Positions 1-64,000 of a stretch of 64,000 nt of DNA are shown here, piece after piece. Source of the DNA: Phycisphaerae bacterium (GTDB lineage Bacteria > Planctomycetota > Phycisphaerae > Sedimentisphaerales > Anaerobacaceae); contig JAQTLP010000002.1 in NCBI GenBank assembly GCA_028714855.1, positions 186,001 through 250,000 on the forward strand, read 5' to 3'. The notes beneath the pieces are model-generated. The model worked only from the letters and a program-made list of their open reading frames with translations, had not been told where the DNA came from and searched no databases. Made by a program: the position numbers and the translations under genes. The stretch's first letter is position 1, and every line of letters begins with the position of its first letter.

Positions 1-995
1 AATTTAAGCAGAGCACCTTCGAGCTCCCTGACGTTGGTCCTGAGATTTTCGGCGACATATTCTATTACGCTCTCAGGGACATGTTTTCGCATAGTTACGG
101 TATATTGTTTGCAGATTTGACATCGCGTCTGGAAATCCGGCGTTTCAACTTTTACAACCATCCCTGAGACGAAACGGCTGATAAGTTTTTCGGAGAGCTG
201 GCCTATCATTTTGGGATGCGCGTCAGAAGCGAGGATGACCTGTTTTCCCGCCAAATCGATTGTATTAAAGGTATGCAGGAATTCTTCCTGCGTTGAAGGC
301 TTGCTGGCCAAGAAGTGAATGTCGTCGATAGCCAACAAATCCGTTTGTCGCATTCGGCTCCTAAAAGCTTCCAGTCTTTTTGTCTTCAAGGCCAGCACAA
401 ACTGATTGGCAAAGTCTTCCGCTGATAGATACAGCCAATTAGTTTGGGGGCGTTCTATGCCCACCGCATTGCAAATCCCTTGCAGCAGGTGAGTTTTGCC
501 GACCCCGTATCCTCCGTGAATAAACAGCGGATTAAAAGGACTTTGCTGTTCTCTTATGACCGCCTTTACGGCGTTGTAAGCCAGCTCGTTCGACGAGCCG
601 ACAACAAAAGTATCCAGTGTTAATTTCAGCCGGGACCCTGAAAACGATTGTCTTCCCGTCCTCTTGCTGCGGGTTCGATTCTGAGTTTTCCCTACCAGTT
701 GCGCCTGCGAATCGAGCTGCGTTCGTCTCTGGTGGCCGGAAAGCTCCGGGTCGATGGTAAAGGAAATCTCGCGTTCGGACCCGGTAACCGCCCGAACGGC
801 CTGGCTGATTTCGTTTGAAAAATGATTTTCAATCCAGCTTGCTATGAAAAGGTTCGGGACGCCTATTTTTAAATACCTGTCGGTCAGGGTTAATTTTGTC
901 GAATTCTTAAACCAGATGCTAAACTTCTGCGGCCCTACCTTCTCGGCAAGGGCCTCACTAACGGCACCGGTCTCATCCATGATTGTGCTTTGCAT
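1..995 (-). CDS. dnaA: Chromosomal replication initiator DnaA (3' end cut by window)
   Basis: Replication initiator that binds DnaA boxes, opens the origin and helps load the helicase. Translating the complement from the ATG at 995 gives an N-terminal domain I/II of about 115 residues, then the AAA+ core: Walker A GGYGVGKTHLL near residue 158 and Walker B LLAIDDIHFL near residue 220. The window ends at NVRELEGALLK, so the DNA-binding domain IV is missing here only because of the boundary. The start is supported by GAGGAG five bases upstream. A second in-frame ATG (MDETG) lies a few codons later but has no comparable ribosome site. It is transcribed leftward, 240 bp downstream of rsmB, and the gap carries DnaA-box-like sites, which suggests autoregulation. 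dnaN and gyrB are about 50 kb away rather than adjacent. Confidence 0.96.
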   Translation of the reverse strand, partial: MQSTIMDETGAVSEALAEKVGPQKFSIWFKNSTKLTLTDRYLKIGVPNLFIASWIENHFSNEISQAVRAVTGSEREISFTIDPELSGHQRRTQLDSQAQLVGKTQNRTRSKRTGRQSFSGSRLKLTLDTFVVGSSNELAYNAVKAVIREQQSPFNPLFIHGGYGVGKTHLLQGICNAVGIERPQTNWLYLSAEDFANQFVLALKTKRLEAFRSRMRQTDLLAIDDIHFLASKPSTQEEFLHTFNTIDLAGKQVILASDAHPKMIGQLSEKLISRFVSGMVVKVETPDFQTRCQICKQYTVTMRKHVPESVIEYVAENLRTNVRELEGALLK

Positions 996-1057
996 AATAC
1001 TCTCCTCATTAAGAGCGTCTTGCTCTTTGGAAGCTGTAACCAAACATCCAACAGCAG

Positions 1058-1087
1058 TTATTATTGGCCGGTGGCAAAACAAATCAA
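1058..1087 (-). promoter_or_regulatory. Candidate dnaA promoter
   Basis: On the minus strand TTGATT and TAATAA are separated by 18 bases, about 60 bases before the dnaA start codon. Similarity to the sigma-70 consensus is moderate and the call is inference only. Confidence 0.35.
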
Positions 1088-1197
1088 TCCCCTTTTTAGG
1101 AATTTCTTTTCCACCTGATAGAGGTCGTTACCTGCATTGATGTTGCGCACGAAAAAAATTTGTTTTTTAACAGGTTTTGCACATCGTAAGTTGATTT

Positions 1198-1217
1198 TGT
1201 GGAAAAGCTGTGGATTG
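1198..1217 (-). promoter_or_regulatory. Paired DnaA-box-like sites upstream of dnaA
   Basis: The minus strand shows TTTTCCACA (complement of 1198-1206, one mismatch to TTATCCACA) and CAATCCACA (complement of 1209-1217, two mismatches). They are spaced 11 bp apart, one helical turn. A weaker third copy lies at 1225-1233. Placement between rsmB and dnaA fits classic autoregulation of dnaA. Confidence 0.45.
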
Positions 1218-1235
1218 GGTTTGCAGTGGATTGTC

Positions 1236-2609
1236 TTATTTTCCTGTGATGATTGCCGCGTATCCGCCATCGTTGTCAAAAGCCTGAGCTGACGGCAGTG
1301 TCAGCCGCTCAGTTTCAAGCTCAAAGCCTGGGTTTTTCTGCAGGAAATCTCTTACAAGCTCGCTGTTTTCGCACTTTTGGATGCTGCAGGTGCTGTAGCA
1401 GATTTTTCCCTTCGGCTTTATCATAGATGCTGCGGTTTTCAGCAGCCCGTCTTGTATTTTAGCAAGCTCTTTTATTGCCTTCGGCTTTATTCTATAGCGT
1501 GCCTCAATGCGTTTTGCCAATACGCCGGTATTCGAGCACGGCACATCCAGCAGGACCGCATCAAACTGAGAGGGTTTAGAATTCTCGAAAAGCTTTTCAT
1601 ATTCAACAACAGTTACACTTTTTATTCCGAGGCGGGTGGTATTCTCTCTGACTTTTTTCAGCCGCTCGCCATCAATGTCGGTCGCGACAATCTTTGCTTT
1701 ATCAGCGGTCAGCTCGGCCAATTGCGTCGTCTTCGTACCCGGGGCTGCGCAAAGGTCGAGGATTGTCCATTGCTGTTTCGGCTGAAGAAGCCGCAGCGGC
1801 CGGGCGGCGGAGATGTCCTGAACGCTAAATAAGCCCTCCGCAAAGCCGGGCAGTTCCGTTATCGCCCGCGGGCTTTTGACTCTTATCATTTCTTCATCAC
1901 ACACTATTTCAAGGTCGATACCCTCCTCGCGAAGGGAATCAGCCAACGTCTGGATTGTTGTTTTCAGGGCATTAGGCCTGATGTAAATACCTGGTCTTCT
2001 ATTGCTCGCAAAGCAGATTTGCCGAGCAAGTTCTTCGCCGTATTCGTCGAGCCAGTCGCTTATCAGCCATTTCGGCAGCGAGAAAGCGGCGCTGAGGAAA
2101 TCTGCCGGTGAATCTTTCGGGTTTGGCAAGATATCAGCGTCAAATTCACAGCCGATTGACATCGTTTGCGGCAAGGCCCTTTGCGCATTGGTTTCGGAAA
2201 GTGAGATTTGGCGATTTCGTATATGCCTTGCGATTTGGCGCAGGACGGCATTAACAAAAGCGGTCTGCTTTTTGCCCGCAACGGCCTTGGCATTTTCGAC
2301 CGCTTCGCTGACGATTGCGTACTCCGCGGTCGCCGGTGAATAAATAAGCTCGAAAGCGCCGACCCGAATAATATTCAATACACCAGACGGTATCCGCTCG
2401 ACGGGACAATCCGCCAATTTTGCAATTGCCGCATCGATTGCACTGCGGTTTCTCATACAGCCTAAACAGATGTCGGTTGCCTGCTGTTTTTGCTCAACCC
2501 GGGCTAATAATTTGTCCAGCATGGGCCCGACGTAATTGCCGGTCGAATCAAACTGATTCAAGACGGTAACTGCTATATTCCGAGCGGTCTTTATTTTTCG
2601 GCCTGCCAT
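1236..2609 (-). CDS. rsmB: 16S rRNA (cytosine-967-C5)-methyltransferase RsmB
   Basis: Methylates C967 of 16S rRNA using S-adenosylmethionine. At 457 residues it has the family's two-part layout: an N-terminal NusB-like RNA-binding domain (about 1-145) and a C-terminal Rossmann methyltransferase. The SAM motif LDLCAAPGTKTTQLAEL is near 283, the DVPCSNTGVL motif with its conserved Cys near 355, and the catalytic YSTCS motif near 405. The ATG at 2609 is preceded by AAGGA eight bases upstream. It is the gene before dnaA on the same strand. In many bacteria rsmB (sun) sits near def and fmt, which here lie just 1.2 kb away across one rightward gene, so the neighbourhood is a familiar one. Confidence 0.95.
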   Translation of the reverse strand: MAGRKIKTARNIAVTVLNQFDSTGNYVGPMLDKLLARVEQKQQATDICLGCMRNRSAIDAAIAKLADCPVERIPSGVLNIIRVGAFELIYSPATAEYAIVSEAVENAKAVAGKKQTAFVNAVLRQIARHIRNRQISLSETNAQRALPQTMSIGCEFDADILPNPKDSPADFLSAAFSLPKWLISDWLDEYGEELARQICFASNRRPGIYIRPNALKTTIQTLADSLREEGIDLEIVCDEEMIRVKSPRAITELPGFAEGLFSVQDISAARPLRLLQPKQQWTILDLCAAPGTKTTQLAELTADKAKIVATDIDGERLKKVRENTTRLGIKSVTVVEYEKLFENSKPSQFDAVLLDVPCSNTGVLAKRIEARYRIKPKAIKELAKIQDGLLKTAASMIKPKGKICYSTCSIQKCENSELVRDFLQKNPGFELETERLTLPSAQAFDNDGGYAAIITGK

Positions 2610-2699
2610 TTTATTAATCCTTATTTCGATAGTATATCATAACAGAACTTACAAATTAGTACCGTTTCTTAATTCCCAATTCCCTTTTTTCGACAGGTC

Positions 2700-2708
2700 T
2701 GTTATAAT
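2700..2708 (+). promoter_or_regulatory. Extended -10 promoter, apparently leaderless
   Basis: TGTTATAAT (extended -10) ends seven bases before the ATG at 2716, so transcription should begin at or next to the start codon. No Shine-Dalgarno sequence is present. The same TGTTATAAT-N7-ATG layout occurs before lptB at 7011. Confidence 0.5.
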
Positions 2709-2715
2709 TCCATCT

Positions 2716-3753
2716 ATGGCGGAAATTAAGCAACAACTTATTACGTTAGTATTGGGAAGAGTTTCACGGGAACTGTCCGGAGAAGCGTTTAATCCGGCTG
2801 TTATTAAGAGCTCCCCCGTGTATTACAAGACTGCCGTACCCAAACAGGTAATCGTTGGGCAGGAAAATTTTACCATCGGCGGGAAAAACGTTACATTCCA
2901 TCTGCGAGGTTACCAGCCCGACGTGCTTTTAATCCAGACGACGATAGAAGTAGAAGATATATTCCATAAGGCCGTCTTCGCCCTCGAAAGGCAATCTTAC
3001 GAGCATTCATACCGCATTCTGAAAGAGTACGGCGGTGACAGCCTGTTCAGCGAGTCATACTCGGTTTTTGCAGTCTCCAATTACCAGGGAGACCCCGATC
3101 AATTTATGCGGCATAGCGACATCATCGCCTCGCTTTTGAAATCGGAAGAGCAAGTGCCGCTTGACCCGCAGGAAGTGCAATATACCCTGGCCAGCAGGAT
3201 AAAATACAGCGATAATGACTTATCGATAATCGACTGGGACGGCGCATTTCTTTTTGACCCCAGCGGCGATATCGAGGAATATCTGGAACTGCTGACGCTT
3301 GCGAACCTGCAGCTTCTGCGATGCCGGATTCTCGACCATCAGCTTGACGGCAGACTATCCAGAATGGCTGAGCTGGTGCACAATATCCCTGCCGGCAAAA
3401 CGTCTCTCCGCAGCAAAGACTTGTCGCAAAAACTAAAAGAGACCATAGAGATACGAATGATTTCTATTTCAGAACTACAGCGGCTGGAACGTGATATAAA
3501 ACTCATCGGTGACTGGTACTCAGCCCGGTTTTACGAACTGGTCGCGGCAAAATTCAAAATCGACGAGTGGAGAAAAACCATTCGCGGCAAAATCGAATCG
3601 CTGGAGGACACTTATTCGCTGGTCGTTGAGAACTTCACGGTCTCAGCCAAGCATCGCGCCGAATGGGTGCAGATTGTCCTGTTCTTTATTCTGCAGCTCG
3701 GCTGGTTTGTTCTTATTATTATCGAATTTTTCTACTTTACCAGAGGAACGTAA
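2716..3753 (+). CDS. Tail-anchored membrane protein resembling the RMD1/DUF155 family
   Basis: The 345-residue protein is mostly soluble. It has a helical region around 225-310 rich in charged residues and one hydrophobic segment at the very C-terminus (about 318-341), followed by YFTRGT. The pattern of a long helical hairpin, then an RAEW-type junction, then a terminal membrane helix resembles RMD1/DUF155 proteins, which face the cytoplasm with a C-terminal anchor. Overall sequence similarity could not be tested, so the family call is tentative and no function is assigned. It is a single-gene unit between divergent rsmB and convergent fmt. The start is supported by the extended -10 promoter immediately upstream rather than by a ribosome site. 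Confidence 0.6.
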   Translation: MAEIKQQLITLVLGRVSRELSGEAFNPAVIKSSPVYYKTAVPKQVIVGQENFTIGGKNVTFHLRGYQPDVLLIQTTIEVEDIFHKAVFALERQSYEHSYRILKEYGGDSLFSESYSVFAVSNYQGDPDQFMRHSDIIASLLKSEEQVPLDPQEVQYTLASRIKYSDNDLSIIDWDGAFLFDPSGDIEEYLELLTLANLQLLRCRILDHQLDGRLSRMAELVHNIPAGKTSLRSKDLSQKLKETIEIRMISISELQRLERDIKLIGDWYSARFYELVAAKFKIDEWRKTIRGKIESLEDTYSLVVENFTVSAKHRAEWVQIVLFFILQLGWFVLIIIEFFYFTRGT

Positions 3754-3775
3754 AGATTAACAGTGTTTGGGGGCT

Positions 3776-4732
3776 TTAACAGCTATTGTGTTTAATAAAT
3801 TTGTCGCCTGGACGCGTTTGCCGGCCGTTAACAAAATCCTTGAAATCCATAATGGCGGAGCCGTCCGGCTTGATTTTTATAATCTTCAATGCGTCTTCGC
3901 CGCAGATAACGTTTAGATTTTCGTCGAGCGTTCCCGGTGGCAGGCGAACAGGGCCGGTGGTTTTGACTACTTGCGCCCCTACGAAAGATACCCGCAGGGA
4001 TTTGCCGGTTTTTTGGGAGACATAAACCGCTGACGCACCGGGCCAGGGGCAAAGGCCGCGGATTTTTCTTTGAAGAACATCGGCAGGTTCGGCAAAATCC
4101 AGAAAGCCGTCCGATTTTTTTAATTTTGGCGCCAAAGTTGCTTTTGAATGGTCCTGCTTTTCATAAACCGCGGTGCTATTCGCTATTTTGTCGAGCGTTT
4201 CCAGCAATAACGGCGCAGCTAATTCCGCCAGCCGGTCGTGAAGCTCGCCCGCTGTTTCGTCAGGTTTTATCTCTGTCGCGGCCCGGCCGAGGATTTCTCC
4301 CGCATCCATCTTTTCGGCGACGGTGATTATGCAGATGCCTGTTTCTGTTTCGCCCCTGATTATCACCCAGTTTATCGGCGCGGCGCCTCGGTATTTCGGA
4401 AGTAGAGATGCGTGGACATTTATGGTGCCTTTGGGGGGCAGTTTTATCAACTCATTGCCGATTTTCTGACCGAACGCGGCAACTACAATCAAATCCGGCT
4501 TGAACCCTGCTGTTTTTTGGAGTATTTCTGGGGTGTTTACATTCTCCGCTTCTATAAAAGGGACTGAATGAGCTTTTGCCCAATCGGCGACCGGCGTCGG
4601 CGTTGGCTTCCTGCCTCTTCCGGCCTGTCGAGGCGGCTGCGTTACAATAAAATCCAGACTGTAGCTTGACTGCGCTAAAGCATTCAAGCACTGGATGCCG
4701 AACTCTCCACCACCTAAATACACTATCTTCAT
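3776..4732 (-). CDS. fmt: Methionyl-tRNA formyltransferase
   Basis: Formylates the amino group of Met-tRNA(fMet) using 10-formyl-tetrahydrofolate, preparing initiator tRNA. The 318-residue length is normal. The N-terminal formyltransferase fold carries the hallmark HASLLPKYRGAAPINW near residues 107-122, with the SLLPKYRG loop and the catalytic Asn/His/Asp set (GTINVHAS, then AEKMDAGEI). The C-terminal part (about 205-318) is the tRNA-binding domain. Its ATG overlaps the stop of def by four bases (ATGA type), indicating translational coupling. It is the last gene of the lptB-methyltransferase-def-fmt operon. Confidence 0.96.
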   Translation of the reverse strand: MKIVYLGGGEFGIQCLNALAQSSYSLDFIVTQPPRQAGRGRKPTPTPVADWAKAHSVPFIEAENVNTPEILQKTAGFKPDLIVVAAFGQKIGNELIKLPPKGTINVHASLLPKYRGAAPINWVIIRGETETGICIITVAEKMDAGEILGRAATEIKPDETAGELHDRLAELAAPLLLETLDKIANSTAVYEKQDHSKATLAPKLKKSDGFLDFAEPADVLQRKIRGLCPWPGASAVYVSQKTGKSLRVSFVGAQVVKTTGPVRLPPGTLDENLNVICGEDALKIIKIKPDGSAIMDFKDFVNGRQTRPGDKFIKHNSC

Positions 4733-5238
4733 TTTTGTTCTTCGAGTTTTTTAAGTTGTCTTCTATGTGCTATTTTAGCCACTTGGCCCATTCGATTGAC
4801 TATGGTCGTTCCCTCGATGTGGTCGAACTCGTGCTGCAAAGCCCTCGCGTAAAGGCCCTCCGCCTCTTCGGTGAATTCCTTGCCGTTGAGGTCTGTGGCG
4901 GTAACGGCGCATTTTTTGTATCTTCGAATCCTGGTATGAACGCCCGGCACAGAAAGGCAGCCTTCCTCTATCGTGTCGAAATCTCCGCTCGGGGTAATGG
5001 TTGGGTTTATGTAGACCCTGACATTTTCTCTTGTTCCGCCGAGCGATATGATAAACAGCCGCAGCGGGACGCCGGCCTGCGGGGCCGCCAGGCCGATGCC
5101 TTTATTTTCGAGCATAATATCTGTCATCTTTTTGACGAGCTGCCGGATATTGTCGTCGATTTTCTCGACCGGCTTTGCCTGCCCTGCCAAAACTTGCGCC
5201 GGATAATGTGTTATCTTACATTTCTCAATATCAACCAT
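4729..5238 (-). CDS. def: Peptide deformylase
   Basis: Removes the formyl group from the N-terminal methionine of nascent proteins; a metal enzyme acting at the ribosome exit. All three signature motifs are present in 169 residues: GIGLAAPQAGV (near 49-59), EGCLSVPG (near 92-99, metal-ligand Cys) and QHEFDHIEG (near 133-141, two His ligands and the catalytic Glu). It starts two bases after the stop of the upstream DNA methyltransferase and overlaps fmt by four bases, so the three genes are probably co-translated. The def-fmt pairing is the usual arrangement. Confidence 0.97.
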   Translation of the reverse strand: MVDIEKCKITHYPAQVLAGQAKPVEKIDDNIRQLVKKMTDIMLENKGIGLAAPQAGVPLRLFIISLGGTRENVRVYINPTITPSGDFDTIEEGCLSVPGVHTRIRRYKKCAVTATDLNGKEFTEEAEGLYARALQHEFDHIEGTTIVNRMGQVAKIAHRRQLKKLEEQK

Positions 5239-5240
5239 TT

Positions 5241-6182
5241 TTATATCTCACAGGTTCTTGAATGTTTTAGAGCGTTTCTTTCCCAAAAGACCCCATCGCT
5301 GTACCCTTGAATAGCCGGGTTTTTCTCTGCCGCATGCAGTCTTTTCCGAGCGTAAAGACAATATTCCTCGTCTATCTCTACCATAACGAAATTCCGTTTT
5401 AGTTTCTTCGCTACTACGCCAGCGGTTCCAGTACCGGCGAACGGGTCGAAGATAATATCGCCCTCATTAGAACTTGCAAGGATAATTTTCGCAAGGAGCT
5501 TTTCCGGCTTCTGCGTCGGGTGCGGCGTATTTTCCGGCATCGACCAGAAAGGAATTGTGATGTCTGTCCAGATATTCGAGGGGGATGTCAGTCTGTATTT
5601 GCCGTCTTTTTCTTCCGCCCAGTCTTTCGGCAGGCCGTTTTCCCGATAGGGAGCGATTACTTTTCTTTTTAATTTTACAGCGCCCGCGTTAAAGGTGAAA
5701 TTGTCGGAAACCGTGCAGAACCATATATCCTCGGAATTGTTTTTCCAGTCCTTTTTAGCACCCCGCCCCTTTTCTCTTTCAAATGTTATCCTGTTTCTGA
5801 CAATAAAATACTTCTCGCCGAGCATCTGGATTGCCGCGGAAGACCGCCAGTCTCCGCAGATATATATCGACGCCGAGGGCTTGAGCAGTCTGGTGATTTT
5901 TTTCAGCCAGGATTCCATCCACTCGGCATACTGCTCTATCGACAACTGCTTAAAAGTATGGGAGTTGAAAGTTTTCGTCAGGTTATACGGCGGGTCAATA
6001 AATACGAGGTCGGCAAAACCGGACGGCAGAAAATCTATTACTTCAAGAAAATCCTGGTTTATGACCTTGTTGAGTATGTGTTCCAGTGGGACAGAATCTT
6101 TTATTTTCAATAAATTATCGCGGTATGTTTTTCTATCGTTGTCAAGCAGTGTAATAGTTCTATTTCGCGGTGCTGCCGTCAT
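5241..6182 (-). CDS. Beta-class DNA methyltransferase (N6-adenine or N4-cytosine), no restriction partner
   Basis: Transfers methyl groups from S-adenosylmethionine to an exocyclic amino group in DNA. In 313 residues the catalytic motif FIDPPYNL (D63-Y66) precedes the target-recognition region, and the SAM motif FDPFAGTGTAGVVA comes near 250. This order (motif IV, then TRD, then motif I) defines the beta class, which includes CcrM, M.HinfI and DpnA. The segment HPTQKPEKLLAKIILASS before motif I is also typical. No endonuclease gene is adjacent. The gene sits tightly inside a housekeeping operon between lptB and def, with two bases to def, which suggests a solitary regulatory methylase rather than a restriction system. 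The recognition sequence cannot be read from the protein. Confidence 0.9.
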   Translation of the reverse strand: MTAAPRNRTITLLDNDRKTYRDNLLKIKDSVPLEHILNKVINQDFLEVIDFLPSGFADLVFIDPPYNLTKTFNSHTFKQLSIEQYAEWMESWLKKITRLLKPSASIYICGDWRSSAAIQMLGEKYFIVRNRITFEREKGRGAKKDWKNNSEDIWFCTVSDNFTFNAGAVKLKRKVIAPYRENGLPKDWAEEKDGKYRLTSPSNIWTDITIPFWSMPENTPHPTQKPEKLLAKIILASSNEGDIIFDPFAGTGTAGVVAKKLKRNFVMVEIDEEYCLYARKRLHAAEKNPAIQGYSDGVFWERNALKHSRTCEI

Positions 6183-6228
6183 TTTGCCTTCTCATTATCA
6201 GAAGCAGTCTTCGCAGCGGCTGAACAAT

Positions 6229-7011
6229 TTATTTGTCGTCGAACTCATCACCTTCGAAGATATTGCCGAGGTAGTGTTTTTTGACTGTTTCGTTTCGGAC
6301 GATTTCGGCGGGAGTTCCGGCGCCGATTACCTTGCCGTGGTCGACTATGTATGCCCTGTCGACCACCTCAAGAGTTCTCTCGACATTATGGTCGGTAATA
6401 AGCAGGCTTACTCCGGAGGCAACGAGCCTGCGGAGCTCGTGCTGCAGTTCCCCGACGGCAATAGGGTCAACGCCGCTGAACGGCTCATCCAAAAGAATCA
6501 GTGAAGGGTCTGTTACCATAGCACGGGCGATTTCAAGTTTTCTGCGCTCGCCTCCGGACAGGAACCTGCCCTGGCTTTCGGCGACCTCGGTCAGCGCGAA
6601 ATGCTCAATGAGCATTTCGGCTCTGCGGTCGCGTTCGGCTCTGGTTATGGACATAGTTTCCAGAATTGCATTGAGATTGTCCCTGACGCTGAGACGCTGA
6701 AAGATGCTCGGCTCCTGTGAAAGATAGCCGATGCCGAGCCTGGCACGTTTGTACATCGGCAGTTCAGTGATATCCATATCTTCAAAGATGACCTCGCCGT
6801 TGTTCGGGATAATCATACCCATAATCATCCTGAAGGTGGTGGTTTTGCCGGCGCCGTTGCGGCCCAGAAGACCGACAATACTGCGCCGGGCAATAGTAAT
6901 GGATATCTTGTTGACAACAGCCCGGCCGGAATATTCCTTGACCAGATCACGAGCTTCAAGAAGGACCGTATCTTTAGGGATATCTGCCACGTTTTGTGCC
7001 TCGTTTATCAT
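6229..7011 (-). CDS. lptB: Lipopolysaccharide export ABC ATPase LptB
   Basis: Cytoplasmic ATPase that powers extraction of lipopolysaccharide from the inner membrane with LptFG. Walker A is GLLGRNGAGKTTT, the signature is LSGGERRKLEIARAM, and Walker B is LILLDEPFSGVDPIAV; the DEPFSGVDP extension is the LptB hallmark. The reading frame is open for 17 more codons upstream. The ATG at 7011 is preferred because the conserved family N-terminus (LLEARDLVKEY) follows about 20 residues later and because an extended -10 element lies exactly seven bases upstream. That gives 260 residues. It heads the operon with the methyltransferase, def and fmt, and divergently faces the phosphoesterase gene. No lptA, lptC or lptFG is in the window. 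Confidence 0.93.
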   Translation of the reverse strand: MINEAQNVADIPKDTVLLEARDLVKEYSGRAVVNKISITIARRSIVGLLGRNGAGKTTTFRMIMGMIIPNNGEVIFEDMDITELPMYKRARLGIGYLSQEPSIFQRLSVRDNLNAILETMSITRAERDRRAEMLIEHFALTEVAESQGRFLSGGERRKLEIARAMVTDPSLILLDEPFSGVDPIAVGELQHELRRLVASGVSLLITDHNVERTLEVVDRAYIVDHGKVIGAGTPAEIVRNETVKKHYLGNIFEGDEFDDK

Positions 7012-7018
7012 GAGCGGT

Positions 7019-7027
7019 ATTATAACA
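7019..7027 (-). promoter_or_regulatory. Extended -10 promoter for lptB, apparently leaderless
   Basis: The minus strand reads TGTTATAAT, then seven bases, then the ATG at 7011. The layout matches the promoter at 2700-2708 base for base in the -10 region. No ribosome binding site is visible, and a -35 element (TTTGCT, 17-bp spacer) is weak. Confidence 0.45.
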
Positions 7028-7170
7028 ACACCGGCAGTCAAAGCAAACAAATAGCGCACCACATAAGAGTTTCCGGCTTCGGCGGATAAAGTGGATAAAT
7101 ACTCTGGCGTTTCCGGGACATTTTTGCTATATAGACCTTTTTAGTTTGTTTTTGTAGTTGGAGCAAGCGT

Positions 7171-7947
7171 ATGTTTGCGGTTATAAGCGATGTACATTCA
7201 AACCTGGAAGCCCTGACGAGGGTTCTGGCTGACATTGAAGAGCGAGGTATCGAGACGATTTATTGTCTTGGCGATGTGGTCGGCTACGGACCGAACCCCG
7301 GGGAATGTCTGGACTTGATTATCGAAAAGACCAAATGGTGCGTTCTGGGCAACCACGATTATGCGGTCTTTTACGAGCCGACAAACTTCAATTACGGCGC
7401 CGAGCAGGCAAGCTTCTGGACGCGCTTCAGCCTGGAAGATGAGCAGGAGGTTGCCAAGCGCAACAGGCGATGGGGCTTTTTGGGCGAGCTGCCGATGCGA
7501 AGAACACTAAAAGCAAAACTGGGAGCAAATCCGGCGGTGATAGACTTCGTCCACGCAAGCCCCAGAAAACCGATTAACGAATACATCTTTCCGGATGATG
7601 TTTATACCAATCCAATAAAAGTTCGCGTCCTTTTTGAGCGCGTTAAGCATGTCTGCTTTGTGGGGCACACTCATCTGCCGGGCGTGTTTATCGACGAGCC
7701 GGATTTTTACCTGCCTGACGAGCTGGGTAATGTCTATCCGATTATCGAAAGGGAAAAGGCAATTATCAATATTGGCTCAGTAGGCCAGCCGAGAGACGGG
7801 GACAACCGCGCCAGTTACGTATATGTCGAGGAAAACGAGGTTAACTTTGTCCGGCTGGAATACGATTTCGAGACCACCGCGAAGAAAATAATGGCAATCG
7901 ACAAATTAGACAAGTTTCACGCCGAACGGCTGCGGGAAGGAAGATGA
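7171..7947 (+). CDS. Metallophosphoesterase (YfcE/DR1281-like cytosolic type)
   Basis: A 258-residue calcineurin-like phosphoesterase. The metal-binding motifs are in order: SDVHSN near 5-10, GDVVGYGPNP near 31-40, GNHD near 59-62, and GHTH near 166-169, with an additional His in DFVHASP near 130. The GDVVGYGPNPGECLD version is found in a widespread group of bacterial phosphodiesterase/phosphatase-like proteins whose substrate is mostly unknown. The ATG at 7171 has GGAG nine bases upstream. The end overlaps the yidC start by four bases, so the two are probably co-translated. Confidence 0.88.
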   Translation: MFAVISDVHSNLEALTRVLADIEERGIETIYCLGDVVGYGPNPGECLDLIIEKTKWCVLGNHDYAVFYEPTNFNYGAEQASFWTRFSLEDEQEVAKRNRRWGFLGELPMRRTLKAKLGANPAVIDFVHASPRKPINEYIFPDDVYTNPIKVRVLFERVKHVCFVGHTHLPGVFIDEPDFYLPDELGNVYPIIEREKAIINIGSVGQPRDGDNRASYVYVEENEVNFVRLEYDFETTAKKIMAIDKLDKFHAERLREGR

Positions 7948-9848
7948 GAAAAGTCTGCTATTTGTTATTTATTGTTTACTTTTTATTTGCTGCAGGTAAT
8001 GTAACAATCGCGGCGGAGGAAACTGCCGCTGCGGAACCGCCTGTGCTGAAAGCGGCCGAGATAATACAGCTCGGCGCAACCAACGCACCGGCAAAGAATG
8101 TTACTCTCGGCTCGACGGACCCCAAAAGCGGCTTTAAGTTCGAATTGGACCTGACCAGCAGGGGTGCGGCCATCAGCAAGGCCATCTTCAGCGAATTCGA
8201 TAACCGCGACCCTGACCCTGAGGAACGTAAGAAGCTGGTGATTCTTTCGCCGGTAAAACTGTCCGAGGAAAGAGAAGTACTGTCGATGGCGAATAAGGAG
8301 TTCGTGTTCGTTAAGCAGCAGATGCGGCTGCCATTGGACAAACTTCACTGGCAGAGCTTCGACGTCGAGAGCCTGCAGGACGGCTCACAAACAGCCCGCT
8401 TCGAGGCGACCATAAAAGCCGAAGACAGCGGTTCGCCGGTAATAAAACTAATTAAGAACTACAAGGTCGTTCCGAACAGCTACCTTCTGGATTGTGAGCT
8501 TACAATCGAAAACCTCTCCTCTACAGAGCAAAAAATTCGTTTTAATTTGATGGGGCCGGTTGGAATCGACAGAGAAGACGCCAGCAGAGACGATAAAAAA
8601 GTTGTGGCAGGTTTCAGAAATTCGCAAGGCGGGATAATCAGCGTAAGACTCGACGCCAACAAGCTCCGCAAGGCAAAAAGCCCCGAGGATAGACGCTTGA
8701 TGAAGCCCGGCGCCGATTTCCTCTGGACCGCTGCGGTCAATAAATATTTTGCCGCCATACTGGTCCCTATGCCGGATAAAGACAAGAATTTCTGTGACTG
8801 GGTAACAGACAAAGCAGGACGATTCTACAATCCGGATGGCCAGCCCGATACCGGCGATGAAACAGTTGGGGTCGAGTTGAAAATCGCGCCAAGCCAACTG
8901 GCAGCCGCCGGCTCGCCCGACAGCAACAGCACAAAAACGTATAGTTTCCAGCTTTATCTGGGGCCGAAGGATAAAAGCTTTTTCGATAAAAACGATATGT
9001 ATCGCAACCTGGGTTTTGTCCAGACGATAGATTTTATGAGCTGCTGCTGCCCTGCGGCAATTATACAACCTCTGGCCTTCGGAATATTGGCGATTATGAA
9101 ATGGATGTACGGCTTCATCCATAATTACGGCGTTGTCATTATCATATTGGTGTTCCTGATGCGGCTTGTTATGCATCCGGTTACCAAAAAAAGCCAGGTC
9201 TCGATGAGCAAGATGAGCAAACTTGCACCGAAATCTGAGGAGATAAAGAAAAAATATGCCAACGACAAGACCGAGCAGAACAAACAATTGATGGCCCTTT
9301 ACAAAGAGCATGGCGCCTCGCCGATAATGGGCATGCTGCCGATGCTTGTGCAGATGCCGATATGGATTGCATTATACAGTGCGATTTACGCCAGCATAGA
9401 CCTGCGGGGAGCAGCATTCCTGCCGTTCTGGATTACCGATCTTTCGGTGCCGGATGCCCTGGTCAGGTTTTCAACGGTAACAGTGCCGCTGCTTGGCTGG
9501 AAGATCAGTTCGTTCAATCTTCTGCCGATTTTGATGGGTATAGCATTTTACCTGCAGCAGAAGCTGATGCCTGCACAAACGACGGCGTCAACGCCGGAGG
9601 CCGCCCAGCAGCAAAAAATGATGATGATAATGCTGCCGGTGCTTTTCCCGCTGATGCTTTATTCGTCGCCTTCGGGGCTGAATCTTTACATAATGGCCAG
9701 CACCTTCGCCGGCGTCATTGAACAGTACGTTATCAAAAAACACATTCGCGAGAAGGAAGAGGCAGAATCACAAGGCCTGGTTGCCGTAACGAGCAAAACC
9801 GGCGGCAAAGTCAAAAAGAAAAAGCCTAAACCGTTTTTTAGAACATAG
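7944..9848 (+). CDS. yidC: Membrane protein insertase YidC
   Basis: Inserts and folds inner-membrane proteins, alone or with SecYEG. The 634-residue length and a large periplasmic domain (about 35-370) are of the Gram-negative type. An N-terminal hydrophobic segment (about 3-24) is followed by the periplasmic beta domain, then the conserved membrane core beginning at WMYGFIHNYGVVIIILVFLMRLVMHPVTKKSQVS, with the positively charged coiled hairpin (KMSKLAPKSEEIKKKY), three further membrane segments and a basic tail VKKKKPKPFF. The start overlaps the preceding phosphoesterase by four bases. mnmE follows after 11 bases, the common yidC-mnmE order, although rpmH and rnpA that usually precede yidC are not here. 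Confidence 0.96.
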   Translation: MRKVCYLLFIVYFLFAAGNVTIAAEETAAAEPPVLKAAEIIQLGATNAPAKNVTLGSTDPKSGFKFELDLTSRGAAISKAIFSEFDNRDPDPEERKKLVILSPVKLSEEREVLSMANKEFVFVKQQMRLPLDKLHWQSFDVESLQDGSQTARFEATIKAEDSGSPVIKLIKNYKVVPNSYLLDCELTIENLSSTEQKIRFNLMGPVGIDREDASRDDKKVVAGFRNSQGGIISVRLDANKLRKAKSPEDRRLMKPGADFLWTAAVNKYFAAILVPMPDKDKNFCDWVTDKAGRFYNPDGQPDTGDETVGVELKIAPSQLAAAGSPDSNSTKTYSFQLYLGPKDKSFFDKNDMYRNLGFVQTIDFMSCCCPAAIIQPLAFGILAIMKWMYGFIHNYGVVIIILVFLMRLVMHPVTKKSQVSMSKMSKLAPKSEEIKKKYANDKTEQNKQLMALYKEHGASPIMGMLPMLVQMPIWIALYSAIYASIDLRGAAFLPFWITDLSVPDALVRFSTVTVPLLGWKISSFNLLPILMGIAFYLQQKLMPAQTTASTPEAAQQQKMMMIMLPVLFPLMLYSSPSGLNLYIMASTFAGVIEQYVIKKHIREKEEAESQGLVAVTSKTGGKVKKKKPKPFFRT

Positions 9849-9859
9849 AATTCGGGACG

Positions 9860-11242
9860 ATGTATGCTATTGGGGACACTATCGTAGCTATCAGCTCTTC
9901 GCCTTTGGGGGAAAGGGCGATTGTTCGCATATCCGGCCCCGACGCTATAAAAAAAACAAATCAGATTTTCAGGCCGACTGTCTCGTCCACCGCCCAACAC
10001 CTGACGGCAGGCAGTGTAACTATCGATGACGAGTTGGAAATTGATGCGACGCTGTATTTATTCTTCTCCCCGTATTCCTATACTGGTGAGACTGTCGCCG
10101 AAATTCACCTCTATACAAACTCCTCTATAACAGGGGCCCTGGTGGAGGGCCTGCTGAATAAAGGTCTTCGAATGGCCGGGCCCGGCGAATTTACAGCAAG
10201 GGCATACCTTAATGGTAAAATCGACCTCGCCCAGGCGGAAGCTGTCAACGAAATCATCGTCAGCTCCAATAGATTTCAATTGGCCGCGGCCGAGAAGCTC
10301 CTTGGCGGCAGGCTGGCTGAAACAACGGAAAAAATCCGTTCGGCCCTGTTGGATTGTCTCACATTCATCGAAGCGGGATTGGATTTCAGCGGCGAAGATA
10401 TAGAATTGGACGCCGGTGAGGAAGCGATTCAGAAACTTTCTGCCGCAAAAAGCGAGCTTGAACAGCTGCTTGCAGGCAGCATCACTTGTGAATCGACGCT
10501 TGATTTGCCGTCTGTGGGAATCGCAGGCGCACCCAACGCCGGAAAAAGCAGTCTGCTCAATAAACTGACGGGCTGCGAGAGGAGCATCGTATCTGCGCAT
10601 CGCAAAACCACCAGGGACGTCTTAACCAGCATGCTGACCTTGAAGCACTGCCGATGCGTAATGTTCGATTGTGCGGGATTGGTTCCCGCCGCCGGGAACA
10701 TCCTTGATGAACTGGCGCAGGCAGCTGCCATCGAAGCGCTGCGAAATAGTTCTGCGGCGGTATTCTGCGTCGATGTATCGAAGGCGGACTGGGCCGAGGA
10801 TGTTTCTATTCGCAAACTGATATCGCCCAAAGTCCTGATACCGGTGGCGACAAAATGTGATTTGTTTTCAAAGGAAATGGTAGCTAATCGCATCGCAGGG
10901 CTGAACCAGCTATTCAATGCCGAATTTTTACCGACTTCTACAGAAACCGGCATCGGCATGGAACAGCTGCGCAATACAATCGATAAAAAACTAATCGAGC
11001 AAGCACTTGGCGACAATTGCGAGAAGGTATCCGGCGTCGCCCTTACCGCCCGGCACAAACAAGCGGTAACAGAGGCGATTGAGAACGTCGGCGAATCGAT
11101 AAATGAATTGAACGCCGGCAACGACGAAGTTGCCGCAATGCTGCTGCGGGCCGCTTACCAGAACATCTCCGACATCGAGCAGCAGCACGTAGATGAAGAG
11201 ATACTAGACAGAATCTTCTCCCGCTTCTGTATCGGCAAATAG
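9860..11242 (+). CDS. mnmE: tRNA uridine-5-carboxymethylaminomethyl modification GTPase MnmE
   Basis: With MnmG, it modifies the wobble uridine (U34) of certain tRNAs. The 460 residues comprise the N-terminal tetrahydrofolate-binding domain (1-118), a helical domain, the inserted G domain (about 215-375) and the invariant C-terminal FCIGK, whose Cys is essential. The G domain shows GAPNAGKSSLLN (G1), KTTRD (G2), DCAGL (G3) and TKCD (G4). G3 normally reads DTAG(I/L) and G4 NKxD, so the Cys and Thr substitutions are mild oddities. GGGACG precedes the ATG. It lies 11 bases after yidC, probably in the same transcript. Confidence 0.95.
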   Translation: MYAIGDTIVAISSSPLGERAIVRISGPDAIKKTNQIFRPTVSSTAQHLTAGSVTIDDELEIDATLYLFFSPYSYTGETVAEIHLYTNSSITGALVEGLLNKGLRMAGPGEFTARAYLNGKIDLAQAEAVNEIIVSSNRFQLAAAEKLLGGRLAETTEKIRSALLDCLTFIEAGLDFSGEDIELDAGEEAIQKLSAAKSELEQLLAGSITCESTLDLPSVGIAGAPNAGKSSLLNKLTGCERSIVSAHRKTTRDVLTSMLTLKHCRCVMFDCAGLVPAAGNILDELAQAAAIEALRNSSAAVFCVDVSKADWAEDVSIRKLISPKVLIPVATKCDLFSKEMVANRIAGLNQLFNAEFLPTSTETGIGMEQLRNTIDKKLIEQALGDNCEKVSGVALTARHKQAVTEAIENVGESINELNAGNDEVAAMLLRAAYQNISDIEQQHVDEEILDRIFSRFCIGK

Positions 11243-11278
11243 CTATCCCCAGCCTGTAAATACACCGCGATGTAACGA

Positions 11279-13117
11279 TTATGCAGTTTGGCGTTTGCGC
11301 TGGCCCAGCAGCACAATGTCTCGAATTGCCTCGACATCTTTCGCAGTGAGCCATCTTTTTTCAAAGTTAGGGTCCTGCACTATCTGTGCGATGGCGGAAA
11401 GCGAATAAAGATGAAAGTTCCGCTCGTCCCTGCTGCCTGCAATCACAAAAATCGCCTGCACCCGCCTGTGCGTATCCGAGAAAACGATGCCTTCTTTGCA
11501 GCGGGCGATAAGGACATCAAAGGCGTGTTCGCCTTCGATTACTATATGAGGTATCGCCAGACTATCGCTCAGAACGGTACTGCTTTCCTTTTCCCTGTCG
11601 GAAAGACGCTGATAAATATCCGTCTCCCGCACGCCGAGCCTGCCGGACAACTGCCCGGACGCAAGACGGAAGAACTCGTCAACGCTTACGGTCCTGTCTA
11701 TATCCAGAACGACACACCGCTCCGCTATGCGGTCGAATCTGTCCCGGACAATTTCGTCGCGATGCCTGATTATTTCTCTAAGCTCTTTTTGGAGCGAGTG
11801 GCTGGTAAGTTCCCGGGAAGTAACTCGTTCAATCAGATGAAGCAGGGCGTATTCCCTTTTTGTCCTGATTCGTCCGTAGAACCAGTACACGAAAGTGCCA
11901 GCAACAATGAGCAGGAGGCTGACAAACAGAGCTTCTTTCCCCATTTTAAGGATTATAAAGCAGAAGCCGATGATTCCCGCAATTTGCATCCAAGGATACA
12001 ACGGGACACGGAAGGTGGGGCGATAATTCTGAATACGGCTTTCGCGCAGGATTATAACGGACAGGCACGCAAGGATGTTCGTAAGGATCAGGACAACAGA
12101 AGCTGCTTCGACGAGAATCTCCAGTTTTAGAAACAGCGAAAAGATTATGAAGGCGGCAGTGACAATCAAGGCGTTTTGCGGCGTCCTGAAGCGAGGATTG
12201 ATTCTGCCGATTATTTCCGGCATCAATCCGTCGTTGCTGAGCGGCACCAGACTCCTGGCAGCCGTCATAATACCGGCGTTTGCTGTGGAAAGAAAGGCCA
12301 GGATGGCCGCGATTGCCAATGCAATCTTGCCCCAGTGGCCCATAAACACCTCTGCTCCGTCCGAGACAGGCATGAGCGAGTGGCTAAGTTTGTCGCCATC
12401 GAGAACGCCTACGGTGACAAAGACCATAAACGCGTAAAAGACGCTGACCACGAGCAAAGAAATTATCATGCCCAGAGGAATATCACGTGCCGGATTTTTT
12501 ATCTCCTCGGCGACACTGGCGATTTTCAAAAGTCCGGTGTAAGAAACAAACACGAAGCCGATCGTGAAAAACATACCCGAGAACCCGTGCGGGACGAAGG
12601 GTGTGAGGTTGTCGACCTTCACTTTCGGCAGGCCGACGAAAATGTACAGGAGCATAAAAGCAAGCAGACCGACGACAAGCACCACCTGAGTTCTGCCGGC
12701 TTCTTTGATACCAACAAGATTTATCCCCAGAAACAACAGGCAGAAGAATAAGGCAATGAGGTGTATATCGATATCCACAATCAGCCCGGTGAAAATCGAC
12801 ATACCCACAAGTGCAAACGCACTCTTCATTGCCAGTGCGAACCAGCTGAGCAGTCCCGCAACCGTGCCCACACCAGGCCCAAGACTGCGAATTATAGTGA
12901 AACAGTCACCGCCCGCTTTGGGCATAGCTGTCGTCATCTCAGCGATGCTAAGCATCCCCGGCAGCGACAAAAGACCCGCAAGAAAATAACAGACAATCAC
13001 GGAAGGCCCGGCTTTGGCGTAAGCCATACCCGGCAAAATGAATAGCCCCGAGCTAATCATCGCACCGGAGGCTATGCAGAAAACATCAAGCAGACTCAGC
13101 TCCTGTCTTAGCTTCAT
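11279..13117 (-). CDS. APC-family amino acid permease fused to a C-terminal PTS EIIA-type domain
   Basis: Residues 1-430 form an APC-superfamily transporter: about twelve hydrophobic segments, the GAMISSGLFILPG motif in TM1 and the conserved FFTIGFVFVSYTGLLKIASVAEEIKNPARDIP region in TM6-TM7. Residues about 465-610 look like a fructose/mannitol-type EIIA (PTS_EIIA_2) domain. The candidate phosphoacceptor is His524 in SLAIPHIVIE, and a second conserved His (569) sits in NFHLYSLSAIAQIV. No PTS EI, HPr or EIIBC genes are present. Transporter-EIIA fusions of this type are known in several phyla, but what phosphorylates the EIIA part and which solute is carried are unknown. Convergent with mnmE. 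Confidence 0.87.
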   Translation of the reverse strand: MKLRQELSLLDVFCIASGAMISSGLFILPGMAYAKAGPSVIVCYFLAGLLSLPGMLSIAEMTTAMPKAGGDCFTIIRSLGPGVGTVAGLLSWFALAMKSAFALVGMSIFTGLIVDIDIHLIALFFCLLFLGINLVGIKEAGRTQVVLVVGLLAFMLLYIFVGLPKVKVDNLTPFVPHGFSGMFFTIGFVFVSYTGLLKIASVAEEIKNPARDIPLGMIISLLVVSVFYAFMVFVTVGVLDGDKLSHSLMPVSDGAEVFMGHWGKIALAIAAILAFLSTANAGIMTAARSLVPLSNDGLMPEIIGRINPRFRTPQNALIVTAAFIIFSLFLKLEILVEAASVVLILTNILACLSVIILRESRIQNYRPTFRVPLYPWMQIAGIIGFCFIILKMGKEALFVSLLLIVAGTFVYWFYGRIRTKREYALLHLIERVTSRELTSHSLQKELREIIRHRDEIVRDRFDRIAERCVVLDIDRTVSVDEFFRLASGQLSGRLGVRETDIYQRLSDREKESSTVLSDSLAIPHIVIEGEHAFDVLIARCKEGIVFSDTHRRVQAIFVIAGSRDERNFHLYSLSAIAQIVQDPNFEKRWLTAKDVEAIRDIVLLGQRKRQTA

Positions 13118-13253
13118 AGTCCATTACCTCGGCTTTTCAGGCAAACTGTACGGATGATATGTTAATTTGTCCGGCCTGATTAGACAAGAGTTCATTTCGC
13201 AGCGTGTTGCGCGGCGGCGAGTAATACCAGATACAGGCAACGAAGACGACGGT

Positions 13254-15194
13254 TTATTTGTCTTTGGCCTCGAACTCCGCGTCGATTACGTCATCGCCGC
13301 CTTTTCGTTTGACCTCACCTTCGGGCGGAGGTTCGCTTTTGACACCGCCTTCTTTGCCCCCTGCGGAAGCGGCTTGTTTTTTGGCTGCTTCCTCATAGAG
13401 CACCTTGCCCAGTTCCTGGCCGGCAGTGCCGAGGTTTTCGATGGCCTTTTTTATGGCGTTGGCGTCTTCGCCTTTTATGGCTTCTTTCAAATTGTTAACC
13501 GCATTTTCGATTCCGCCGCGGGTTTCAGCAGAGACCTTGTCACCGTGCTCTTTGAGCGTCTTTTCTGTCGAGTAAATCAACTGGTCCGCCTGGTTCTTTA
13601 AGTCAACAACCTCTCTTTTTTGCTTATCTTCCCCAGCGTGGGCCTCGGCCTCTCTGGTCATCTTTTTAATCTCTTCTTCGCTCAGCCCTGAGCTGGATTT
13701 AATCTCAATTGACTGCTGCTTGCCCGTGCCGAGGTCTTTAGCGGAAACGTGCAAGATGCCGTTGGCGTCAATATCGAATGCGACCTCAATCTGCGGAATG
13801 CCCCGCGGGGCAGGCGGAATGTCGGCCAGCTGGAATCTGCCCAGCGTGCGATTGTCCCTGGCGAATTCCCTCTCGCCCTGCAGGACGTGAATATCGACGG
13901 TCGTCTGGCTGTCAGAAGCCGTCGAGAATATCTCTTTCTTGCTGGTGGGTATCGTCGTGTTGCGGTCAATCAGTTTTGTCATAACATTGCCCAATGTCTC
14001 AACCCCCAGCGAAAGCGGCGTTACGTCCAAAAGCAGAATGTCCTTCACGCCTGCGTCACCGGCCAGGACTGCTCCTTGCACTGCCGCGCCGAGCGCCACA
14101 ACCTCATCAGGATTAAGACTTCTGTTGGGCTCCTTATTGAAAATGCCCTTGGCGATATCATAAACCTTCGGAATTCTCGTGGATCCGCCGACAAACAATA
14201 CCTCTGCGATATCTTTTGGTGTAAGCTTGGCATCTTCCATCGCCTTGTAACACGGGCTTTTCAGCCGCTCGAATACCGGCTCGCAGAGCGATTCGAACTT
14301 GCTGCGGGTGAGCGTAATCTGCAAATGTTTTGGGCCTGAAGAATCCGCCGTGATAAACGGAAGGTTTACCGTGGCCTCAAGCTGCGTGCTCAGCTCGCAT
14401 TTTGCCTTCTCAGCCGCCTCTTTGAGCCGCTGATGCGCCATCGGGTCATTGCGAAGGTCGATGCCCTCGGTCTTTTTGAATTCGTCAGCTAAATAGTTTA
14501 TCAGCACCGCATCGAGGTCATCGCCGCCCAGGTGCGTGTCGCCGTTTGTGCTGAGAACCTCAAAGACATTGTCGCCGATATCGAGAATTGATACATCGAA
14601 CGTTCCGCCGCCGAAATCGAAAATGGCGACCTTTTCGTTCTTTTTCTTTTCCAGTCCGTAAGCCAGCGCAGCTGCCGTCGGCTCGTTGATAATCCGCTCG
14701 ACTTGCAGCCCCGCTATTTTGCCTGCGTCTTTCGTCGCCTGGCGCTGCGAATCATTAAAGTATGCGGGAACTGTGATAACTGCTCGTTCCACACTTTCGC
14801 CGAGATAATCTTCGGCGGTCTTTTTCAAATCCTGCAGAATCATCGCCGAAATCTCAGGCGGCGTGTATTCTTTGCCGCGGACGTTCACCTTGACTAATTC
14901 ATCCGGCCCGCCGGTGATTTTATAAGGGACAATCTTTTCCTCCGCGGCGACTTCTTTATGCCGTCGGCCCATAAAACGCTTAATTGAGAATACCGTGTTC
15001 TCGGGATTGGTTACCTGCTGGTGCTTGGCGATTTGCCCCACCAGCCGCTCACCTTTATCAGTGAAACCCACTACAGATGGGGTTAGTCGGCCGCCGGAGG
15101 AATTAATCAAAACCTTCGGCGAGCTGCCTTCCATCACGGCAACCACCGAAAGCGTTGTTCCTAAATCTATTCCGATTATTTTATTAGTAGCCAT
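13254..15194 (-). CDS. dnaK: Chaperone DnaK (Hsp70)
   Basis: ATP-dependent folding chaperone, normally working with DnaJ and GrpE (neither in this window). The 646 residues include the N-terminal phosphate loop [17 protein letters not shown], the phosphate-2 motif [14 protein letters not shown], the adenosine motif [13 protein letters not shown], the interdomain linker [15 protein letters not shown], the beta-sandwich substrate domain and the acidic C-terminus DVIDAEFE. The phosphate loop reads GTTLS where most DnaKs have GTTNS. AAAGGA lies eight bases before the ATG and a good sigma-70-type promoter is about 30 bases upstream. No CIRCE element is visible, so HrcA control is unlikely here. 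Confidence 0.97.
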
Positions 15195-15226
15195 ATCGAA
15201 ATTCCTTTCGTTTTTCTATTCTCGTT

Positions 15227-15255
15227 ATATTAACGTGTAAGCACATCGCTGTAAA
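15227..15255 (-). promoter_or_regulatory. dnaK: dnaK promoter
   Basis: The minus strand carries TTTACA, a 17-base spacer and TAATAT, a near-consensus sigma-70 promoter about 33 bases before the dnaK start codon. No inverted repeat of the CIRCE type accompanies it. Confidence 0.6.
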
Positions 15256-15390
15256 TAAAATACGCAAAAGCCGTGCCAGCAGACCATACAATTGTAACTC
15301 CTGTCTATTTAAGTGGTTGCAGTTTTGGGGTTTATGCGACTATGCTCTTTTTATGCCATTTTGGCAGACGATAAGGTCTTGTGTCTGATG

Positions 15391-16515
15391 CTAACCGTTC
15401 AGTGCAGAACGGATTATTTTAGCTCTTAGAATGTCCCTGTGAGCGGCATCGAGCGTTTTCCCGCAGTTTAATTGCAGATGTGCCGGCTGAGTGAGCATAA
15501 ATAGCCGGTTTATGGTTGTAATGGATAAGCTGCCTGGTTTATCAACCTTGCCGCCGGCGGCGCTAATATCGCAAAGTTTCTTTATCGCAGGGGTTGAAAC
15601 ACCCATACGCTCGTGCATATTGATGCCCATCCGCAGATGGCTCAGCAAAAATAACGCCTCCTGAGAGCTTATCAACTGTGCGTTTCGCAGCAGCGCCATT
15701 GCACGGGATATTTTGTCGTCGAGGATGTCGGGCTCCTTCGAGAGCAGCTGTTTTCTCGCAGCATTTTCGTATCCGACAATTTCGGGGATGATAACGTTTT
15801 CAAATTGTGCAACGACCTCCGCCTCTGAGACGCCAAGCGATACCTGATTTGAAAGCTGATAAAAATCACCTGCCGCCTCGGTGCCTTCGCCGAACAGGCC
15901 TCGCACGGCCAGTCCCATATCTTTTGAGGCGTTCAGGAATTTCTCTATTTGGCCGGTCATCTTCAGCGCAGGCAGATGCAGCATCACCGAGACCCTTATA
16001 CCCGTGCCAAGATTGGTCGGACAGGCCGTCAGATACCCATAGCGCGGACTGAAGGCGTAATCTATCCTCTGCTCTATCATATCGTCGATGCGGTTTATCC
16101 GCTCGGCGCACTGTGCCAACTGCAGCCCGCCTTTCAGCGTCTGAATTCGCAGATGGTCCTCTTCGTTAATCATAGCGGTGAAAGATTCTCGCTGGGCGAT
16201 AACTGCTCCGCGAGGTCCTTTGCCGAAGGCGTGGTGCCGGCTGATTAGATGCCTTTCCACCAGCAGGTGTCTGTCCAGGACAGGGGTCTTGTCCACAGCC
16301 AGGTAGAAGATTTCATCGCCGAGCTCCAGTGACACCAGAATATCTCTCAGCTTCTTGAGTATCTCGGATTTTTCTGCGACGGTGCATCGGCTCAGGAATT
16401 TATACCCTGCTATGTTCCTGGCTAAACGAATCCGGGAGGATATGACTATCTCGGACAGCGGACCCGACCCGTTAAACCATTCGTTTATGTCCCCACTTAT
16501 ATCCGTCAGTTTCAT
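15391..16515 (-). CDS. mcsB: Protein arginine kinase McsB
   Basis: ATP:guanido phosphotransferase homologue that phosphorylates arginines on proteins, marking them for ClpCP degradation in Firmicutes. Family hallmarks are VISSRIRLARNIAGYKFL, SRHHAFGKGPRGAVIAQRES, INEEDHLRIQTLKGG with the nucleotide/guanidine-binding Glu-Asp-His, and TACPTNLGTGIRVSVMLHLPAL with the Cys of the guanidino-binding loop. The frame extends seven codons to a TTG at 16536; the ATG at 16515 is chosen, giving 374 residues, although neither start has a clear ribosome site. It follows mcsA by about 40 bases. No clpC or ctsR lies in the window. Confidence 0.93.
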   Translation of the reverse strand: MKLTDISGDINEWFNGSGPLSEIVISSRIRLARNIAGYKFLSRCTVAEKSEILKKLRDILVSLELGDEIFYLAVDKTPVLDRHLLVERHLISRHHAFGKGPRGAVIAQRESFTAMINEEDHLRIQTLKGGLQLAQCAERINRIDDMIEQRIDYAFSPRYGYLTACPTNLGTGIRVSVMLHLPALKMTGQIEKFLNASKDMGLAVRGLFGEGTEAAGDFYQLSNQVSLGVSEAEVVAQFENVIIPEIVGYENAARKQLLSKEPDILDDKISRAMALLRNAQLISSQEALFLLSHLRMGINMHERMGVSTPAIKKLCDISAAGGKVDKPGSLSITTINRLFMLTQPAHLQLNCGKTLDAAHRDILRAKIIRSALNG

Positions 16516-16555
16516 TTCTGTCTGATTAAACGGCAAATTAACAATTAACTAATTT

Positions 16556-17050
16556 CTATCCCTTCTGGCTTATTTCGTCCCGCAATTTGGCGGCCAGCTC
16601 ATAATCCTCGCTTTGCACCGCTGCTTCTAACTGCTGGCGAAGCGCAGCAAGCTTCATTTGCTTTTTCGTATCCTTCGGCGTTTTCGAGGGGACCTTGCCG
16701 CGGTGGACCGTTTTGCCGTCGTGGGCCTTTTCGATAAGAGGCAGCAGCGATTTCTCGAAAACTTCGTAGTCGTTCGGGCAGCCAAGGACAGCCTCTTTGG
16801 TGAATTGTGCCAGCGTAAAGCCGCAGTTCGGGCACGCCTTCTCCTGCTCGGCGCCGCCTAACATCTCGTCATCGGAAGGCTGGGTCGCAAGCAGGCCGCT
16901 GAGCAGTTCGTTTATAGAAAGCTGGCTCTTGACGGCTATGCCCTCTTCCTGCGCACAATGCTCGCAAAGATGCATCTCGCTGCGCACTCCGTCAGTTATC
17001 TCGGTTAAATGAATGGTTGCTTCTTTTTTTTGACAAACCTGGCACTGCAT
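16556..17050 (-). CDS. mcsA: McsA, activator of protein arginine kinase (UvrB/UvrC-motif protein)
   Basis: A 164-residue zinc-finger protein. It begins MQCQVCQKKEATIHL with CxxC, followed by LCEHCAQEEG (second CxxC) and ACPNCGF further on, and ends with a UVR motif (LRQQLEAAVQSEDYELAAKLRDEI). This is the McsA layout; McsA binds and stimulates McsB and helps recognise substrates. The gene directly precedes mcsB on the same strand. The ATG at 17050 has AAAGGG eleven bases upstream and an extended -10 promoter about 22 bases upstream. Confidence 0.93.
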   Translation of the reverse strand: MQCQVCQKKEATIHLTEITDGVRSEMHLCEHCAQEEGIAVKSQLSINELLSGLLATQPSDDEMLGGAEQEKACPNCGFTLAQFTKEAVLGCPNDYEVFEKSLLPLIEKAHDGKTVHRGKVPSKTPKDTKKQMKLAALRQQLEAAVQSEDYELAAKLRDEISQKG

Positions 17051-17071
17051 AGCAATAAACCCTTTTCAGAT

Positions 17072-17080
17072 ATTATACCA
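17072..17080 (-). promoter_or_regulatory. mcsAB promoter (extended -10)
   Basis: The minus strand reads TGGTATAAT, an extended -10, about 21 bases before the mcsA start. The -35 region (TGGTTA at 17 bp) is weak. Confidence 0.45.
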
Positions 17081-17189
17081 GAATTACACCTCGATAACCA
17101 TTAAATTCATAAGCCCCTCCTTGGATCAATTCGCGTAAACTGTTGAATATATATCGGCAAATCCAGAAAACCGCTGTAGGTGCAATTGT

Positions 17190-17555
17190 CTATTTGCTGA
17201 ATTTCGCAGAACAGCCCGGCTCCTCGGCAACCCTGACACTTCGCAATTTCACCCCGTTCGGCAGTTTCGGTTCGAGTTTATCGAATATATATTTCGCCAC
17301 GTTCTCCGCTGATGGATTGTTTCGCTGGAAATAATCAATCCTGTCAAGCTGAACATTATCGAACCCTGACGTTATTTCATCAACCTTCGCTTTGAGCTGC
17401 CCGAAATCCATAACCAGTCCCATACCATCAAGATTGTCGCCGCTGACCTTGGCGACAACCGCCCAGTTATGGTGGTGCAGCGGCTCTTTTGAACCGTCAG
17501 GCAGTGCCAACTGGTGCGATGCCCAAAAGCATGTTTCAAGTTTGATTGTGAACAT
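17190..17555 (-). CDS. 6-pyruvoyl-tetrahydropterin synthase family protein (QueD/PTPS-like)
   Basis: A 121-residue T-fold enzyme. Zinc ligands are visible as ASH (H14) and HHH (H27, H29) in EPLHHHNW, and a late Glu of the pterin pocket is in VAEEPGC. In QueD the catalytic Cys precedes the HGH motif (CxxxHGH). Here that region has E24-x-x-H27-x-H29 and no Cys, which resembles the PTPS-III subgroup that feeds folate synthesis from dihydroneopterin triphosphate. The only nearby Cys is C9, in the wrong place. Queuosine-type or folate-type activity is therefore open. It starts two bases after coaD ends, and no other pterin gene is nearby. Confidence 0.85.
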   Translation of the reverse strand: MFTIKLETCFWASHQLALPDGSKEPLHHHNWAVVAKVSGDNLDGMGLVMDFGQLKAKVDEITSGFDNVQLDRIDYFQRNNPSAENVAKYIFDKLEPKLPNGVKLRSVRVAEEPGCSAKFSK

Positions 17556-17557
17556 CT

Positions 17558-18046
17558 TTACTTGCTAAGCCGCTTTTTTATTCGCCTATGAACATTTTCC
17601 GGGATGAGGTTTGACAAGTCTCCGCCTAATGAAGCTATCTGGCGGATTAATGTCGAGCTTGTGAAGCCGTACTGCTCACTGGTCAGAATAAATATGGTTT
17701 CGATGCCCGTCACGGCACGGTTGGTCATTGCAAGCTCGAACTCATACTGAACATCGGTAAGACTTCGCAAGCCGCGAAGGATAACGTCGGCCTTCTTTTG
17801 GGCGGCATACTCGACCGTCAGGCCATCGAAGCCTTCTACCGACACCCCGGCCATATCGGATACCAGCTCTGCTATCATTGCAACCCGTTCTTCGGGGGTA
17901 AACAGCGGATTTTTTATTGGGCTTCGGCCGACCGCTACGATAAGCTCGTCAAAAAGCTTCATGCCGCGGCGGATAACGTCTAAATGCCCGTTTGTAATCG
18001 GGTCGAACGAACCCGGGAAAATCGCCCTTACAAATTTTTTAGCCAT
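17558..18046 (-). CDS. coaD: Phosphopantetheine adenylyltransferase
   Basis: Catalyses the penultimate step of coenzyme A synthesis, adenylylating 4'-phosphopantetheine. The 162-residue protein starts with the nucleotidyltransferase motif FPGSFDPITNGHLDVIRR (the T/HxGH motif is NGHL) and contains the family block RGLRSLTDVQYEFELAMTNRA. The C-terminal substrate loop reads FTSSTLIRQIASLGGDLSNLIP where ISSTLIRE is more usual. AAAGGTG lies upstream of the ATG and a strong promoter is about 28 bases before it. It forms a two-gene unit with the PTPS-like gene. Confidence 0.96.
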   Translation of the reverse strand: MAKKFVRAIFPGSFDPITNGHLDVIRRGMKLFDELIVAVGRSPIKNPLFTPEERVAMIAELVSDMAGVSVEGFDGLTVEYAAQKKADVILRGLRSLTDVQYEFELAMTNRAVTGIETIFILTSEQYGFTSSTLIRQIASLGGDLSNLIPENVHRRIKKRLSK

Positions 18047-18072
18047 TAGTGCACCTTTTCTTTCAGGCAGCT

Positions 18073-18100
18073 ATTATACCTTAATCGCCCGGCCGGTCAA
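18073..18100 (-). promoter_or_regulatory. coaD promoter
   Basis: The minus strand shows TTGACC, a 16-base spacer and TATAAT, close to the sigma-70 consensus, about 27 bases before the coaD ATG. Confidence 0.65.
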
Positions 18101-18184
18101 TTAGTTCGTGTCCTGCGGTTAAACCAGGCTGCGAGGAGGAAACCCGCGGTGAGTCTTTTAGAATAAAAAAACAATATGCGGCTT

Positions 18185-19810
18185 CTATACGGCTTGTCCC
18201 TTCTCTTCGGCGAGCGTAACGGGGATATCGAGCCAGAACGTCGAGCCTTTGCCCGCTTCGCTTTCCACCCCGATAGCACCTGCGAGCATAGCAGCCAATT
18301 CCTTGCTGATGGCAAGGCCAAGCCCGCTGCCGGCCGACTGACGGGTTATGGAGCCGTCGGCCTGGCTGAACTTCTTGAATAGCTTTTCTTTGTCCAACTC
18401 GGCGATGCCGCAGCCGGTGTCGCTAACCGCAATACGCACCATTTGTTCGCCCTGCATATTGACGCGAATCTCAATCCTGCCCTTCTCAGGCGTAAACTTT
18501 ACGGAGTTGCTTAGGAAGTTGTATAGTATCTGCTGGACCTTGCCGGCGTCTGTCGAAAGGACCGGTATGTTATCATCGACCGTTAATTTGACTTTGATTT
18601 TTTTCTTCTTCGTAAGCGCCGAGAATGAGCCCACCACCGCCCTGCATAGCTGCGGTATCGATGTTTTTTCTATGTGCATCTCCATTTTGCCCGCTTCGGC
18701 TTTTGCCAGGTTCAGCAGGTCGTTAATCATATTCAGAAGACTTTTTCCGCCGGTGATAATATTCTCCGCGTATCTTTGCCCTTTGTCTTTTCTCAGCAAT
18801 TCCGGCTTTTCCCGCAGTATCTCTGCAAAGCCCAGTATTGCGTTCAGCGGCGTTCTGAACTCGTGAGAAATATTGGCAAGAAATTCGCCTTTTATTTTGT
18901 TGGCCTTGAACAGCTCAATGTTCCGCTCGGAAAGCTCTGCGATTTTTGCGTCGAGCTGCTTATTTGCCTGGCGAAGTTTTTCCTGAGCAGCCTGCAGCCC
19001 GTCCAGCATGTGATTAAATGCCTCGGCAAGTCTCTCGTATTCGTCGCCTGTTTGTATCGCGCTTCTGATATCGAGATTGCCCTCGGCGACGTTGTTCGCA
19101 ATTGCCCGAAGCTGCCGGATTGGCCGAAGGATTACCCGTTGAGATATCACATAAAAAGCGACTATTGCTCCCGTGCCGGCAATCAGCCCCGCGATGATTA
19201 TCCAGACCCTGTTCAGCAGCACCGTTCTGTTGATTTCATCGGCCGGTCTTTGGATTACTACCGCGCCTATCAGCTCGTTTTGGCTGAACGGCTTTGCCGG
19301 GCCTTGCGGATTGTGGCAGTTTATACAGCTCTCGGTCGCCCGGAAAATCTTTATATAATTGCTGTGAAGCACGCCATTATCTTTAGTCAGCAGAATATTG
19401 TCGCTTCTTCCAGCATCGGCTTTCAAAGATTTGATCATCTCTTTCTGCTCGTCGGTCAACGTTGCCAACTGGCTTTCCCCTTCTTTTGCGAACTGAATCC
19501 ACTGCATATCAGGATTGTTCGCATCCATCACGGTCCCTCTGCCGTCTAATGCCGGCAGCGCCGTCTCGCCGCCGGCCTGTTTTCTCTGGAAGTGCCGGGA
19601 CAGCAGCATCTCGGTTTTTGCCCGTCCGACATCGAGTGCGGCATTTTTTGTCAACTGCCCCATCCAGATATATGGCAAAAGAAGTGCCAGTATAAGCACC
19701 AGCACAACTGCCGCTCCGAACGCGACTCTGCACTTTTCCGCCAGCGAAAACGGTGACAAATGCAAAATCTTTAAAATCTTATGATAAATCTTATGTATAT
19801 ATTCCCACAT
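18185..19810 (-). CDS. Membrane sensor histidine kinase with a CxxCH (haem-type) sensor domain
   Basis: Order of parts in 541 residues: membrane helix at about 31-50; an extracytoplasmic domain of DUF3365/Tll0287-like character containing C162-x-x-C165-H166, the covalent haem attachment motif; membrane helix 201-223; HAMP linker 224-276; coiled coil; HisKA with phosphoacceptor His316 in ISHEFRTPLNAILGF; and HATPase with N, G1 (VSDTGCGI) and G2 (GSGLGLAIS) boxes. It probably senses redox state or a gaseous ligand through c-type haem in the periplasm. No response regulator is adjacent, so it is an orphan kinase. c-type cytochrome maturation would be required and is not visible here. Confidence 0.88.
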   Translation of the reverse strand: MWEYIHKIYHKILKILHLSPFSLAEKCRVAFGAAVVLVLILALLLPYIWMGQLTKNAALDVGRAKTEMLLSRHFQRKQAGGETALPALDGRGTVMDANNPDMQWIQFAKEGESQLATLTDEQKEMIKSLKADAGRSDNILLTKDNGVLHSNYIKIFRATESCINCHNPQGPAKPFSQNELIGAVVIQRPADEINRTVLLNRVWIIIAGLIAGTGAIVAFYVISQRVILRPIRQLRAIANNVAEGNLDIRSAIQTGDEYERLAEAFNHMLDGLQAAQEKLRQANKQLDAKIAELSERNIELFKANKIKGEFLANISHEFRTPLNAILGFAEILREKPELLRKDKGQRYAENIITGGKSLLNMINDLLNLAKAEAGKMEMHIEKTSIPQLCRAVVGSFSALTKKKKIKVKLTVDDNIPVLSTDAGKVQQILYNFLSNSVKFTPEKGRIEIRVNMQGEQMVRIAVSDTGCGIAELDKEKLFKKFSQADGSITRQSAGSGLGLAISKELAAMLAGAIGVESEAGKGSTFWLDIPVTLAEEKGQAV

Positions 19811-19876
19811 AAACTCAAAACCTACCGCTGGCTATCCTGCTCTTTCTGCTGTTTATCGCCCTAACTTTGAACACAG

Positions 19877-21697
19877 CTATTGCTTTTGCTCTTCGGTTTT
19901 CTGCTCAGGTTTGTGCGAGTGTTTTTGTGTCCGCAGGTTCAGCTCGTCTAATTGTTTCTGGTCGACCTCGCTCGGCGCATCGGTCATCAGGCACTGTCCC
20001 CGCTGGGTCTTCGGAAATGCAATGACGTCTCTTATATTGTCCGTCCCCGTCAGCAGCATAATCATCCTGTCCAGACCGAACGCTATTCCTCCGTGCGGCG
20101 GAGCGCCGTATTCTAACGCCCGCAGGAAAAATCCGAACCGCTGCTCCGCCTGTTCTTTCGAGATTTTCAGCAGGCCGAATGCTTTCTGCTGGACTTTCGG
20201 GTCGTGGATACGAATACTGCCGCCGCCGATTTCATAGCCGTTGACGACGATGTCGTAGGCCTGCGAGCGGATATTGGCAGGGTCGCTGTCAAGCTTGTGC
20301 AGTTCCTCCGGCACAGGCGCCGTGAACGGATGATGCAGCGAATCGTATCGTTTCTCGTCCTCGTTCCATTCGAACAGCGGAAAATCCACTATCCAGACAA
20401 ACTCGAACGCTTTTTCGTCGTAGATTTTCAGCTCTCTCGCTATTTTGCACCGCAGCGGCGCCAGCGCCTTATTAGCGTTCTTCTCTGCATCGGCTATAAG
20501 CAGGACCAGATCCCCGTCCTTGGCGCCGAAACGTTCGGCTACCTGCTGGAGCTGTTCGGCGCTGAAAAACTTCGCGATACTGCTGGTCAGCGTCATTTGG
20601 CCGTTTTCTTTTTTTGCCTTCAGCCACGCCAGACCTTTTGCTCCGTAGTCCGCTGCAAATTCCGTCAGCGTTTTTTCAATGTCGCTTCTCGAATATTTTT
20701 CACCGCCGCCCGGAACGCAAAGCCCTTTTACAATCCCGCCTTTTTCAACCGTTGAGGTAAATACCTTGAAAGTGCTCGTCTTTACGATATCAGTAATATC
20801 GCATAACTTCATATCAAAGCGCAAATCCGGCCTGTCGGTGCCGTAGTTGTCCATCGCTTCTTTGTAAGACATCCGCCGCATCGGCGCCTTAACATCGGTG
20901 CCAAGAATCTGCTTCCATATCTTCGCCACCAGATTTTCATGGACGCCGATGATGTCGTTGCTGTCGACAAAGCTCATCTCGACGTCAATTTGCGTAAATT
21001 CCGCCTGCCGGTCGGCCCGCGGGTCCTCGTCGCGGAAACATCTAGCTATCTGGAAGTATTTATCGACGCCGCCAACCATTAGAATCTGCTTAAATAATTG
21101 CGGCGACTGAGGCAGCGCATAAAAACAGTTCGGCATCAGTCTGCTGGGCACAAGAAAATCTCTCGCCCCCTCAGGCGTGCTCTTGGCCAGCATCGGTGTC
21201 TCAATCTCCAGAAAACCCAGCTGGTCGAAATAGTCGCGGGCAATCTTGGTTACACGATGGCGGACGCGAAGCTTCTCATGCATCTCAGGCCGGCGAAGAT
21301 CAATATACCGGCTGGTCAGACGAACCTCTTCGCTGGTCTTTATCCCGTCTTCGATTTCAAAAGGAGGAGTCTTCGAGGCGTTGAGGATTTCTATTTCCTG
21401 CACAGCCACCTCGATTTGCCCGGTGGGCAGCTTCGGATTTTCCAGCCCATCACCTCTCGGCCGGACCGTGCCTTTGGCCGCTATTACCCATTCGCACCGG
21501 ATTGCCCTCGCAACCTTGTGGATGTTCTGTTGAGTTTCAGGATTAAAAACCAGTTGCGTCAGCCCCTGCTTGTCGCGAAGGTCGATGAATACCAGTCCGC
21601 CGTGGTCGCGATAGGAGTGCACCCAGCCGGCTAAAGTCACTTTTTTGCCGGCGTCCTCGGACCGAAGCTGTCCGCAATTATGTGTTCTCTTGAGCAT
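19877..21697 (-). CDS. aspS: Aspartyl-tRNA synthetase (bacterial type)
   Basis: Charges tRNA with aspartate. The 606-residue length fits the bacterial form with the GAD insertion domain. It begins with an OB-fold anticodon-binding domain (LAGWVHSYRDHGGLVFIDLRDKQG), followed by class II motif 1, motif 2 (FRDEDPRADRQAEFTQIDVEMSF) and motif 3 (PHGGIAFGLDRMIMLLTG). The C-terminal tail is polar and rich in Gln, Lys and Glu. Whether the enzyme is discriminating or also charges tRNA-Asn cannot be decided by eye. It is a single-gene unit about 65 bp upstream of the sensor kinase. Confidence 0.96.
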   Translation of the reverse strand: MLKRTHNCGQLRSEDAGKKVTLAGWVHSYRDHGGLVFIDLRDKQGLTQLVFNPETQQNIHKVARAIRCEWVIAAKGTVRPRGDGLENPKLPTGQIEVAVQEIEILNASKTPPFEIEDGIKTSEEVRLTSRYIDLRRPEMHEKLRVRHRVTKIARDYFDQLGFLEIETPMLAKSTPEGARDFLVPSRLMPNCFYALPQSPQLFKQILMVGGVDKYFQIARCFRDEDPRADRQAEFTQIDVEMSFVDSNDIIGVHENLVAKIWKQILGTDVKAPMRRMSYKEAMDNYGTDRPDLRFDMKLCDITDIVKTSTFKVFTSTVEKGGIVKGLCVPGGGEKYSRSDIEKTLTEFAADYGAKGLAWLKAKKENGQMTLTSSIAKFFSAEQLQQVAERFGAKDGDLVLLIADAEKNANKALAPLRCKIARELKIYDEKAFEFVWIVDFPLFEWNEDEKRYDSLHHPFTAPVPEELHKLDSDPANIRSQAYDIVVNGYEIGGGSIRIHDPKVQQKAFGLLKISKEQAEQRFGFFLRALEYGAPPHGGIAFGLDRMIMLLTGTDNIRDVIAFPKTQRGQCLMTDAPSEVDQKQLDELNLRTQKHSHKPEQKTEEQKQ

Positions 21698-21932
21698 CTT
21701 GATATCTCTCTAAAAAAACGCTAAACGCTGGCAATAGTCTATCCCTGTAAGATAGGTTAGTCAACACTTGTCCGCCTTCAGCGGAACGCCTCTTTAAGAT
21801 TCGGCCTCCGCCGGAAATTTAAACAAAATCCGGAGAAATTACGGATACTGGGAAGATTCTAATAATTTTTTTCCGAAACTGAACTTTTCACTTGCTCAAA
21901 ACGTATTGTTTTTAGTATAAGTGCTATACTAC

Positions 21933-21987
21933 GGGCTGGGGTTTTAACTCCTCTTTTCCTCCCTCCGACCTCAGCCCAATTTTTTTT
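21933..21987 (+). ncRNA. Candidate small RNA: hairpin with pyrimidine-rich loop and U-tract
   Basis: GGGCTGGGG pairs with CCTCAGCCC (nine pairs, one G-U), followed by eight T. The 27-base loop contains CTCCTC and CCTCCCTCC, complementary to Shine-Dalgarno sequences. TATACT, a good -10, ends three to four bases before the stem, so a transcript would consist almost only of this hairpin. No gene ends just upstream in this direction (aspS is leftward), so it is not simply a gene's terminator. Confidence 0.5.
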
Positions 21988-22310
21988 ATCCAATACGCCC
22001 TCCTGAAGAACGCTCATCAACAAATTCGAAAATTTTATCGACAAATAACTCCGGAGGTTATTTTCTGTGTTTTTCATCAAACCGTAAGTGCTTTTGTATA
22101 AACATGTTAGCGGAATGTGGATTGAACGTATGTAAAAAAAATTTAATATAGGCAAAATTTCACTTTACATTTAAAGGTAGAATAGATAAAATGCACTTAG
22201 TTGTAGTAGCTTCTTTAAGCGGATATTATTTTTGCAGGACACAAACATCGTTTAGCAGCAATGATATCGTTTCAAGGAAGTTTTTGGTGTAGAATTTTAA
22301 TATAGCATTT

Positions 22311-22366
22311 AACAGGGCTGAGAAATATATCGCTTTTTCCTCTCCCTCCGCATCTCAGCCCTGTTT
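22311..22366 (+). ncRNA. Candidate small RNA: second hairpin with pyrimidine-rich loop
   Basis: AACAGGGCTGAGA pairs perfectly with TCTCAGCCCTGTT (13 pairs), followed by a T-run. The loop of about 30 bases ends in TTTTTCCTCTCCCTCCG, closely matching the loop of the unit at 21933-21987. It is preceded by TTGGTGTAGA and an AT-rich -10-like stretch that also precedes the hairpin at 24142. It lies about 100 bp downstream of the leftward terminase gene, on the opposite strand. Confidence 0.5.
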
Positions 22367-22411
22367 TTATGCGCTAAAATTGCTGTCTTCGCTACAGACC
22401 CACCTGATGAC

Positions 22412-22438
22412 AAAAAAGACCTGCTCTTAAGTAGGTTT
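22412..22438 (-). terminator. Weak terminator after the terminase gene
   Basis: On the minus strand ACCTAC and GCAGGT form a short imperfect stem with a six-base loop, followed by CTTTTTT. It lies about 30 bases after the stop of the terminase gene. On the plus strand a short T-run also follows, so it may act both ways. Confidence 0.35.
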
Positions 22439-22468
22439 TGCAAGCATTTACCGCCTTTATGCCCTTTT

Positions 22469-23959
22469 TTAATACCGCCTGCTCGCGGTTTTGCCGGTAC
22501 GCCTGTAATTGACGAAGAAATACCGCAGTGCGTCTATCGGGTGGTCGTATAGGCCGTCCTTGAGCGGAAGCTCGCCCGCCCTGCCGCCCTCAGGGTAGCG
22601 ATAACACTCCATCGCCTCTATCAGCCGTTGGCACCTCGGCGAGATTAACAGCCTCTTTTTGCCGTCACCGGCCTTCAGGCTGCGGCGGATAAGCTCTATC
22701 CCCTCGAGGATTCCGCTTCGCCGAAATCGCGTAATTACCCCCAGCATCCGCAGCTCCCGAACTATACTTGTTCCCGTAACATCGTTTCTGTTCCCGCCCG
22801 AAGGGTCGCAGAACGTCGCCGCTACGCTTCTTTCCCCGGCTGGCGTTCGTCTTTTTATTTCCTCGGCGTGAACGTCTATTGTCGCCCTGCTGCGAACGTA
22901 CTCGTCTATCACACGCACAACGCCGTCCGTATCGACCTGGACCCACAGGCACACGAATGGATTCACAAACCCGAAATCAAGAGCCCTGTACAATGGCAGA
23001 TTAGGGTCGTAATCGACTCCCCGGATATGCTCGGCCGGCTCGAACTCGTCGAAGACCACATTCTCCCTGCTTGGTCTCTTGCAGAGCATTTCCGCCTCCC
23101 ACCCCGCCCTGCTCGCTCGCCGCATCGCGGTTATACAATCGTCAACCTTCAGATAACCTTCGCTCTCCCTGGCCTTGCCCTCGCAGTCAACCCATAGCGG
23201 GCACTGCGAGCAGTTCCTCTCGGTGCATCTTTCTATCACCTCCCACAAGCACCATTTAAAAACCGGCGTAGCAAGCTGCCCCGCCGTGGAAACTATTTTC
23301 TGCATCAGCCCGTAAGGCCGGTGCATCGTGCTTATCATCTCCATCGCCGCCAGCAGCCCTGCTGTGCTTTGAGTGGTAAGCTTCGCCGCCGCGAAGACCT
23401 CCTCGTCGAAAAGCTCCACCTCATCACAGCGAAGTTTCTGAATATGCTGCCCGCGGACACTTCTTTGCGATTGAGTAAGTACCTCGACTGCCGAGCCGTT
23501 GATAAACCTGCATTTGCTCTTTCTGATAGGCCCTGCTAAAAATTCCTCGTAACCTCTCCGCAGAAAACCGGTCAAATATTCGTACATCCTCCCCGCCTGC
23601 TCGCCCGACCCGCTCAGAATCCGCACCTGGCACCCCGGCTTAAAAACGCAGTCCAGCAAAGTGGCAATCGCCGCCAATTCCGTTTTCCCGCCCCCGCGGT
23701 TCGCCCATACTATCGCGTCCCCGTTCGTGGGTCTTTCCGTCGCAAAATCGTAAAAATAGCTGTGCCATAGATACTCCATTGGGCTATTATGTCCCTTGCA
23801 GACTCTTTTATCGGGGATATCAACGCCTAAATAGACCTTAATGTAGTTTTTGATGTCCCTTCGTGTCACCGGCGCTGCCCGCCGCAAACTCGAATAGACC
23901 TCTGCTGCCTTCTCTATTACCTGAAAATTCGTTGAATTGACTAACGTCGGTTCTGCCAT
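22469..23959 (-). CDS. Phage-type terminase large subunit (ATPase plus nuclease), apparently intact
   Basis: DNA-packaging motor family protein of 496 residues. The ATPase half has Walker A RGGGKTE (88-94), Walker B with D179-E180 in KLRCDEVELFDE, and a coupling-type motif ISTMHRP (209-215). The RNase H-like nuclease half has three acidic positions in the expected order: D328 in RALDFGFVNPF, D385 in TFCDPSGG, and D472/D476 in DHPIDALRYF. Between the halves is a four-Cys cluster (C245, C250, C253, C259) that could bind a metal. The start has AAGGAG about eight bases upstream. It is the last gene of a leftward cassette whose other members are TerS-like, ParB-like, GNAT, DUF488 and ABC ATPase proteins. 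No portal, capsid or tail gene is near. Confidence 0.87.
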   Translation of the reverse strand: MAEPTLVNSTNFQVIEKAAEVYSSLRRAAPVTRRDIKNYIKVYLGVDIPDKRVCKGHNSPMEYLWHSYFYDFATERPTNGDAIVWANRGGGKTELAAIATLLDCVFKPGCQVRILSGSGEQAGRMYEYLTGFLRRGYEEFLAGPIRKSKCRFINGSAVEVLTQSQRSVRGQHIQKLRCDEVELFDEEVFAAAKLTTQSTAGLLAAMEMISTMHRPYGLMQKIVSTAGQLATPVFKWCLWEVIERCTERNCSQCPLWVDCEGKARESEGYLKVDDCITAMRRASRAGWEAEMLCKRPSRENVVFDEFEPAEHIRGVDYDPNLPLYRALDFGFVNPFVCLWVQVDTDGVVRVIDEYVRSRATIDVHAEEIKRRTPAGERSVAATFCDPSGGNRNDVTGTSIVRELRMLGVITRFRRSGILEGIELIRRSLKAGDGKKRLLISPRCQRLIEAMECYRYPEGGRAGELPLKDGLYDHPIDALRYFFVNYRRTGKTASRRY

Positions 23960-24141
23960 TACTATTACTCCTTAAAGGACTTATGATAGCGATGATGGGT
24001 GCGAAAAAAATATCAACTTTATTTGCATATTTTTTTGCCTCTCTCGATAAATGGAGTATATTCTAAATAGAGAGCTTTCAAAAATGAATCTGGCTTCGAG
24101 AGGTTGGTGTAGATGTTAAATATAAAATTTAGTTATCGTAT

Positions 24142-24197
24142 AAGGGAGACAGACCAGACAAAATATAAATAAAAAAATCGGCCTGTGTCTCCCTTTT
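24142..24197 (+). ncRNA. Candidate small RNA or terminator: hairpin between the two terminase genes
   Basis: AAGGGAGACA and TGTCTCCCTT form a ten-pair stem, extended by GACC/GGCC-type pairing, around an A-rich loop and followed by TTTTT. The 35 bases upstream (TTGGTGTAGA then TTAAATATA) match those upstream of the hairpin at 22311. It lies in the 285-bp gap between the TerS-like and terminase genes, on the strand opposite to them. The remainder of that gap shows only an AT-rich stretch and a CTCTC/GAGAG inverted repeat near 24040-24073. Confidence 0.42.
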
Positions 24198-24244
24198 TGC
24201 GCAGATTTTTTATAAACCAACTTTCGCCTGTCACTTCAAACATT

Positions 24245-24682
24245 TTATAGGCCTCCTGCAGATTTCCCTTCCGCCAATACCGCCAAAATTCTGCTGGCTG
24301 TCTCCAGGGATAAGACCGTATTCGGCTGCTGCTTCTCGACGCTGCATTCTCGTCCATCTTCCATCTTCTTTCGTCCGTCGTTTTCCTGACTGATAATATC
24401 CAAACACGCCTTCCGCGCCGTCTCCGCCTTCTCAGATGCGGTCAGCTCCACCAATTTCGCCGCCGCAAGACAGCGGTACTTGGCCATTAAAAGCTCGCTT
24501 CGCCGTCTCATGTTATCTGCATACCGGCCGAACCGTTCCGCAAAAACCTCGTTTGCCAGCCACCTTTCATATACCTCCCGGCCGACCCCGTGCTTCTCCA
24601 GAACCCTCTGCTCATCAAGGTCGCTGTTAAACAAATCGTCTAATACCGCTAACTGCTTCCGCCTCAACTGCCCTTTTGCCAT
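24245..24682 (-). CDS. Terminase small-subunit-like helix-turn-helix protein
   Basis: The protein has 145 residues. The N-terminal part (about 5-50) reads like a helix-turn-helix of the type found in phage terminase small subunits (LRRKQLAVLDDLFNSDLDEQRVLEKHGVGREVYERWLANEVFAERF), followed by a helical segment with many Arg and Glu that ends in ETARKACLDIIS, also a feature of that group. AGGAGGGG sits just before the ATG at 24682. It lies directly upstream of the terminase gene in transcription order and 13 bases after the ParB-like gene. The role as DNA-recognition partner of the terminase is inferred from family resemblance and position. Confidence 0.65.
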   Translation of the reverse strand: MAKGQLRRKQLAVLDDLFNSDLDEQRVLEKHGVGREVYERWLANEVFAERFGRYADNMRRRSELLMAKYRCLAAAKLVELTASEKAETARKACLDIISQENDGRKKMEDGRECSVEKQQPNTVLSLETASRILAVLAEGKSAGGL

Positions 24683-24695
24683 AACCCCTCCTGAT

Positions 24696-25313
24696 TTATC
24701 TGCCCGCGATGGAAAGAAACTCCCCCGCTATTTGCGCCAGTGCCGCCGACCTCTTTGCTGCCCTTGTTTTTTCATTCTCTGTTCTTTCAGCTAACGATAG
24801 CGCACTCTCTATCGTCCTCTGCTGTGCGTCATTTACAAAAAATATCATCGGATTCGAAAAGCCCTTGGCCTCCGCCGGCCTGCTCGGCATCTTCAAATCT
24901 GTAAGCCGCTCAATCTGCTTCGCCGTTTGCGGCACCAGTCTTGCAAGCTCCCTCGACTCCATCCTTTTATTCAGCCGCTTCAGCAGTTCCAGCTTCCTGC
25001 CCAGCTCGTCCGTCCCGCATAGACGGTTGAGAGTGGCAAGCAGTATGTCCGCCTGCTCGTCGTCGATGTCCCACACTACGCAGTCTGCCGTTTTATACCC
25101 AAGCTTCGTTAACGCCTGGCAGCGGTGATGACCGTTGATTATCTGGAAATGCTTTCCCCTCAGCGGGTGCGGCCTCACCACTATCGGCTCATATCTGCCC
25201 GTCTTCTCTATATTGCGCACCAATTTCCGAAATGTCGCCTCGCTCATCTTGTTCGGATTATCCGGATGCGCAACAAGTTTATCTATCGCTATCGACTGAA
25301 CTGAATTTGTCAT
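24696..25313 (-). CDS. ParB N-terminal domain protein
   Basis: The protein has 205 residues. Residues 1-100 form a ParB/Srx-type domain: IDKLVAHPDNPNKMSE, then GRYEPIVVRPHP, then the box INGHHRCQALTKLGY, which in ParB proteins binds nucleotide. The rest (LNRLCGTDELGRKLELLKRLNKR onward) is helical and basic. It lacks the central DNA-binding and C-terminal dimer domains of chromosomal ParB, and no cognate parA is adjacent; the ParA at 35 kb is separate. Such free-standing ParB domains are frequent next to phage terminases. The ATG overlaps the stop of the acetyltransferase gene by four bases. Confidence 0.8.
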   Translation of the reverse strand: MTNSVQSIAIDKLVAHPDNPNKMSEATFRKLVRNIEKTGRYEPIVVRPHPLRGKHFQIINGHHRCQALTKLGYKTADCVVWDIDDEQADILLATLNRLCGTDELGRKLELLKRLNKRMESRELARLVPQTAKQIERLTDLKMPSRPAEAKGFSNPMIFFVNDAQQRTIESALSLAERTENEKTRAAKRSAALAQIAGEFLSIAGR

Positions 25314-26038
25314 ACCTTAAATCCTGCCTTCTCATTAAACCAAATATAATACACCGGCCGTACCGTCAGCTTGCTCAGCACAAACCTCATTCGCTCCAGA
25401 CCGGCCCCTTCGTATCGCCTTTCGCCGTAGCTTTGCAGAAAACGCCTGATCTCAAACTCGATAAATTCACCCTCCAGTTGCCCTAATTGCCCGATCCTCC
25501 CCTGCACCATTTCTGCATCGACAAGTTCCTCGCCTTCAACCCCGACCGCACCGAGCGCCTCGATAAGCCGAACGCATCGCACCGGCATATTCGCCGTATA
25601 AGAGTTCATCCCCGCCTTCTCGAAAAAGGGATTCACCGTCCCCATAACCGCCATCGCCTCGATTACCGGCACACCCATCTCCGGCATAGTCTCACGCACC
25701 AGTCGGCTCGCCAGTCCCAGCCCCCTAAACCTCGGCTCGATTATCACCCTGCTTATACAGCGTATGTTCTTATTGATAAGCGCCATCCGTGTCCGGCTGT
25801 CGAACCCGGCAAACAAATCTCCCGTCGCGACATTCCGCAGCTCCGCCCCCATACTCGGCATCGTATAAACTATTACCCCAACAGGCTCCTTGCTCATACC
25901 TCCGTCCCGCTTAATAACAAATATCGCCGTATACGCCCCCGGCCGGCTATCTCTGTAATGAAACCTCGCCAGCTTCTTATAATCCTCGAAACCCCCGCGA
26001 ACTATCCGAAGGTTTTTAGTTACGCTGCATCCCCGCAT
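25310..26038 (-). CDS. GNAT-type acetyltransferase of the ABC-GNAT (COG2401-like) kind
   Basis: The protein has 242 residues. The acetyl-CoA-binding core reads ISRVIIEPRFRGLGLASRLVRETMP, matching motif A (R/Q-x-x-G-x-G/A), with ARFHYRDSRPGAY and GVIVYTMP in the N-terminal half and a NPFFEKAGM motif B-like segment. The open frame continues 51 codons upstream, but that part is a palindromic repeat translated in frame (DCHAFKGARND, then WIPHQVRND). The ATG at 26038, with GGAAGGG five bases upstream, is therefore the likely start. The resemblance to the acetyltransferase part of archaeal ABC-GNAT proteins is recalled from family knowledge, not tested. It is translationally coupled to the ParB-like gene. 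Confidence 0.72.
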   Translation of the reverse strand: MRGCSVTKNLRIVRGGFEDYKKLARFHYRDSRPGAYTAIFVIKRDGGMSKEPVGVIVYTMPSMGAELRNVATGDLFAGFDSRTRMALINKNIRCISRVIIEPRFRGLGLASRLVRETMPEMGVPVIEAMAVMGTVNPFFEKAGMNSYTANMPVRCVRLIEALGAVGVEGEELVDAEMVQGRIGQLGQLEGEFIEFEIRRFLQSYGERRYEGAGLERMRFVLSKLTVRPVYYIWFNEKAGFKV

Positions 26039-26054
26039 CTTTACCCTTCCATTG

Positions 26055-26120
26055 TCATTCCGCACTTGATGCGGAATCCATTTCCTGTCATTGCGAGCCC
26101 CCTTAAAGGCGTGGCAATCT
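26055..26120. repeat. Two palindromic intergenic repeats
   Basis: CATTCCGCACTTGATGCGGAATC (26057-26079, given as overlapping arms CATTCCGCA and TGCGGAATC) and an ATTGC...GCAAT element (about 26089-26118) lie in tandem between the DUF488 and acetyltransferase genes. They belong to the kind of dispersed palindrome also seen at 36602, 59296 and, inside mfd, at 59989. Confidence 0.6.
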
Positions 26121-26169
26121 ACCCTCAAATCGCAAATGGAAACACCGCCCACATTATGCTGCTCGAATA

Positions 26170-26760
26170 TTATTTCTTCGCTCGACGGCACATTTTCTCA
26201 GCCTGCTGGTCGTATGCTTTCTCAACTGTTTCCGTGGATTCGAAAAGAGCTGGTTCTATTTTGAGCATCCCGACTAATCTGCGTTCAGCCTCGCTATGTT
26301 CCTCGATGCTGCCGTCGGCAAGAATGTGCTTTATTTGAACGTTGTGCTTTTTCAGGTTCCTCGATACGAGAATGCTCCTGTGGCATTGTAACGGGTCTTT
26401 CTCTGCACACATAAGCGCAATGCGATGCTTTGGAATATCCGCAAGCAAATGTTCAATCCCTCGTTTGAATTCCTCTCTTTCGGCTACGCGCCTGAAATCA
26501 ACACAGCTATATTCATAACAGGCGGGGTCGTCTGGCCGGCCGCCTAATTCCTTGCCCATAAACATATACGTAATGCCCGCTGCCGCAAGTGCCGCCGCGA
26601 GAGTGTCTTTATTAAACTGCGGACAATACCTGCTGTAAGGCGCCGAGCGAACGTCCGCGATACAGGTAACTCCATGCCGCTTTAATAGACTTATGAAATC
26701 TTCTATCTCGTGGTTTGAATGTCCTATCGTATACAAAATGCTATCTTTTGACTCAACCAT
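26170..26760 (-). CDS. DUF488 family protein
   Basis: The protein has 196 residues. DUF488 features are the opening LYTIGHSNHEIEDFISLLKRHGV, IADVRSAPYSRYCPQFN, and the Cys/His segment ALMCAEKDPLQCHRSILVS. DUF488 proteins have no firmly established reaction, although the conserved Cys-rich loop suggests catalysis or metal binding. No Shine-Dalgarno sequence is visible before the ATG. It sits between the acetyltransferase and the ABC ATPase genes, which in some genomes form one fused protein, so this gene interrupts or accompanies that pair. DUF488 genes are mobile and often associate with defence or stress loci, but that link here is inference. Confidence 0.85.
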   Translation of the reverse strand: MVESKDSILYTIGHSNHEIEDFISLLKRHGVTCIADVRSAPYSRYCPQFNKDTLAAALAAAGITYMFMGKELGGRPDDPACYEYSCVDFRRVAEREEFKRGIEHLLADIPKHRIALMCAEKDPLQCHRSILVSRNLKKHNVQIKHILADGSIEEHSEAERRLVGMLKIEPALFESTETVEKAYDQQAEKMCRRAKK

Positions 26761-26800
26761 ACTGTTTACAATAACTAAAACTCGTTAAATAAGAAATACG

Positions 26801-27436
26801 CTACTTATAAACAACTCGCGTCGCCCCCGACAATTCCTTGACCACTAATACATCAGGTGCCAAATCCAGCAGTATATCATCATGGCTCGATGCTAATATA
26901 AACGTTACCCCCTTCTGTTTTGCGTATTTGCGGATATTGTATGAAATCACCGCTGCGGTAATCCTGTCCAGCTCATTGCAGAATTCGTCCGCGAAAATAT
27001 ATTTCGCCCCCGATGATAGCGCAACTGCCAGCCGAAACCGGTACTTCTGCCCGTCGCTCAAATTCACCGGCCGATTCAAAACGCAGAACGCGTCGCCCAA
27101 TCCCGCAACACTCAGTGTTTTCAGCCCCGTTACAAAATCACCATCTATGCAGTCTATCACCGACTTGTCCTCGGCGAGTTCTATTCTATTAAGGTTCACC
27201 CTCTCCGAATCCGGAATCGCTTTCTCTATTTCCCTTAGCAGCACGCTTTTCCCCGCCCCCGATGGCCCTGTAATATATACGATGTCCCCATCATTGATTT
27301 CCAGTTGGCAGCTAACGGCAAAGCTTTCCTGTGCGAGCCTGTCCGCCGTCAGCCCGAACATCCTCATCACCGATGCGTCCCTTTCGCTTATTTGCCCCGC
27401 CCGTCCGAAACTCTTTGAAATGTCATACCTCGCCAT
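26801..27436 (-). CDS. ABC-type ATPase (soluble; COG2401-like)
   Basis: An ATP-binding cassette with no membrane segments. Walker A is GPSGAGKSVLL, the signature is LSDGQKYRFRLAVAL, Walker B is KYIFADEFCNELD, and the H-loop region is ILASSHDDI. The start at 27436 (MARYDIS, 211 residues) has AAAGGA six bases upstream. The frame continues to a GTG at 27508, which would add 24 residues. The short cassette without a transporter partner, together with the GNAT gene downstream, resembles the two halves of ABC-GNAT proteins. It is the first gene of the leftward cassette ending in the terminase. The N-terminal segment SKSFGRAGQISERDASVMRMFGL is not part of the core ABC fold. Confidence 0.8.
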   Translation of the reverse strand: MARYDISKSFGRAGQISERDASVMRMFGLTADRLAQESFAVSCQLEINDGDIVYITGPSGAGKSVLLREIEKAIPDSERVNLNRIELAEDKSVIDCIDGDFVTGLKTLSVAGLGDAFCVLNRPVNLSDGQKYRFRLAVALSSGAKYIFADEFCNELDRITAAVISYNIRKYAKQKGVTFILASSHDDILLDLAPDVLVVKELSGATRVVYK

Positions 27437-27761
27437 AATTTCCTTTAATTCAAAATACCCCCCCCATATATTGCCCGAATCTGCGCAGTTGATGCGAACT
27501 ATGTTCACCTTTTCTAAGGTCTTTTCCCCCTAAGTGCTTATGTGGAAATGAATAAAAAATTTGTTAAATTTTTATATTTTTACCGTCCAGTACCTGCGCA
27601 TTTGATTGAAATCCCTCTATGTTTTACTTTTAATCCACTATCCCTACTTAATAGCCGTACCTAAGCTATCTTTAAGATTGGCCTCAAGGGCATGCAAAAT
27701 TTCCCTAAGTGAGCGGATGATAAATAAGCTACAAATCAGGAACATTTCAATGAACAATAAA

Positions 27762-28592
27762 CTAAATCTGTACAGGAACAAAAAAACCAAAAATGTTGTA
27801 TTTGTTAGTAAAAAACTCGGCATCAAACTTATATGGTTTTATTGAGATTTCTTTGTGTATACTATCTGTGATACCGATATTCGATGTCGACAGTTGAGCG
27901 ACAACATCGGGAGGAGCCTTCCCTCGTACTTGTGTAAAATATTGGGTCTTAAAAGGCGGTGATGCAATACAGTAACGAACTTGCCAATTTTGTTCAATGT
28001 CAGGATCAATGCGACTTCTACCGGCTTCTTTTTCGAACACAACTAACATGCAATGTTTAAAGTTCTTTTCTACCAAACGACGAGCTATTGCTTCAAATGA
28101 TACTTTATATTTTTCGCCTAATTGCTTTACCGTTTCGGCAGAAATTTTCTGGCTGTTTGATTCAAGGGTAAAGTTGTTTCCCATAAGCAACAAATCAATG
28201 GCAAATTCGTTTGCTTCTTTTTCTAATATGAGCTGAGTTGAAAAACTAAGCCCTTTATTGTCGCACAAATATAGTGAATGTTGATGGTTGGGAAGCACAT
28301 AATGTGCAATTTCATGACACACACTAAATCGCATTCGCTTTTCGCTAAGCTCGTTGTCACTAGCAATCAGCCTGTCATGAAATGATAGCATTGCCCGCGG
28401 TTTTTCTCCTGTAAGAGTTAGTTGTGAAGAGAATATACTGTTAAAATCTAAAACCATAAGATTTAGTTTCAATAAATCTATAATTTTAGCAGGATTGAGG
28501 GCTTCGCGGCTTTCTTGGCCGCTCTCTATCAGTAGATACCGAACCAATTCACGTGGTTCAATTTCCAAATAGTTTGCCTTGAAATTGTTCAT
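27762..28592 (-). CDS. ImmA/IrrE-family metallopeptidase
   Basis: The protein has 276 residues. The zinc-protease motif is H93-E-x-x-H97 in VCHEIAHYVLP, with a downstream Glu-rich segment ILEKEANEFAIDLLLM supplying the third ligand, as in ImmA/IrrE peptidases that cleave HTH repressors. The C-terminal 120 residues are not recognisable. The start overlaps the stop of the Zn-finger/HTH antitoxin gene by four bases, so the two products are made together. The HTH protein is the obvious candidate substrate. It is the third gene of the module that starts at 29516. Base composition is more AT-rich than the core genes. Confidence 0.83.
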   Translation of the reverse strand: MNNFKANYLEIEPRELVRYLLIESGQESREALNPAKIIDLLKLNLMVLDFNSIFSSQLTLTGEKPRAMLSFHDRLIASDNELSEKRMRFSVCHEIAHYVLPNHQHSLYLCDNKGLSFSTQLILEKEANEFAIDLLLMGNNFTLESNSQKISAETVKQLGEKYKVSFEAIARRLVEKNFKHCMLVVFEKEAGRSRIDPDIEQNWQVRYCIASPPFKTQYFTQVRGKAPPDVVAQLSTSNIGITDSIHKEISIKPYKFDAEFFTNKYNIFGFFVPVQI

Positions 28593-29167
28593 TTGTGTTT
28601 CTTATGTTGCAAGCTGGTGATTTTCTTTAAACACCTACTTAAGGCATCACAGAGGGAGGGGTCTAATTCGCTGCCGTGCCAAGCAAAGGCAACGCGGTTT
28701 CCAGCCTTGAAAGTCTCAAGACATTTAAAGTATTTTGATATTTCTTCCATTCGGTTTGGTTTACGTTGTGCCTCAAATTGATTTAAAAGCTCGGCTCTTT
28801 GTTCAAATAACCGAATAAGATTATCACTCGATTTGCTCTGTATCGATTTACCGGATTCCCATCTTGTATACGTCTTGTCACCTACTCCCAATTGCTGTGC
28901 CATTGCAACTTGGGACAAACCGGCAGCCTTCCGTATTTCTTGAATTCTTTTAGAAGTTAGCAAGCCTAAACGATGATAGCGTTCTTGTTCGAGCGCATGT
29001 TCAAGTGCGACAGGAATAATCCTTTCCCCACAAGTAGAACATTCTTCCCACTTACTATTGGGGATAATAATTACTCCGCCTTGTATATTGGGTGGCGGTT
29101 CAAACCTAAACTTACCACTGCACGTCTTAAGAGATAAATTCCCGCAGATAGGACATTTTTTAGCCAT
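28589..29167 (-). CDS. MqsA-like antitoxin: zinc ribbon plus XRE helix-turn-helix
   Basis: The protein has 192 residues. Two CxxC pairs (C5/C8 in KCPICG and C43/C46 in ECSTCGERI) form an MqsA-type zinc-binding domain. A helix-turn-helix follows at about 73-130 (IRKAAGLSQVAMAQQLGVGDKTYTRWESGK), which should bind the promoter. The C-terminal 60 residues (FKCLETFKAGNRVAFAWHGSELDP) are beyond the usual MqsA length. AAAGGGA precedes the ATG. It lies 13 bases after the MqsR-like gene and overlaps the ImmA/IrrE-type gene by four bases. By family it should neutralise the upstream toxin and repress the operon. Confidence 0.82.
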   Translation of the reverse strand: MAKKCPICGNLSLKTCSGKFRFEPPPNIQGGVIIIPNSKWEECSTCGERIIPVALEHALEQERYHRLGLLTSKRIQEIRKAAGLSQVAMAQQLGVGDKTYTRWESGKSIQSKSSDNLIRLFEQRAELLNQFEAQRKPNRMEEISKYFKCLETFKAGNRVAFAWHGSELDPSLCDALSRCLKKITSLQHKKHK

Positions 29168-29180
29168 ATATCAGTCCCTT

Positions 29181-29516
29181 TTAATGATGCTTATGTGCAG
29201 AAATAATCAGCAAATTTTCGTTACCTGCGTTACTTTTTTGAATTGCAACTTTTATATAAAACCCTACTCCCAGTAAGTCCGGCTTCACAACATAAGCAGG
29301 CTCGCCAATATGGCCGTCGGCGTATTTTGTGACAATTACCTGCACTCGTTTGGCCTCATCAATCCAATCGCAGATTGCGTCACAAATGTCAGACTTAGTT
29401 AACCCTGAACCCATTAAGTCGTAAAGCGATGATTGGGTAGTTTTAACCTTTTCAGGGTTACTTGCAAGCTGGTGAATAATTCTTATAACATCCAGGCTTG
29501 CTTCATTTTCTTTCAT
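29181..29516 (-). CDS. MqsR-like toxin (RelE-superfamily RNase), probable
   Basis: The protein has 111 residues. The pattern VKTTQSSLYDLMGSGLTKSDICDAICDWI parallels MqsR's segment around VRTTRSALLNA and the MCNVIIGL helix, and the end FYIKVAIQKSNAGNENLLIISAHKH parallels MqsR's VYLKITV...VLIVSFK. MqsR cleaves mRNA at GCU/GCN. Similarity is by eye and moderate. Position supports it: the gene is directly upstream of an MqsA-like antitoxin, as in the toxin-first mqsRA order. The start codon lies only about five bases from the predicted transcription start, so the message appears nearly leaderless. Confidence 0.65.
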   Translation of the reverse strand: MKENEASLDVIRIIHQLASNPEKVKTTQSSLYDLMGSGLTKSDICDAICDWIDEAKRVQVIVTKYADGHIGEPAYVVKPDLLGVGFYIKVAIQKSNAGNENLLIISAHKHH

Positions 29517-29527
29517 CCATACATTTT

Positions 29528-29556
29528 ATATTATCGTCTAAAAAAGTCAATGTCAA
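29528..29556 (-). promoter_or_regulatory. Consensus promoter of the toxin-antitoxin operon
   Basis: The minus strand reads TTGACA, a 17-base spacer and TAATAT, an essentially perfect sigma-70 promoter. The predicted start point is about 29521, only a few bases before the toxin ATG. Confidence 0.75.
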
Positions 29557-29560
29557 GAGT

Positions 29561-29584
29561 TTTTTGTATTATTTAATACAAAAA
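29561..29584. promoter_or_regulatory. 24-bp palindromic operator
   Basis: Two perfect 11-bp arms (TTTTTGTATTA and its reverse complement) are separated by TT, five bases upstream of the -35 element. This is the expected site for the HTH domain of the MqsA-like antitoxin. Confidence 0.65.
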
Positions 29585-29756
29585 TGAGGCTATTTACTTG
29601 TGTTTTGGTATCAAATGACCTATAAACCTCTAAAAATGGGCTAAAATCCCCAATATCAGCCTTAAATCGGGTTATCCATAGCACAAAATGAATAACATGG
29701 AGAATCGCCCTGATTAATAATATACACCATCATAGGAGCAACTGTTCTCTGCTCGT

Positions 29757-30197
29757 TTACCGTGCGCTGATCGCCGTCTTTGCCTTTGGAAAGGCGATAA
29801 CCGTCTGTATTTTCTTCAGAGTCTTGCGGACGCCGTAGTATGTCCAGTTGCGCTTTGCCGCAATCTTTTTTATCGATAGCCCTGTCAGAAAATAATCTTT
29901 CGCGATATCCATTTCGCCCTGGTTGAATTTGTCCCTGCTCCGCAGGCACATTATATATTCGCCGTTTATAAGCCGTTTTGTAACCCTGTGTATTCTTCTC
30001 GCGATGCTCGCCTCGCTGACGCCGACCAGCCTCGCCATCTGCCGAAAGCTGTTGCCGTTCTCCATATACATTGTCATCAGCACCTTGTCCTTGCCCTTAA
30101 GCAGGCCCACCCTGCTCCGAAGCAAATCTATCCTGTCGCGACGCTCCATCCTGACCTCAGAGTTGCTCTCGGAAACATTTTCGTGGACTTTTTTCAT
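29757..30197 (-). CDS. Helix-turn-helix regulator resembling sigma-70 region 4
   Basis: A 146-residue basic protein with two HTH-like segments: KDKVLMTMYMENGNSFRQMARLVGVSEASIARRIHRV (about 43-79) and a second at about 104-128 (YFLTGLSIKKIAAKRNWTYYGVRKTLKKI). The first resembles region 4 or resolvase-type DNA binding. No region 2 of a sigma factor is present, so it is probably a small transcription regulator rather than a complete sigma factor. The ATG at 30197 has GGAAGGG seven bases upstream. The frame runs seven codons further to a TTG with no ribosome site. Its target is unknown. It is a single-gene unit with its own promoter. Confidence 0.6.
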   Translation of the reverse strand: MKKVHENVSESNSEVRMERRDRIDLLRSRVGLLKGKDKVLMTMYMENGNSFRQMARLVGVSEASIARRIHRVTKRLINGEYIMCLRSRDKFNQGEMDIAKDYFLTGLSIKKIAAKRNWTYYGVRKTLKKIQTVIAFPKAKTAISAR

Positions 30198-30329
30198 AAT
30201 GAACCCTTCCCTGGCCAATCACCCCACACCTCGGGTTGACTTTGGGCTAATTTCCACCTCGGCTAAACCTCTCCGTCTTTTTGTCCTTAAAGATGCACAT
30301 ATTTTAACTATTTACTTAACAATAAGGGT

Positions 30330-30358
30330 ATTTTAACATAATATACAACAAAAATCAA
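30330..30358 (-). promoter_or_regulatory. Candidate promoter for the HTH regulator
   Basis: The minus strand shows TTGATT, a 17-base spacer and TAAAAT, leaving a leader of about 120 bases before the regulator's ATG. The rest of the 380-bp gap to the PAS kinase is AT-rich and shows nothing else I can name. Confidence 0.4.
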
Positions 30359-30458
30359 GCGTTTTGTAACATTTTTTGTAAATTTTATGTAAAGTTCACC
30401 ATTTATCAAACATCCGCATTATAACCCCCTCTCGGGCCAAAATACCACCAGAATCATA

Positions 30459-30487
30459 TTGATTTAGGCAGGCTAATAAGCCATAAT
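30459..30487 (+). promoter_or_regulatory. Candidate promoter for the PAS kinase operon
   Basis: TTGATT, a 17-base spacer and CATAAT lie about 90 bases before the kinase start. The ATG at 30578 has AAGGGA eight bases upstream. Confidence 0.4.
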
Positions 30488-30577
30488 TAATCGTCTATAG
30501 CGAAAAATATTAATTGTGGAGCAAATCTTCAGGAAAGCGTTAACCCGTTGAGGGCAACAGGTTTAAGGGAATAAACA

Positions 30578-32929
30578 ATGCCGGCTAAAAGGAAAAAGTC
30601 CGCCGACCTGCAAAAGAAAATCAAATCTCTGCGCCTGCGTATAGCCAAGCTCAAGAGCAAGAAGCCCCGGCAGAAACAGACAGATGAAAATGCCCTTCTC
30701 TACCAGACATTGATGAAAAACATCAACCTCGGAATAACCCTCATAGATACCGAATACAGGGTAATTACGACAAATGCCGGGCAGGGCAAAATTTTAAAGA
30801 AGCCCCGTGGCAAGTTTGTCGGCAAGTATTGTTTCAAAGAGTTTGAAAAACGCAGCAAAGTTTGCTCACACTGCCCCGGCACGCGGGCTATGGCTACGAG
30901 ACGTCCCGCGGAGGTCGAAACCACAGGCGTACGGGATGATGGCAGCCATGTGCTAGTTCGCATTCAGGCTTTCCCGATTTTTGAGAACGATGGCACTATA
31001 AAGGGTTTCCTTGAGGTTGTAGAGGATATTACAAAGCACAAACAGGCAGAGAAAGCACTCCGAGACAGTGAAGAACTCTACCGCACGCTTGTGGAAAATA
31101 TCGGCCTTGGGATTAACCTGATAGATGCCAAATACAGAATAATTATGACGAATATCGCCCATGCTCATTTTATGAAGAAGGCTCGCGGTAAATTTTTGGG
31201 CAACTATTGCTTCAGAGAGTTTGCGAAGCGCAACACTGTTTGTCCGAATTGTCCCGGGAAAAAAGCCATGGCTACGAGGCGCCCTGCAGATGTTGAAACC
31301 GAGGGAATAGGAGATGACGGCAGCCGTATGCCGGTTCACATTCAGGCCTTTCCGGTTTTCGATGCCGATGGCACCGTAAAAGGATTCACTGAGGTCGTAG
31401 AAGACCTCACTGAACGCAGGCGGACAGAGGAAAATTTAAGAGAGTCCGAACAAAGATTTAAAGCTATTGTCGACAATGCCCCAGATGGGATACTTCTGGT
31501 AAATGTGGAAAGTAAAAAATTCTACCTCGGCAATAAAGCAATGTGTCGTACGCTGGGCTACGAACCGGAAGAAATCAAAAAGCTGGCAGTTCCAAATATC
31601 CACCCGAAGGAACACCTGTCTTATGTGATAGAACAATTTGAGAAACAAGCCAGAAAAGAAATTACGGTGGCCGAAGATATCCCTGTCAAGAAAAGGGATG
31701 GCAGTATTTTTTATGCTGATATTAGCTCATTTCCAATAACGTTTGGAGGAAAAACCTATCTCGCGGGCATTTTCAGGGATATCACTGAGAGCAAAAAAGC
31801 CAGAGAAGAACTCCAGCAGGCCGAGGCGAAATACAGAACCCTTGTAGAGCAAATTCCCGCAGTTACTTACACCACCGCCCTGGATAAGTCCTCGACAACT
31901 GCTTATATCAGCCCTCAAATACTCCAGCTCGCCGGTTTTTCTCCTGAGGAATGCGGTGCCGACCCCGACCTTTGGCGAAAGCAGCTCCACCCCGAGGACC
32001 GCCAGCGAGTTCTCAAGAAACTAAAACAATCTCAAAAAGGCAAACAGCCCTTCAATTGCGAGTATCGTTTGTTCAGCAAGGACGGCAGAATCGTTTGGTG
32101 CCGGGATGAAGCTGTCGTAGTGCGCGACAACTCTGGCAGGTCTTTGATGCTGCAGGGCGTTATGTTCGATATTACGGCTCAGAAACAGGCGGAGGAGGAG
32201 CTTAATGTATATCGCGAGAAAATGGCCCGGGCAGAACGGCTCGCTTCGCTGGGAACTTTGAGCGCAACAGTAGCCCACGAACTGACCCAACCGCTAACGG
32301 TTATTCGCCTCTCGATAGAAAACTCGTTAGAAGACCTCAAAGCACAATCTTGCCCGAAGGATGTTTTGGATATACTCAAGGACGGCCTTAATGAGGTTTC
32401 AAATGCCACTTCAACGATCGACAGGTTTCGCAATTATGCGAGGCAGTCTTCAGGAAAAACTTTCTGCAAAACAAACCTCAGTGCAATCGCCGGCAGGATT
32501 GTCTATCTGTTAGGCAAAACTGCCCAGAGCGCAAAGATGACCCTGCACCTCAAAGGCGTGGACAAGCTGCCGCCCGTATACTCGAACGAGAAAGACCTTA
32601 ATCAGTTATTCTTCGCTCTGACCGAGAATGCAATACAGGCCGCTGACGGCAAAAAAACCCGCCGGCTTATTATCGCAGGCGACGTGAAAGGCGAGAATAT
32701 CGAACTGCAGTTCTCGGATAACTGCCGCGGTATAGCCCCGGAAAATCTCGGCAGGATTTTTGAGCCGTTTTTCACCACCGGCAATGGTGATGAAAGAACA
32801 GGCCTGGGGCTTCCCATTGTTAAGCGAATCGTGTCTGAAAACGGAGGCAAAATCGACGTCAAGAGCCGGCCTGGAAAAGGCACAACTTTTTATGTTACCT
32901 TGCCGATTCATCCCGGGATGGCTAAGTAA
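30578..32929 (+). CDS. Cytoplasmic multi-PAS sensor histidine kinase
   Basis: The protein has 783 residues and no membrane segments. A coiled coil (1-40) leads to two very similar PAS domains (about 45-160 and 168-285), each with the cysteine block VCxxCPG (KVCSHCPGTRAM and TVCPNCPGKKAM). Two more PAS domains (about 290-410 and 415-540) follow; the last contains the WRKQLHPEDR and CEYRLFSKDGRIVW signatures. The kinase core has phosphoacceptor His near 566 in ATVAHELTQPLTVIRLS and ATPase boxes DNCRGIAPENLGRIFEPF and GLGLPIVKRIV. The repeated Cys pairs may bind a metal or cluster, or sense redox; this is inference. The FixJ-type response regulator 33 bases downstream is its likely partner. Confidence 0.9.
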   Translation: MPAKRKKSADLQKKIKSLRLRIAKLKSKKPRQKQTDENALLYQTLMKNINLGITLIDTEYRVITTNAGQGKILKKPRGKFVGKYCFKEFEKRSKVCSHCPGTRAMATRRPAEVETTGVRDDGSHVLVRIQAFPIFENDGTIKGFLEVVEDITKHKQAEKALRDSEELYRTLVENIGLGINLIDAKYRIIMTNIAHAHFMKKARGKFLGNYCFREFAKRNTVCPNCPGKKAMATRRPADVETEGIGDDGSRMPVHIQAFPVFDADGTVKGFTEVVEDLTERRRTEENLRESEQRFKAIVDNAPDGILLVNVESKKFYLGNKAMCRTLGYEPEEIKKLAVPNIHPKEHLSYVIEQFEKQARKEITVAEDIPVKKRDGSIFYADISSFPITFGGKTYLAGIFRDITESKKAREELQQAEAKYRTLVEQIPAVTYTTALDKSSTTAYISPQILQLAGFSPEECGADPDLWRKQLHPEDRQRVLKKLKQSQKGKQPFNCEYRLFSKDGRIVWCRDEAVVVRDNSGRSLMLQGVMFDITAQKQAEEELNVYREKMARAERLASLGTLSATVAHELTQPLTVIRLSIENSLEDLKAQSCPKDVLDILKDGLNEVSNATSTIDRFRNYARQSSGKTFCKTNLSAIAGRIVYLLGKTAQSAKMTLHLKGVDKLPPVYSNEKDLNQLFFALTENAIQAADGKKTRRLIIAGDVKGENIELQFSDNCRGIAPENLGRIFEPFFTTGNGDERTGLGLPIVKRIVSENGGKIDVKSRPGKGTTFYVTLPIHPGMAK

Positions 32930-32962
32930 GAAATTTTGATATTATGGTAAATTTGTCGAACT

Positions 32963-33559
32963 ATGACTGCCAGTAACCAACATATCTTTTTCGTCGATGA
33001 CGAGCCTGCTATATGCAGGTCTGTATCTCAGACCCTCACCCGCTCAGGATACACGGTTAGCTGTTTTACAGACGCCGACCTCTGCCTCCAGCAGCTACGA
33101 TCGCAAAGTTGTGATTTGCTCATTACCGACGTGAGAATGCCCAAGATGGACGGCATAGAACTGGTTCGCAGGGCCAAACGCATTGTCCCGTGGCTGTCCG
33201 TCCTGGTGATAACGGGTTTCGGAGATATCCCAATGGCCGTCAAGGCTGTAAAGGCAGGGGCCGTTAATTTCATTGAAAAACCCCTGCAAAAACAAAGTTT
33301 CTTAGAAGCTATTCAAGCGGCAATAGCGCAACAGTACTCGGGCAATCTTCTTAAGGGCAAGCCGCTGACAGACAAAGAAGAGGCTGTTTTGCGCCTAATC
33401 TTACAGGGCCACAGCAATAAAGAAATGGCCCAGATATTGCACCGTTCTATCAGGACAATTGAAGACCATCGCCGGCATATTATGAGTAAGCTCAATGTGG
33501 ACAGCGTAGTTGACCTTGTTAAAAGGGCTGCTGTTATGGGCCTGACCGGAACTCAATAA
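32963..33559 (+). CDS. FixJ/NarL-type response regulator
   Basis: The protein has 198 residues. The receiver domain (1-125) has phosphoacceptor D56 in LLITDVRMPKMDG, the acidic pocket VDDE, Thr in VITGFGD and Lys in NFIEKPLQK. The LuxR-type output domain (about 135-195) reads LTDKEEAVLRLILQGHSNKEMAQILHRSIRTIEDHRRHIMSKLNV. The PMAVKAVKAGAVNFIEKP segment is the FixJ-group version. It lies just downstream of the PAS kinase, forming a two-component pair. No likely operator can be named. Regulated genes are unknown. Confidence 0.93.
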   Translation: MTASNQHIFFVDDEPAICRSVSQTLTRSGYTVSCFTDADLCLQQLRSQSCDLLITDVRMPKMDGIELVRRAKRIVPWLSVLVITGFGDIPMAVKAVKAGAVNFIEKPLQKQSFLEAIQAAIAQQYSGNLLKGKPLTDKEEAVLRLILQGHSNKEMAQILHRSIRTIEDHRRHIMSKLNVDSVVDLVKRAAVMGLTGTQ

Positions 33560-33986
33560 AACCATTGATGCCCCAAAGCCCTTCAATTCCCCGCCTGCCG
33601 GCGGATATCGTAACCCTCCTATTTCCAGCCTCCAAACCTATAAAAATCGAAAAATCCCGTAGTTCCCACGATTGACCAGATAGGCCGCAAAGGGTTATAT
33701 TATTTTATATCCGCCTTAACTGAGGCAGGTTAATACTTGGAGAAAATTACGGTATTTCTTCCTTATTGGTTGGGTTTGACAGGTGGTTGGTCATCAATCG
33801 CATGTCAGACCCATTTTTTTAAACTATTGCTTTTGCAAGGCGTTTTGCATAAAAAGCGGGGCTAATACGATTTAGGGGTGGTCTCCATATTCAGCAAAAA
33901 TCTGCTTCGATATTACTGCGAAAAAAATTTGCATTTAACTCTCGGCCGGCTATACTAAATCACCAAAAGAATCTACAGGGATAAAA
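33560..33986. other. 427-bp intergenic region between the two-component operon and the sugar kinase
   Basis: No open frame of interest is present. Apart from the hairpin at 33772-33820, I see a CGCCTGCCGGCGG palindrome near 33591 and otherwise AT-rich sequence. The sugar kinase start at 33987 has CAGGGA seven bases upstream. Confidence 0.5.
33772..33820 (+). terminator. Intrinsic terminator-like hairpin (or short RNA)
   Basis: GGGTTTGACA pairs with TGTCAGACCC (ten pairs, one G-U) across a loop of about 20 bases, followed by seven T. It is 210 bases past the response regulator stop, a long way for a simple operon terminator. Confidence 0.6.
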
Positions 33987-34937
33987 ATGCCAGGAAGGAT
34001 TCCTAAGGTAGTTGTGGTAGGCGGCACCCACGTGGATATGGTGATAAGGTGCGACCAGGCCCCTTCTCCGGGGCAGTCTGTTGCCGGGGCTATGTTATCA
34101 TATACCGCCACAGGCCCGGGGCCGAATCAGGCAGCCGAAGCTGCTCTGTGCGGCTGCCAGGTACATCTTATAAGCAAGGTTGGTGGTGACCCATTCGCTC
34201 AGATGGTCAAGGCAAGTCTCGCCGAGTTCGATATTAATACAGACTTCATTCGCACCATCGAAGCTAAGAATACAGGTGTCGTTGTAACCTTAGTTGACGC
34301 CAAAGGCGAAAATGCCAGCCTTACATACGCCGGCGCCAACACAGCCCTGCAGCCGCAGGACATCAACGAAGCCGAGCAGGTCATCTCCAAGGCTGATGTC
34401 TGTTTGATTCACGGTCAACTGCCGCACGATGCTGTCGCGGCGGCCATTCGATGCGCCAAGGTGCACGGCGTCAAGGTCATTCTCAATCCTGCAAGACCGA
34501 TGGAGCATCTCGGCCGGGAGAACAATGCTCTGCCTGCCGATTATTTTTCAGCCGATATTCTGATACCAAATCTTTACGAAGCCGCCGACATCACCGACCA
34601 GTCCGACGCCAACATCCACGCCGCCAAACTCATCGGCTCTGATTTGGTCGCCCGCGGCGCCGATTCCGTAGTCATAACAATGGGCAGGCGCGGCTGTATG
34701 GTTGTTGACAGAAATGGCGCCGACCACATCCAGGCTTTCGAAGTCGAGCTTGTTGACCAGACCGGCAGAGGTGACGCCTTTGCGGGAGCACTAGCCGCCT
34801 CCTGCGCCGTGGGGGACGATTTAAGAAAAGCGGTTAAATTCGCCTCGGCGGCGGGAGCACTGACCTGCACGAAATTCGGCTCGCTTGAGGCATTGCCCTC
34901 AAAGGCCGAAATTATAGAGCTCCTGCAAAAAGAATAG
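33987..34937 (+). CDS. PfkB-family carbohydrate kinase, ribokinase-like
   Basis: The protein has 316 residues. The PfkB C-terminal signature DQTGRGDAFAGALAASCAVG includes the catalytic Asp (near 255) and anion hole, and VVVGGTHVDMVIRCDQAPSPGQSV is the ribokinase-type opening. Ribokinase's sugar-binding block GGKGANQA is replaced by GPGPNQAAEAA, so the substrate may not be ribose. The D-T/N-G-A lid and ATP loop (ITMGRRGCMVVDRNG) are normal. No sugar transporter or isomerase is adjacent, so the pathway cannot be inferred. It is a single-gene unit. Confidence 0.85.
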   Translation: MPGRIPKVVVVGGTHVDMVIRCDQAPSPGQSVAGAMLSYTATGPGPNQAAEAALCGCQVHLISKVGGDPFAQMVKASLAEFDINTDFIRTIEAKNTGVVVTLVDAKGENASLTYAGANTALQPQDINEAEQVISKADVCLIHGQLPHDAVAAAIRCAKVHGVKVILNPARPMEHLGRENNALPADYFSADILIPNLYEAADITDQSDANIHAAKLIGSDLVARGADSVVITMGRRGCMVVDRNGADHIQAFEVELVDQTGRGDAFAGALAASCAVGDDLRKAVKFASAAGALTCTKFGSLEALPSKAEIIELLQKE

Positions 34938-35184
34938 GCTTAGAAGCCCTCGCCTCATTTTAAGGCAAGCACTAAGGCGAACCAGGATAACCATCCCTCA
35001 TTTACAGTACTATTTTGGCACTTTTATCGGCAAGTCCAATAAAAAGGTAAAGTTTTCTGCTTTTCTTTGCCGAATAAAACAGTGGGCGTTCAGCCGCTTT
35101 TCAGTGCTGAAACCGCAGGTTTCGGACTGTATCTGTGATAAGTCCTTCTCTGAAGGGAATGGATTCTATGCAGGGAGATAATCT

Positions 35185-36570
35185 ATGAGGACCATAGCAG
35201 TTGTTAATCAAAAAGGCGGATGCGGCAAAACAACTGTCTCGATAAACCTCGCAAGCGCCCTTGCTGAGCTTGGCCATAAAACATTACTGGTCGATATGGA
35301 CCCGCAGTCGCATTGCGCCGTCGGCCTTGCCGTGCCGGAAGACCAGATTGAGCAAAGTATCTACGACGTCCTGATAAGCACAAGCAGAAACGAACCCATA
35401 AGGCTGGCGGAGATACTCTGGCAGATTAGCGATAAGCTCGAGCTGGCGCCTGCCAGTATAGACCTGTCGGCCTTTGAGCAGCAAATGGCCGGCATCGCCG
35501 AGCGCGAATCCTGCCTGAAAAGCGTCCTCGAAGGAATAAAGAACGAATACGAATACGCAATAATCGATTGTCCGCCGGCCGTGGGCCTGTTGACCCTCAA
35601 TGCGCTAAGGGCGGCCACCGACGCCATTGTCCCCGTCGAAACAGGATATTTCGCACTGCACGGCCTCAGTAAGCAGCTTGAGACCCTTAGCATCCTCTGT
35701 AAACGATGCAGCCAGCAAATAGATGTCAAGGTCTTGGCCAGTATGTATGACTTAAGAACAAAGATGGCCAGAGAAATTCTGGCTGAATTGCGTTCCCACT
35801 TCGCCGACAAGATGTTCAAAACGATCGTTAACTTCAACACCAAAATCAAGGAGGCCTCCAGTTTCGGCCAGCCCATTTGCGAATATGACCCAGCCAGCAA
35901 GGGCCAAAGGGATTTTCGCGCACTGGCTGAGGAGCTTATTAATCCGGCCAGCGTCGAGACTGCCGGCCCCGAGCTTGCCGAAAAAGCTGCGGCCGCGGCA
36001 TGGGCAATGCCAGGTCTTCGCGAGCAGGCAAAGCCGCCGATGCCCGTCATCCCAAGCGAAGGAGCGCAGCAGCCTGTGGTGAGTTCGCCTGCTCCGAGCG
36101 CGGTCGAGCGAGTCGAAGGGTCAATTCCTCGCACCGAAATTGTGAAATCATTATCCGGCCGGCTCGAAACAATCAGTGCAACCGCCGATGAATTGATGCA
36201 GTCTGTAACGCCTGCCGTAAAAGCCCCGCCGAAAGCTCCGCGGGTCGAAAAGCCGCAGCCGACAGAAACCGACATTAAGCTCTCTGAATATTATGGTGTC
36301 AGCCAGATAAATGATGCGATTGTTTTTGTAACGCTTTATCCTCGCGCCAACAACGTGCAGATTGCCGGCGATTTTAATAACTGGCAGCCGGCTAAGACCC
36401 CGCTGAAAAAAGTCGGCAGCTCCGGCGTATGGCAGACAATGATAAAACTGCCCGCCGGAAAATATCGCTACCGCCTCGTCGTCGATGGCCAGTGGCAGCA
36501 GGACCCCTACAACGAAACCAACGAATTGAATCCCTTCGGCGGATTCAACTCCGTCGTCGAAGTAAAATAA
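35185..36570 (+). CDS. ParA/MinD-type ATPase fused to a C-terminal CBM48 (AMPK-beta glycogen-binding-like) domain
   Basis: The protein has 461 residues. Residues 1-255 are a ParA/Soj ATPase: deviant Walker A QKGGCGKTTVSINLASAL with the signature Lys, switch I/II DMDPQSHCAVGL, and Walker B YAIIDCPPAVGLLTLNAL. About 255-370 is a Pro/Ala-rich linker. Residues 375-461 form an immunoglobulin-like domain of the CBM48/AMPK-beta type: VTLYPRANNVQIAGDFNNWQ, GVWQTMIKLPAGKYRYRLVVDGQW, DPYNETNELNPFGGFNSVVEV. This resembles glycogen-binding domains of AMPK-beta and isoamylase. ParA proteins position cargo on the nucleoid or membrane; a polysaccharide-binding tail suggests positioning relative to glycogen or another glucan. 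No parB partner is adjacent. Part of the linker looks like a translated genomic repeat. Confidence 0.88.
   Translation: MRTIAVVNQKGGCGKTTVSINLASALAELGHKTLLVDMDPQSHCAVGLAVPEDQIEQSIYDVLISTSRNEPIRLAEILWQISDKLELAPASIDLSAFEQQMAGIAERESCLKSVLEGIKNEYEYAIIDCPPAVGLLTLNALRAATDAIVPVETGYFALHGLSKQLETLSILCKRCSQQIDVKVLASMYDLRTKMAREILAELRSHFADKMFKTIVNFNTKIKEASSFGQPICEYDPASKGQRDFRALAEELINPASVETAGPELAEKAAAAAWAMPGLREQAKPPMPVIPSEGAQQPVVSSPAPSAVERVEGSIPRTEIVKSLSGRLETISATADELMQSVTPAVKAPPKAPRVEKPQPTETDIKLSEYYGVSQINDAIVFVTLYPRANNVQIAGDFNNWQPAKTPLKKVGSSGVWQTMIKLPAGKYRYRLVVDGQWQQDPYNETNELNPFGGFNSVVEVK
36046..36120. repeat. Probable dispersed repeat translated within the ParA-CBM48 linker
   Basis: Residues about 288-312 (VIPSEGAQQPVVSSPAPSAV then ERVEGS) have the composition of well-known intergenic repeats of the GAGCGCAGTCGAAGG class, here read in frame. 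The element begins GTCATCCCAAGCGAAGGAGC and ends GAGCGAGTCGAAGGG. I see no second copy in the window, so the call rests on resemblance. Confidence 0.4.
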
Positions 36571-36601
36571 AACCGGAAAACAAACCGCTTTTTGTCTCAT
36601 G

Positions 36602-36625
36602 TCATTCCCGCGAAAGCGGGAATCC
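36602..36625. repeat. Palindromic intergenic repeat
   Basis: CATTCCCGC and GCGGGAATC form a near-perfect palindrome in the gap between the ParA fusion and the restriction system. The same arms occur within mfd at 59989-60017. Confidence 0.65.
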
Positions 36626-36705
36626 AGCTTCTATATTCTTTGGTACAATAAATGGGGTAAGGAAGAGTAGCTTATTTTTTTAGAAAATATAACTAAATAA
36701 ACAAG

Positions 36706-37665
36706 TTACAAATTTGAACTATATGGTAATGATTTTATATAATCTTCCATAAATTGCCAATCCGGATTTCCTTTTTCGTCAACTGGAAGTTTTACTTTTA
36801 GTTTTCTCATTCTTTCTTGACACGATTTTCTGCCGTAATTATATCTATATTGTTCCAAATTCAATATGGTAGTAAAAAACATTGCTATATATTTATTCAG
36901 TTCAAATTTTGGAATTAATTTTTCTACATGGTCACTGGCGGAAAAAGCCTGCGGCTGATAACTGCAATATCCTACAACTGCTGAATCAACAGTTAATACA
37001 TTTCCTTCTTCTGTTTTAAAATTATAAAATCCCGAAACACCATTATTTGTGGCTTGTGTTGTTACATAAGGATATTCACCTACACCATATTCTTCTAATT
37101 TCTTTAGTGGTGTCGTTTTACTTCCTGTAATTTCAAACAAATCAGACAACTTGAAATGTTGCCATTTAGAAACGTCTAATTTTATCTTGGTTTCTTTAAC
37201 AGGAGCACTCGAATCCTTTACAATATTATTTAAAGAAACTTTTTCAAGTTCTTTTGGCATTGCGATGGGAACCAATAAGTTATCTAATGAAACATTTGCT
37301 TCTCTGCCATGCGAACTATACTTAAATCTATTTTGCTGAATACATAAGCAATAAAAAAGCTTTTCGTTGAATGTTAAAGAATGTATTGGTTTTAAAACTT
37401 TAATATTTTGTGCAGTATAAAATTTATCTGGCTGAATAAACGAAGCTAATAAATAAGAACCCCCCAACGTGACAGTAATTAAACCAGCTTCATAGGGTTC
37501 ATGCAAAGCATCTTCTTTGACTTTCCCTGTAATGCCAAAATTCTTGCTTGCTCTTGATATAAAGTTGATGCCGTCTTTTTCATCATCAGCTTTAACCATT
37601 TTATTAAAGTCCAGCTTATTTCCGTATTCAATATTAAATATACTATTTAGCGGAACTAATTTCAT
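36706..37665 (-). CDS. Specificity (S) subunit of a BcgI/type I-like restriction-modification system
   Basis: The protein has 319 residues in two similar halves, each starting with a strand and loop typical of HsdS target-recognition domains: LVPLNSIFNIEYGNKLDFNKM (2-22) and WQHFKLSDLFEITGSKTTPLKK (near 172). Each half ends with conserved-helix-type sequence (for example MRKLKVKLPVDEKGNPDWQFMEDYI). It follows the nuclease-methylase gene by three bases, and the two sizes (600 and 319) match BcgI A and B subunits. Codon use is strikingly AT-rich compared with flanking genes, consistent with transfer. The recognition sequence is unknown. Confidence 0.82.
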   Translation of the reverse strand: MKLVPLNSIFNIEYGNKLDFNKMVKADDEKDGINFISRASKNFGITGKVKEDALHEPYEAGLITVTLGGSYLLASFIQPDKFYTAQNIKVLKPIHSLTFNEKLFYCLCIQQNRFKYSSHGREANVSLDNLLVPIAMPKELEKVSLNNIVKDSSAPVKETKIKLDVSKWQHFKLSDLFEITGSKTTPLKKLEEYGVGEYPYVTTQATNNGVSGFYNFKTEEGNVLTVDSAVVGYCSYQPQAFSASDHVEKLIPKFELNKYIAMFFTTILNLEQYRYNYGRKSCQERMRKLKVKLPVDEKGNPDWQFMEDYIKSLPYSSNL

Positions 37666-37668
37666 TCT

Positions 37669-39471
37669 TTAGTCACTCGTTATAATTGTAAAGGCGGCAT
37701 ATTTTTTTAATTCTTTAATAAAATTTTGCTCCATTAATTCAGAATATTTCGTTTTCATATATGCTTCTGCGCACCATTCATCTTCGGGTGCCACTTCTTT
37801 TAATAAACTTAATCCTTTTATTACTTTTCTATTTTTAAATATATCGACCCATTGTTTTTCTATAGCATCCCATTCCCGGCCGAAATCACCTCTGCCTTTA
37901 TGCTTTTGTACTGTGTATCCATCATTCTTAAAATATCCGAACCACGTTTTTTTACCACGAGGATGTGGTTTATGTGCGGTAATTACTAAAACAGAAGTAA
38001 CAACTCCTACATCGTTGTTATAAAATAATTGGTTGGGCATAGACATGGCAGCTTCTAAAGTATGCGACTCTAATATTCTTCGCTTTAGCTCGTATTCCTT
38101 CCCTTTAGACGCCAAGACACAACTAATCGGAATAATCGCAACACAAGGGCTATTGGGTTGTAATATTTCTAAATTATTTAGTACAAATTCTAATTCCAAT
38201 GGATCTGTGTCTATATTGGGATATGGCGGATTTAAAAAACCCGTGTTTGGTCGAAATTCTTTAACTTGCTGGATAACTTTTCCATCAAAACAGCTACCAT
38301 GTATTATATTAGTTTTTCCGTCTTGATGAATAAACATATTAGAGCACGCCAAAGCAAATATATCATCTTGCCATTCTATCCCGATTAATTGTTTGTTTTT
38401 TATTGATTCTACTTTCCTCTTGTCATCTTTTGCATCTTTTATCATTTTGCTCATAGCACTGATCAAAAAACCACCGGTACCGCAACAATTATCCAAAATT
38501 ACACTGTCTTTATTTACGTCTGCTAATTCAGCAAATAAATGAGTGATATGATGGGGTGTTAAAACTATTCCCAATCCTTTATCGTTATTTGCATATCTCA
38601 GAAATTCGATGTAAAATTGTCCTAGCACATCAAAATATTTATATGTTTTAATGAAATGATTTATATGAGTGTCAATGTTATCAATTATATTAGACAATAC
38701 ATTTTTTTCACCTGAAAGAGCCGTATGAGTCCTAATGAAAGTAAAGGCTGTTTTTAAACTTTCTAATTTCTTACCATGAAGATTGGCATTTTTTAGTTCA
38801 TTAGAAATAGTATCTGCCAGATTATTTGCAAGGTCTTCTGGTTTAGAATGTTTTTTATAAGATATTTCAAAAGCCGAATTTTCCAATGCAATCAATATGC
38901 CACTAATAAGCAAACTGCGTTGCGATTCTTTTACTTTTTTAGAGTGTAACTCTTCATTAAGTTCTTTGGAAAAATCAAGTAAGCTATCATAATCTTGTCT
39001 AAATTTTTCAGGACTCTTGACATATCCTTGTATGTAACTATCTAAATCTAAAAGTTTATTGGAAAACTTTGGAACAGCATTATTTTCCCCCTTAAGGTGC
39101 AAAAAATGAGAAACTTTCAATTCTCCAAAACTTTGTCCGCTTACGGCTATTGCTAAAACATCAAATTCTTTGGATAAATAAGAAGCATAAAGCAGTGCTC
39201 CATCTACAGCATATTCCGAATATTTATCACGATTTTTACTTTCATGTTTTTTAACACTGCTTTTGCATTCAATTACAATGATAAAATTTTGATTATCAGA
39301 AAATGAAATTATAAATTCAGGATAACCTGCGCCTTCTCCTTTTTTTGAAGCATTTTTTAATAATTTGTTTATTTTAGGATTTTCTGATTTTTGTTCTTCA
39401 ATCAAACATTCTTTTTCAAACTTTGTAAAATGCTTTCTTACAATGTTTTCCGTTTTTCTTTCATTTGCCAT
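37669..39471 (-). CDS. Nuclease-methyltransferase (R-M) subunit, BcgI-like type IIB
   Basis: The protein has 600 residues. The N-terminal PD-(D/E)xK-type nuclease has E52 in YPEFIISF and E68-x-K70 in IVIECKSS. A helical segment follows at about 150-300. The N6-adenine methyltransferase core (about 300-560) has motif I VILDNCCGTGGFLISAM near 318 and motif IV LNPPYPN near 412, in gamma-class order. A single polypeptide with cutting and methylating domains plus a separate S subunit is the BcgI (type IIB) arrangement. No separate HsdR is present, which argues against classical type I. The island (36.7-39.5 kb) is AT-rich and bounded by repeats on both sides. Confidence 0.85.
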   Translation of the reverse strand: MANERKTENIVRKHFTKFEKECLIEEQKSENPKINKLLKNASKKGEGAGYPEFIISFSDNQNFIIVIECKSSVKKHESKNRDKYSEYAVDGALLYASYLSKEFDVLAIAVSGQSFGELKVSHFLHLKGENNAVPKFSNKLLDLDSYIQGYVKSPEKFRQDYDSLLDFSKELNEELHSKKVKESQRSLLISGILIALENSAFEISYKKHSKPEDLANNLADTISNELKNANLHGKKLESLKTAFTFIRTHTALSGEKNVLSNIIDNIDTHINHFIKTYKYFDVLGQFYIEFLRYANNDKGLGIVLTPHHITHLFAELADVNKDSVILDNCCGTGGFLISAMSKMIKDAKDDKRKVESIKNKQLIGIEWQDDIFALACSNMFIHQDGKTNIIHGSCFDGKVIQQVKEFRPNTGFLNPPYPNIDTDPLELEFVLNNLEILQPNSPCVAIIPISCVLASKGKEYELKRRILESHTLEAAMSMPNQLFYNNDVGVVTSVLVITAHKPHPRGKKTWFGYFKNDGYTVQKHKGRGDFGREWDAIEKQWVDIFKNRKVIKGLSLLKEVAPEDEWCAEAYMKTKYSELMEQNFIKELKKYAAFTIITSD

Positions 39472-39926
39472 TATAGATTCCTCTTAATCCGTACCACCCA
39501 GATATACGGTTACCACCAAATTCTCCACATTCTACCCGCATTTTATTCTCCCGCAATCATTAAAAACCGCGTTAATCCGTGCAATCTGTGGCTAATTTTC
39601 TTGACTTTTACCCGAAATTTGGTATAATTCCTCCCAGTTTATCAGCAGATAGACGTCATTCGTCCAGCAGGACAAATCTTTAGGCCGGCAGGGCCACTCA
39701 AATTTATTAAAATTCGTTTATATCGATTATCCGATTAAAATGCTTCGGATTTATCATCGAGGATTTTCTGCGCAGAGGGAAAAAATCAATCAAAATAAAC
39801 AAATTATGCAAAACGAACCCAATTTCCAAAACCCCCAAAATGAATATAACTTTAGTGACAGCAACAACTAACAACTACGAACAACAAACTATGAACTACT
39901 CAAAACAAACCCAAACAAAGCCAATT
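39472..39926. other. 455-bp intergenic region with coding-like dispersed repeats
   Basis: No gene is recognised. The left part contains generic sequence such as GTTAATCCGTGCAATCTGTGG, of a kind common among intergenic repeats. The right part (39783-39929) holds two copies of an element carrying the string ATGCAAAACRAACCCAATTT or part of it. Confidence 0.5.
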
Positions 39927-39929
39927 TTA
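39783..39929 (+). repeat. Dispersed repeat (copy 1 at 39783-39826, partial copy at 39901-39929)
   Basis: The core around ATTATGCAAAACGAACCC matches the minus strand of 56625-56670 almost base for base. The partial copy ends in AAACAAAGCCAATTTTA, which includes the purE stop codon on the other strand. In both places the element abuts the stop codon of a gene running towards it. Confidence 0.65.
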
Positions 39930-40403
39930 CTTCTTCGCCAGTTGTTTTTTGAACTCAGCCAGTTTCCCGGCAAGGCCTTTGTCAGACAGAGCCAGGATTT
40001 GCACAGCCAGTATAGCCGCGTTCTTTGCGCCGGCTTTTCCAATCGCCACCGTCGCGACCGGCACGCCCGGCGGCATTTGGACCGTGCTCAGAAATGCGTC
40101 AACCCCCTCTAAGCCTGAGCTTGAAATCAGCGGCACGCCGATGACCGGCAGCGTAGTTCTGGCCGCCAAGGCGCCCGCCAGATGCGCAGCCATGCCGGCA
40201 GCCGCGATTATCACCTTTATACCGTCTTTGGCGGCGTTTTCCGCAAATTCCGCCGCCGCCTCCGGCGTCCGATGCGCCGACATCACCCGCACCACCGGCT
40301 CAATACCAAAGCCGCTTAACTGCTCGACGCAGCTTTGCATTACCGCCATATCGCTGTCGGAACCCATCACCACCGCTACAGCACTTTTCATATCTTTAGC
40401 CAT
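39927..40403 (-). CDS. purE: N5-carboxyaminoimidazole ribonucleotide mutase PurE
   Basis: Moves the carboxyl group from N5-CAIR to CAIR in purine synthesis. The 158 residues begin with the signature VVMGSDSDMAVMQSCVEQLSGFG, followed by RVMSAHRTPEAAAEFAENA with the catalytic His and the loop IAAAGMAAHLAGALAARTTLPVIGVP. This is the class I (bacterial) form, which normally works with PurK; purK is not in the window. The stop codon lies within a dispersed repeat element, so the 3' flank has been invaded or shaped by it. Divergent from the MEMO-family gene. Confidence 0.95.
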   Translation of the reverse strand: MAKDMKSAVAVVMGSDSDMAVMQSCVEQLSGFGIEPVVRVMSAHRTPEAAAEFAENAAKDGIKVIIAAAGMAAHLAGALAARTTLPVIGVPLISSSGLEGVDAFLSTVQMPPGVPVATVAIGKAGAKNAAILAVQILALSDKGLAGKLAEFKKQLAKK

Positions 40404-40476
40404 TGTTTTCTCTCAGCCTTAAGGTTAAAATATCCTTCGGAATTCGTTTTAAAATAATAACAGCCAGGTGTTCCAG

Positions 40477-41349
40477 ATGCAAACAAGAAAACCCGTCGTT
40501 GCAGGTCAGTTTTACCCCGGCGATCGCGATTCCTGCATTGCCGAAATCAGCGAATGCCTTCAAGAGAAACCCCCTGTCAAGTCATTGCCCGAAACAATAG
40601 TTGCCGGCATTGTTCCGCACGCCGGCTGGACCTTCAGCGGCAGTTTGGCCGCAATGGTATTCTCGGCAATAAAACAACGCTGCGATAAGGTTGATACCTT
40701 CATTATATTCGGGGCGGCGCACGGCTATTACGGCCCTTCGCCTGCTGTTTATGATAGCGGGCGATGGTTAACACCTTTGGGCGAGGCTGCCGTCGATGAA
40801 GAATTGGCCGACGCCGTACTGGAAACCGATGCTGCCGTCAGTGACGCCTCGGCACATCTGGATGAGCACAGCATTGAAGTTCAGGTGCCGTTCATACAGC
40901 ATTTATTCGCCGGCACAAAAATCCTGCCGATTCTGACCCCGCCGAACAAGCAGTCGATTTCGCTGGGCGGGTTTGTTGGTGATATCATCAAACTGCAGAA
41001 GAAGAAAATTATCTGCATCGGCTCAACCGACCTGACCCACTATGGTCCGCGCTATGGCTTTGCTCCTATGGGGACAGGCACCAAAGCTCTGCATTGGGCA
41101 AGCGACGTTAACGACAAGGAATTTGTCGATTTCGCCCTGCAGCTCCAGCCGCAGAAGATGCTCGCAAGTGCCGCCGAGAACTTTAACGCCTGCGGCCCCG
41201 GTGCAGCAGCCGCGGCGGTTGCTGTCGCTAAAAAGCTCGGCAGAACAAAAGGTGTTCTGCTTGCCCACACCAACAGCAACAAAGTCATGCTCGAAAAAAT
41301 GGCCGTTGCAAGCGCAGATTCCGTCGGATACGCCGCTATTGTGTTCTAA
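40477..41349 (+). CDS. MEMO-family protein (AmmeMemoRadiSam system protein B)
   Basis: The protein has 290 residues. The characteristic opening RKPVVAGQFYPGDRDSCIAEI and the metal-site motifs IVPHAGWTFSGSLAAMVFSAI, FGAAHGYYG, EHSIEVQVPFIQHLF and STDLTHYGPRYGF identify the MEMO1/COG1355 family, related to class III extradiol dioxygenases. In many prokaryotes it pairs with an AMMECR1 protein and a radical SAM enzyme; neither is adjacent here. The ATG at 40477 (AGGTG six bases upstream) is preferred over the GTG at 40468. An unrecognised gene follows after seven bases and is probably co-transcribed. Confidence 0.88.
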   Translation: MQTRKPVVAGQFYPGDRDSCIAEISECLQEKPPVKSLPETIVAGIVPHAGWTFSGSLAAMVFSAIKQRCDKVDTFIIFGAAHGYYGPSPAVYDSGRWLTPLGEAAVDEELADAVLETDAAVSDASAHLDEHSIEVQVPFIQHLFAGTKILPILTPPNKQSISLGGFVGDIIKLQKKKIICIGSTDLTHYGPRYGFAPMGTGTKALHWASDVNDKEFVDFALQLQPQKMLASAAENFNACGPGAAAAAVAVAKKLGRTKGVLLAHTNSNKVMLEKMAVASADSVGYAAIVF

Positions 41350-41356
41350 ATTTTTT

Positions 41357-42304
41357 ATGAAGGTCGAACTAAAACAGGATTTGCATATTCCCCGCGGCTC
41401 TACTATGAGCAGGCAGCAATATATAGATTTCCTCATTGAAGCATATAACCTGATGAAAGAAATCCCATCGTACCTGGCGCCGGCGGAAGATATAAATTGT
41501 CTCGAACTGGCCCATCTGATCCCTTCGGTGCCGGAAACAGTATTGGCGATTTATGTCGGCATCAACGATGCCGTCTGCAACAAAGGCCTAGTATCGCCAT
41601 TGCTGCCTCGTCACGGCCACAATAACGTGTTTGTTTTCGACCCGCAGGTGTACCCGGGCGGCGAAAATGTGCCGGCCGGAACAGCCGACGCCCGGAAGAT
41701 TCTTGCGGGATTTGAGCCGCCAAATAAAACCTGGAACAGAAACTGGACTTACGTAATGATTCAGGACCCCGCTCGCGGCTTTGAAAGTCTTTGGGCCGAG
41801 AAGGGCTACATAGATACGATTGCCGCCAAGTTCGAAGACTTTACTATGTTGACAGATTCTTCGAAAGGTATGTTATGTATTTTTATTGACGCCAAGGCCT
41901 TCGAATACCCGATCAACAAATCTCGCGGATACCTCAAAGCCGCCAGGGCCCGCGGCCAAAAGCACGCCTCTGAATTTCACATCCCCGATTCCATAAGTGA
42001 CGAGTTCGATAGTTTAGTGCCGGTGATGCTGAACCGGGGCGAAAAATTATATGTCGCAACAACCGATTTTGGCCCCTGTGCCCACGGCTGGAGCAATATC
42101 CACAAAGACAACTCTGGGTTAGCCGTGGTAAATGAAAATTCCGCCGTGCCTTTGAATTTGGTGACGGCCAAACCGCCGGTGCATCCTAAATATGCAAAGT
42201 CACTCACTCCTGCCAGGGGTTCTGCCGATATGACCACAGACTGGTTTTACCGCGGCCGTTCGGTTTCAAGGCTTCCGCTGCTGACAGGTTTGTTCCGAGG
42301 TTGA
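41357..42304 (+). CDS. Protein of unknown function downstream of the MEMO gene
   Basis: I do not recognise this 315-residue protein. It has no signal peptide or membrane segment. Notable segments are IYVGINDAVCNKGLVSPLLPRHGHNN, GFEPPNKTWNRNWTYVMIQDP and VATTDFGPCAHGWSN, which contain His, Cys and Asp residues that might bind a metal. The C-terminal end (MTTDWFYRGRSVSRLPLLTGLF) is distinct. The reading frame is open further upstream, overlapping the MEMO gene, but the ATG at 41357, seven bases after the MEMO stop, is the sensible start. No Shine-Dalgarno sequence is visible, which fits translational coupling. Its position suggests a shared process with the MEMO protein. Confidence 0.75.
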   Translation: MKVELKQDLHIPRGSTMSRQQYIDFLIEAYNLMKEIPSYLAPAEDINCLELAHLIPSVPETVLAIYVGINDAVCNKGLVSPLLPRHGHNNVFVFDPQVYPGGENVPAGTADARKILAGFEPPNKTWNRNWTYVMIQDPARGFESLWAEKGYIDTIAAKFEDFTMLTDSSKGMLCIFIDAKAFEYPINKSRGYLKAARARGQKHASEFHIPDSISDEFDSLVPVMLNRGEKLYVATTDFGPCAHGWSNIHKDNSGLAVVNENSAVPLNLVTAKPPVHPKYAKSLTPARGSADMTTDWFYRGRSVSRLPLLTGLFRG

Positions 42305-42487
42305 TGTTTTTCAATCCTGCCGATGAAAAATCGACTTTTATCGAGAAAGCCGAAATGAAATAAAAAAACCGGCGGTAGTACAAGTTTATCACTGGCTTTT
42401 GATGAAATTAAGATGTAAAATGAACTGTCGCAGCAAGCCGGCGTATAAGGCAAACGTAATAAGCGTACAATTTCGGTAATAATACTC

Positions 42488-43864
42488 ATGAATGTATCTG
42501 TAATTATCCCTGTTCTGAATGAAGAGAGTACAATCGCCGCTGTAGTTAAGATTGCCAAAAATTGCAGTCGCGTCGATGAGATCATAGTCGTCGACGACCA
42601 CTCGGTTGACAGCTCGGTTGCGCAGGCAAAGGCCGCGGGGGCAAGTGTAATTACAAGCACAAAACAGGGCAAAGGCATCTCTATGCTCGAAGGCCTGCTC
42701 ATCTCGAAAAACCCCATCGTGGTATTTCTTGACAGCGACATTGACAGTTACGCCGCCGATGTAATCGATAAAATGACTCGGCCGATAATTGACGGCCGGG
42801 CCGACTTCGTAAAGAGTACTTTCGAACGAGAGGCCGGCAGAGTTACAGAGCTTGTCGCAAAACCTCTGCTGTCGCTGCTTTTCCCGGAGGCGGACAAATT
42901 TGAACAACCCCTCAGCGGGGTTATCGCCGGCAAACGCGAGTTCTTTGAAAAAATAAAATTCGAAGAACGCTACGGCGCGGACATAGGCATCCTGATTGAT
43001 ATGATTCAGATCGGCGCCAGAGCTACCGAGGTCAACATCGGTTTTATAACCCACAAGACGAAACAGCTTCATCAGCTCGGAAAAATGTCGAACGAAGTTA
43101 CAGCGGCAATATTGAAAAGGGCAAAAAATCTCCCCTCTTACAATCTCGATACCCTCGAAACCACAAGCTTTATTCTCGACCAAATGGAATTTGCGGTCAG
43201 GCAGAACCTGATGCCCTTGAATAAAATGGCTATCTTCGATATGGATAACACGCTCCTGATGGGGCGGTTCATAGATAAAGTGGCGAATAAGTTCAATTTA
43301 AACAAGGCGCTCTCTGATATTATAACAGCCAATCAGGAATCGTTCCTTATAGCAAAGCTGATAGCGCGCCTCCTGAAGGGCCTGAAAATATCACAGCTTA
43401 TCGAAACCCTTGATGAAATCTACCTCGTGCCGGACGCCGTCGAGGTAATTGCGGAATTGAAGAGCCGCGGCTACATCGTCGGAATCGTCAGCGACAGTTA
43501 TGAGTTCACCGCGCAGCATATCCGAAACAAGGTCGGCGCAGACTTCGCCATAGCTAATGAGCTGGAATTCTCCGACGGCGTTGCCACGGGAGAAATCAAA
43601 ATCCTCTCCTATTATGCGCGAACAGACAAAAGTCTCTGCAACCACAACTTCTGCAAAAGCAACGCAATGCTCCACCTCAGCGAAAAGTACGACATTCCGT
43701 TATCGAACATGATAGCGGTCGGCGACAGTGACTATGACGCCTGCATGGTCAAGCACGCCGGCTTGGGGGTTGCCTTTTGCTCCAACAGCCGAATTCTCAA
43801 TACGGTGGCCGACAAAGTAATCGACTCCCGAAGTTTCGAGTCGATACTAGATTTTGCCCCTTAA
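42488..43864 (+). CDS. Glycosyltransferase (GT-A, GpgS/MpgS-like) fused to a HAD phosphatase
   Basis: The protein has 458 residues. The N-terminal 1-225 is a GT-A transferase: VSVIIPVLNEESTIAAVVKIA, VDDHSVDSS, the metal motif FLDSDI, and RVTELVAKPLLSLLFPEADKFEQPLSGVIAGKRE, which recalls glucosyl-3-phosphoglycerate and mannosyl-3-phosphoglycerate synthases. The C-terminal 245-458 is a SerB/HAD-IB phosphatase: FDMDNTLLMG (motif I, near 250), GIVSDSYEFTAQ (motif II) and AVGDSDYDACMVKHAG (motif IV). A one-chain synthase-phosphatase would make a compatible solute such as glucosylglycerate or mannosylglycerate in two steps. The product is inferred from family resemblance only. A -10-like TAATAAT lies just before the ATG and no ribosome site is evident. 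Confidence 0.85.
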   Translation: MNVSVIIPVLNEESTIAAVVKIAKNCSRVDEIIVVDDHSVDSSVAQAKAAGASVITSTKQGKGISMLEGLLISKNPIVVFLDSDIDSYAADVIDKMTRPIIDGRADFVKSTFEREAGRVTELVAKPLLSLLFPEADKFEQPLSGVIAGKREFFEKIKFEERYGADIGILIDMIQIGARATEVNIGFITHKTKQLHQLGKMSNEVTAAILKRAKNLPSYNLDTLETTSFILDQMEFAVRQNLMPLNKMAIFDMDNTLLMGRFIDKVANKFNLNKALSDIITANQESFLIAKLIARLLKGLKISQLIETLDEIYLVPDAVEVIAELKSRGYIVGIVSDSYEFTAQHIRNKVGADFAIANELEFSDGVATGEIKILSYYARTDKSLCNHNFCKSNAMLHLSEKYDIPLSNMIAVGDSDYDACMVKHAGLGVAFCSNSRILNTVADKVIDSRSFESILDFAP

Positions 43865-43897
43865 GATAACACGGCTGCGTTTTATTGCCCCCAAAAC

Positions 43898-43969
43898 AGC
43901 CAACGGTCGGATTCGAACCGACAACCCCCGGTTTACAAAACCGGAGCTCTACCATTGAGCTACGTTGGC
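43898..43969 (-). tRNA. tRNA-Thr (anticodon TGT)
   Basis: The complement folds into a full cloverleaf: acceptor GCCAACG/CGTTGGC, D-arm GCTCAATGGTAGAGC, anticodon stem CCGGT/ACCGG with loop TTTGTAA (anticodon TGT, reading ACA), and T-arm with GGTTCGAATCC. The discriminator base is T and CCA is not encoded. The 200 bases upstream (43970-44170) show no gene I can support. Confidence 0.95.
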
Positions 43970-44170
43970 GTTTGAAAAAATGATAACAAAAACTCGTCTT
44001 TCAGGCACTCATTTTTTCGGTGCTATTTCCTTCGTTGCGGCCTCCATTTATAGCATTTTCGACAGAACTTATCAATCCTCCGTCTTAAAGGCCTGCACCT
44101 CAATGAATAAATAAAACTCCCGATAGCCCGCCCTGCTACAGAAGCGATTCCCGCGCTATTCCCTTGTTTT

Positions 44171-46198
44171 ATGCAACAGCTTTTAGTATTTTGGCGGACT
44201 ATGATTGCCAGGCCTTCACAATTGGGTCTAAATGCAAAACTGTTTTCGCCGGTTCGCCGCTTGTACGGCCTCCTGGCTCCGCGCGCCTATAGCGTCATTA
44301 TGTTCGGCGCCTTGTTTTGCACCCTTACAGTAAAGTTCTTTCACGCCCACCGTATCGACCTGCTCGATGAATACCTTAGCTGGATATTCGCCGACATCTC
44401 TATCCTTTTAGGTGTCGAAGTTGTATTAGCCCTGCTCTGTTTTCGCTGGCCTCGTAAATGGCTCGTACGTGCCGCTTGTATTTGTGCCGCTGTTATATGC
44501 ACGTGGTCTGTTATGAGCGCAGGCTGGCTTGTAAGAACCGGAACACAGCTCCTGCCTACCGTCCTTTTGCCGTTATTTCGCGACCCGATAAACGCATTAT
44601 GTATTGTCGGCATCAATCTCTCAAAATCGCCGGCCGCTGCCGTCATCCTCCTCGGTCCCAGCGCCATTGCTCTTGCTTTTTTCTTTTCCGTTTTAGCAAA
44701 ACCGCTGCCGCCCAATTACAACCAAAAACGCTTCGCAGTAAGAATTACTGTTTCCGTGCTCCTTGTCCTTATCGCAGTCCTTGCTCGCGGCACGCTCGGC
44801 GACCGTGGTTCTAAGCTGATTGTCTCTGAAGGCATGCGTTACAATAGTCAGTTAAGAGCTGTGACCTCTCTCCTCTTCCCCGGTTCCGCCCGTCTGACAA
44901 AGACCTATTTAGCCAACGCCAAACGAAAAATGCCTGCTTTTGACGACATACAAATTACAATTTCGCCGATGCAGCGACGCTTAAACCGCAACATCGTCCT
45001 TATCGTCCTTGAGGGCGTACAATACAGATACACCTCCCTTTATGACAAACAAAGCAACCTGACGCCTTACCTTGCTTCTTTAGCAGAACAAGGCGTAGAA
45101 TTCACAAACGCCCGCTCCTCGCTTACGCATACAACAAAGGTTCTGTTTAGTCTCTTAACAGGCCGATTTCCTTCCGCCTCGCAGGACATCGCAGAGGCTG
45201 TCCCCCGCGAAAAGCCTTACGCTTCTATTCCCACAATTTTAAAACAGAACGCCAACTTCCGGACCGCTTTTTTCCAGTCCGCAAAGGGAAATTTCGAAAC
45301 CCGCCCGGGGCTGGTTCACAATCTCGGCTTTGACAAATTCTGGGCCAGAGAGGACTTGAAGACAGAAGACGCATTTCTCGGATATCTGGCCTGTGATGAG
45401 TTTGCTATGCTGGAGCCAATAGTCGAATGGATAAAATCCGACGACAGACCTTTCTTTCTGACGCTTATGCTCTCGGTTACGCACGACCCTTACGAAGTCC
45501 CGCGATGGTTTGCAGAACCAGCCAAAGAGCCGCTCGCCAGATACAAGCAGGCCATTCTCTACACAGACAAATTCCTCGCAGCCCTCGACGTCGAGCTCGC
45601 AAAGCTTAATCTCGCCGACGAAACTATCTTCTGTGTTATTGGAGACCACGGTGAGGCGTTTGGCGAGCACGGCCTGCTCGGTCATGAGAGAATCGCTTTC
45701 GACGAAGCCCTTCGAATCCCATTTTGTTTGCGGGCCCCGTTTTTGATTCAGCCGAAAACCGAGGTAACTTGCCCCATCAGCTCTGTTGACCTGGCCCCGA
45801 CATTGCTGGCCTTACTGGGTTTCGATACACAAACTCTCCGCCTTGACGGTGCTAATGCTCTCGGGCCAATACCCGATGACCGCACAGTATATTTCTCCGG
45901 CTGGCTCAGCCAAAGCCCTACCGGGTTTGTAAAAGCAAATCGAAAGTTCATATATTATCCGGCGAACAAAATGGTCTCCGTCTATGATTTGAGCGCAGAC
46001 CCGCTCGAATTGTCCCCGGCAGAGTTGCCCAACCAGCAGGGGCGCGAAATTGCAGATGATCTTGTCGCCTGGCGAGAAGGCACTATTTTTGTGCTCGGCC
46101 GCCAGCAAGCTGGAAAAAAGACCCTTTTCGACACCTGGCTTTGCCGCTGGAACAACCGCGTCGCTTCTGCCAAATATCGCCCCAGCCTCAAAAAATAG
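44171..46198 (+). CDS. Membrane-anchored sulfatase-fold enzyme (LtaS/phosphoglycerol transferase-like)
   Basis: The protein has 675 residues. About five hydrophobic segments fill residues 35-215. A periplasmic alkaline-phosphatase/sulfatase fold follows from about 275: NIVLIVLEGVQYRYTSLY (metal Glu), SSLTHTTKVLFSLLTGRFPS with the nucleophile-position Thr, FFLTLMLSVTHDPYEVPRWF, and VIGDHGEAFGEHGLLGHERIAFDEALRIPF with the metal-binding Asp-His. The Thr nucleophile (no Cys for formylglycine) suits the LtaS/OpgB/EptA side of the family, which transfers phosphoglycerol or phosphoethanolamine, rather than true sulfatases. The start is uncertain; an ATG at 44201 preceded by GGCGGA is an alternative. 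A hairpin with loop TCCTCC directly follows the stop codon. Confidence 0.83.
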   Translation: MQQLLVFWRTMIARPSQLGLNAKLFSPVRRLYGLLAPRAYSVIMFGALFCTLTVKFFHAHRIDLLDEYLSWIFADISILLGVEVVLALLCFRWPRKWLVRAACICAAVICTWSVMSAGWLVRTGTQLLPTVLLPLFRDPINALCIVGINLSKSPAAAVILLGPSAIALAFFFSVLAKPLPPNYNQKRFAVRITVSVLLVLIAVLARGTLGDRGSKLIVSEGMRYNSQLRAVTSLLFPGSARLTKTYLANAKRKMPAFDDIQITISPMQRRLNRNIVLIVLEGVQYRYTSLYDKQSNLTPYLASLAEQGVEFTNARSSLTHTTKVLFSLLTGRFPSASQDIAEAVPREKPYASIPTILKQNANFRTAFFQSAKGNFETRPGLVHNLGFDKFWAREDLKTEDAFLGYLACDEFAMLEPIVEWIKSDDRPFFLTLMLSVTHDPYEVPRWFAEPAKEPLARYKQAILYTDKFLAALDVELAKLNLADETIFCVIGDHGEAFGEHGLLGHERIAFDEALRIPFCLRAPFLIQPKTEVTCPISSVDLAPTLLALLGFDTQTLRLDGANALGPIPDDRTVYFSGWLSQSPTGFVKANRKFIYYPANKMVSVYDLSADPLELSPAELPNQQGREIADDLVAWREGTIFVLGRQQAGKKTLFDTWLCRWNNRVASAKYRPSLKK

Positions 46199-46723
46199 CT
46201 TGATTCCTCCATCAAGAGTCTGCCTTATGTCCCGCATTGTCCGTTCGTTCATTTCGTTCACCGACGTGTTGCTTTTTGTAAACATCAGACAAATCCTGTT
46301 GTCTTTCAACATGTTATGAGGCTTGTATGTGTAAAGATGGACTATCTGGGTAAAGTTGGTGTTGAGAAAAAACAACACGCCGTTGAATTTCGACTCTTCT
46401 CTTTTTCCCCGTGAAAAACGATATTCAGGTATAACTTTCTATTTTGCAGATCGTTAAAAAAGGCCTCTCGTCCTTTAGTTTTTTTCGCCTGTTGCTGGCA
46501 TACTTTTTGCAGGTAGCTTCTCGTTTAAGAAAATAATATTGGGCGGGGCGCTCATAACCCAATACAAAACAAAGGAGGAGGCAGAACCCGCCCATTTGAA
46601 AATTTTCAGAATCGGTTTCACAGAAAACTCACCGGTTTTGTTTAATATCGCGGGGTCGTTCTGGAGGAGGGCGACTCCGTTTCCCTTTTTACACCGCATG
46701 CTCCGCAATTAATCCTTGCCCAC
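46199..46723. other. 525-bp region without a supported gene, containing several hairpins
   Basis: Immediately after the sulfatase stop is CTTGAT-TCCTCC-ATCAAG (46199-46216). Further on ATTGGG/CCCAAT (46538-46543 with 46558-46563) and GGGCGGG/CCCGCCC (46541-46547 with 46587-46593) are mutually exclusive pairings around GGAGGAGG. A 77-codon leftward open frame (46475-46708) starts with TTG and has no recognisable features; I do not call it. Confidence 0.45.
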
Positions 46724-46758
46724 AAAAAAACCCCGCGGCGAATCCTTTCGCCACAGGG
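46724..46758 (-). terminator. Intrinsic terminator of the TPR lipoprotein gene
   Basis: On the minus strand CCCTGTGGCGAA and TTCGCCGCGGGG form a long stem with an AGGA loop, followed by seven T. It lies about 40 bases past the TPR gene's stop. Confidence 0.85.
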
Positions 46759-46795
46759 CTATAAAAATCTGTCATCAAAAACGCCGTTATTGCGG

Positions 46796-47506
46796 CTAAC
46801 GGCTCTTGTCGGATTTTTCCACCATCTCGTCTAATTTTTTGGTATCGGCGCTCCGCTCAGTCTTTCGCGGTATCTTCACAGCCACACCAAGCCGACCAAG
46901 TTCACCAGCCACATCGGGCTGATTGGGATTAAGCTGGAAGCTGCGGCTTAAATACTCCCTCGCCCGGCTTTTGTCACCCTTGCCCAAATAATAGAAGCCG
47001 ATCTGCCTGTTAATCTTGGCCGAATCCGGCGCCATATAAAGCGCCTGCTGATAACCCTTCAACGCGTACTCATCCAGGCCTTGCTCCTGAAACGCCAGTG
47101 CAAGCTGAAGAGACGCCGCCGCCGAAATGGATGCCTGCTTTAAATACTCGTCCGCCAGCAGCTTTGACTTGGCCGCATCACCGTTGCTCAATAACACCTT
47201 CACTCTTGACGCCTGGGCCTGCCTGTGAACAGGGTCGAAATTCAAAGCGATAGCATACTGGTCTTCCGCCTGTGTCCACAGCCCCTCGGTCTGATAAATC
47301 TTGCCGAGCTTGAAATGCGCTTCGGCATTCTCGTATTTCTTATCTATTTCCTTCTGCAGCTGGATCTTTTTCTTCTCGGCTTCCGTTCTCCCGACCTCCT
47401 TAGGCTTGGTCTTTCCGCCGCAGCCGCCGAGCAGCAACAACATGCAAACCAAAAGAACCGGAGCAATAAATATTCGCTTCCCCACCTGTTCTTGCCTCCA
47501 TCTCAT
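46796..47506 (-). CDS. TPR-repeat lipoprotein
   Basis: The protein has 236 residues from the ATG at 47506, which has GGGGTG about seven bases upstream; an ATG eleven codons earlier has none. The N-terminus is a type II signal peptide: basic start (RWRQEQVGKRIF), hydrophobic core and lipobox LLLGGC with the acylated Cys near 30. About four tetratricopeptide repeats follow (for example AEAHFKLGKIYQTEGLWTQAEDQYAIALNFDP, and DEYALKGYQQALYMAPDSA then SREYLSRSFQLNPNQ-like). The tail is Lys- and Asp-rich. TPR lipoproteins of this type act as assembly scaffolds in the outer membrane (PilF/PilW-like), but no pilus genes are near. A strong terminator follows. Confidence 0.87.
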   Translation of the reverse strand: MRWRQEQVGKRIFIAPVLLVCMLLLLGGCGGKTKPKEVGRTEAEKKKIQLQKEIDKKYENAEAHFKLGKIYQTEGLWTQAEDQYAIALNFDPVHRQAQASRVKVLLSNGDAAKSKLLADEYLKQASISAAASLQLALAFQEQGLDEYALKGYQQALYMAPDSAKINRQIGFYYLGKGDKSRAREYLSRSFQLNPNQPDVAGELGRLGVAVKIPRKTERSADTKKLDEMVEKSDKSR

Positions 47507-47691
47507 AATTTGCACCCCATATTTATAAATAATATACATCTCTCACATCCTTGCGTACCACGCTATGTAATTTTGACAAGCTGGAAAATCTTTGCAAGCA
47601 AAATCTTTGATTTTTTATAATAAAACACCGCTCGCAGGATTCCGGCCGTTTCCTTTTAACATACTGACAAGCCATTCCTGCTGGAGGCGTC

Positions 47692-50175
<2,484 letters not shown>

Positions 50176-50180
50176 TCACG

Positions 50181-50543
50181 TTAAATCGCGGCGGCTCGGC
50201 CGACAACAACTTTAATTTCTTGTATCCGCGCCTGCGGATATTGCCTGCCCAGCTCTTCGAGAAGCTCACTGCTTAATAATTGCAGCTCGTACACATACGA
50301 CGGCGAGTCAGCAAGCACTTTTAGCTTGTGGCCGGAAATGCCGTCGATTCTACAGTGCCGACAAAGCTCGATCGGCAGCAACTGACTCCAAGCCTCGGCT
50401 ATCAATTCGGCTCTGCTTTGCTGCGGCGAAATCCGCTTTTCCATAAGCTCACTTAGGACATCACCCAAACCGACCGCTCTTTCTGCTCGATGTACCGTTC
50501 GCCACTTGACGGCTCTGCGCAATTGTTCGTCTTCGTCCACCAT
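50181..50543 (-). CDS. dciA: DciA-type (DUF721) helicase-loader protein
   Basis: The protein has 120 residues. DUF721 features are visible: an N-terminal helical part, then AELIAEAWSQLLPIELCRHCRIDGISGHKLKVLADSPSYVYELQLLSSELLEELGRQYP. DUF721 proteins include DciA, which interacts with DnaA and DnaB and replaces DnaC/DnaI loaders in most bacteria. Location between dnaN and gyrB, where recF normally sits, fits a replication role and is common in phyla that keep DUF721 here. It starts three bases after dnaN ends. Function is inferred from family and context. Confidence 0.82.
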   Translation of the reverse strand: MVDEDEQLRRAVKWRTVHRAERAVGLGDVLSELMEKRISPQQSRAELIAEAWSQLLPIELCRHCRIDGISGHKLKVLADSPSYVYELQLLSSELLEELGRQYPQARIQEIKVVVGRAAAI

Positions 50544-50546
50544 TTT

Positions 50547-51653
50547 TCAACTCAGGTTAATCGGCATTAGAACATAGAGGAAATTTGCCCCGCTCTTTAT
50601 CAAGCCCGGCCTGTCCGCCTGACCCAACTCTAACTCGAACTCCGCCGTCTTAATGACCCGCAGGGCCTCTATTAAAAACTGCGGATTAAACCCAATCTCA
50701 ATCGGCTCGCCCTTATAATCGATGGGCATATTAATCTGCGCATCACCCGCCTCCGGCGCCCTTCCGGAAAACATCAGACTGTTCTTTCCTATCGAAAGTT
50801 TAATCCCTCTGGACTCCCCGCTTGTCAGCAGCGCCGAACGGCGCACCGCGCTTAACACCGCCTCGGTTGACAGCACCAGTTTCTTGTCGTAATCCTCCGG
50901 TATTATATCCTCATATTTGGGGAAATTACCTTCGACAAGATTCGAGCTTATAACTACATTCGCACAACTGAACAATATCTGGTTGTCGACAAGCTTGACC
51001 ATAACAATATCCTTTTCACTGCCGCCGATTTTATCCAGCAAAGTCATCGTCTTGGCCGGAACTATTACTTTTACTTTAGCAATCTGTTCAGCCGGCGCTG
51101 AAGCCAGGCTGGCTCTGCAGCGGGCCAATCTTCTGCCGTCGGTGGCGACAAGAGACAGCTTCTTGCCTTTAATTTCCCACAGCACTCCGTTAAGAGCATA
51201 GCGAGTGCTCTCTTTGGCTGTAGCAAACAAACACTGCCTTATGCCGGCCTGCAGGCACCCTAAAGAAATCTCTATATCAGCTTTCGCCTCAAAGCTTGGA
51301 ACTGCAGGATATTGGCCCGGCTCTTGGCCATAAATTGTAAAGTGGCTGTCCGCTCCCTCTATCTTGCAAGTGCCGTCCTCAGCCCGTAACACCAAAACAT
51401 CATCCGTGCTCTCGCGCACAACAGCCGCTAACCGGTCTGCCGGGACAACAATTTCACCTGCTTCTTCCACTTGAACTTCAGAAACTAAATAGTTAATACC
51501 AACCTCTATGTCGGTTGCACAGATGTGAACATTCTTTTTGTCGGCGACAATTTGGACACAGTGGAGTATTGGTTTTGGTGTGCGGCTTGGCACAACGGTG
51601 GTTAGTATGCCTAAAGCATCTGCCAAGGCGGCTCTGTTAAAATTTAATCTCAT
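50547..51653 (-). CDS. dnaN: DNA polymerase III beta (sliding clamp)
   Basis: Ring-shaped processivity clamp of the replicative polymerase. The 368-residue length is standard for the three-domain clamp. The N-terminus MRLNFNRAALADALGILTTVVPSRTPKPIL and the segments CKIEGADSHFTIYGQEPGQYP, GVLWEIKGKKLSLVATDGRRLA, and the C-terminal INMPIDYKGEPIEIGFNPQFLIEALRVI with LMPINLS are characteristic. It heads the leftward dnaN-dciA-gyrB operon. The upstream 560-bp gap holds the origin candidate. Confidence 0.96.
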   Translation of the reverse strand: MRLNFNRAALADALGILTTVVPSRTPKPILHCVQIVADKKNVHICATDIEVGINYLVSEVQVEEAGEIVVPADRLAAVVRESTDDVLVLRAEDGTCKIEGADSHFTIYGQEPGQYPAVPSFEAKADIEISLGCLQAGIRQCLFATAKESTRYALNGVLWEIKGKKLSLVATDGRRLARCRASLASAPAEQIAKVKVIVPAKTMTLLDKIGGSEKDIVMVKLVDNQILFSCANVVISSNLVEGNFPKYEDIIPEDYDKKLVLSTEAVLSAVRRSALLTSGESRGIKLSIGKNSLMFSGRAPEAGDAQINMPIDYKGEPIEIGFNPQFLIEALRVIKTAEFELELGQADRPGLIKSGANFLYVLMPINLS

Positions 51654-51968
51654 AATAGACCCCTATGCCAAAAATGGTAAAAAGACAAGTTTCCAAGCCT
51701 CTAAATTCCCAGAAAACACAACTGCAATCTACCCCATAAAGCACACGCTTGCAACCCTTTTTTGGAAAAAACCGCATGGGCTCTTGGTGTAAGAATTAGG
51801 ACACAAGTGGTTTTTCTCTATCTTGAAAATAGATTAGTATTAATCTTACTTAACTAAAGAGTAGTATTAGTAATCATACACCCTGTGAATTTGTTGCTTT
51901 TTAAAGAGGGTTGGTCTTTAAGATATTGTGCGGCAAGCTGTTAAAGAGCAAAAAACCCTTGCGGTGTT

Positions 51969-51977
51969 TGTGGATAA
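51969..51977 (-). promoter_or_regulatory. Perfect DnaA box
   Basis: The complement reads TTATCCACA, identical to the strong consensus. It is about 320 bp upstream of dnaN. Confidence 0.7.
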
Positions 51978-52090
51978 CTTGTTAGATTGTTGGCGGGAAT
52001 ATTGGGCGGAACTAACAGAGCACAGTGTTTGGCTGGAGCACCCTGTTAATTGCTACGGGTTATTGTGTAGAGGTTTTTTAAAGATTTTCC

Positions 52091-52117
52091 TTGACAAATA
52101 GTTAGTATGTATATAGT
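52091..52117 (+). promoter_or_regulatory. Candidate promoter for the activase gene
   Basis: TTGACA and TATAGT are separated by 15 bases, slightly short. It would give a leader of roughly 130 bases. Confidence 0.35.
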
Positions 52118-52256
52118 TTGCATATAAACAAACAAGGATCGTCTGTGGTTTGTATAGGGTCCTGTGTCGTAGGGGCGAACGCGCCGCTTGCCTTTAGTTT
52201 AGGATAAGGTATATTAAGTGGTTGTCATAAACAGCCAGCAGGAGAAATCAAAAGAT

Positions 52257-55200
52257 ATGAGCGATAGAATACAGTCAGACGCAACCATATCAGGCAAGGC
52301 GAGCCAGTACCAGCCTATACTGCCGCAGGACAAGCGGAGGTTTTATATAGGTATTGATGTTGGCTCAACCAGCAGTGATATAACTGTGCTGGATAGCGCC
52401 GGCAAGAGTGTTCTCTGTGATTACCGGCGCACCAAAGGCAAGCCTGTAGAAACAGTGCGATTACAATTAGACAGGATATTCAGGCAAATAAACCCTCTAA
52501 ATATCACCCTTGCTGTAGCAACTGGTTCAGCGGGCCGCTTTTTAGCTAAACTGTTGGATATTCCCTTTATAAACGAGGTCCCTGCCCAGGCGGCAGCTAT
52601 ATGTCATCTGTACCCGCAACTTCAGCAGGCAACTATAATTGAGATGGGCGGGCAAGACAGCAAACTGATTTTCTTGTCTGCCGAACAAGGCCGGGCCAGA
52701 GTGCGGGATTTCACCCTTAATACTGTTTGTGCCGCGGGGACAGGTTCGTTTCTTGACCAGCAGGCGCAACGGCTGGGTGTAAATATTGAGGGCGAGTTCG
52801 GCCGGATGGCGCTACAGAGCAAAGCCGTGCCGAGAATGGCCGGACGGTGTTCGGTTTTTGCAAAAAGCGATATGATTCATCTACAGCAGCAGGCAACCCC
52901 GAGCTGTGATATCATTGCTGGGTTATGCCTGGCGCTTGCGAGGAACTTAAAGGGTGACTTGGGCTGCGGCAGGGAATTTGTTAAGCCGATTATATTTACC
53001 GGCGGCGTGGCGGCCAACATCGGCGTCGTCAGGGCGCTGGAAAAAGTTTTTGAACTGCCGCAGGATGAACTTGTTGTTCCCAAAGAACACTTTTTTACCG
53101 GCGCTATTGGTGCGGTTCTTATTGCCAAGGAAAGAACCGGCTCCAACGGACAAATTCACCTTGAGAAAATTGATAGCTATCTGACACAACGAGGTTCAGC
53201 TTTAGAAGGTGCCCCCCGCCGTGGGGTGTTAGGCAGGCCGAGCTTGCCGTATCCCGATAGTCACGTTTACGAACATCTGCTCTCAAGCGCAACCGAGTCG
53301 ATAGAGGCGTATCTTGGTGTTGATGTCGGCTCTATTAGCACTAAAGCCGCTGTTGTTGATAACCAGAATCGCCTGCTCGCAAAGCATTATATGATGACCA
53401 CTGGCAATCCTCTCGAAGCTGTTCGGCAGACCCTCGACATTATCGGCAAAAAAGTCGGCGGAAAGGTGAACATCTGCGGTGCTGCCACTACAGGCTCGGG
53501 ACGCTATCTCATCGGCGACTTTATAGGGGCCGACGTTGTCATAAACGAAATCACCGCCCAGGCAAAAGGGGCTGCCATTGTTGACCCGATGGTCGACACG
53601 ATTTTTGAAATCGGCGGACAGGACAGCAAATATATCTCCCTCGAAAACGGCGTCGTAGTTGACTTCACTATGAACCACGCCTGTGCCGCGGGGACAGGCT
53701 CCTTTTTAGAAGAGCAGGCGCAACGCCTCGATATATCCATCGACCGGCAGTTTGCGGAACAGGCCTTCAGTTGTAGGGAGCCCGTGAAGCTGGGCGAACG
53801 CTGCACCGTCTTTATGGAATCCGACCTCCTCTGCTATCAGCAGCAGGGAGCCAAGACTAATGAGCTTGTCGCTGGCCTGAGCTATTCTATCGTCGAAAAT
53901 TATCTCAATCGCGTTGTCGGCAGGAGAAAAGTCGGCGAACATATCTGTTTCCAGGGCGGGACCGCTTTTAACAAGGCTGTCTGGGCTGCTTTCGAGACGG
54001 TTGTAGGAAAACCCGTTATGGTCCCCGACCATCACGAGGTGACAGGCGCCATTGGTGCTGCTGCCATCGCCGCTGGTCATATTAAGAAAAGCGAAGCAGC
54101 CAAAAGCAGCTTCAAAGGGTTCGAAAACGTCTGCTCCATTCAGTATCAGGTCGAATCCTTTACGTGCGAGCATTGTCCCAACCACTGCGAAATTAAAAAA
54201 GTACAACTCCCCGACACAGAACCGCTGTATTATGGCTCTCGGTGCGATAGGTACAACCTCAAGAAAAAAACAGCAAAGGCAAAAGGCCTTGACGCCTTCG
54301 AATACCGAAAGCAAATGTTGTTTGAATGTGCGGGTCTGAACGACAAGCCTTCTAAAAAGCAGTATACGAAGGTTTCTATAGGCATCCCTCTTGCGCTGAC
54401 AAATTGGCAGCTTTTACCGCTGTTCTCTCAGTTTTTTAAGGCGATGGGCTTCGATTGCATAATCTCCGGCAAAACCGACAAGCGAATAATTCGTATGGGC
54501 GTCGAATCTGTCAACGCTCAGCCGTGCTTTCCGGTCAAAGCCGCTTACGGTCATATTGCCGAGCTGATTGAAAAAAAGGTCGACTACATCTTCCTGCCGA
54601 GCATTGTTTCGATGACGGAAAGCTTCCCGCAGAATAAGTCCAATCAACTGTGTCCCTATGTCCAGTCGCTGGTTTATCAGGCGCAAACAGCCTTTGGCAA
54701 GAAACTCGGAGACACAAAAATTCTTACCACACCAATTCGTATGGGTGATGGACAAAAACTTTTACAAAAAAGCTTCATTGCTCTCGGCAGGACGCTGGGG
54801 GTTTCGGCGTCTTCTGCACGAAAGGCCCTCGAAAAGGGATTTGCAGCCCAGCAAAAGTTTGAGTCAGCCTTGCTGGATAAAGGCAAAGAAATTCTCGACC
54901 AGCTCGGGCCTGAACAGAAACTGTTCGTGCTTATCTCGCGCCCGTATAACGGCTGCGATGAAGGGCTTAACCTGCAACTTTCCAAAAAGTTCGATGAGCT
55001 TGGTGTCAGGGTAATACCTATTGATATGCTCGCCCTCGACGATACACCATTGACTGACCCGTTGCTTCACGAACAGGCTTACTGGTCGTATGGCCAGAAG
55101 ATTTTGAGAGCAGCCGAGATAATCAAAAGAGATCCGCGGCTTTTTGCGATATATCTATCCAACTTCAGCTGCGGGCCGGATTCATTCCTTCTGACGTTTT

Positions 55201-56624
55201 TCAAGGACATAATGGCACAAAAACCCTGCCTGCTGCTGGAGCTTGATGAACACTCTGCCGATGCCGGGGTAATTACCCGGCTCGAAGCCTTTCTCGACAG
55301 CTTGAAACATTATCATTCGTTGGAGAAAAAGCCACAGGCCAAGAAGCTGGCGATTCCGGAAGGAATTAGCCGCGAACGCACGCTGTATATTCCTTATATG
55401 AGCGATTGTGCTTATGGCGTCGTTGCCTGCTTTAAGGCTCATGGTCAGCCTGCGGAGGTTATGCCGCTGGCAGACGAAGCCGCCCTTTTGCAGGGAAGGC
55501 AATTTACCTCCGGGAAGGAATGCCTGCCCTGTGCTATTACCAGCGGCGATATGCTGAAGGTAATCAGGGCGAAGGGCTTCGATCCCGCCAAGGCCGCCTT
55601 TTTTATGCCTGCCTCTTCGGGCCCCTGCAGGTTTGGAATGTATAGCTGTCTCCACCGCCTTATCCTGAAATACGCCGGCGCAGAAGATGTCCCCGTCATC
55701 GCGCCGAACCAGGATAGCGGCTTCTACAGGGAATTCACCAAAGGCGTCGGCTCGAGCATGGGAAAGTTTATGAAGGACATCTGGATTTCCGTTAGCGGCA
55801 TAGATTTGCTGCGGAAACTTATTTTGCGCATCAGGCCTTTCGCTGCGGATTCGCGTCAGGCCCAGCGGGTCTATGACCAGTCCATCAGGCGATGGACGCA
55901 GGCCGTTGAAGGCCGCTTTAGTTTTTCCCAGATGCGCCGGCTGATGGAATCTATCGCAGGGGACTTTGCGGCTGTTAAGCTGAATGGCAGCACCCGAAAG
56001 CCTATGATCGGAATAGTTGGAGAAATTTATGTCCGCAGTCATCCCTTTGCCAATAGCAATATAATCGCCCGATTGGAAGAGCTCGGCGCCGTCTGCGACC
56101 TGGCCTCGCTGGCGGAGTGGATGTACTATACCAACTTCACAAGGAGTCTGTCGGCCAGACGTAAGGGCAATTATCGGGACTGGTTTACAAATGTCTTTCA
56201 GGACTATTTTCAGCGCAGGATTGAAAAGGCCCTCGCCGAGCCGTTGGAGAAAATGCTTCGGGCATCCGGCCTCTACAATCAATTGAGCTTGTCTGAAGGC
56301 CCGCTGGACTACATAATTGAACTGGCCAAACCCTACATACATCATTCGTTCGAGGGCGAAGCAATCCTTAGTGTAGGCAAAATGATAGAGTATCACCATC
56401 AGGGTTTCGGCGGCGTAGTCAATGCGATGCCGTTTAGCTGTATGCCCTCGACTATTGTCAATACTCAAACAAGACGGATAAGCGCCGATTGTGCCGACAT
56501 GCCGATTTTGAATTTGAGTTTCGACGGGCAGGAAGATTCTACATTGACCACACGCCTCGAGGCGTTTGTCGAACAAGTCCGCCAGCGACAGCCGCACGCA
56601 GCTGCACAAGTGGTTCACGCTTGA
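52257..56624 (+). CDS. Giant acyl-CoA dehydratase-activase-type protein (two BadF/HgdC ATPase domains plus C-terminal HgdB-like part)
   Basis: About 1455 residues. Two tandem ASKHA ATPase domains of the BadF/BadG/HgdC type are present (numbered from the GTG at 52218): the first starts FYIGIDVGSTSSDITVLD near 41, the second YLGVDVGSISTKAAVVD near 371. Each has the CAAGTGSFL(D/E)(E/Q)QAQRL motif, whose Cys ligates the bridging [4Fe-4S] cluster. A Cys cluster CxxC...C follows near 637-660. A DUF2229-like region and a 2-hydroxyacyl-CoA-dehydratase-like domain (CLPCAITSGDMLK near 1098, PASSGPCRFGMYSC) complete it. Such fused proteins occur in strict anaerobes; the reaction is generally unassigned. 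Start choice is open: the ATG at 52257 has AGGAG twelve bases upstream, the GTG at 52218 has AAGG. Confidence 0.88.
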   Translation: MSDRIQSDATISGKASQYQPILPQDKRRFYIGIDVGSTSSDITVLDSAGKSVLCDYRRTKGKPVETVRLQLDRIFRQINPLNITLAVATGSAGRFLAKLLDIPFINEVPAQAAAICHLYPQLQQATIIEMGGQDSKLIFLSAEQGRARVRDFTLNTVCAAGTGSFLDQQAQRLGVNIEGEFGRMALQSKAVPRMAGRCSVFAKSDMIHLQQQATPSCDIIAGLCLALARNLKGDLGCGREFVKPIIFTGGVAANIGVVRALEKVFELPQDELVVPKEHFFTGAIGAVLIAKERTGSNGQIHLEKIDSYLTQRGSALEGAPRRGVLGRPSLPYPDSHVYEHLLSSATESIEAYLGVDVGSISTKAAVVDNQNRLLAKHYMMTTGNPLEAVRQTLDIIGKKVGGKVNICGAATTGSGRYLIGDFIGADVVINEITAQAKGAAIVDPMVDTIFEIGGQDSKYISLENGVVVDFTMNHACAAGTGSFLEEQAQRLDISIDRQFAEQAFSCREPVKLGERCTVFMESDLLCYQQQGAKTNELVAGLSYSIVENYLNRVVGRRKVGEHICFQGGTAFNKAVWAAFETVVGKPVMVPDHHEVTGAIGAAAIAAGHIKKSEAAKSSFKGFENVCSIQYQVESFTCEHCPNHCEIKKVQLPDTEPLYYGSRCDRYNLKKKTAKAKGLDAFEYRKQMLFECAGLNDKPSKKQYTKVSIGIPLALTNWQLLPLFSQFFKAMGFDCIISGKTDKRIIRMGVESVNAQPCFPVKAAYGHIAELIEKKVDYIFLPSIVSMTESFPQNKSNQLCPYVQSLVYQAQTAFGKKLGDTKILTTPIRMGDGQKLLQKSFIALGRTLGVSASSARKALEKGFAAQQKFESALLDKGKEILDQLGPEQKLFVLISRPYNGCDEGLNLQLSKKFDELGVRVIPIDMLALDDTPLTDPLLHEQAYWSYGQKILRAAEIIKRDPRLFAIYLSNFSCGPDSFLLTFFKDIMAQKPCLLLELDEHSADAGVITRLEAFLDSLKHYHSLEKKPQAKKLAIPEGISRERTLYIPYMSDCAYGVVACFKAHGQPAEVMPLADEAALLQGRQFTSGKECLPCAITSGDMLKVIRAKGFDPAKAAFFMPASSGPCRFGMYSCLHRLILKYAGAEDVPVIAPNQDSGFYREFTKGVGSSMGKFMKDIWISVSGIDLLRKLILRIRPFAADSRQAQRVYDQSIRRWTQAVEGRFSFSQMRRLMESIAGDFAAVKLNGSTRKPMIGIVGEIYVRSHPFANSNIIARLEELGAVCDLASLAEWMYYTNFTRSLSARRKGNYRDWFTNVFQDYFQRRIEKALAEPLEKMLRASGLYNQLSLSEGPLDYIIELAKPYIHHSFEGEAILSVGKMIEYHHQGFGGVVNAMPFSCMPSTIVNTQTRRISADCADMPILNLSFDGQEDSTLTTRLEAFVEQVRQRQPHAAAQVVHA

Positions 56625-56670
56625 TAAAATTGGCTTTGTTTTGCATAATTTATTGTTTTTGATTGATTGA
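56625..56670 (-). repeat. Dispersed repeat (second full copy) abutting the activase stop codon
   Basis: Directly after the TGA comes TAAAATTGGCTTTGTTT, identical to the 17 bases that begin with the purE stop codon on the minus strand at 39913-39929. The minus strand continues as in 39783-39826 (ATTATGCAAAAC and an upstream ATCAATCAAAA). Confidence 0.65.
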
Positions 56671-56987
56671 ATTTGAGCCACAAAGGCACTAAGGCACAAA
56701 AGGACAAAGTAAAGTTTTTGGTTTTTCATAACGTAGTACCTCCTTTCTATAAATAGGGCAGACTTGCGCGATTGATGCGAAAATTCCGGAACTTTCAGGA
56801 ATGTGATTTTGGCTAAGTCGTTGCGGGAAAAGGAGTAAAAATTTTTGAGAAAAATGGATTTTTGCTTTTACCTCCCTGCGCATTTGGTTGAAAAATTTCT
56901 GTAAGCCACGGATGGACACAGATTTACACTGTTTTTTGACGCAGATTGCGCAAAGGGCGCAGAGGAAAATTTAGGCACAAGTAAGGG
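56671..56987. other. Intergenic region with generic dispersed repeats
   Basis: The stretch GAGCCACAAAGGCACTAAGG (56675-56694) and the pair CCACGGATGGACACAGATTT / GGGCGCAGAGG (56906-56965) belong to repeat types often seen between genes in environmental genomes. Open frames here are products of these repeats. Nothing else is recognised. Confidence 0.5.
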
Positions 56988-59150
56988 CTAAAAGGTTTCG
57001 AGCCAGTTGTCGCAGAGAACGGCAAGGTCGGAGGAGTCAACGATGCCATCGCCGGCAGGCGGCGGGGCAATGTCGGCCGAGGGAACACTAGGTGATTGCA
57101 GCCATTGAGAGGCCAGTATCGCAAAATCTACAAAATCAACATCACTATCTCCATCGATGTCTTCAGGGTTGACAAAAGGAGAATAGTGATAACCCATATT
57201 GACGATTCCAACATCGCATACTCTGTCTGTTCGCGTCGTAAATACATCCATTCCTAAATTTGCTGACGTATCGCTTCCTGCATTGACGCAAGGACTGTCA
57301 AAGGCCTGTCCAGATGCTATCTGACTGAGGTAATAATTGCCACCGGGCCCCGCTACAAAACAAGGGTCGGCATTGATGTTGCCTGTTCCTTCCCAGCCAC
57401 CCTGAACGTCGGAGAAAGTAACGACTGCAGGGCTTTCATCATCATATATTAGCGCTCCGTGTATTTGTTCTCCTATTGGTGCGGTATTACCCCAGAGTAT
57501 ACAGTTTGTTATTATCGGGCTGCTGTAGTAGGAGTTGTACATTCCGCCGCCGTTTACTGTTGCCGAGTTGCCTGCAAATGTGCAGTTGGTCATATTCGGG
57601 CTGCTGGAACTGTAGTTGTACATTCCGCCGCCCCTCTCGGATGCCGTATTGCTACTGAATATACAGTTGGTCATATTCGGGCTACTGGAGTTGTAGTTAT
57701 ACATCCCGCCGCCGCCGAATCCTGCCGAGTTGCCGCTGAAGATGCAGTTGGTTAATGTCGGGCTGCAATCGTAGTTTGCCATCCCGCCGCCCCTGTCGGA
57801 TGCCGTATTACTACTGAAATTGCAGTTGGTTATCGTCGGGCTGCCATTGCGGTTATACATCCCGCCGCCCCTATCGGATGCCGTATTGCTACTGAAATTG
57901 CAGTTGGTTAAAGTCGGGTCGCTGTAGTAATTGTACAAACCGCCGCCGAGGCCTGCCGAGTTACTGCTGAAAGTGCAGTTAGTCAATATTGAGTCGCTGT
58001 AGGAGTTGTATACCCCGCCGTCTGAGTTGCCGCTGAAGGTGCAGTTTGTTATGGTCGGGTTGTTGCTACAGTCATTGAGTATGCCAGATCCAGAGTTATC
58101 GCTGAAGGTGCAGTTTGTTATGGTCGGGTTGTTGCTACAGTCATTGAGTATGCCAGATCCAGAGTTACCGCTGAAAGAGCAGTTTGTAATGACCGGGCTG
58201 CCACCTTCATTATACATTCCACCACCATAGCCGGTGGAATTATTACTGAATGTGCAATCTGTTGCTGTTGTGTCACTGCCATGACTTTTTATTGCTCCGC
58301 CGTATTCTGCTGAATTGCCACTGAAAGAACAGTTGGTTACTGTCGCATCACAGTATTTATTTAATATTCCACCGCCGGTGCTACTGTCTGCCGAGTTACC
58401 TATAAAGGAACAGCCGTTTATTACCAGACTGCAATTGGCATTGTACAATCCGCCACCACCATAATAAGAGCTATACACAGAGGCTGAGTTTTCTATAAAT
58501 GTGCAGTTGGTTATTGGTAGGCTGCTGCTACTGTACCCTACGTTGTATATACCGCCGCCGGAGTCGGACGCCGAGTTACCTATAAAGGTGCAGTTGGTTA
58601 CAGTGGGGCTGCTGTAGCAAGAATAAATGCCACCGCCACAGTCGCTTGCCGAGTTGTTGATGAAGGTGCAGTTGGTTATGGTCGGGCTGCTATAGTAGGA
58701 ATAAATGCCACCACCCGAATCAGATGAGTTGTTGGTGAAAACACAGTTAGTAATTGTCGGGCTATTATTAGTGCCACAGGAGACAGCGCTTCCTATGGCG
58801 TTTGTAATTGTAAATCCGGAAAGTATGGAATTACTTATTAGATCTCTATAACTGAAACTAAATCCTAAGCCATTGTTATTACAATCAATAATAGTATGGG
58901 CGACTACGCAGGGGTCAGCCGGGTTGATACTGCGAACTGTAATATCTTTGTCGAAAAAATAGATGTCAAAATTGCCTTCGCCTGTGTAGGTGCCTGGGAA
59001 AACGAGGACGACATCCCCATCCGATGCCGCATCAATCGCGGCCTGAATGGTTGAATAATCGCCCGGGACGTATAGTGTCGCGGCTGCTGCCATACCTGCA
59101 AATAGAAAGATACCCCCTAACAGAATTGTAAAAAATGCCGAAATCCTCAC
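56988..59150 (-). CDS. Secreted right-handed beta-helix protein with dockerin-like C-terminus
   Basis: The protein has 720 residues. A signal peptide (about 1-24, ending AAAA-T) is followed by LYVPGDYSTIQAAIDAASDGDVV, the usual entry to a pectate-lyase-type beta-helix. About 20 repeats of the form NCTFSGNSA...GGGMYN..SSPTITN fill residues 110-590, similar to chlamydial polymorphic outer-membrane repeats. A 570-650 segment (GPGGNYYLSQIASGQAFDSPCVNAG and VGIVNMGYHYSP) precedes a dockerin-like tail with two Ca-binding loops (DIDGDSDVDFVDFAILASQWL and the GDGIVDSSDLAVLCDNWL pair). It is probably surface-exposed, binding or degrading polysaccharide; enzymatic residues cannot be identified. Convergent with the activase gene. 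Confidence 0.87.
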   Translation of the reverse strand: MRISAFFTILLGGIFLFAGMAAAATLYVPGDYSTIQAAIDAASDGDVVLVFPGTYTGEGNFDIYFFDKDITVRSINPADPCVVAHTIIDCNNNGLGFSFSYRDLISNSILSGFTITNAIGSAVSCGTNNSPTITNCVFTNNSSDSGGGIYSYYSSPTITNCTFINNSASDCGGGIYSCYSSPTVTNCTFIGNSASDSGGGIYNVGYSSSSLPITNCTFIENSASVYSSYYGGGGLYNANCSLVINGCSFIGNSADSSTGGGILNKYCDATVTNCSFSGNSAEYGGAIKSHGSDTTATDCTFSNNSTGYGGGMYNEGGSPVITNCSFSGNSGSGILNDCSNNPTITNCTFSDNSGSGILNDCSNNPTITNCTFSGNSDGGVYNSYSDSILTNCTFSSNSAGLGGGLYNYYSDPTLTNCNFSSNTASDRGGGMYNRNGSPTITNCNFSSNTASDRGGGMANYDCSPTLTNCIFSGNSAGFGGGGMYNYNSSSPNMTNCIFSSNTASERGGGMYNYSSSSPNMTNCTFAGNSATVNGGGMYNSYYSSPIITNCILWGNTAPIGEQIHGALIYDDESPAVVTFSDVQGGWEGTGNINADPCFVAGPGGNYYLSQIASGQAFDSPCVNAGSDTSANLGMDVFTTRTDRVCDVGIVNMGYHYSPFVNPEDIDGDSDVDFVDFAILASQWLQSPSVPSADIAPPPAGDGIVDSSDLAVLCDNWLETF
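58024..58161 (-). repeat. 69-bp tandem duplication in the beta-helix gene
   Basis: 58024-58092 and 58093-58161 are near-identical 69-base units (23 codons, one coil of the helix), differing at only a couple of bases. This indicates recent unit duplication that keeps the frame. Confidence 0.85.
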
Positions 59151-59370
59151 TTTTGTAACCTCCTAAATTAGATAGGGACTAAAATATATGATTTAGGCCG
59201 AAAAGTCAAGAAAAAAGATGCATAACCCCCGGTACCTATGGCATGGCATAGCCATAAAACCGGGGGCTAAATATTGCGTCGCCGTTCCGGCGACGGCTAA
59301 ACACTCTGGATTCCTGTTTTCACAGGAATAACAAAGGGGATTGCCACGGCCTATGGTTTCGCAATGACAG
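59151..59370. repeat. Intergenic palindromic repeats before mfd
   Basis: GGATTCCTGTTTTCACAGGAAT (arms ATTCCTGT and ACAGGAAT) at about 59308-59329 and an ATTGCCACGG...CGCAATGAC element at about 59340-59368 are dispersed-palindrome types. The second ends two bases before the mfd start codon. The beta-helix gene starts at 59150 on the other strand. Confidence 0.55.
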
Positions 59371-62300
59371 ATGGCGGATAAAGTTGCCAGAGGGGTGGGT
59401 TTTGCGTTAGAATATAAGGCAGTGGAGCTTAGGCGAGATAAGTCTATTCGTGAGATAATCTCCCGGCTGAAGACCGCAAAAGGCAACGAAGGGGCGGTAA
59501 AAGTCGAGGGGACGTGGGGGTCGTTCGCGCCGCTATTGGCGGCTTACATATCAAAGGAGCTCGGCCGGCCGATTTTGTATATTCGTCCGCATATTGATGA
59601 CGCCGATAAGGCCGCTGACGATTTGCATACCTTCGGGGCTGAACAAATAGAAACCCTGCCCGCATGGGAAGGCGAAGAAGAGCTGGCGGACGCAACTGAT
59701 GAAATCAGGACGGAAAGACTGAAACTCGTGTCTCGTGTCTCGGCCCTCGTCGCTCGGAAAAACAAAGGGCAGCTTATCATTCCGACATCGATACAGGCGA
59801 TTTGCCAGCCGATACCAAAGCCGCAGGCGATGGAAAAAAGCTGCCTTCAATTGCAGATAGATAAGATAGTACCGCTTGAACAGGTTGTTGAGTGGCTGGT
59901 TGGAAATGGATTCGAGGGTGTGGAGAGGGTTGATTTGCCGGGGCAGTTCGCGCGCCGCGGCGGAATTGTCGATATCTATGCGCCGCTACTGGATTCCCGC
60001 TTGCGCGGGAATGACAAAGAGAGCGATTGTGCTCAAGCGATAAGGGTCGAATTCTTCGGTGACACAATAGAGAGCATCCGAGAAATAAATCTGGATACGC
60101 AGCGGTCGAGCCAGCAAATAAAAGAGGTCAACATTCTTTCGGCTGTGTGCGGTGCCGCCGTTGAAGAAAGGGAGCTTTTCGTTAATATCCTGCCGCAGGA
60201 CACCATAATAATTCTCGAAGAGCCGAACGATATCGAAGAGGTCGCGAACGTATTTAGGCAGCGTGCTGAAAAAGCCGAGCGGCTTTACGATTGGCAGGAT
60301 ATTTACAAAGCGATAACAAAATTCACACAACTGCACATCTGCAGATTTGCCACAGCGACACAAGACGAATTTCTTAAGGTCGATATTAAAAGCGTGCAGC
60401 GGTTTCAGCACAGGGCCGCTTCATTATGGGCGGGGCATAAGGAGGCCTTGCAGGAATTAGTCAGCGAGGCGAAAGAAGGAAAGAAGGTCTGCCTCTACTG
60501 CGAAAGCTCTGCCGAGAACAAGCGGATAACTGAAATTATAACCGAGGGCGGCGAAAGTGTGCCGGCGAACTTTAAACTGCTGCAGGGATTCGTCCATCAG
60601 GGATTCGTCATAAACTTTCTCAACACAATCATAATAAGCCACCACGAGCTGTTCGGCCAATATGCGCTGCGGAGACGGCCGCGGATGGTGCAGGCGGGGG
60701 CACCGGTGGATACGCTCGCGGATTTACAGGCGGGCGACTACGTGGTGCACGCCTCTTACGGCATCGGTAAGTTTCTGGGAGCAAAAACCATACAGGAAAA
60801 AGGCGGCACGTCGGAATATCTCACGATTGAATACGCCGACGGTGCGAAAGTCCAGGTCTCTGTCCGCAATATCGCCTTGGTGCAAAAGTTCATAGGAACA
60901 ACTCCGAAACGGCCGAAGCTCAGCAAAATCGGCTCGAAGAGATGGCAGAGGCAAAAAGAAAAAGTCGCGCGTTCTGTTCAGGACCTTGCCGGCGAGCTGC
61001 TTGAGGTTCAGGCACAGCGTCAGGCAAAAGGCGGGATTGCGTTCGGGGCAGACTCCGCCTGGCAGGCCGAATTCGAAGAGTCGTTCCCTTATCAGGAAAC
61101 GCCCGACCAGACCGTAGCCTCCGAACAAATCAAGGCGGATATGCGGGAGCCTGTGGCGATGGACAGGCTCCTGTGCGGCGACGTGGGCTACGGCAAGACA
61201 GAGCTTGCGATGCGTGCAGCGTTTAAGGCGGTGGAGAACGGAAAGCAGGCAGCCGTGCTTGTGCCTACCACCGTACTGTGTGTGCAGCACGGTAGGACTT
61301 TTACCGAACGCTTCGCCGATTTCCCGATTAGCGTCGAGGTCCTCAACCGCTTCAAGACAACAAAGCAGGTGAAAGACATTATCTCGCGGACAAAACGCGG
61401 CAGGGTCGATGTGCTGATAGGGACACACCGGCTTTTGAGCAAAGATGTGGGCTTTAAAGACCTCGGGCTTTTAATCATCGACGAGGAACAGCGGTTCGGC
61501 GTCACAGACAAGGAAAAGCTCAAAAGACTGCGCTTCGACGTCGATGTCCTCACAATGACGGCCACGCCGATTCCGAGGACGCTGCACCTGTCGCTATTGG
61601 GCCTGCGCGATATAAGCTCGCTGACAACTCCGCCGCTGGATAGAAGAAGCATAGTAACGACCGTAACCGCCTACAACGATGAGCTTATAAAAAAAGCAAT
61701 CTTCCGGGAATTAAATCGCCAGGGACAAGTGTTCTTCCTGCACAATAGAGTTAAGACCATCGAGAAAAAAGCGTGGGAAATCCAAAAGCTGATTGGTGAC
61801 GCAAAGGTCGCCATCGCACATGGGCAAATGGCCAAGAGCGAGCTCGAAAAAGCGATGATAGATTTTGTGCTCGGCAAAACAGACGTGCTCGTGTGCACGA
61901 CAATTATCGAATCCGGCCTGGACATCCCGAACGCTAACACGATTTTTATAAACGATGCTGACCGGTTCGGCCTGGCAGAGCTGCATCAGCTTCGCGGCAG
62001 GGTGGGCAGGTATAAACACCGGGCTTTCGCGTATATGCTGCTGCCGGCCTCAAGACCGATTACGCCGACCGCCGCGAAACGACTCAAGGCCATCGAAGAT
62101 TACTCGCACTTGGGCGCGGGTTTTAGAATCGCGCTTCGAGACCTCGAGATTCGCGGCGCGGGCAATATATTGGGGGCCGAGCAATCAGGCCACATTCAAA
62201 TGGTGGGTTACCAGATGTACTGCGACTTGTTGGCAGATACCGTCAGGAAACTAAAGAATGAGCCCGCCGAAGCCGAACCTGCCGCTGTTATCGATTTGGG

Positions 62301-62709
62301 TCTGACCTCGTATATACCGAAAAGCTACATACCGTCCGACAGGTACCGGATGGATATTTACCGCAGAATCGCGGTCACAAAGACGACCGAGGACTTGAAG
62401 CAGATGGCAAGCGAATTAGCTGACGTGTACGGGCCGGTGCCGGACGAAGTCGAATTGCTGCTGGAGTTGACCGGCATTCGAATAGATGCAGGTAAGCGCA
62501 GCATAAAAAGCATCGTCGCCTCCGGAAAAGATTTGATATTTTCATTCAGCAAAGACTCGAATCTGCAGGCCAATTCCCTCTTTGCCGGAGTGAAAGGAAC
62601 GATACGGACTGCTGACCCGAAAACGGTATATTTACGTCTGCCGCAGAATTATTTTGAGCAGAAGACCCTAATGAACGTTTTGCGAAAGATTCTTAGCACT
62701 AATTCATAA
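59371..62709 (+). CDS. mfd: Transcription-repair coupling factor Mfd
   Basis: Removes stalled RNA polymerase and recruits UvrA. The 1112 residues show the UvrB-homology region (1-350), the RNA-polymerase-interaction domain (AGDYVVHASYGIGKFLGAKTI near 450), the SF2 translocase core (GDVGYGKTELAMRAAFKA, DEEQRFGV, TATPIPRTLHLSLLGLRDIS, TTIIESGLDIPNANTI, QLRGRVGR) and the C-terminal autoinhibitory domain. In the N-terminal part about 18 residues (LDSRLRGNDKE and following, near 207-225) are inserted between DIYAPL and IRVEFFGD, where other Mfd proteins join directly. At the DNA level this is a palindromic repeat. A repeat also ends right before the ATG, and no ribosome site is visible. Confidence 0.95.
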   Translation: MADKVARGVGFALEYKAVELRRDKSIREIISRLKTAKGNEGAVKVEGTWGSFAPLLAAYISKELGRPILYIRPHIDDADKAADDLHTFGAEQIETLPAWEGEEELADATDEIRTERLKLVSRVSALVARKNKGQLIIPTSIQAICQPIPKPQAMEKSCLQLQIDKIVPLEQVVEWLVGNGFEGVERVDLPGQFARRGGIVDIYAPLLDSRLRGNDKESDCAQAIRVEFFGDTIESIREINLDTQRSSQQIKEVNILSAVCGAAVEERELFVNILPQDTIIILEEPNDIEEVANVFRQRAEKAERLYDWQDIYKAITKFTQLHICRFATATQDEFLKVDIKSVQRFQHRAASLWAGHKEALQELVSEAKEGKKVCLYCESSAENKRITEIITEGGESVPANFKLLQGFVHQGFVINFLNTIIISHHELFGQYALRRRPRMVQAGAPVDTLADLQAGDYVVHASYGIGKFLGAKTIQEKGGTSEYLTIEYADGAKVQVSVRNIALVQKFIGTTPKRPKLSKIGSKRWQRQKEKVARSVQDLAGELLEVQAQRQAKGGIAFGADSAWQAEFEESFPYQETPDQTVASEQIKADMREPVAMDRLLCGDVGYGKTELAMRAAFKAVENGKQAAVLVPTTVLCVQHGRTFTERFADFPISVEVLNRFKTTKQVKDIISRTKRGRVDVLIGTHRLLSKDVGFKDLGLLIIDEEQRFGVTDKEKLKRLRFDVDVLTMTATPIPRTLHLSLLGLRDISSLTTPPLDRRSIVTTVTAYNDELIKKAIFRELNRQGQVFFLHNRVKTIEKKAWEIQKLIGDAKVAIAHGQMAKSELEKAMIDFVLGKTDVLVCTTIIESGLDIPNANTIFINDADRFGLAELHQLRGRVGRYKHRAFAYMLLPASRPITPTAAKRLKAIEDYSHLGAGFRIALRDLEIRGAGNILGAEQSGHIQMVGYQMYCDLLADTVRKLKNEPAEAEPAAVIDLGLTSYIPKSYIPSDRYRMDIYRRIAVTKTTEDLKQMASELADVYGPVPDEVELLLELTGIRIDAGKRSIKSIVASGKDLIFSFSKDSNLQANSLFAGVKGTIRTADPKTVYLRLPQNYFEQKTLMNVLRKILSTNS
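59989..60017. repeat. Palindromic repeat inserted in frame within mfd
   Basis: GGATTCCCGC and GCGGGAATGAC flank TT, matching the arms of the intergenic palindrome at 36602-36625. It is translated as LDSRLRGNDK without breaking the mfd frame. Confidence 0.75.
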
Positions 62710-62772
62710 AATGGCATATAATAAGCGGCAGGGTAAAGTATATATCTACAAATATTCGGCGAAAGATAAGCT

Positions 62773-63891
62773 ATGCGTAAGTGTGTTTTTCTAACAATGT
62801 GGTTGATGTTGCTGACATACGGCTGCGGAGGCAGCAAGCCAAGATTCACCGACGAAGAGCTGAAGCATATCCCCCTTGCGCAAAAAGACGGCCTGCCGGA
62901 AGCCTCCGGCGGATTTGTCCTGGCGGTGGGCGACGAGACTGTAACATCTGATGAAATAATAACTGAGCCGTTATTAGACCATTTTAGGCCGATTGCGCAA
63001 AAAAGCAGTTTCGAGCAGTTCAAAAAACAGGCCGGACCTGAGCTTGAGCAGCTTATTTCGACGAGAGTATCGAACATCCTGCTTTATCAGCAGGCCAAAA
63101 GAGAGATGGGAGCGGGGGTAGATATCGATGATGCTCTGGAAAAGGCAACGGAATCAGAAGTAAGAAGATTCGTCGCCGGCTTCAACGGTGACTACGCCAG
63201 GGCGGAGCAGGCCCTGAAACAAATGGGGATGGATTGGCACAGCTTCAGAGAGTATCAGAAAAAGATGATTCTCAGCCAGGAATATGTTCGACAGCAATTG
63301 CCTGAGCACAAGCCTATCACTCACAGCGAGCTGGTAAGCTGCTACAATGAAATAAAAGAGGAATTTTTCGCCATGCCGGCAACGATAACGTTTCGGCTGA
63401 TTGATATCCAAATACCAAAAGTGGAACCGGCGAGCCCGAATATCAGCCGGCCTGAACAGGCCAGAAAATTAGCCGCTGAATTGAAGGAACGGCTGGATAA
63501 AGGTGAAGATTTCGCCGAGCTGGCCAGGCAATATTCGCACGGGCACACAGCATCATCCGGCGGGCTGTGGCAGCCGGTGCAGCCGCAGTCCATCGCAAAA
63601 CCCTACGATGTTCTCGCGGTCGAGGCGGAAAAAATTCAGCCCGGACAGATTGCCGGGCCTATTGAGGCGGGCGAGCATATTTTCATAATGAAGCTGGAAG
63701 AGAAATCGCCGAAAAGTTTCACGCCTCTTGAAAACGTACAAAAAGAAGTGGAGGCAAAAATCCTCTTTGACCGCCGCAAAAAAACCGCTGACGAGTTTGG
63801 AACCAATCTTGTGCAGCAGGCAAAACTGAACGAAATGGACGCCTTTATAGATTTCTGTCTGGAAAAAACTTACCGGATATGCAGCCGGTAG
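62773..63891 (+). CDS. Parvulin-type peptidyl-prolyl isomerase lipoprotein (PpiC/SurA-like)
   Basis: The protein has 372 residues. A lipobox LLTYGC with Cys near 18 marks a lipoprotein; the family location is the periplasmic face. Residues about 40-190 form a SurA-like helical N-terminal chaperone part (IITEPLLDHF, then ELEQLISTRVSNILLYQQAKREMG). The rotamase domain (about 200-310) has FRLIDIQIPKV, GEDFAELARQYSHGHTASSGGLWQPVQP and GPIEAGEHIFIMKLEEK. It probably assists folding of exported or outer-membrane proteins. It follows mfd by 63 bases; TATAAT at 62717-62722 is a possible promoter within the gap. Confidence 0.88.
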   Translation: MRKCVFLTMWLMLLTYGCGGSKPRFTDEELKHIPLAQKDGLPEASGGFVLAVGDETVTSDEIITEPLLDHFRPIAQKSSFEQFKKQAGPELEQLISTRVSNILLYQQAKREMGAGVDIDDALEKATESEVRRFVAGFNGDYARAEQALKQMGMDWHSFREYQKKMILSQEYVRQQLPEHKPITHSELVSCYNEIKEEFFAMPATITFRLIDIQIPKVEPASPNISRPEQARKLAAELKERLDKGEDFAELARQYSHGHTASSGGLWQPVQPQSIAKPYDVLAVEAEKIQPGQIAGPIEAGEHIFIMKLEEKSPKSFTPLENVQKEVEAKILFDRRKKTADEFGTNLVQQAKLNEMDAFIDFCLEKTYRICSR

Positions 63892-63905
63892 CTCAGGACT
63901 AATAA

Positions 63906-64000
63906 ATGGAAATTGTAGCACACGGCATAGACCTCGTGGATTTTCCGCGAATAGAAGAGATGGCAAAGCGGCACGGTGAGCGTTTCCTGGATAAGGTTTT
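63906..64000 (+). CDS. acpS: Holo-[acyl-carrier-protein] synthase AcpS (start only)
   Basis: Thirty-one codons are visible before the window ends: MEIVAHGIDLVDFPRIEEM then AKRHGERFLDKVF. The GIDLVDFPRIEE segment matches the AcpS N-terminus (GIDIVEIxRI) with the Mg-binding Asp. AcpS attaches phosphopantetheine to acyl carrier protein. It starts 14 bases after the PPIase stop. Confidence 0.85.
   Translation, partial: MEIVAHGIDLVDFPRIEEMAKRHGERFLDKV

Follow-up and report, generated by a model that had tools for sequence, protein, structure and literature searches.

What does a terminase do on a bacterial chromosome when no virion genes lie beside it? The question is raised by a locus in a 64,000-nucleotide stretch of a Phycisphaerae genome (the window), which the initial annotation described as a leftward cassette of six genes without any virion genes. 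Four roles were proposed there: a domesticated packaging module, a satellite borrowing capsids, a component of a gene transfer agent whose capsid cluster lies elsewhere, or a defence system. All six ORFs are present and intact at the places given, except that the ABC gene starts at 27508 rather than at an internal ATG near 27436. The operon extends further right than the ABC gene, to an overlooked gene, SIG, and DUF488 is not a core member. The genes of the locus are as follows:

22469..23959, minus strand: TerL, terminase large subunit (phrog_2, 1.5e-23)
24245..24682, minus strand: TerS-like, terminase small subunit-like (phrog_2538, 1.7e-4, a weak match)
24696..25313, minus strand: ParB/Srx N-domain protein, phrog_723 (ParB_N, 2e-10)
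25310..26191, minus strand: GNAT acyltransferase, phage phrog_886 type (weak in Pfam, fold confirmed)
26170..26760, minus strand: DUF488 protein, a non-core insertion between ABC and GNAT (DUF488, 1.5e-26)
26801..27508, minus strand: ABC ATPase, phage phrog_293 type (ABC_tran, 9e-12)
27762..29516, minus strand: insertion between SIG and ABC, comprising an M78 (IrrE-like) peptidase, an MqsA-family antitoxin and a 111-aa ORF
29757..30218, minus strand: SIG, a sigma-70-region-4-like protein with a second HTH (Sigma70_r4_2, 2.2e-6)

The core operon order, SIG–ABC–GNAT–(ParB–TerS)–TerL, is conserved throughout the class Phycisphaerae. Almost every complete copy of the operon has SIG upstream of ABC, and the two are directly adjacent in a same-genus genome (L032) whose locus does not carry the M78/MqsA/111-aa insertion; SIG is likely a regulator of the packaging operon. 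The M78/MqsA block and DUF488 are local insertions outside the core, the latter being lineage-specific and found between ABC and GNAT in only a few relatives. The TerS-like gene keeps its place ahead of TerL across copies, while ParB is absent from several lineages and is thus not essential to the core. A scan covering part of the integrase and replication families found the surroundings in the window to consist of host-like genes, the toxin-antitoxin block and DUF488, and the flanks are housekeeping genes, with aspS and, further out, dnaA, gyrB and dnaN.

TerL combines ATPase and RNase H-like nuclease domains, with the large terminase of phage D6E as its best PDB fold and a cluster of cysteines (C245/C250/C253/C259/C293) between the two domains. 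Every catalytic residue is intact, including K92, D179/E180, D328, D385 and D472/D476, as the initial annotation held in arguing that the gene is not eroded. These residues are invariant in 69-70 of 70 orthologs covering them and in 97-99 of the 99 sequences of a broader set, where the remainder are gaps in truncated rows, and the dN/dS of TerL (0.05-0.21) indicates purifying selection. The protein is divergent enough that the Pfam profile PF03354 (TerL_ATPase) misses it in its own genome, so that absence by Pfam means little. Viral contigs with a close TerL are almost lacking, with three at about 41 % identity, and a scan of IMG/VR with a TerL profile gave mainly hits to the nuclease domain or hits of 22-24 % identity.

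The ABC protein displays a Walker A motif (GPSGAGKS), an LSDGQ signature and a DE Walker B, and is 41 % identical to an ABC protein that Pseudomonas phages encode upstream of their terminase. Its GNAT partner has the invariant residues H78, R119, N140, R148, R156 and E178, probably starts near residue 52, and has a fold supported by AlphaFold and VIA-align (best Z 12.5-12.6). The pair fits the phrog_293/phrog_886 type, as expected of a COG2401-type ABC-GNAT. A fused ABC-GNAT persists in families f9 and f19, both without TerL and without capsid, indicating that the pair can serve another role.

We found TerL in 128 of 161 genomes of the order (59 of the 66 of high quality) and in 153 of 298 genomes of the class, usually as a single copy; matches elsewhere in the phylum were few and weak. 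In the TerL tree most families group together. Where TerL stands isolated, SIG-ABC-GNAT, in some genomes together with ParB-TerS, lies 15-45 kb off in most cases examined. Near-universal single-copy retention, the family-wise phylogeny and purifying selection support calling the cassette domesticated, as one of the proposed roles had it. Sulfatase genes that clustered with TerL are a product of single-linkage clustering.

An HMM scan of all window ORFs detected no portal, capsid or tail genes of this lineage, in agreement with the description of a cassette without virion genes. The statement does not extend to the genome: the distant portal and capsid cluster that the initial annotation suggested looking for lies on another contig (C1:145,139-150,311), where we identified genes for a portal (PF05133, 3.7e-17; its ortholog in L339, 3.7e-19), a scaffold (PF06810, 6.6e-8) and a major capsid protein (PF17236, 2.2e-86), the head families being an SPP1-type portal and an SU10-type major capsid. 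Three other families had at first suggested, wrongly, that cognate virion genes are lacking. The PF04860 portal is present in 14 of 159 genomes of the order and absent from the window's own genome, the phrog_145 portal in only 11 of 298 genomes, and the HK97 capsid PF05065 in 21 of 98 with a distribution that does not follow TerL. The genome does carry a separate HK97-type capsid element on contig C6, which we rejected as the TerL partner because its distribution does not track TerL. Two relatives have large genes placed like those for the Mu transposase and MuB.

The SU10-type capsid is present in 130 of the 298 class genomes and co-occurs with TerL (both 122, TerL only 31, capsid only 8, neither 137; Fisher p=8e-43, with genomes counted as independent despite their kinship). 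Counted by family, the same four classes number 17, 4, 0 and 6 (p=7e-4). Thirteen of the 31 TerL-only genomes were judged to have a prophage-type TerL; incompleteness is only a partial explanation for TerL-positive, capsid-negative genomes such as G063, G001 and G026. Portal and TerL have also diverged together (Pearson r=0.95 between their identities, Mantel p<0.0005). Purifying selection of the kind seen for TerL also acts on portal, scaffold, capsid and adaptor, with dN/dS of 0.05-0.2 for portal and capsid. Packaging and head loci are unlinked in most genomes and partly broken up by insertions. In certain lineages they are contiguous. These include L185, with SIG-ABC-GNAT-TerL-portal-scaffold-MCP-adaptor followed by tail-like genes, and L105, with portal-scaffold-MCP-TerL. 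Tail-like genes lie beside head genes in families f2, f7, f15 and f22 and in a close relative, L350, where the tail gene families c7 and c8 adjoin the capsid; other lineages retain c7 and c8 too, but neither turned up in the window's own genome. The lysis families scanned in the window yielded no lysis gene.

Taken together, the cassette is probably the DNA-packaging locus of a viriform resembling gene transfer agents, one that an ancestor of the Phycisphaerae acquired from a tailed phage and that has been passed on vertically since, and the data suggest a gene transfer agent of a kind not described before. Phage-derived packaging and virion genes (TerL/TerS, portal, scaffold, capsid) reside in a cellular genome and, throughout a large clade, are inherited vertically and kept by purifying selection, and of the roles proposed initially a gene-transfer-agent part apart from its capsid cluster fits the cognate head locus, which co-occurs and co-diverges with TerL class-wide. 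SIG would probably turn the packaging operon on, and TerS and ParB would recruit DNA, presumably from the host. TerL, driven by ATP, would pump the DNA stepwise through the SPP1-type portal, encoded at the unlinked head locus, and into a particle assembled from the SU10-type major capsid and the scaffold encoded there as well; the nuclease of TerL would then cut the DNA, which the particle would transfer to other cells. The packaged DNA may be marked or protected by ABC-GNAT, a candidate DNA-modification pair carried by phages.

Alternatively, the packaging and head genes could have been domesticated for a role in the host that is unrelated to gene transfer, for instance packaging DNA into tail-less particles, storing or disposing of DNA, or acting as a modification-dependent nuclease system of ABC-GNAT and TerL. 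The lack of both tested tail families from the window's own genome, the retention of ABC-GNAT without TerL in some families and the dispersal of packaging and head loci broken up by insertions are consistent with such a role; we nevertheless regard it as unlikely, given the TerL-like selection on portal, scaffold, capsid and adaptor and the tail-like genes kept beside head genes in four families, which fit a particle tailed now or in the past. Also unlikely in our judgement is an ancient class-wide packaging machine, tail-less in many species, in which marking by ABC-GNAT is coupled to terminase and capsid for a non-classical purpose, for example the release, storage or disposal of marked DNA. 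A restriction-like defence system was considered and ranked low. PADLOC returned no match for TerL, TerS, GNAT or SIG, its matches being generic-looking ones to ABC and the ParB-domain protein and others to the inserted DUF488 and M78 genes, so that the defence option, whose core genes match no described system there, is not supported.

A remnant or part of ordinary prophages gained many times is very unlikely, even though true prophages of the class carry a related ABC-GNAT-ParB-TerS-TerL-portal module (L183) and Rhizobium and Pseudomonas phages share a similar gene order. Such neighbours were named initially as the finding that would overturn the reading of the cassette; of about 105 homologous loci, only 4 (L183 and L202-L204) belong to prophages in which a phrog_145 portal gene lies next to them, and their TerL proteins form a separate clade. 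In an active prophage the packaging genes would stand beside virion, integration and lysis genes; the window holds no portal, capsid or tail gene of this lineage. Near-universal single-copy presence, the family-wise tree, the housekeeping flanks, the scarcity of close viral TerL sequences and residue 472, D in the domesticated set vs E in most prophage types, likewise argue against repeated gain. Packaging genes without a capsid in the window, and the HK97-type element on C6, might recall a phage satellite borrowing helper capsids. However, neither an integrase nor satellite genes were noticed next to the cassette, which is nearly fixed across the class, vertically inherited and accompanied by its own co-inherited SU10-type capsid locus, while the HK97 capsid does not follow TerL; we consider a satellite extremely improbable.

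Only a small number of lineages are established as carrying gene transfer agents, the Alphaproteobacteria being the best case, and RcGTA-type agents are known to have their genes spread over several loci. If the gene-transfer-agent reading is correct, a Phycisphaerae system of comparable depth is probably an independent domestication, and such systems can persist with genes tens to hundreds of kilobases apart. Scattered loci would hide others from prophage-finding tools, as these look for contiguous clusters, and the predicted ABC-GNAT DNA-modification pair would gain a testable setting beside a packaging motor. A literature search, conducted without preprints and most subscription journals, turned up no publication describing a gene transfer agent in Planctomycetota.

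The closest packaging modules compared are those of Nickievirus, Rhizobium RHph and SSU5-type phages, with ABC proteins 36-42 % and GNAT proteins 24-30 % identical. Nickie and RHph share with the Phycisphaerae the order ParB-ABC-GNAT-TerS-like-TerL-portal-capsid, although the RHph TerL is only about 24 % identical to that of the window, both phage TerLs are without its cysteine cluster, and nickie has a phrog_145 portal and phrog_212 capsid unlike the Phycisphaerae head genes. All three are complete phages, whereas the Phycisphaerae module is chromosomal and vertically inherited. The ABC-ATPase and GNAT system predicted by the Aravind group (COG2401 / MK0520) involves a pair of the same two protein types, at times joined in one protein, as they are in some Phycisphaerae families, and its acylation of DNA bases is a prediction only (PMC7824862); the Phycisphaerae pair, of likewise predicted chemistry, differs in being tied to a terminase operon across the class. 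GNAT resembles phage Mu Mom in fold (8bv8, Z 12.5), a score tied with many protein and small-molecule acetyltransferases, so that fold cannot separate out Mom homology. RcGTA-type agents of Alphaproteobacteria similarly have terminase, portal and capsid genes of phage origin that are passed on vertically (PMC7947584, PMC9662315). Unlike them, the candidate Phycisphaerae system combines an SPP1-type portal and an SU10-type capsid with a TerL of another kind, carries ABC-GNAT and ParB, and keeps its packaging and head loci mostly unlinked.

All six ORFs of the cassette reported in the initial annotation were present on the minus strand at their expected positions, and family scans gave the identities below; the SIG gene was added as an operon member by locus comparison.

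TerL, 22469-23959, minus strand, large terminase (phrog_2, 1.5e-23)
TerS, minus strand, weak match to phrog_2538 (1.7e-4)
ParB, minus strand, ParB_N (2e-10)
GNAT, minus strand, phage-type acetyltransferase (phrog_886)
DUF488, minus strand (1.5e-26)
ABC ATPase, minus strand, phage type (phrog_293, 6.8e-30)
SIG, 29757-30218, small sigma-70-region-4-like HTH protein

The AlphaFold model of TerL (pLDDT 86) found its best match in the large terminase of phage D6E, and all catalytic residues were invariant at the positions covered by the ortholog alignment. Five cysteines (C245, C250, C253, C259 and C293, residues 245-293) lie between the ATPase and nuclease domains and are almost invariant in Phycisphaerae TerLs but absent from those of the phages nickie and RHph, possibly forming a metal site. 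At its 5′ end (window 26030-26130) the GNAT ORF includes what resembles a dispersed-repeat peptide (...HQVRNDN...), so its true start is probably internal. Bordering the cassette are aspS at one end and a sensor kinase at the other, with dnaA, gyrB and dnaN farther out, all named from translations rather than by family scan; the last three (window 1-1082 and 47692-51653) fall within about 30 kb of the cassette, and TerL adjoins or is near dnaA in some relatives of family f2 (L075-L077, L108, L110). No portal, capsid or tail genes of this lineage were found in the 64 kb window.

Comparison with about 105 homologous loci defined a conserved operon, SIG–ABC–GNAT–(ParB–TerS)–TerL, in which several families lack ParB and TerS and some have ABC and GNAT fused into one protein. 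DUF488, lying between ABC and GNAT, is an insert specific to the lineage. SIG directly abuts ABC in the same-genus locus L032, which lacks the MqsA-family antitoxin, 111-aa ORF and M78 peptidase gene inserted between them in the window (27762-29516). In most of the cases examined, families with a solitary TerL carry SIG–ABC–GNAT, some also with ParB–TerS, at a distance of 15-45 kb; the operon has therefore been split up and its genes retained. TerL is itself two genes in the IMG/VR contigs L071 and L072, with the nuclease half upstream of the ATPase half and ParB-like and HTH genes adjoining. One in-frame TAG breaks TerL in genome G158 (L090, G158:C17:26922-28376), and the adaptor gene of that genome's head locus, L339, is likewise in two ORFs.

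TerL, mostly single-copy, was found in 153 of 298 genomes of the class and 128 of 161 of the order (59 of 66 among high-quality ones), with just a few weak matches elsewhere in the phylum. In the TerL tree, families f10, f22, f20, f13, f16 (domesticated copies), f6 and f7 mostly cluster; f2 is divided, and f1 has a stray copy (the second TerL of genome G032) and one deep row. Pairwise dN/dS was 0.05-0.21 by a rough counting method. The cassette is an inherited chromosomal system.

An SPP1-type portal model gave one match each in 18 of 20 TerL-bearing genomes, including that of the window, where it falls in a head locus on another contig.

Head locus, contig C1:145,139-150,311, portal–scaffold–major capsid–adaptor-like–small membrane protein–lipoprotein

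Pfam supports the portal family (PF05133, 3.7e-19, in the ortholog L339), scaffold (PF06810, 6.6e-8) and SU10-type major capsid (PF17236, 2.2e-86), PHROGs also support portal and capsid, and dN/dS of portal, capsid and adaptor was 0.06-0.23. Matches to the common portal family, to the phrog_145 portal and to the HK97 capsid were sporadic and did not track TerL, and the HK97 capsid was rejected as its partner.

The SU10-type capsid occurs in 130 of the 298 class genomes, 122 with both TerL and capsid, 31 with TerL only, 8 with capsid only and 137 with neither (Fisher p=8e-43, uncorrected for descent). Thirteen of the 31 TerL-only genomes were assigned a prophage-type TerL, by weaker scores or a phrog_145 portal. 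Among families, tallied by hand, the corresponding counts were 17, 4, 0 and 6 (p=7e-4). Portal and TerL pairwise identities correlate strongly (r=0.95, Mantel p<0.0005), as would those of any two vertically inherited genes, whether or not their functions are related; it is the pattern of co-loss and the contiguity of the loci that argue for a link beyond shared descent. Locus L185 (f15) is a single run of SIG–ABC–GNAT–TerL–portal–scaffold–capsid–adaptor–tail-like genes, and L105 has contiguous portal–scaffold–capsid–TerL. Where the two loci share a contig, they lie a median of 32 kb apart.

In f2 and f7, and partly in f15 and f22, the capsid is followed by tail-like genes (clusters c14, c9, c8, c12 and c7). 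The same genes follow a capsid 85% identical to that of the window's genome in L350, an IMG/VR contig listed as viral (IMGVR_UViG_3300031673_016560), which may be chromosomal and wrongly classed; its head and tail-like cluster lies beside an apparent type I methylase gene. A genome-wide search for families c7 and c8 found no match in the window's genome, and no lysis gene was identified.

Acylation of DNA bases is the predicted activity of the ABC–GNAT pair (PMC7824862), and no test of this was found in the literature searched. Because f9 and f19 (e.g. L234-L237, L242) retain a fused ABC–GNAT of about 480-540 aa without TerL or capsid, the pair may have a function of its own.

L183 (G165, f12) is a genuine prophage whose packaging module mirrors the window cassette, ABC–GNAT–ParB–TerS–TerL being followed by a phrog_145 portal, scaffold and phrog_1357 capsid. 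In L202-L204, too, TerL adjoins a portal, and those portals that were scanned are of phrog_145 type; the prophage-type TerLs of L183 and L202-L204 form their own separate clade and mostly have E instead of D at position 472. The window's genome holds a second phage-derived element (G000:C6, about 147,700-155,300; L223:16531 to L224:4177) with XRE repressor, prohead protease, HK97 capsid, tape-measure-like and Gam-like genes, in which no portal or terminase was recognised. Similar gene orders occur in L225, L226, L227, L228, L229 and L233, the last two also with large genes that, judged by position rather than by scanning, would correspond to Mu transposase and MuB.

Rhizobium phage RHph_N1_10 and Pseudomonas phage nickie share the order ParB–ABC–GNAT–TerS-like–TerL–portal–capsid, and SSU5 has the ParB–ABC–GNAT part; the packaging module therefore derives from tailed phages. 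This cassette makes up the packaging half of a phage-derived system, ancient and dispersed, that is closest in kind to a gene transfer agent. Of the four options initially offered, a gene-transfer-agent part encoded away from its capsid cluster has the best support. Genes, descent and selection back this membership; we infer the defining behaviour of such agents, particles carrying host DNA from cell to cell.
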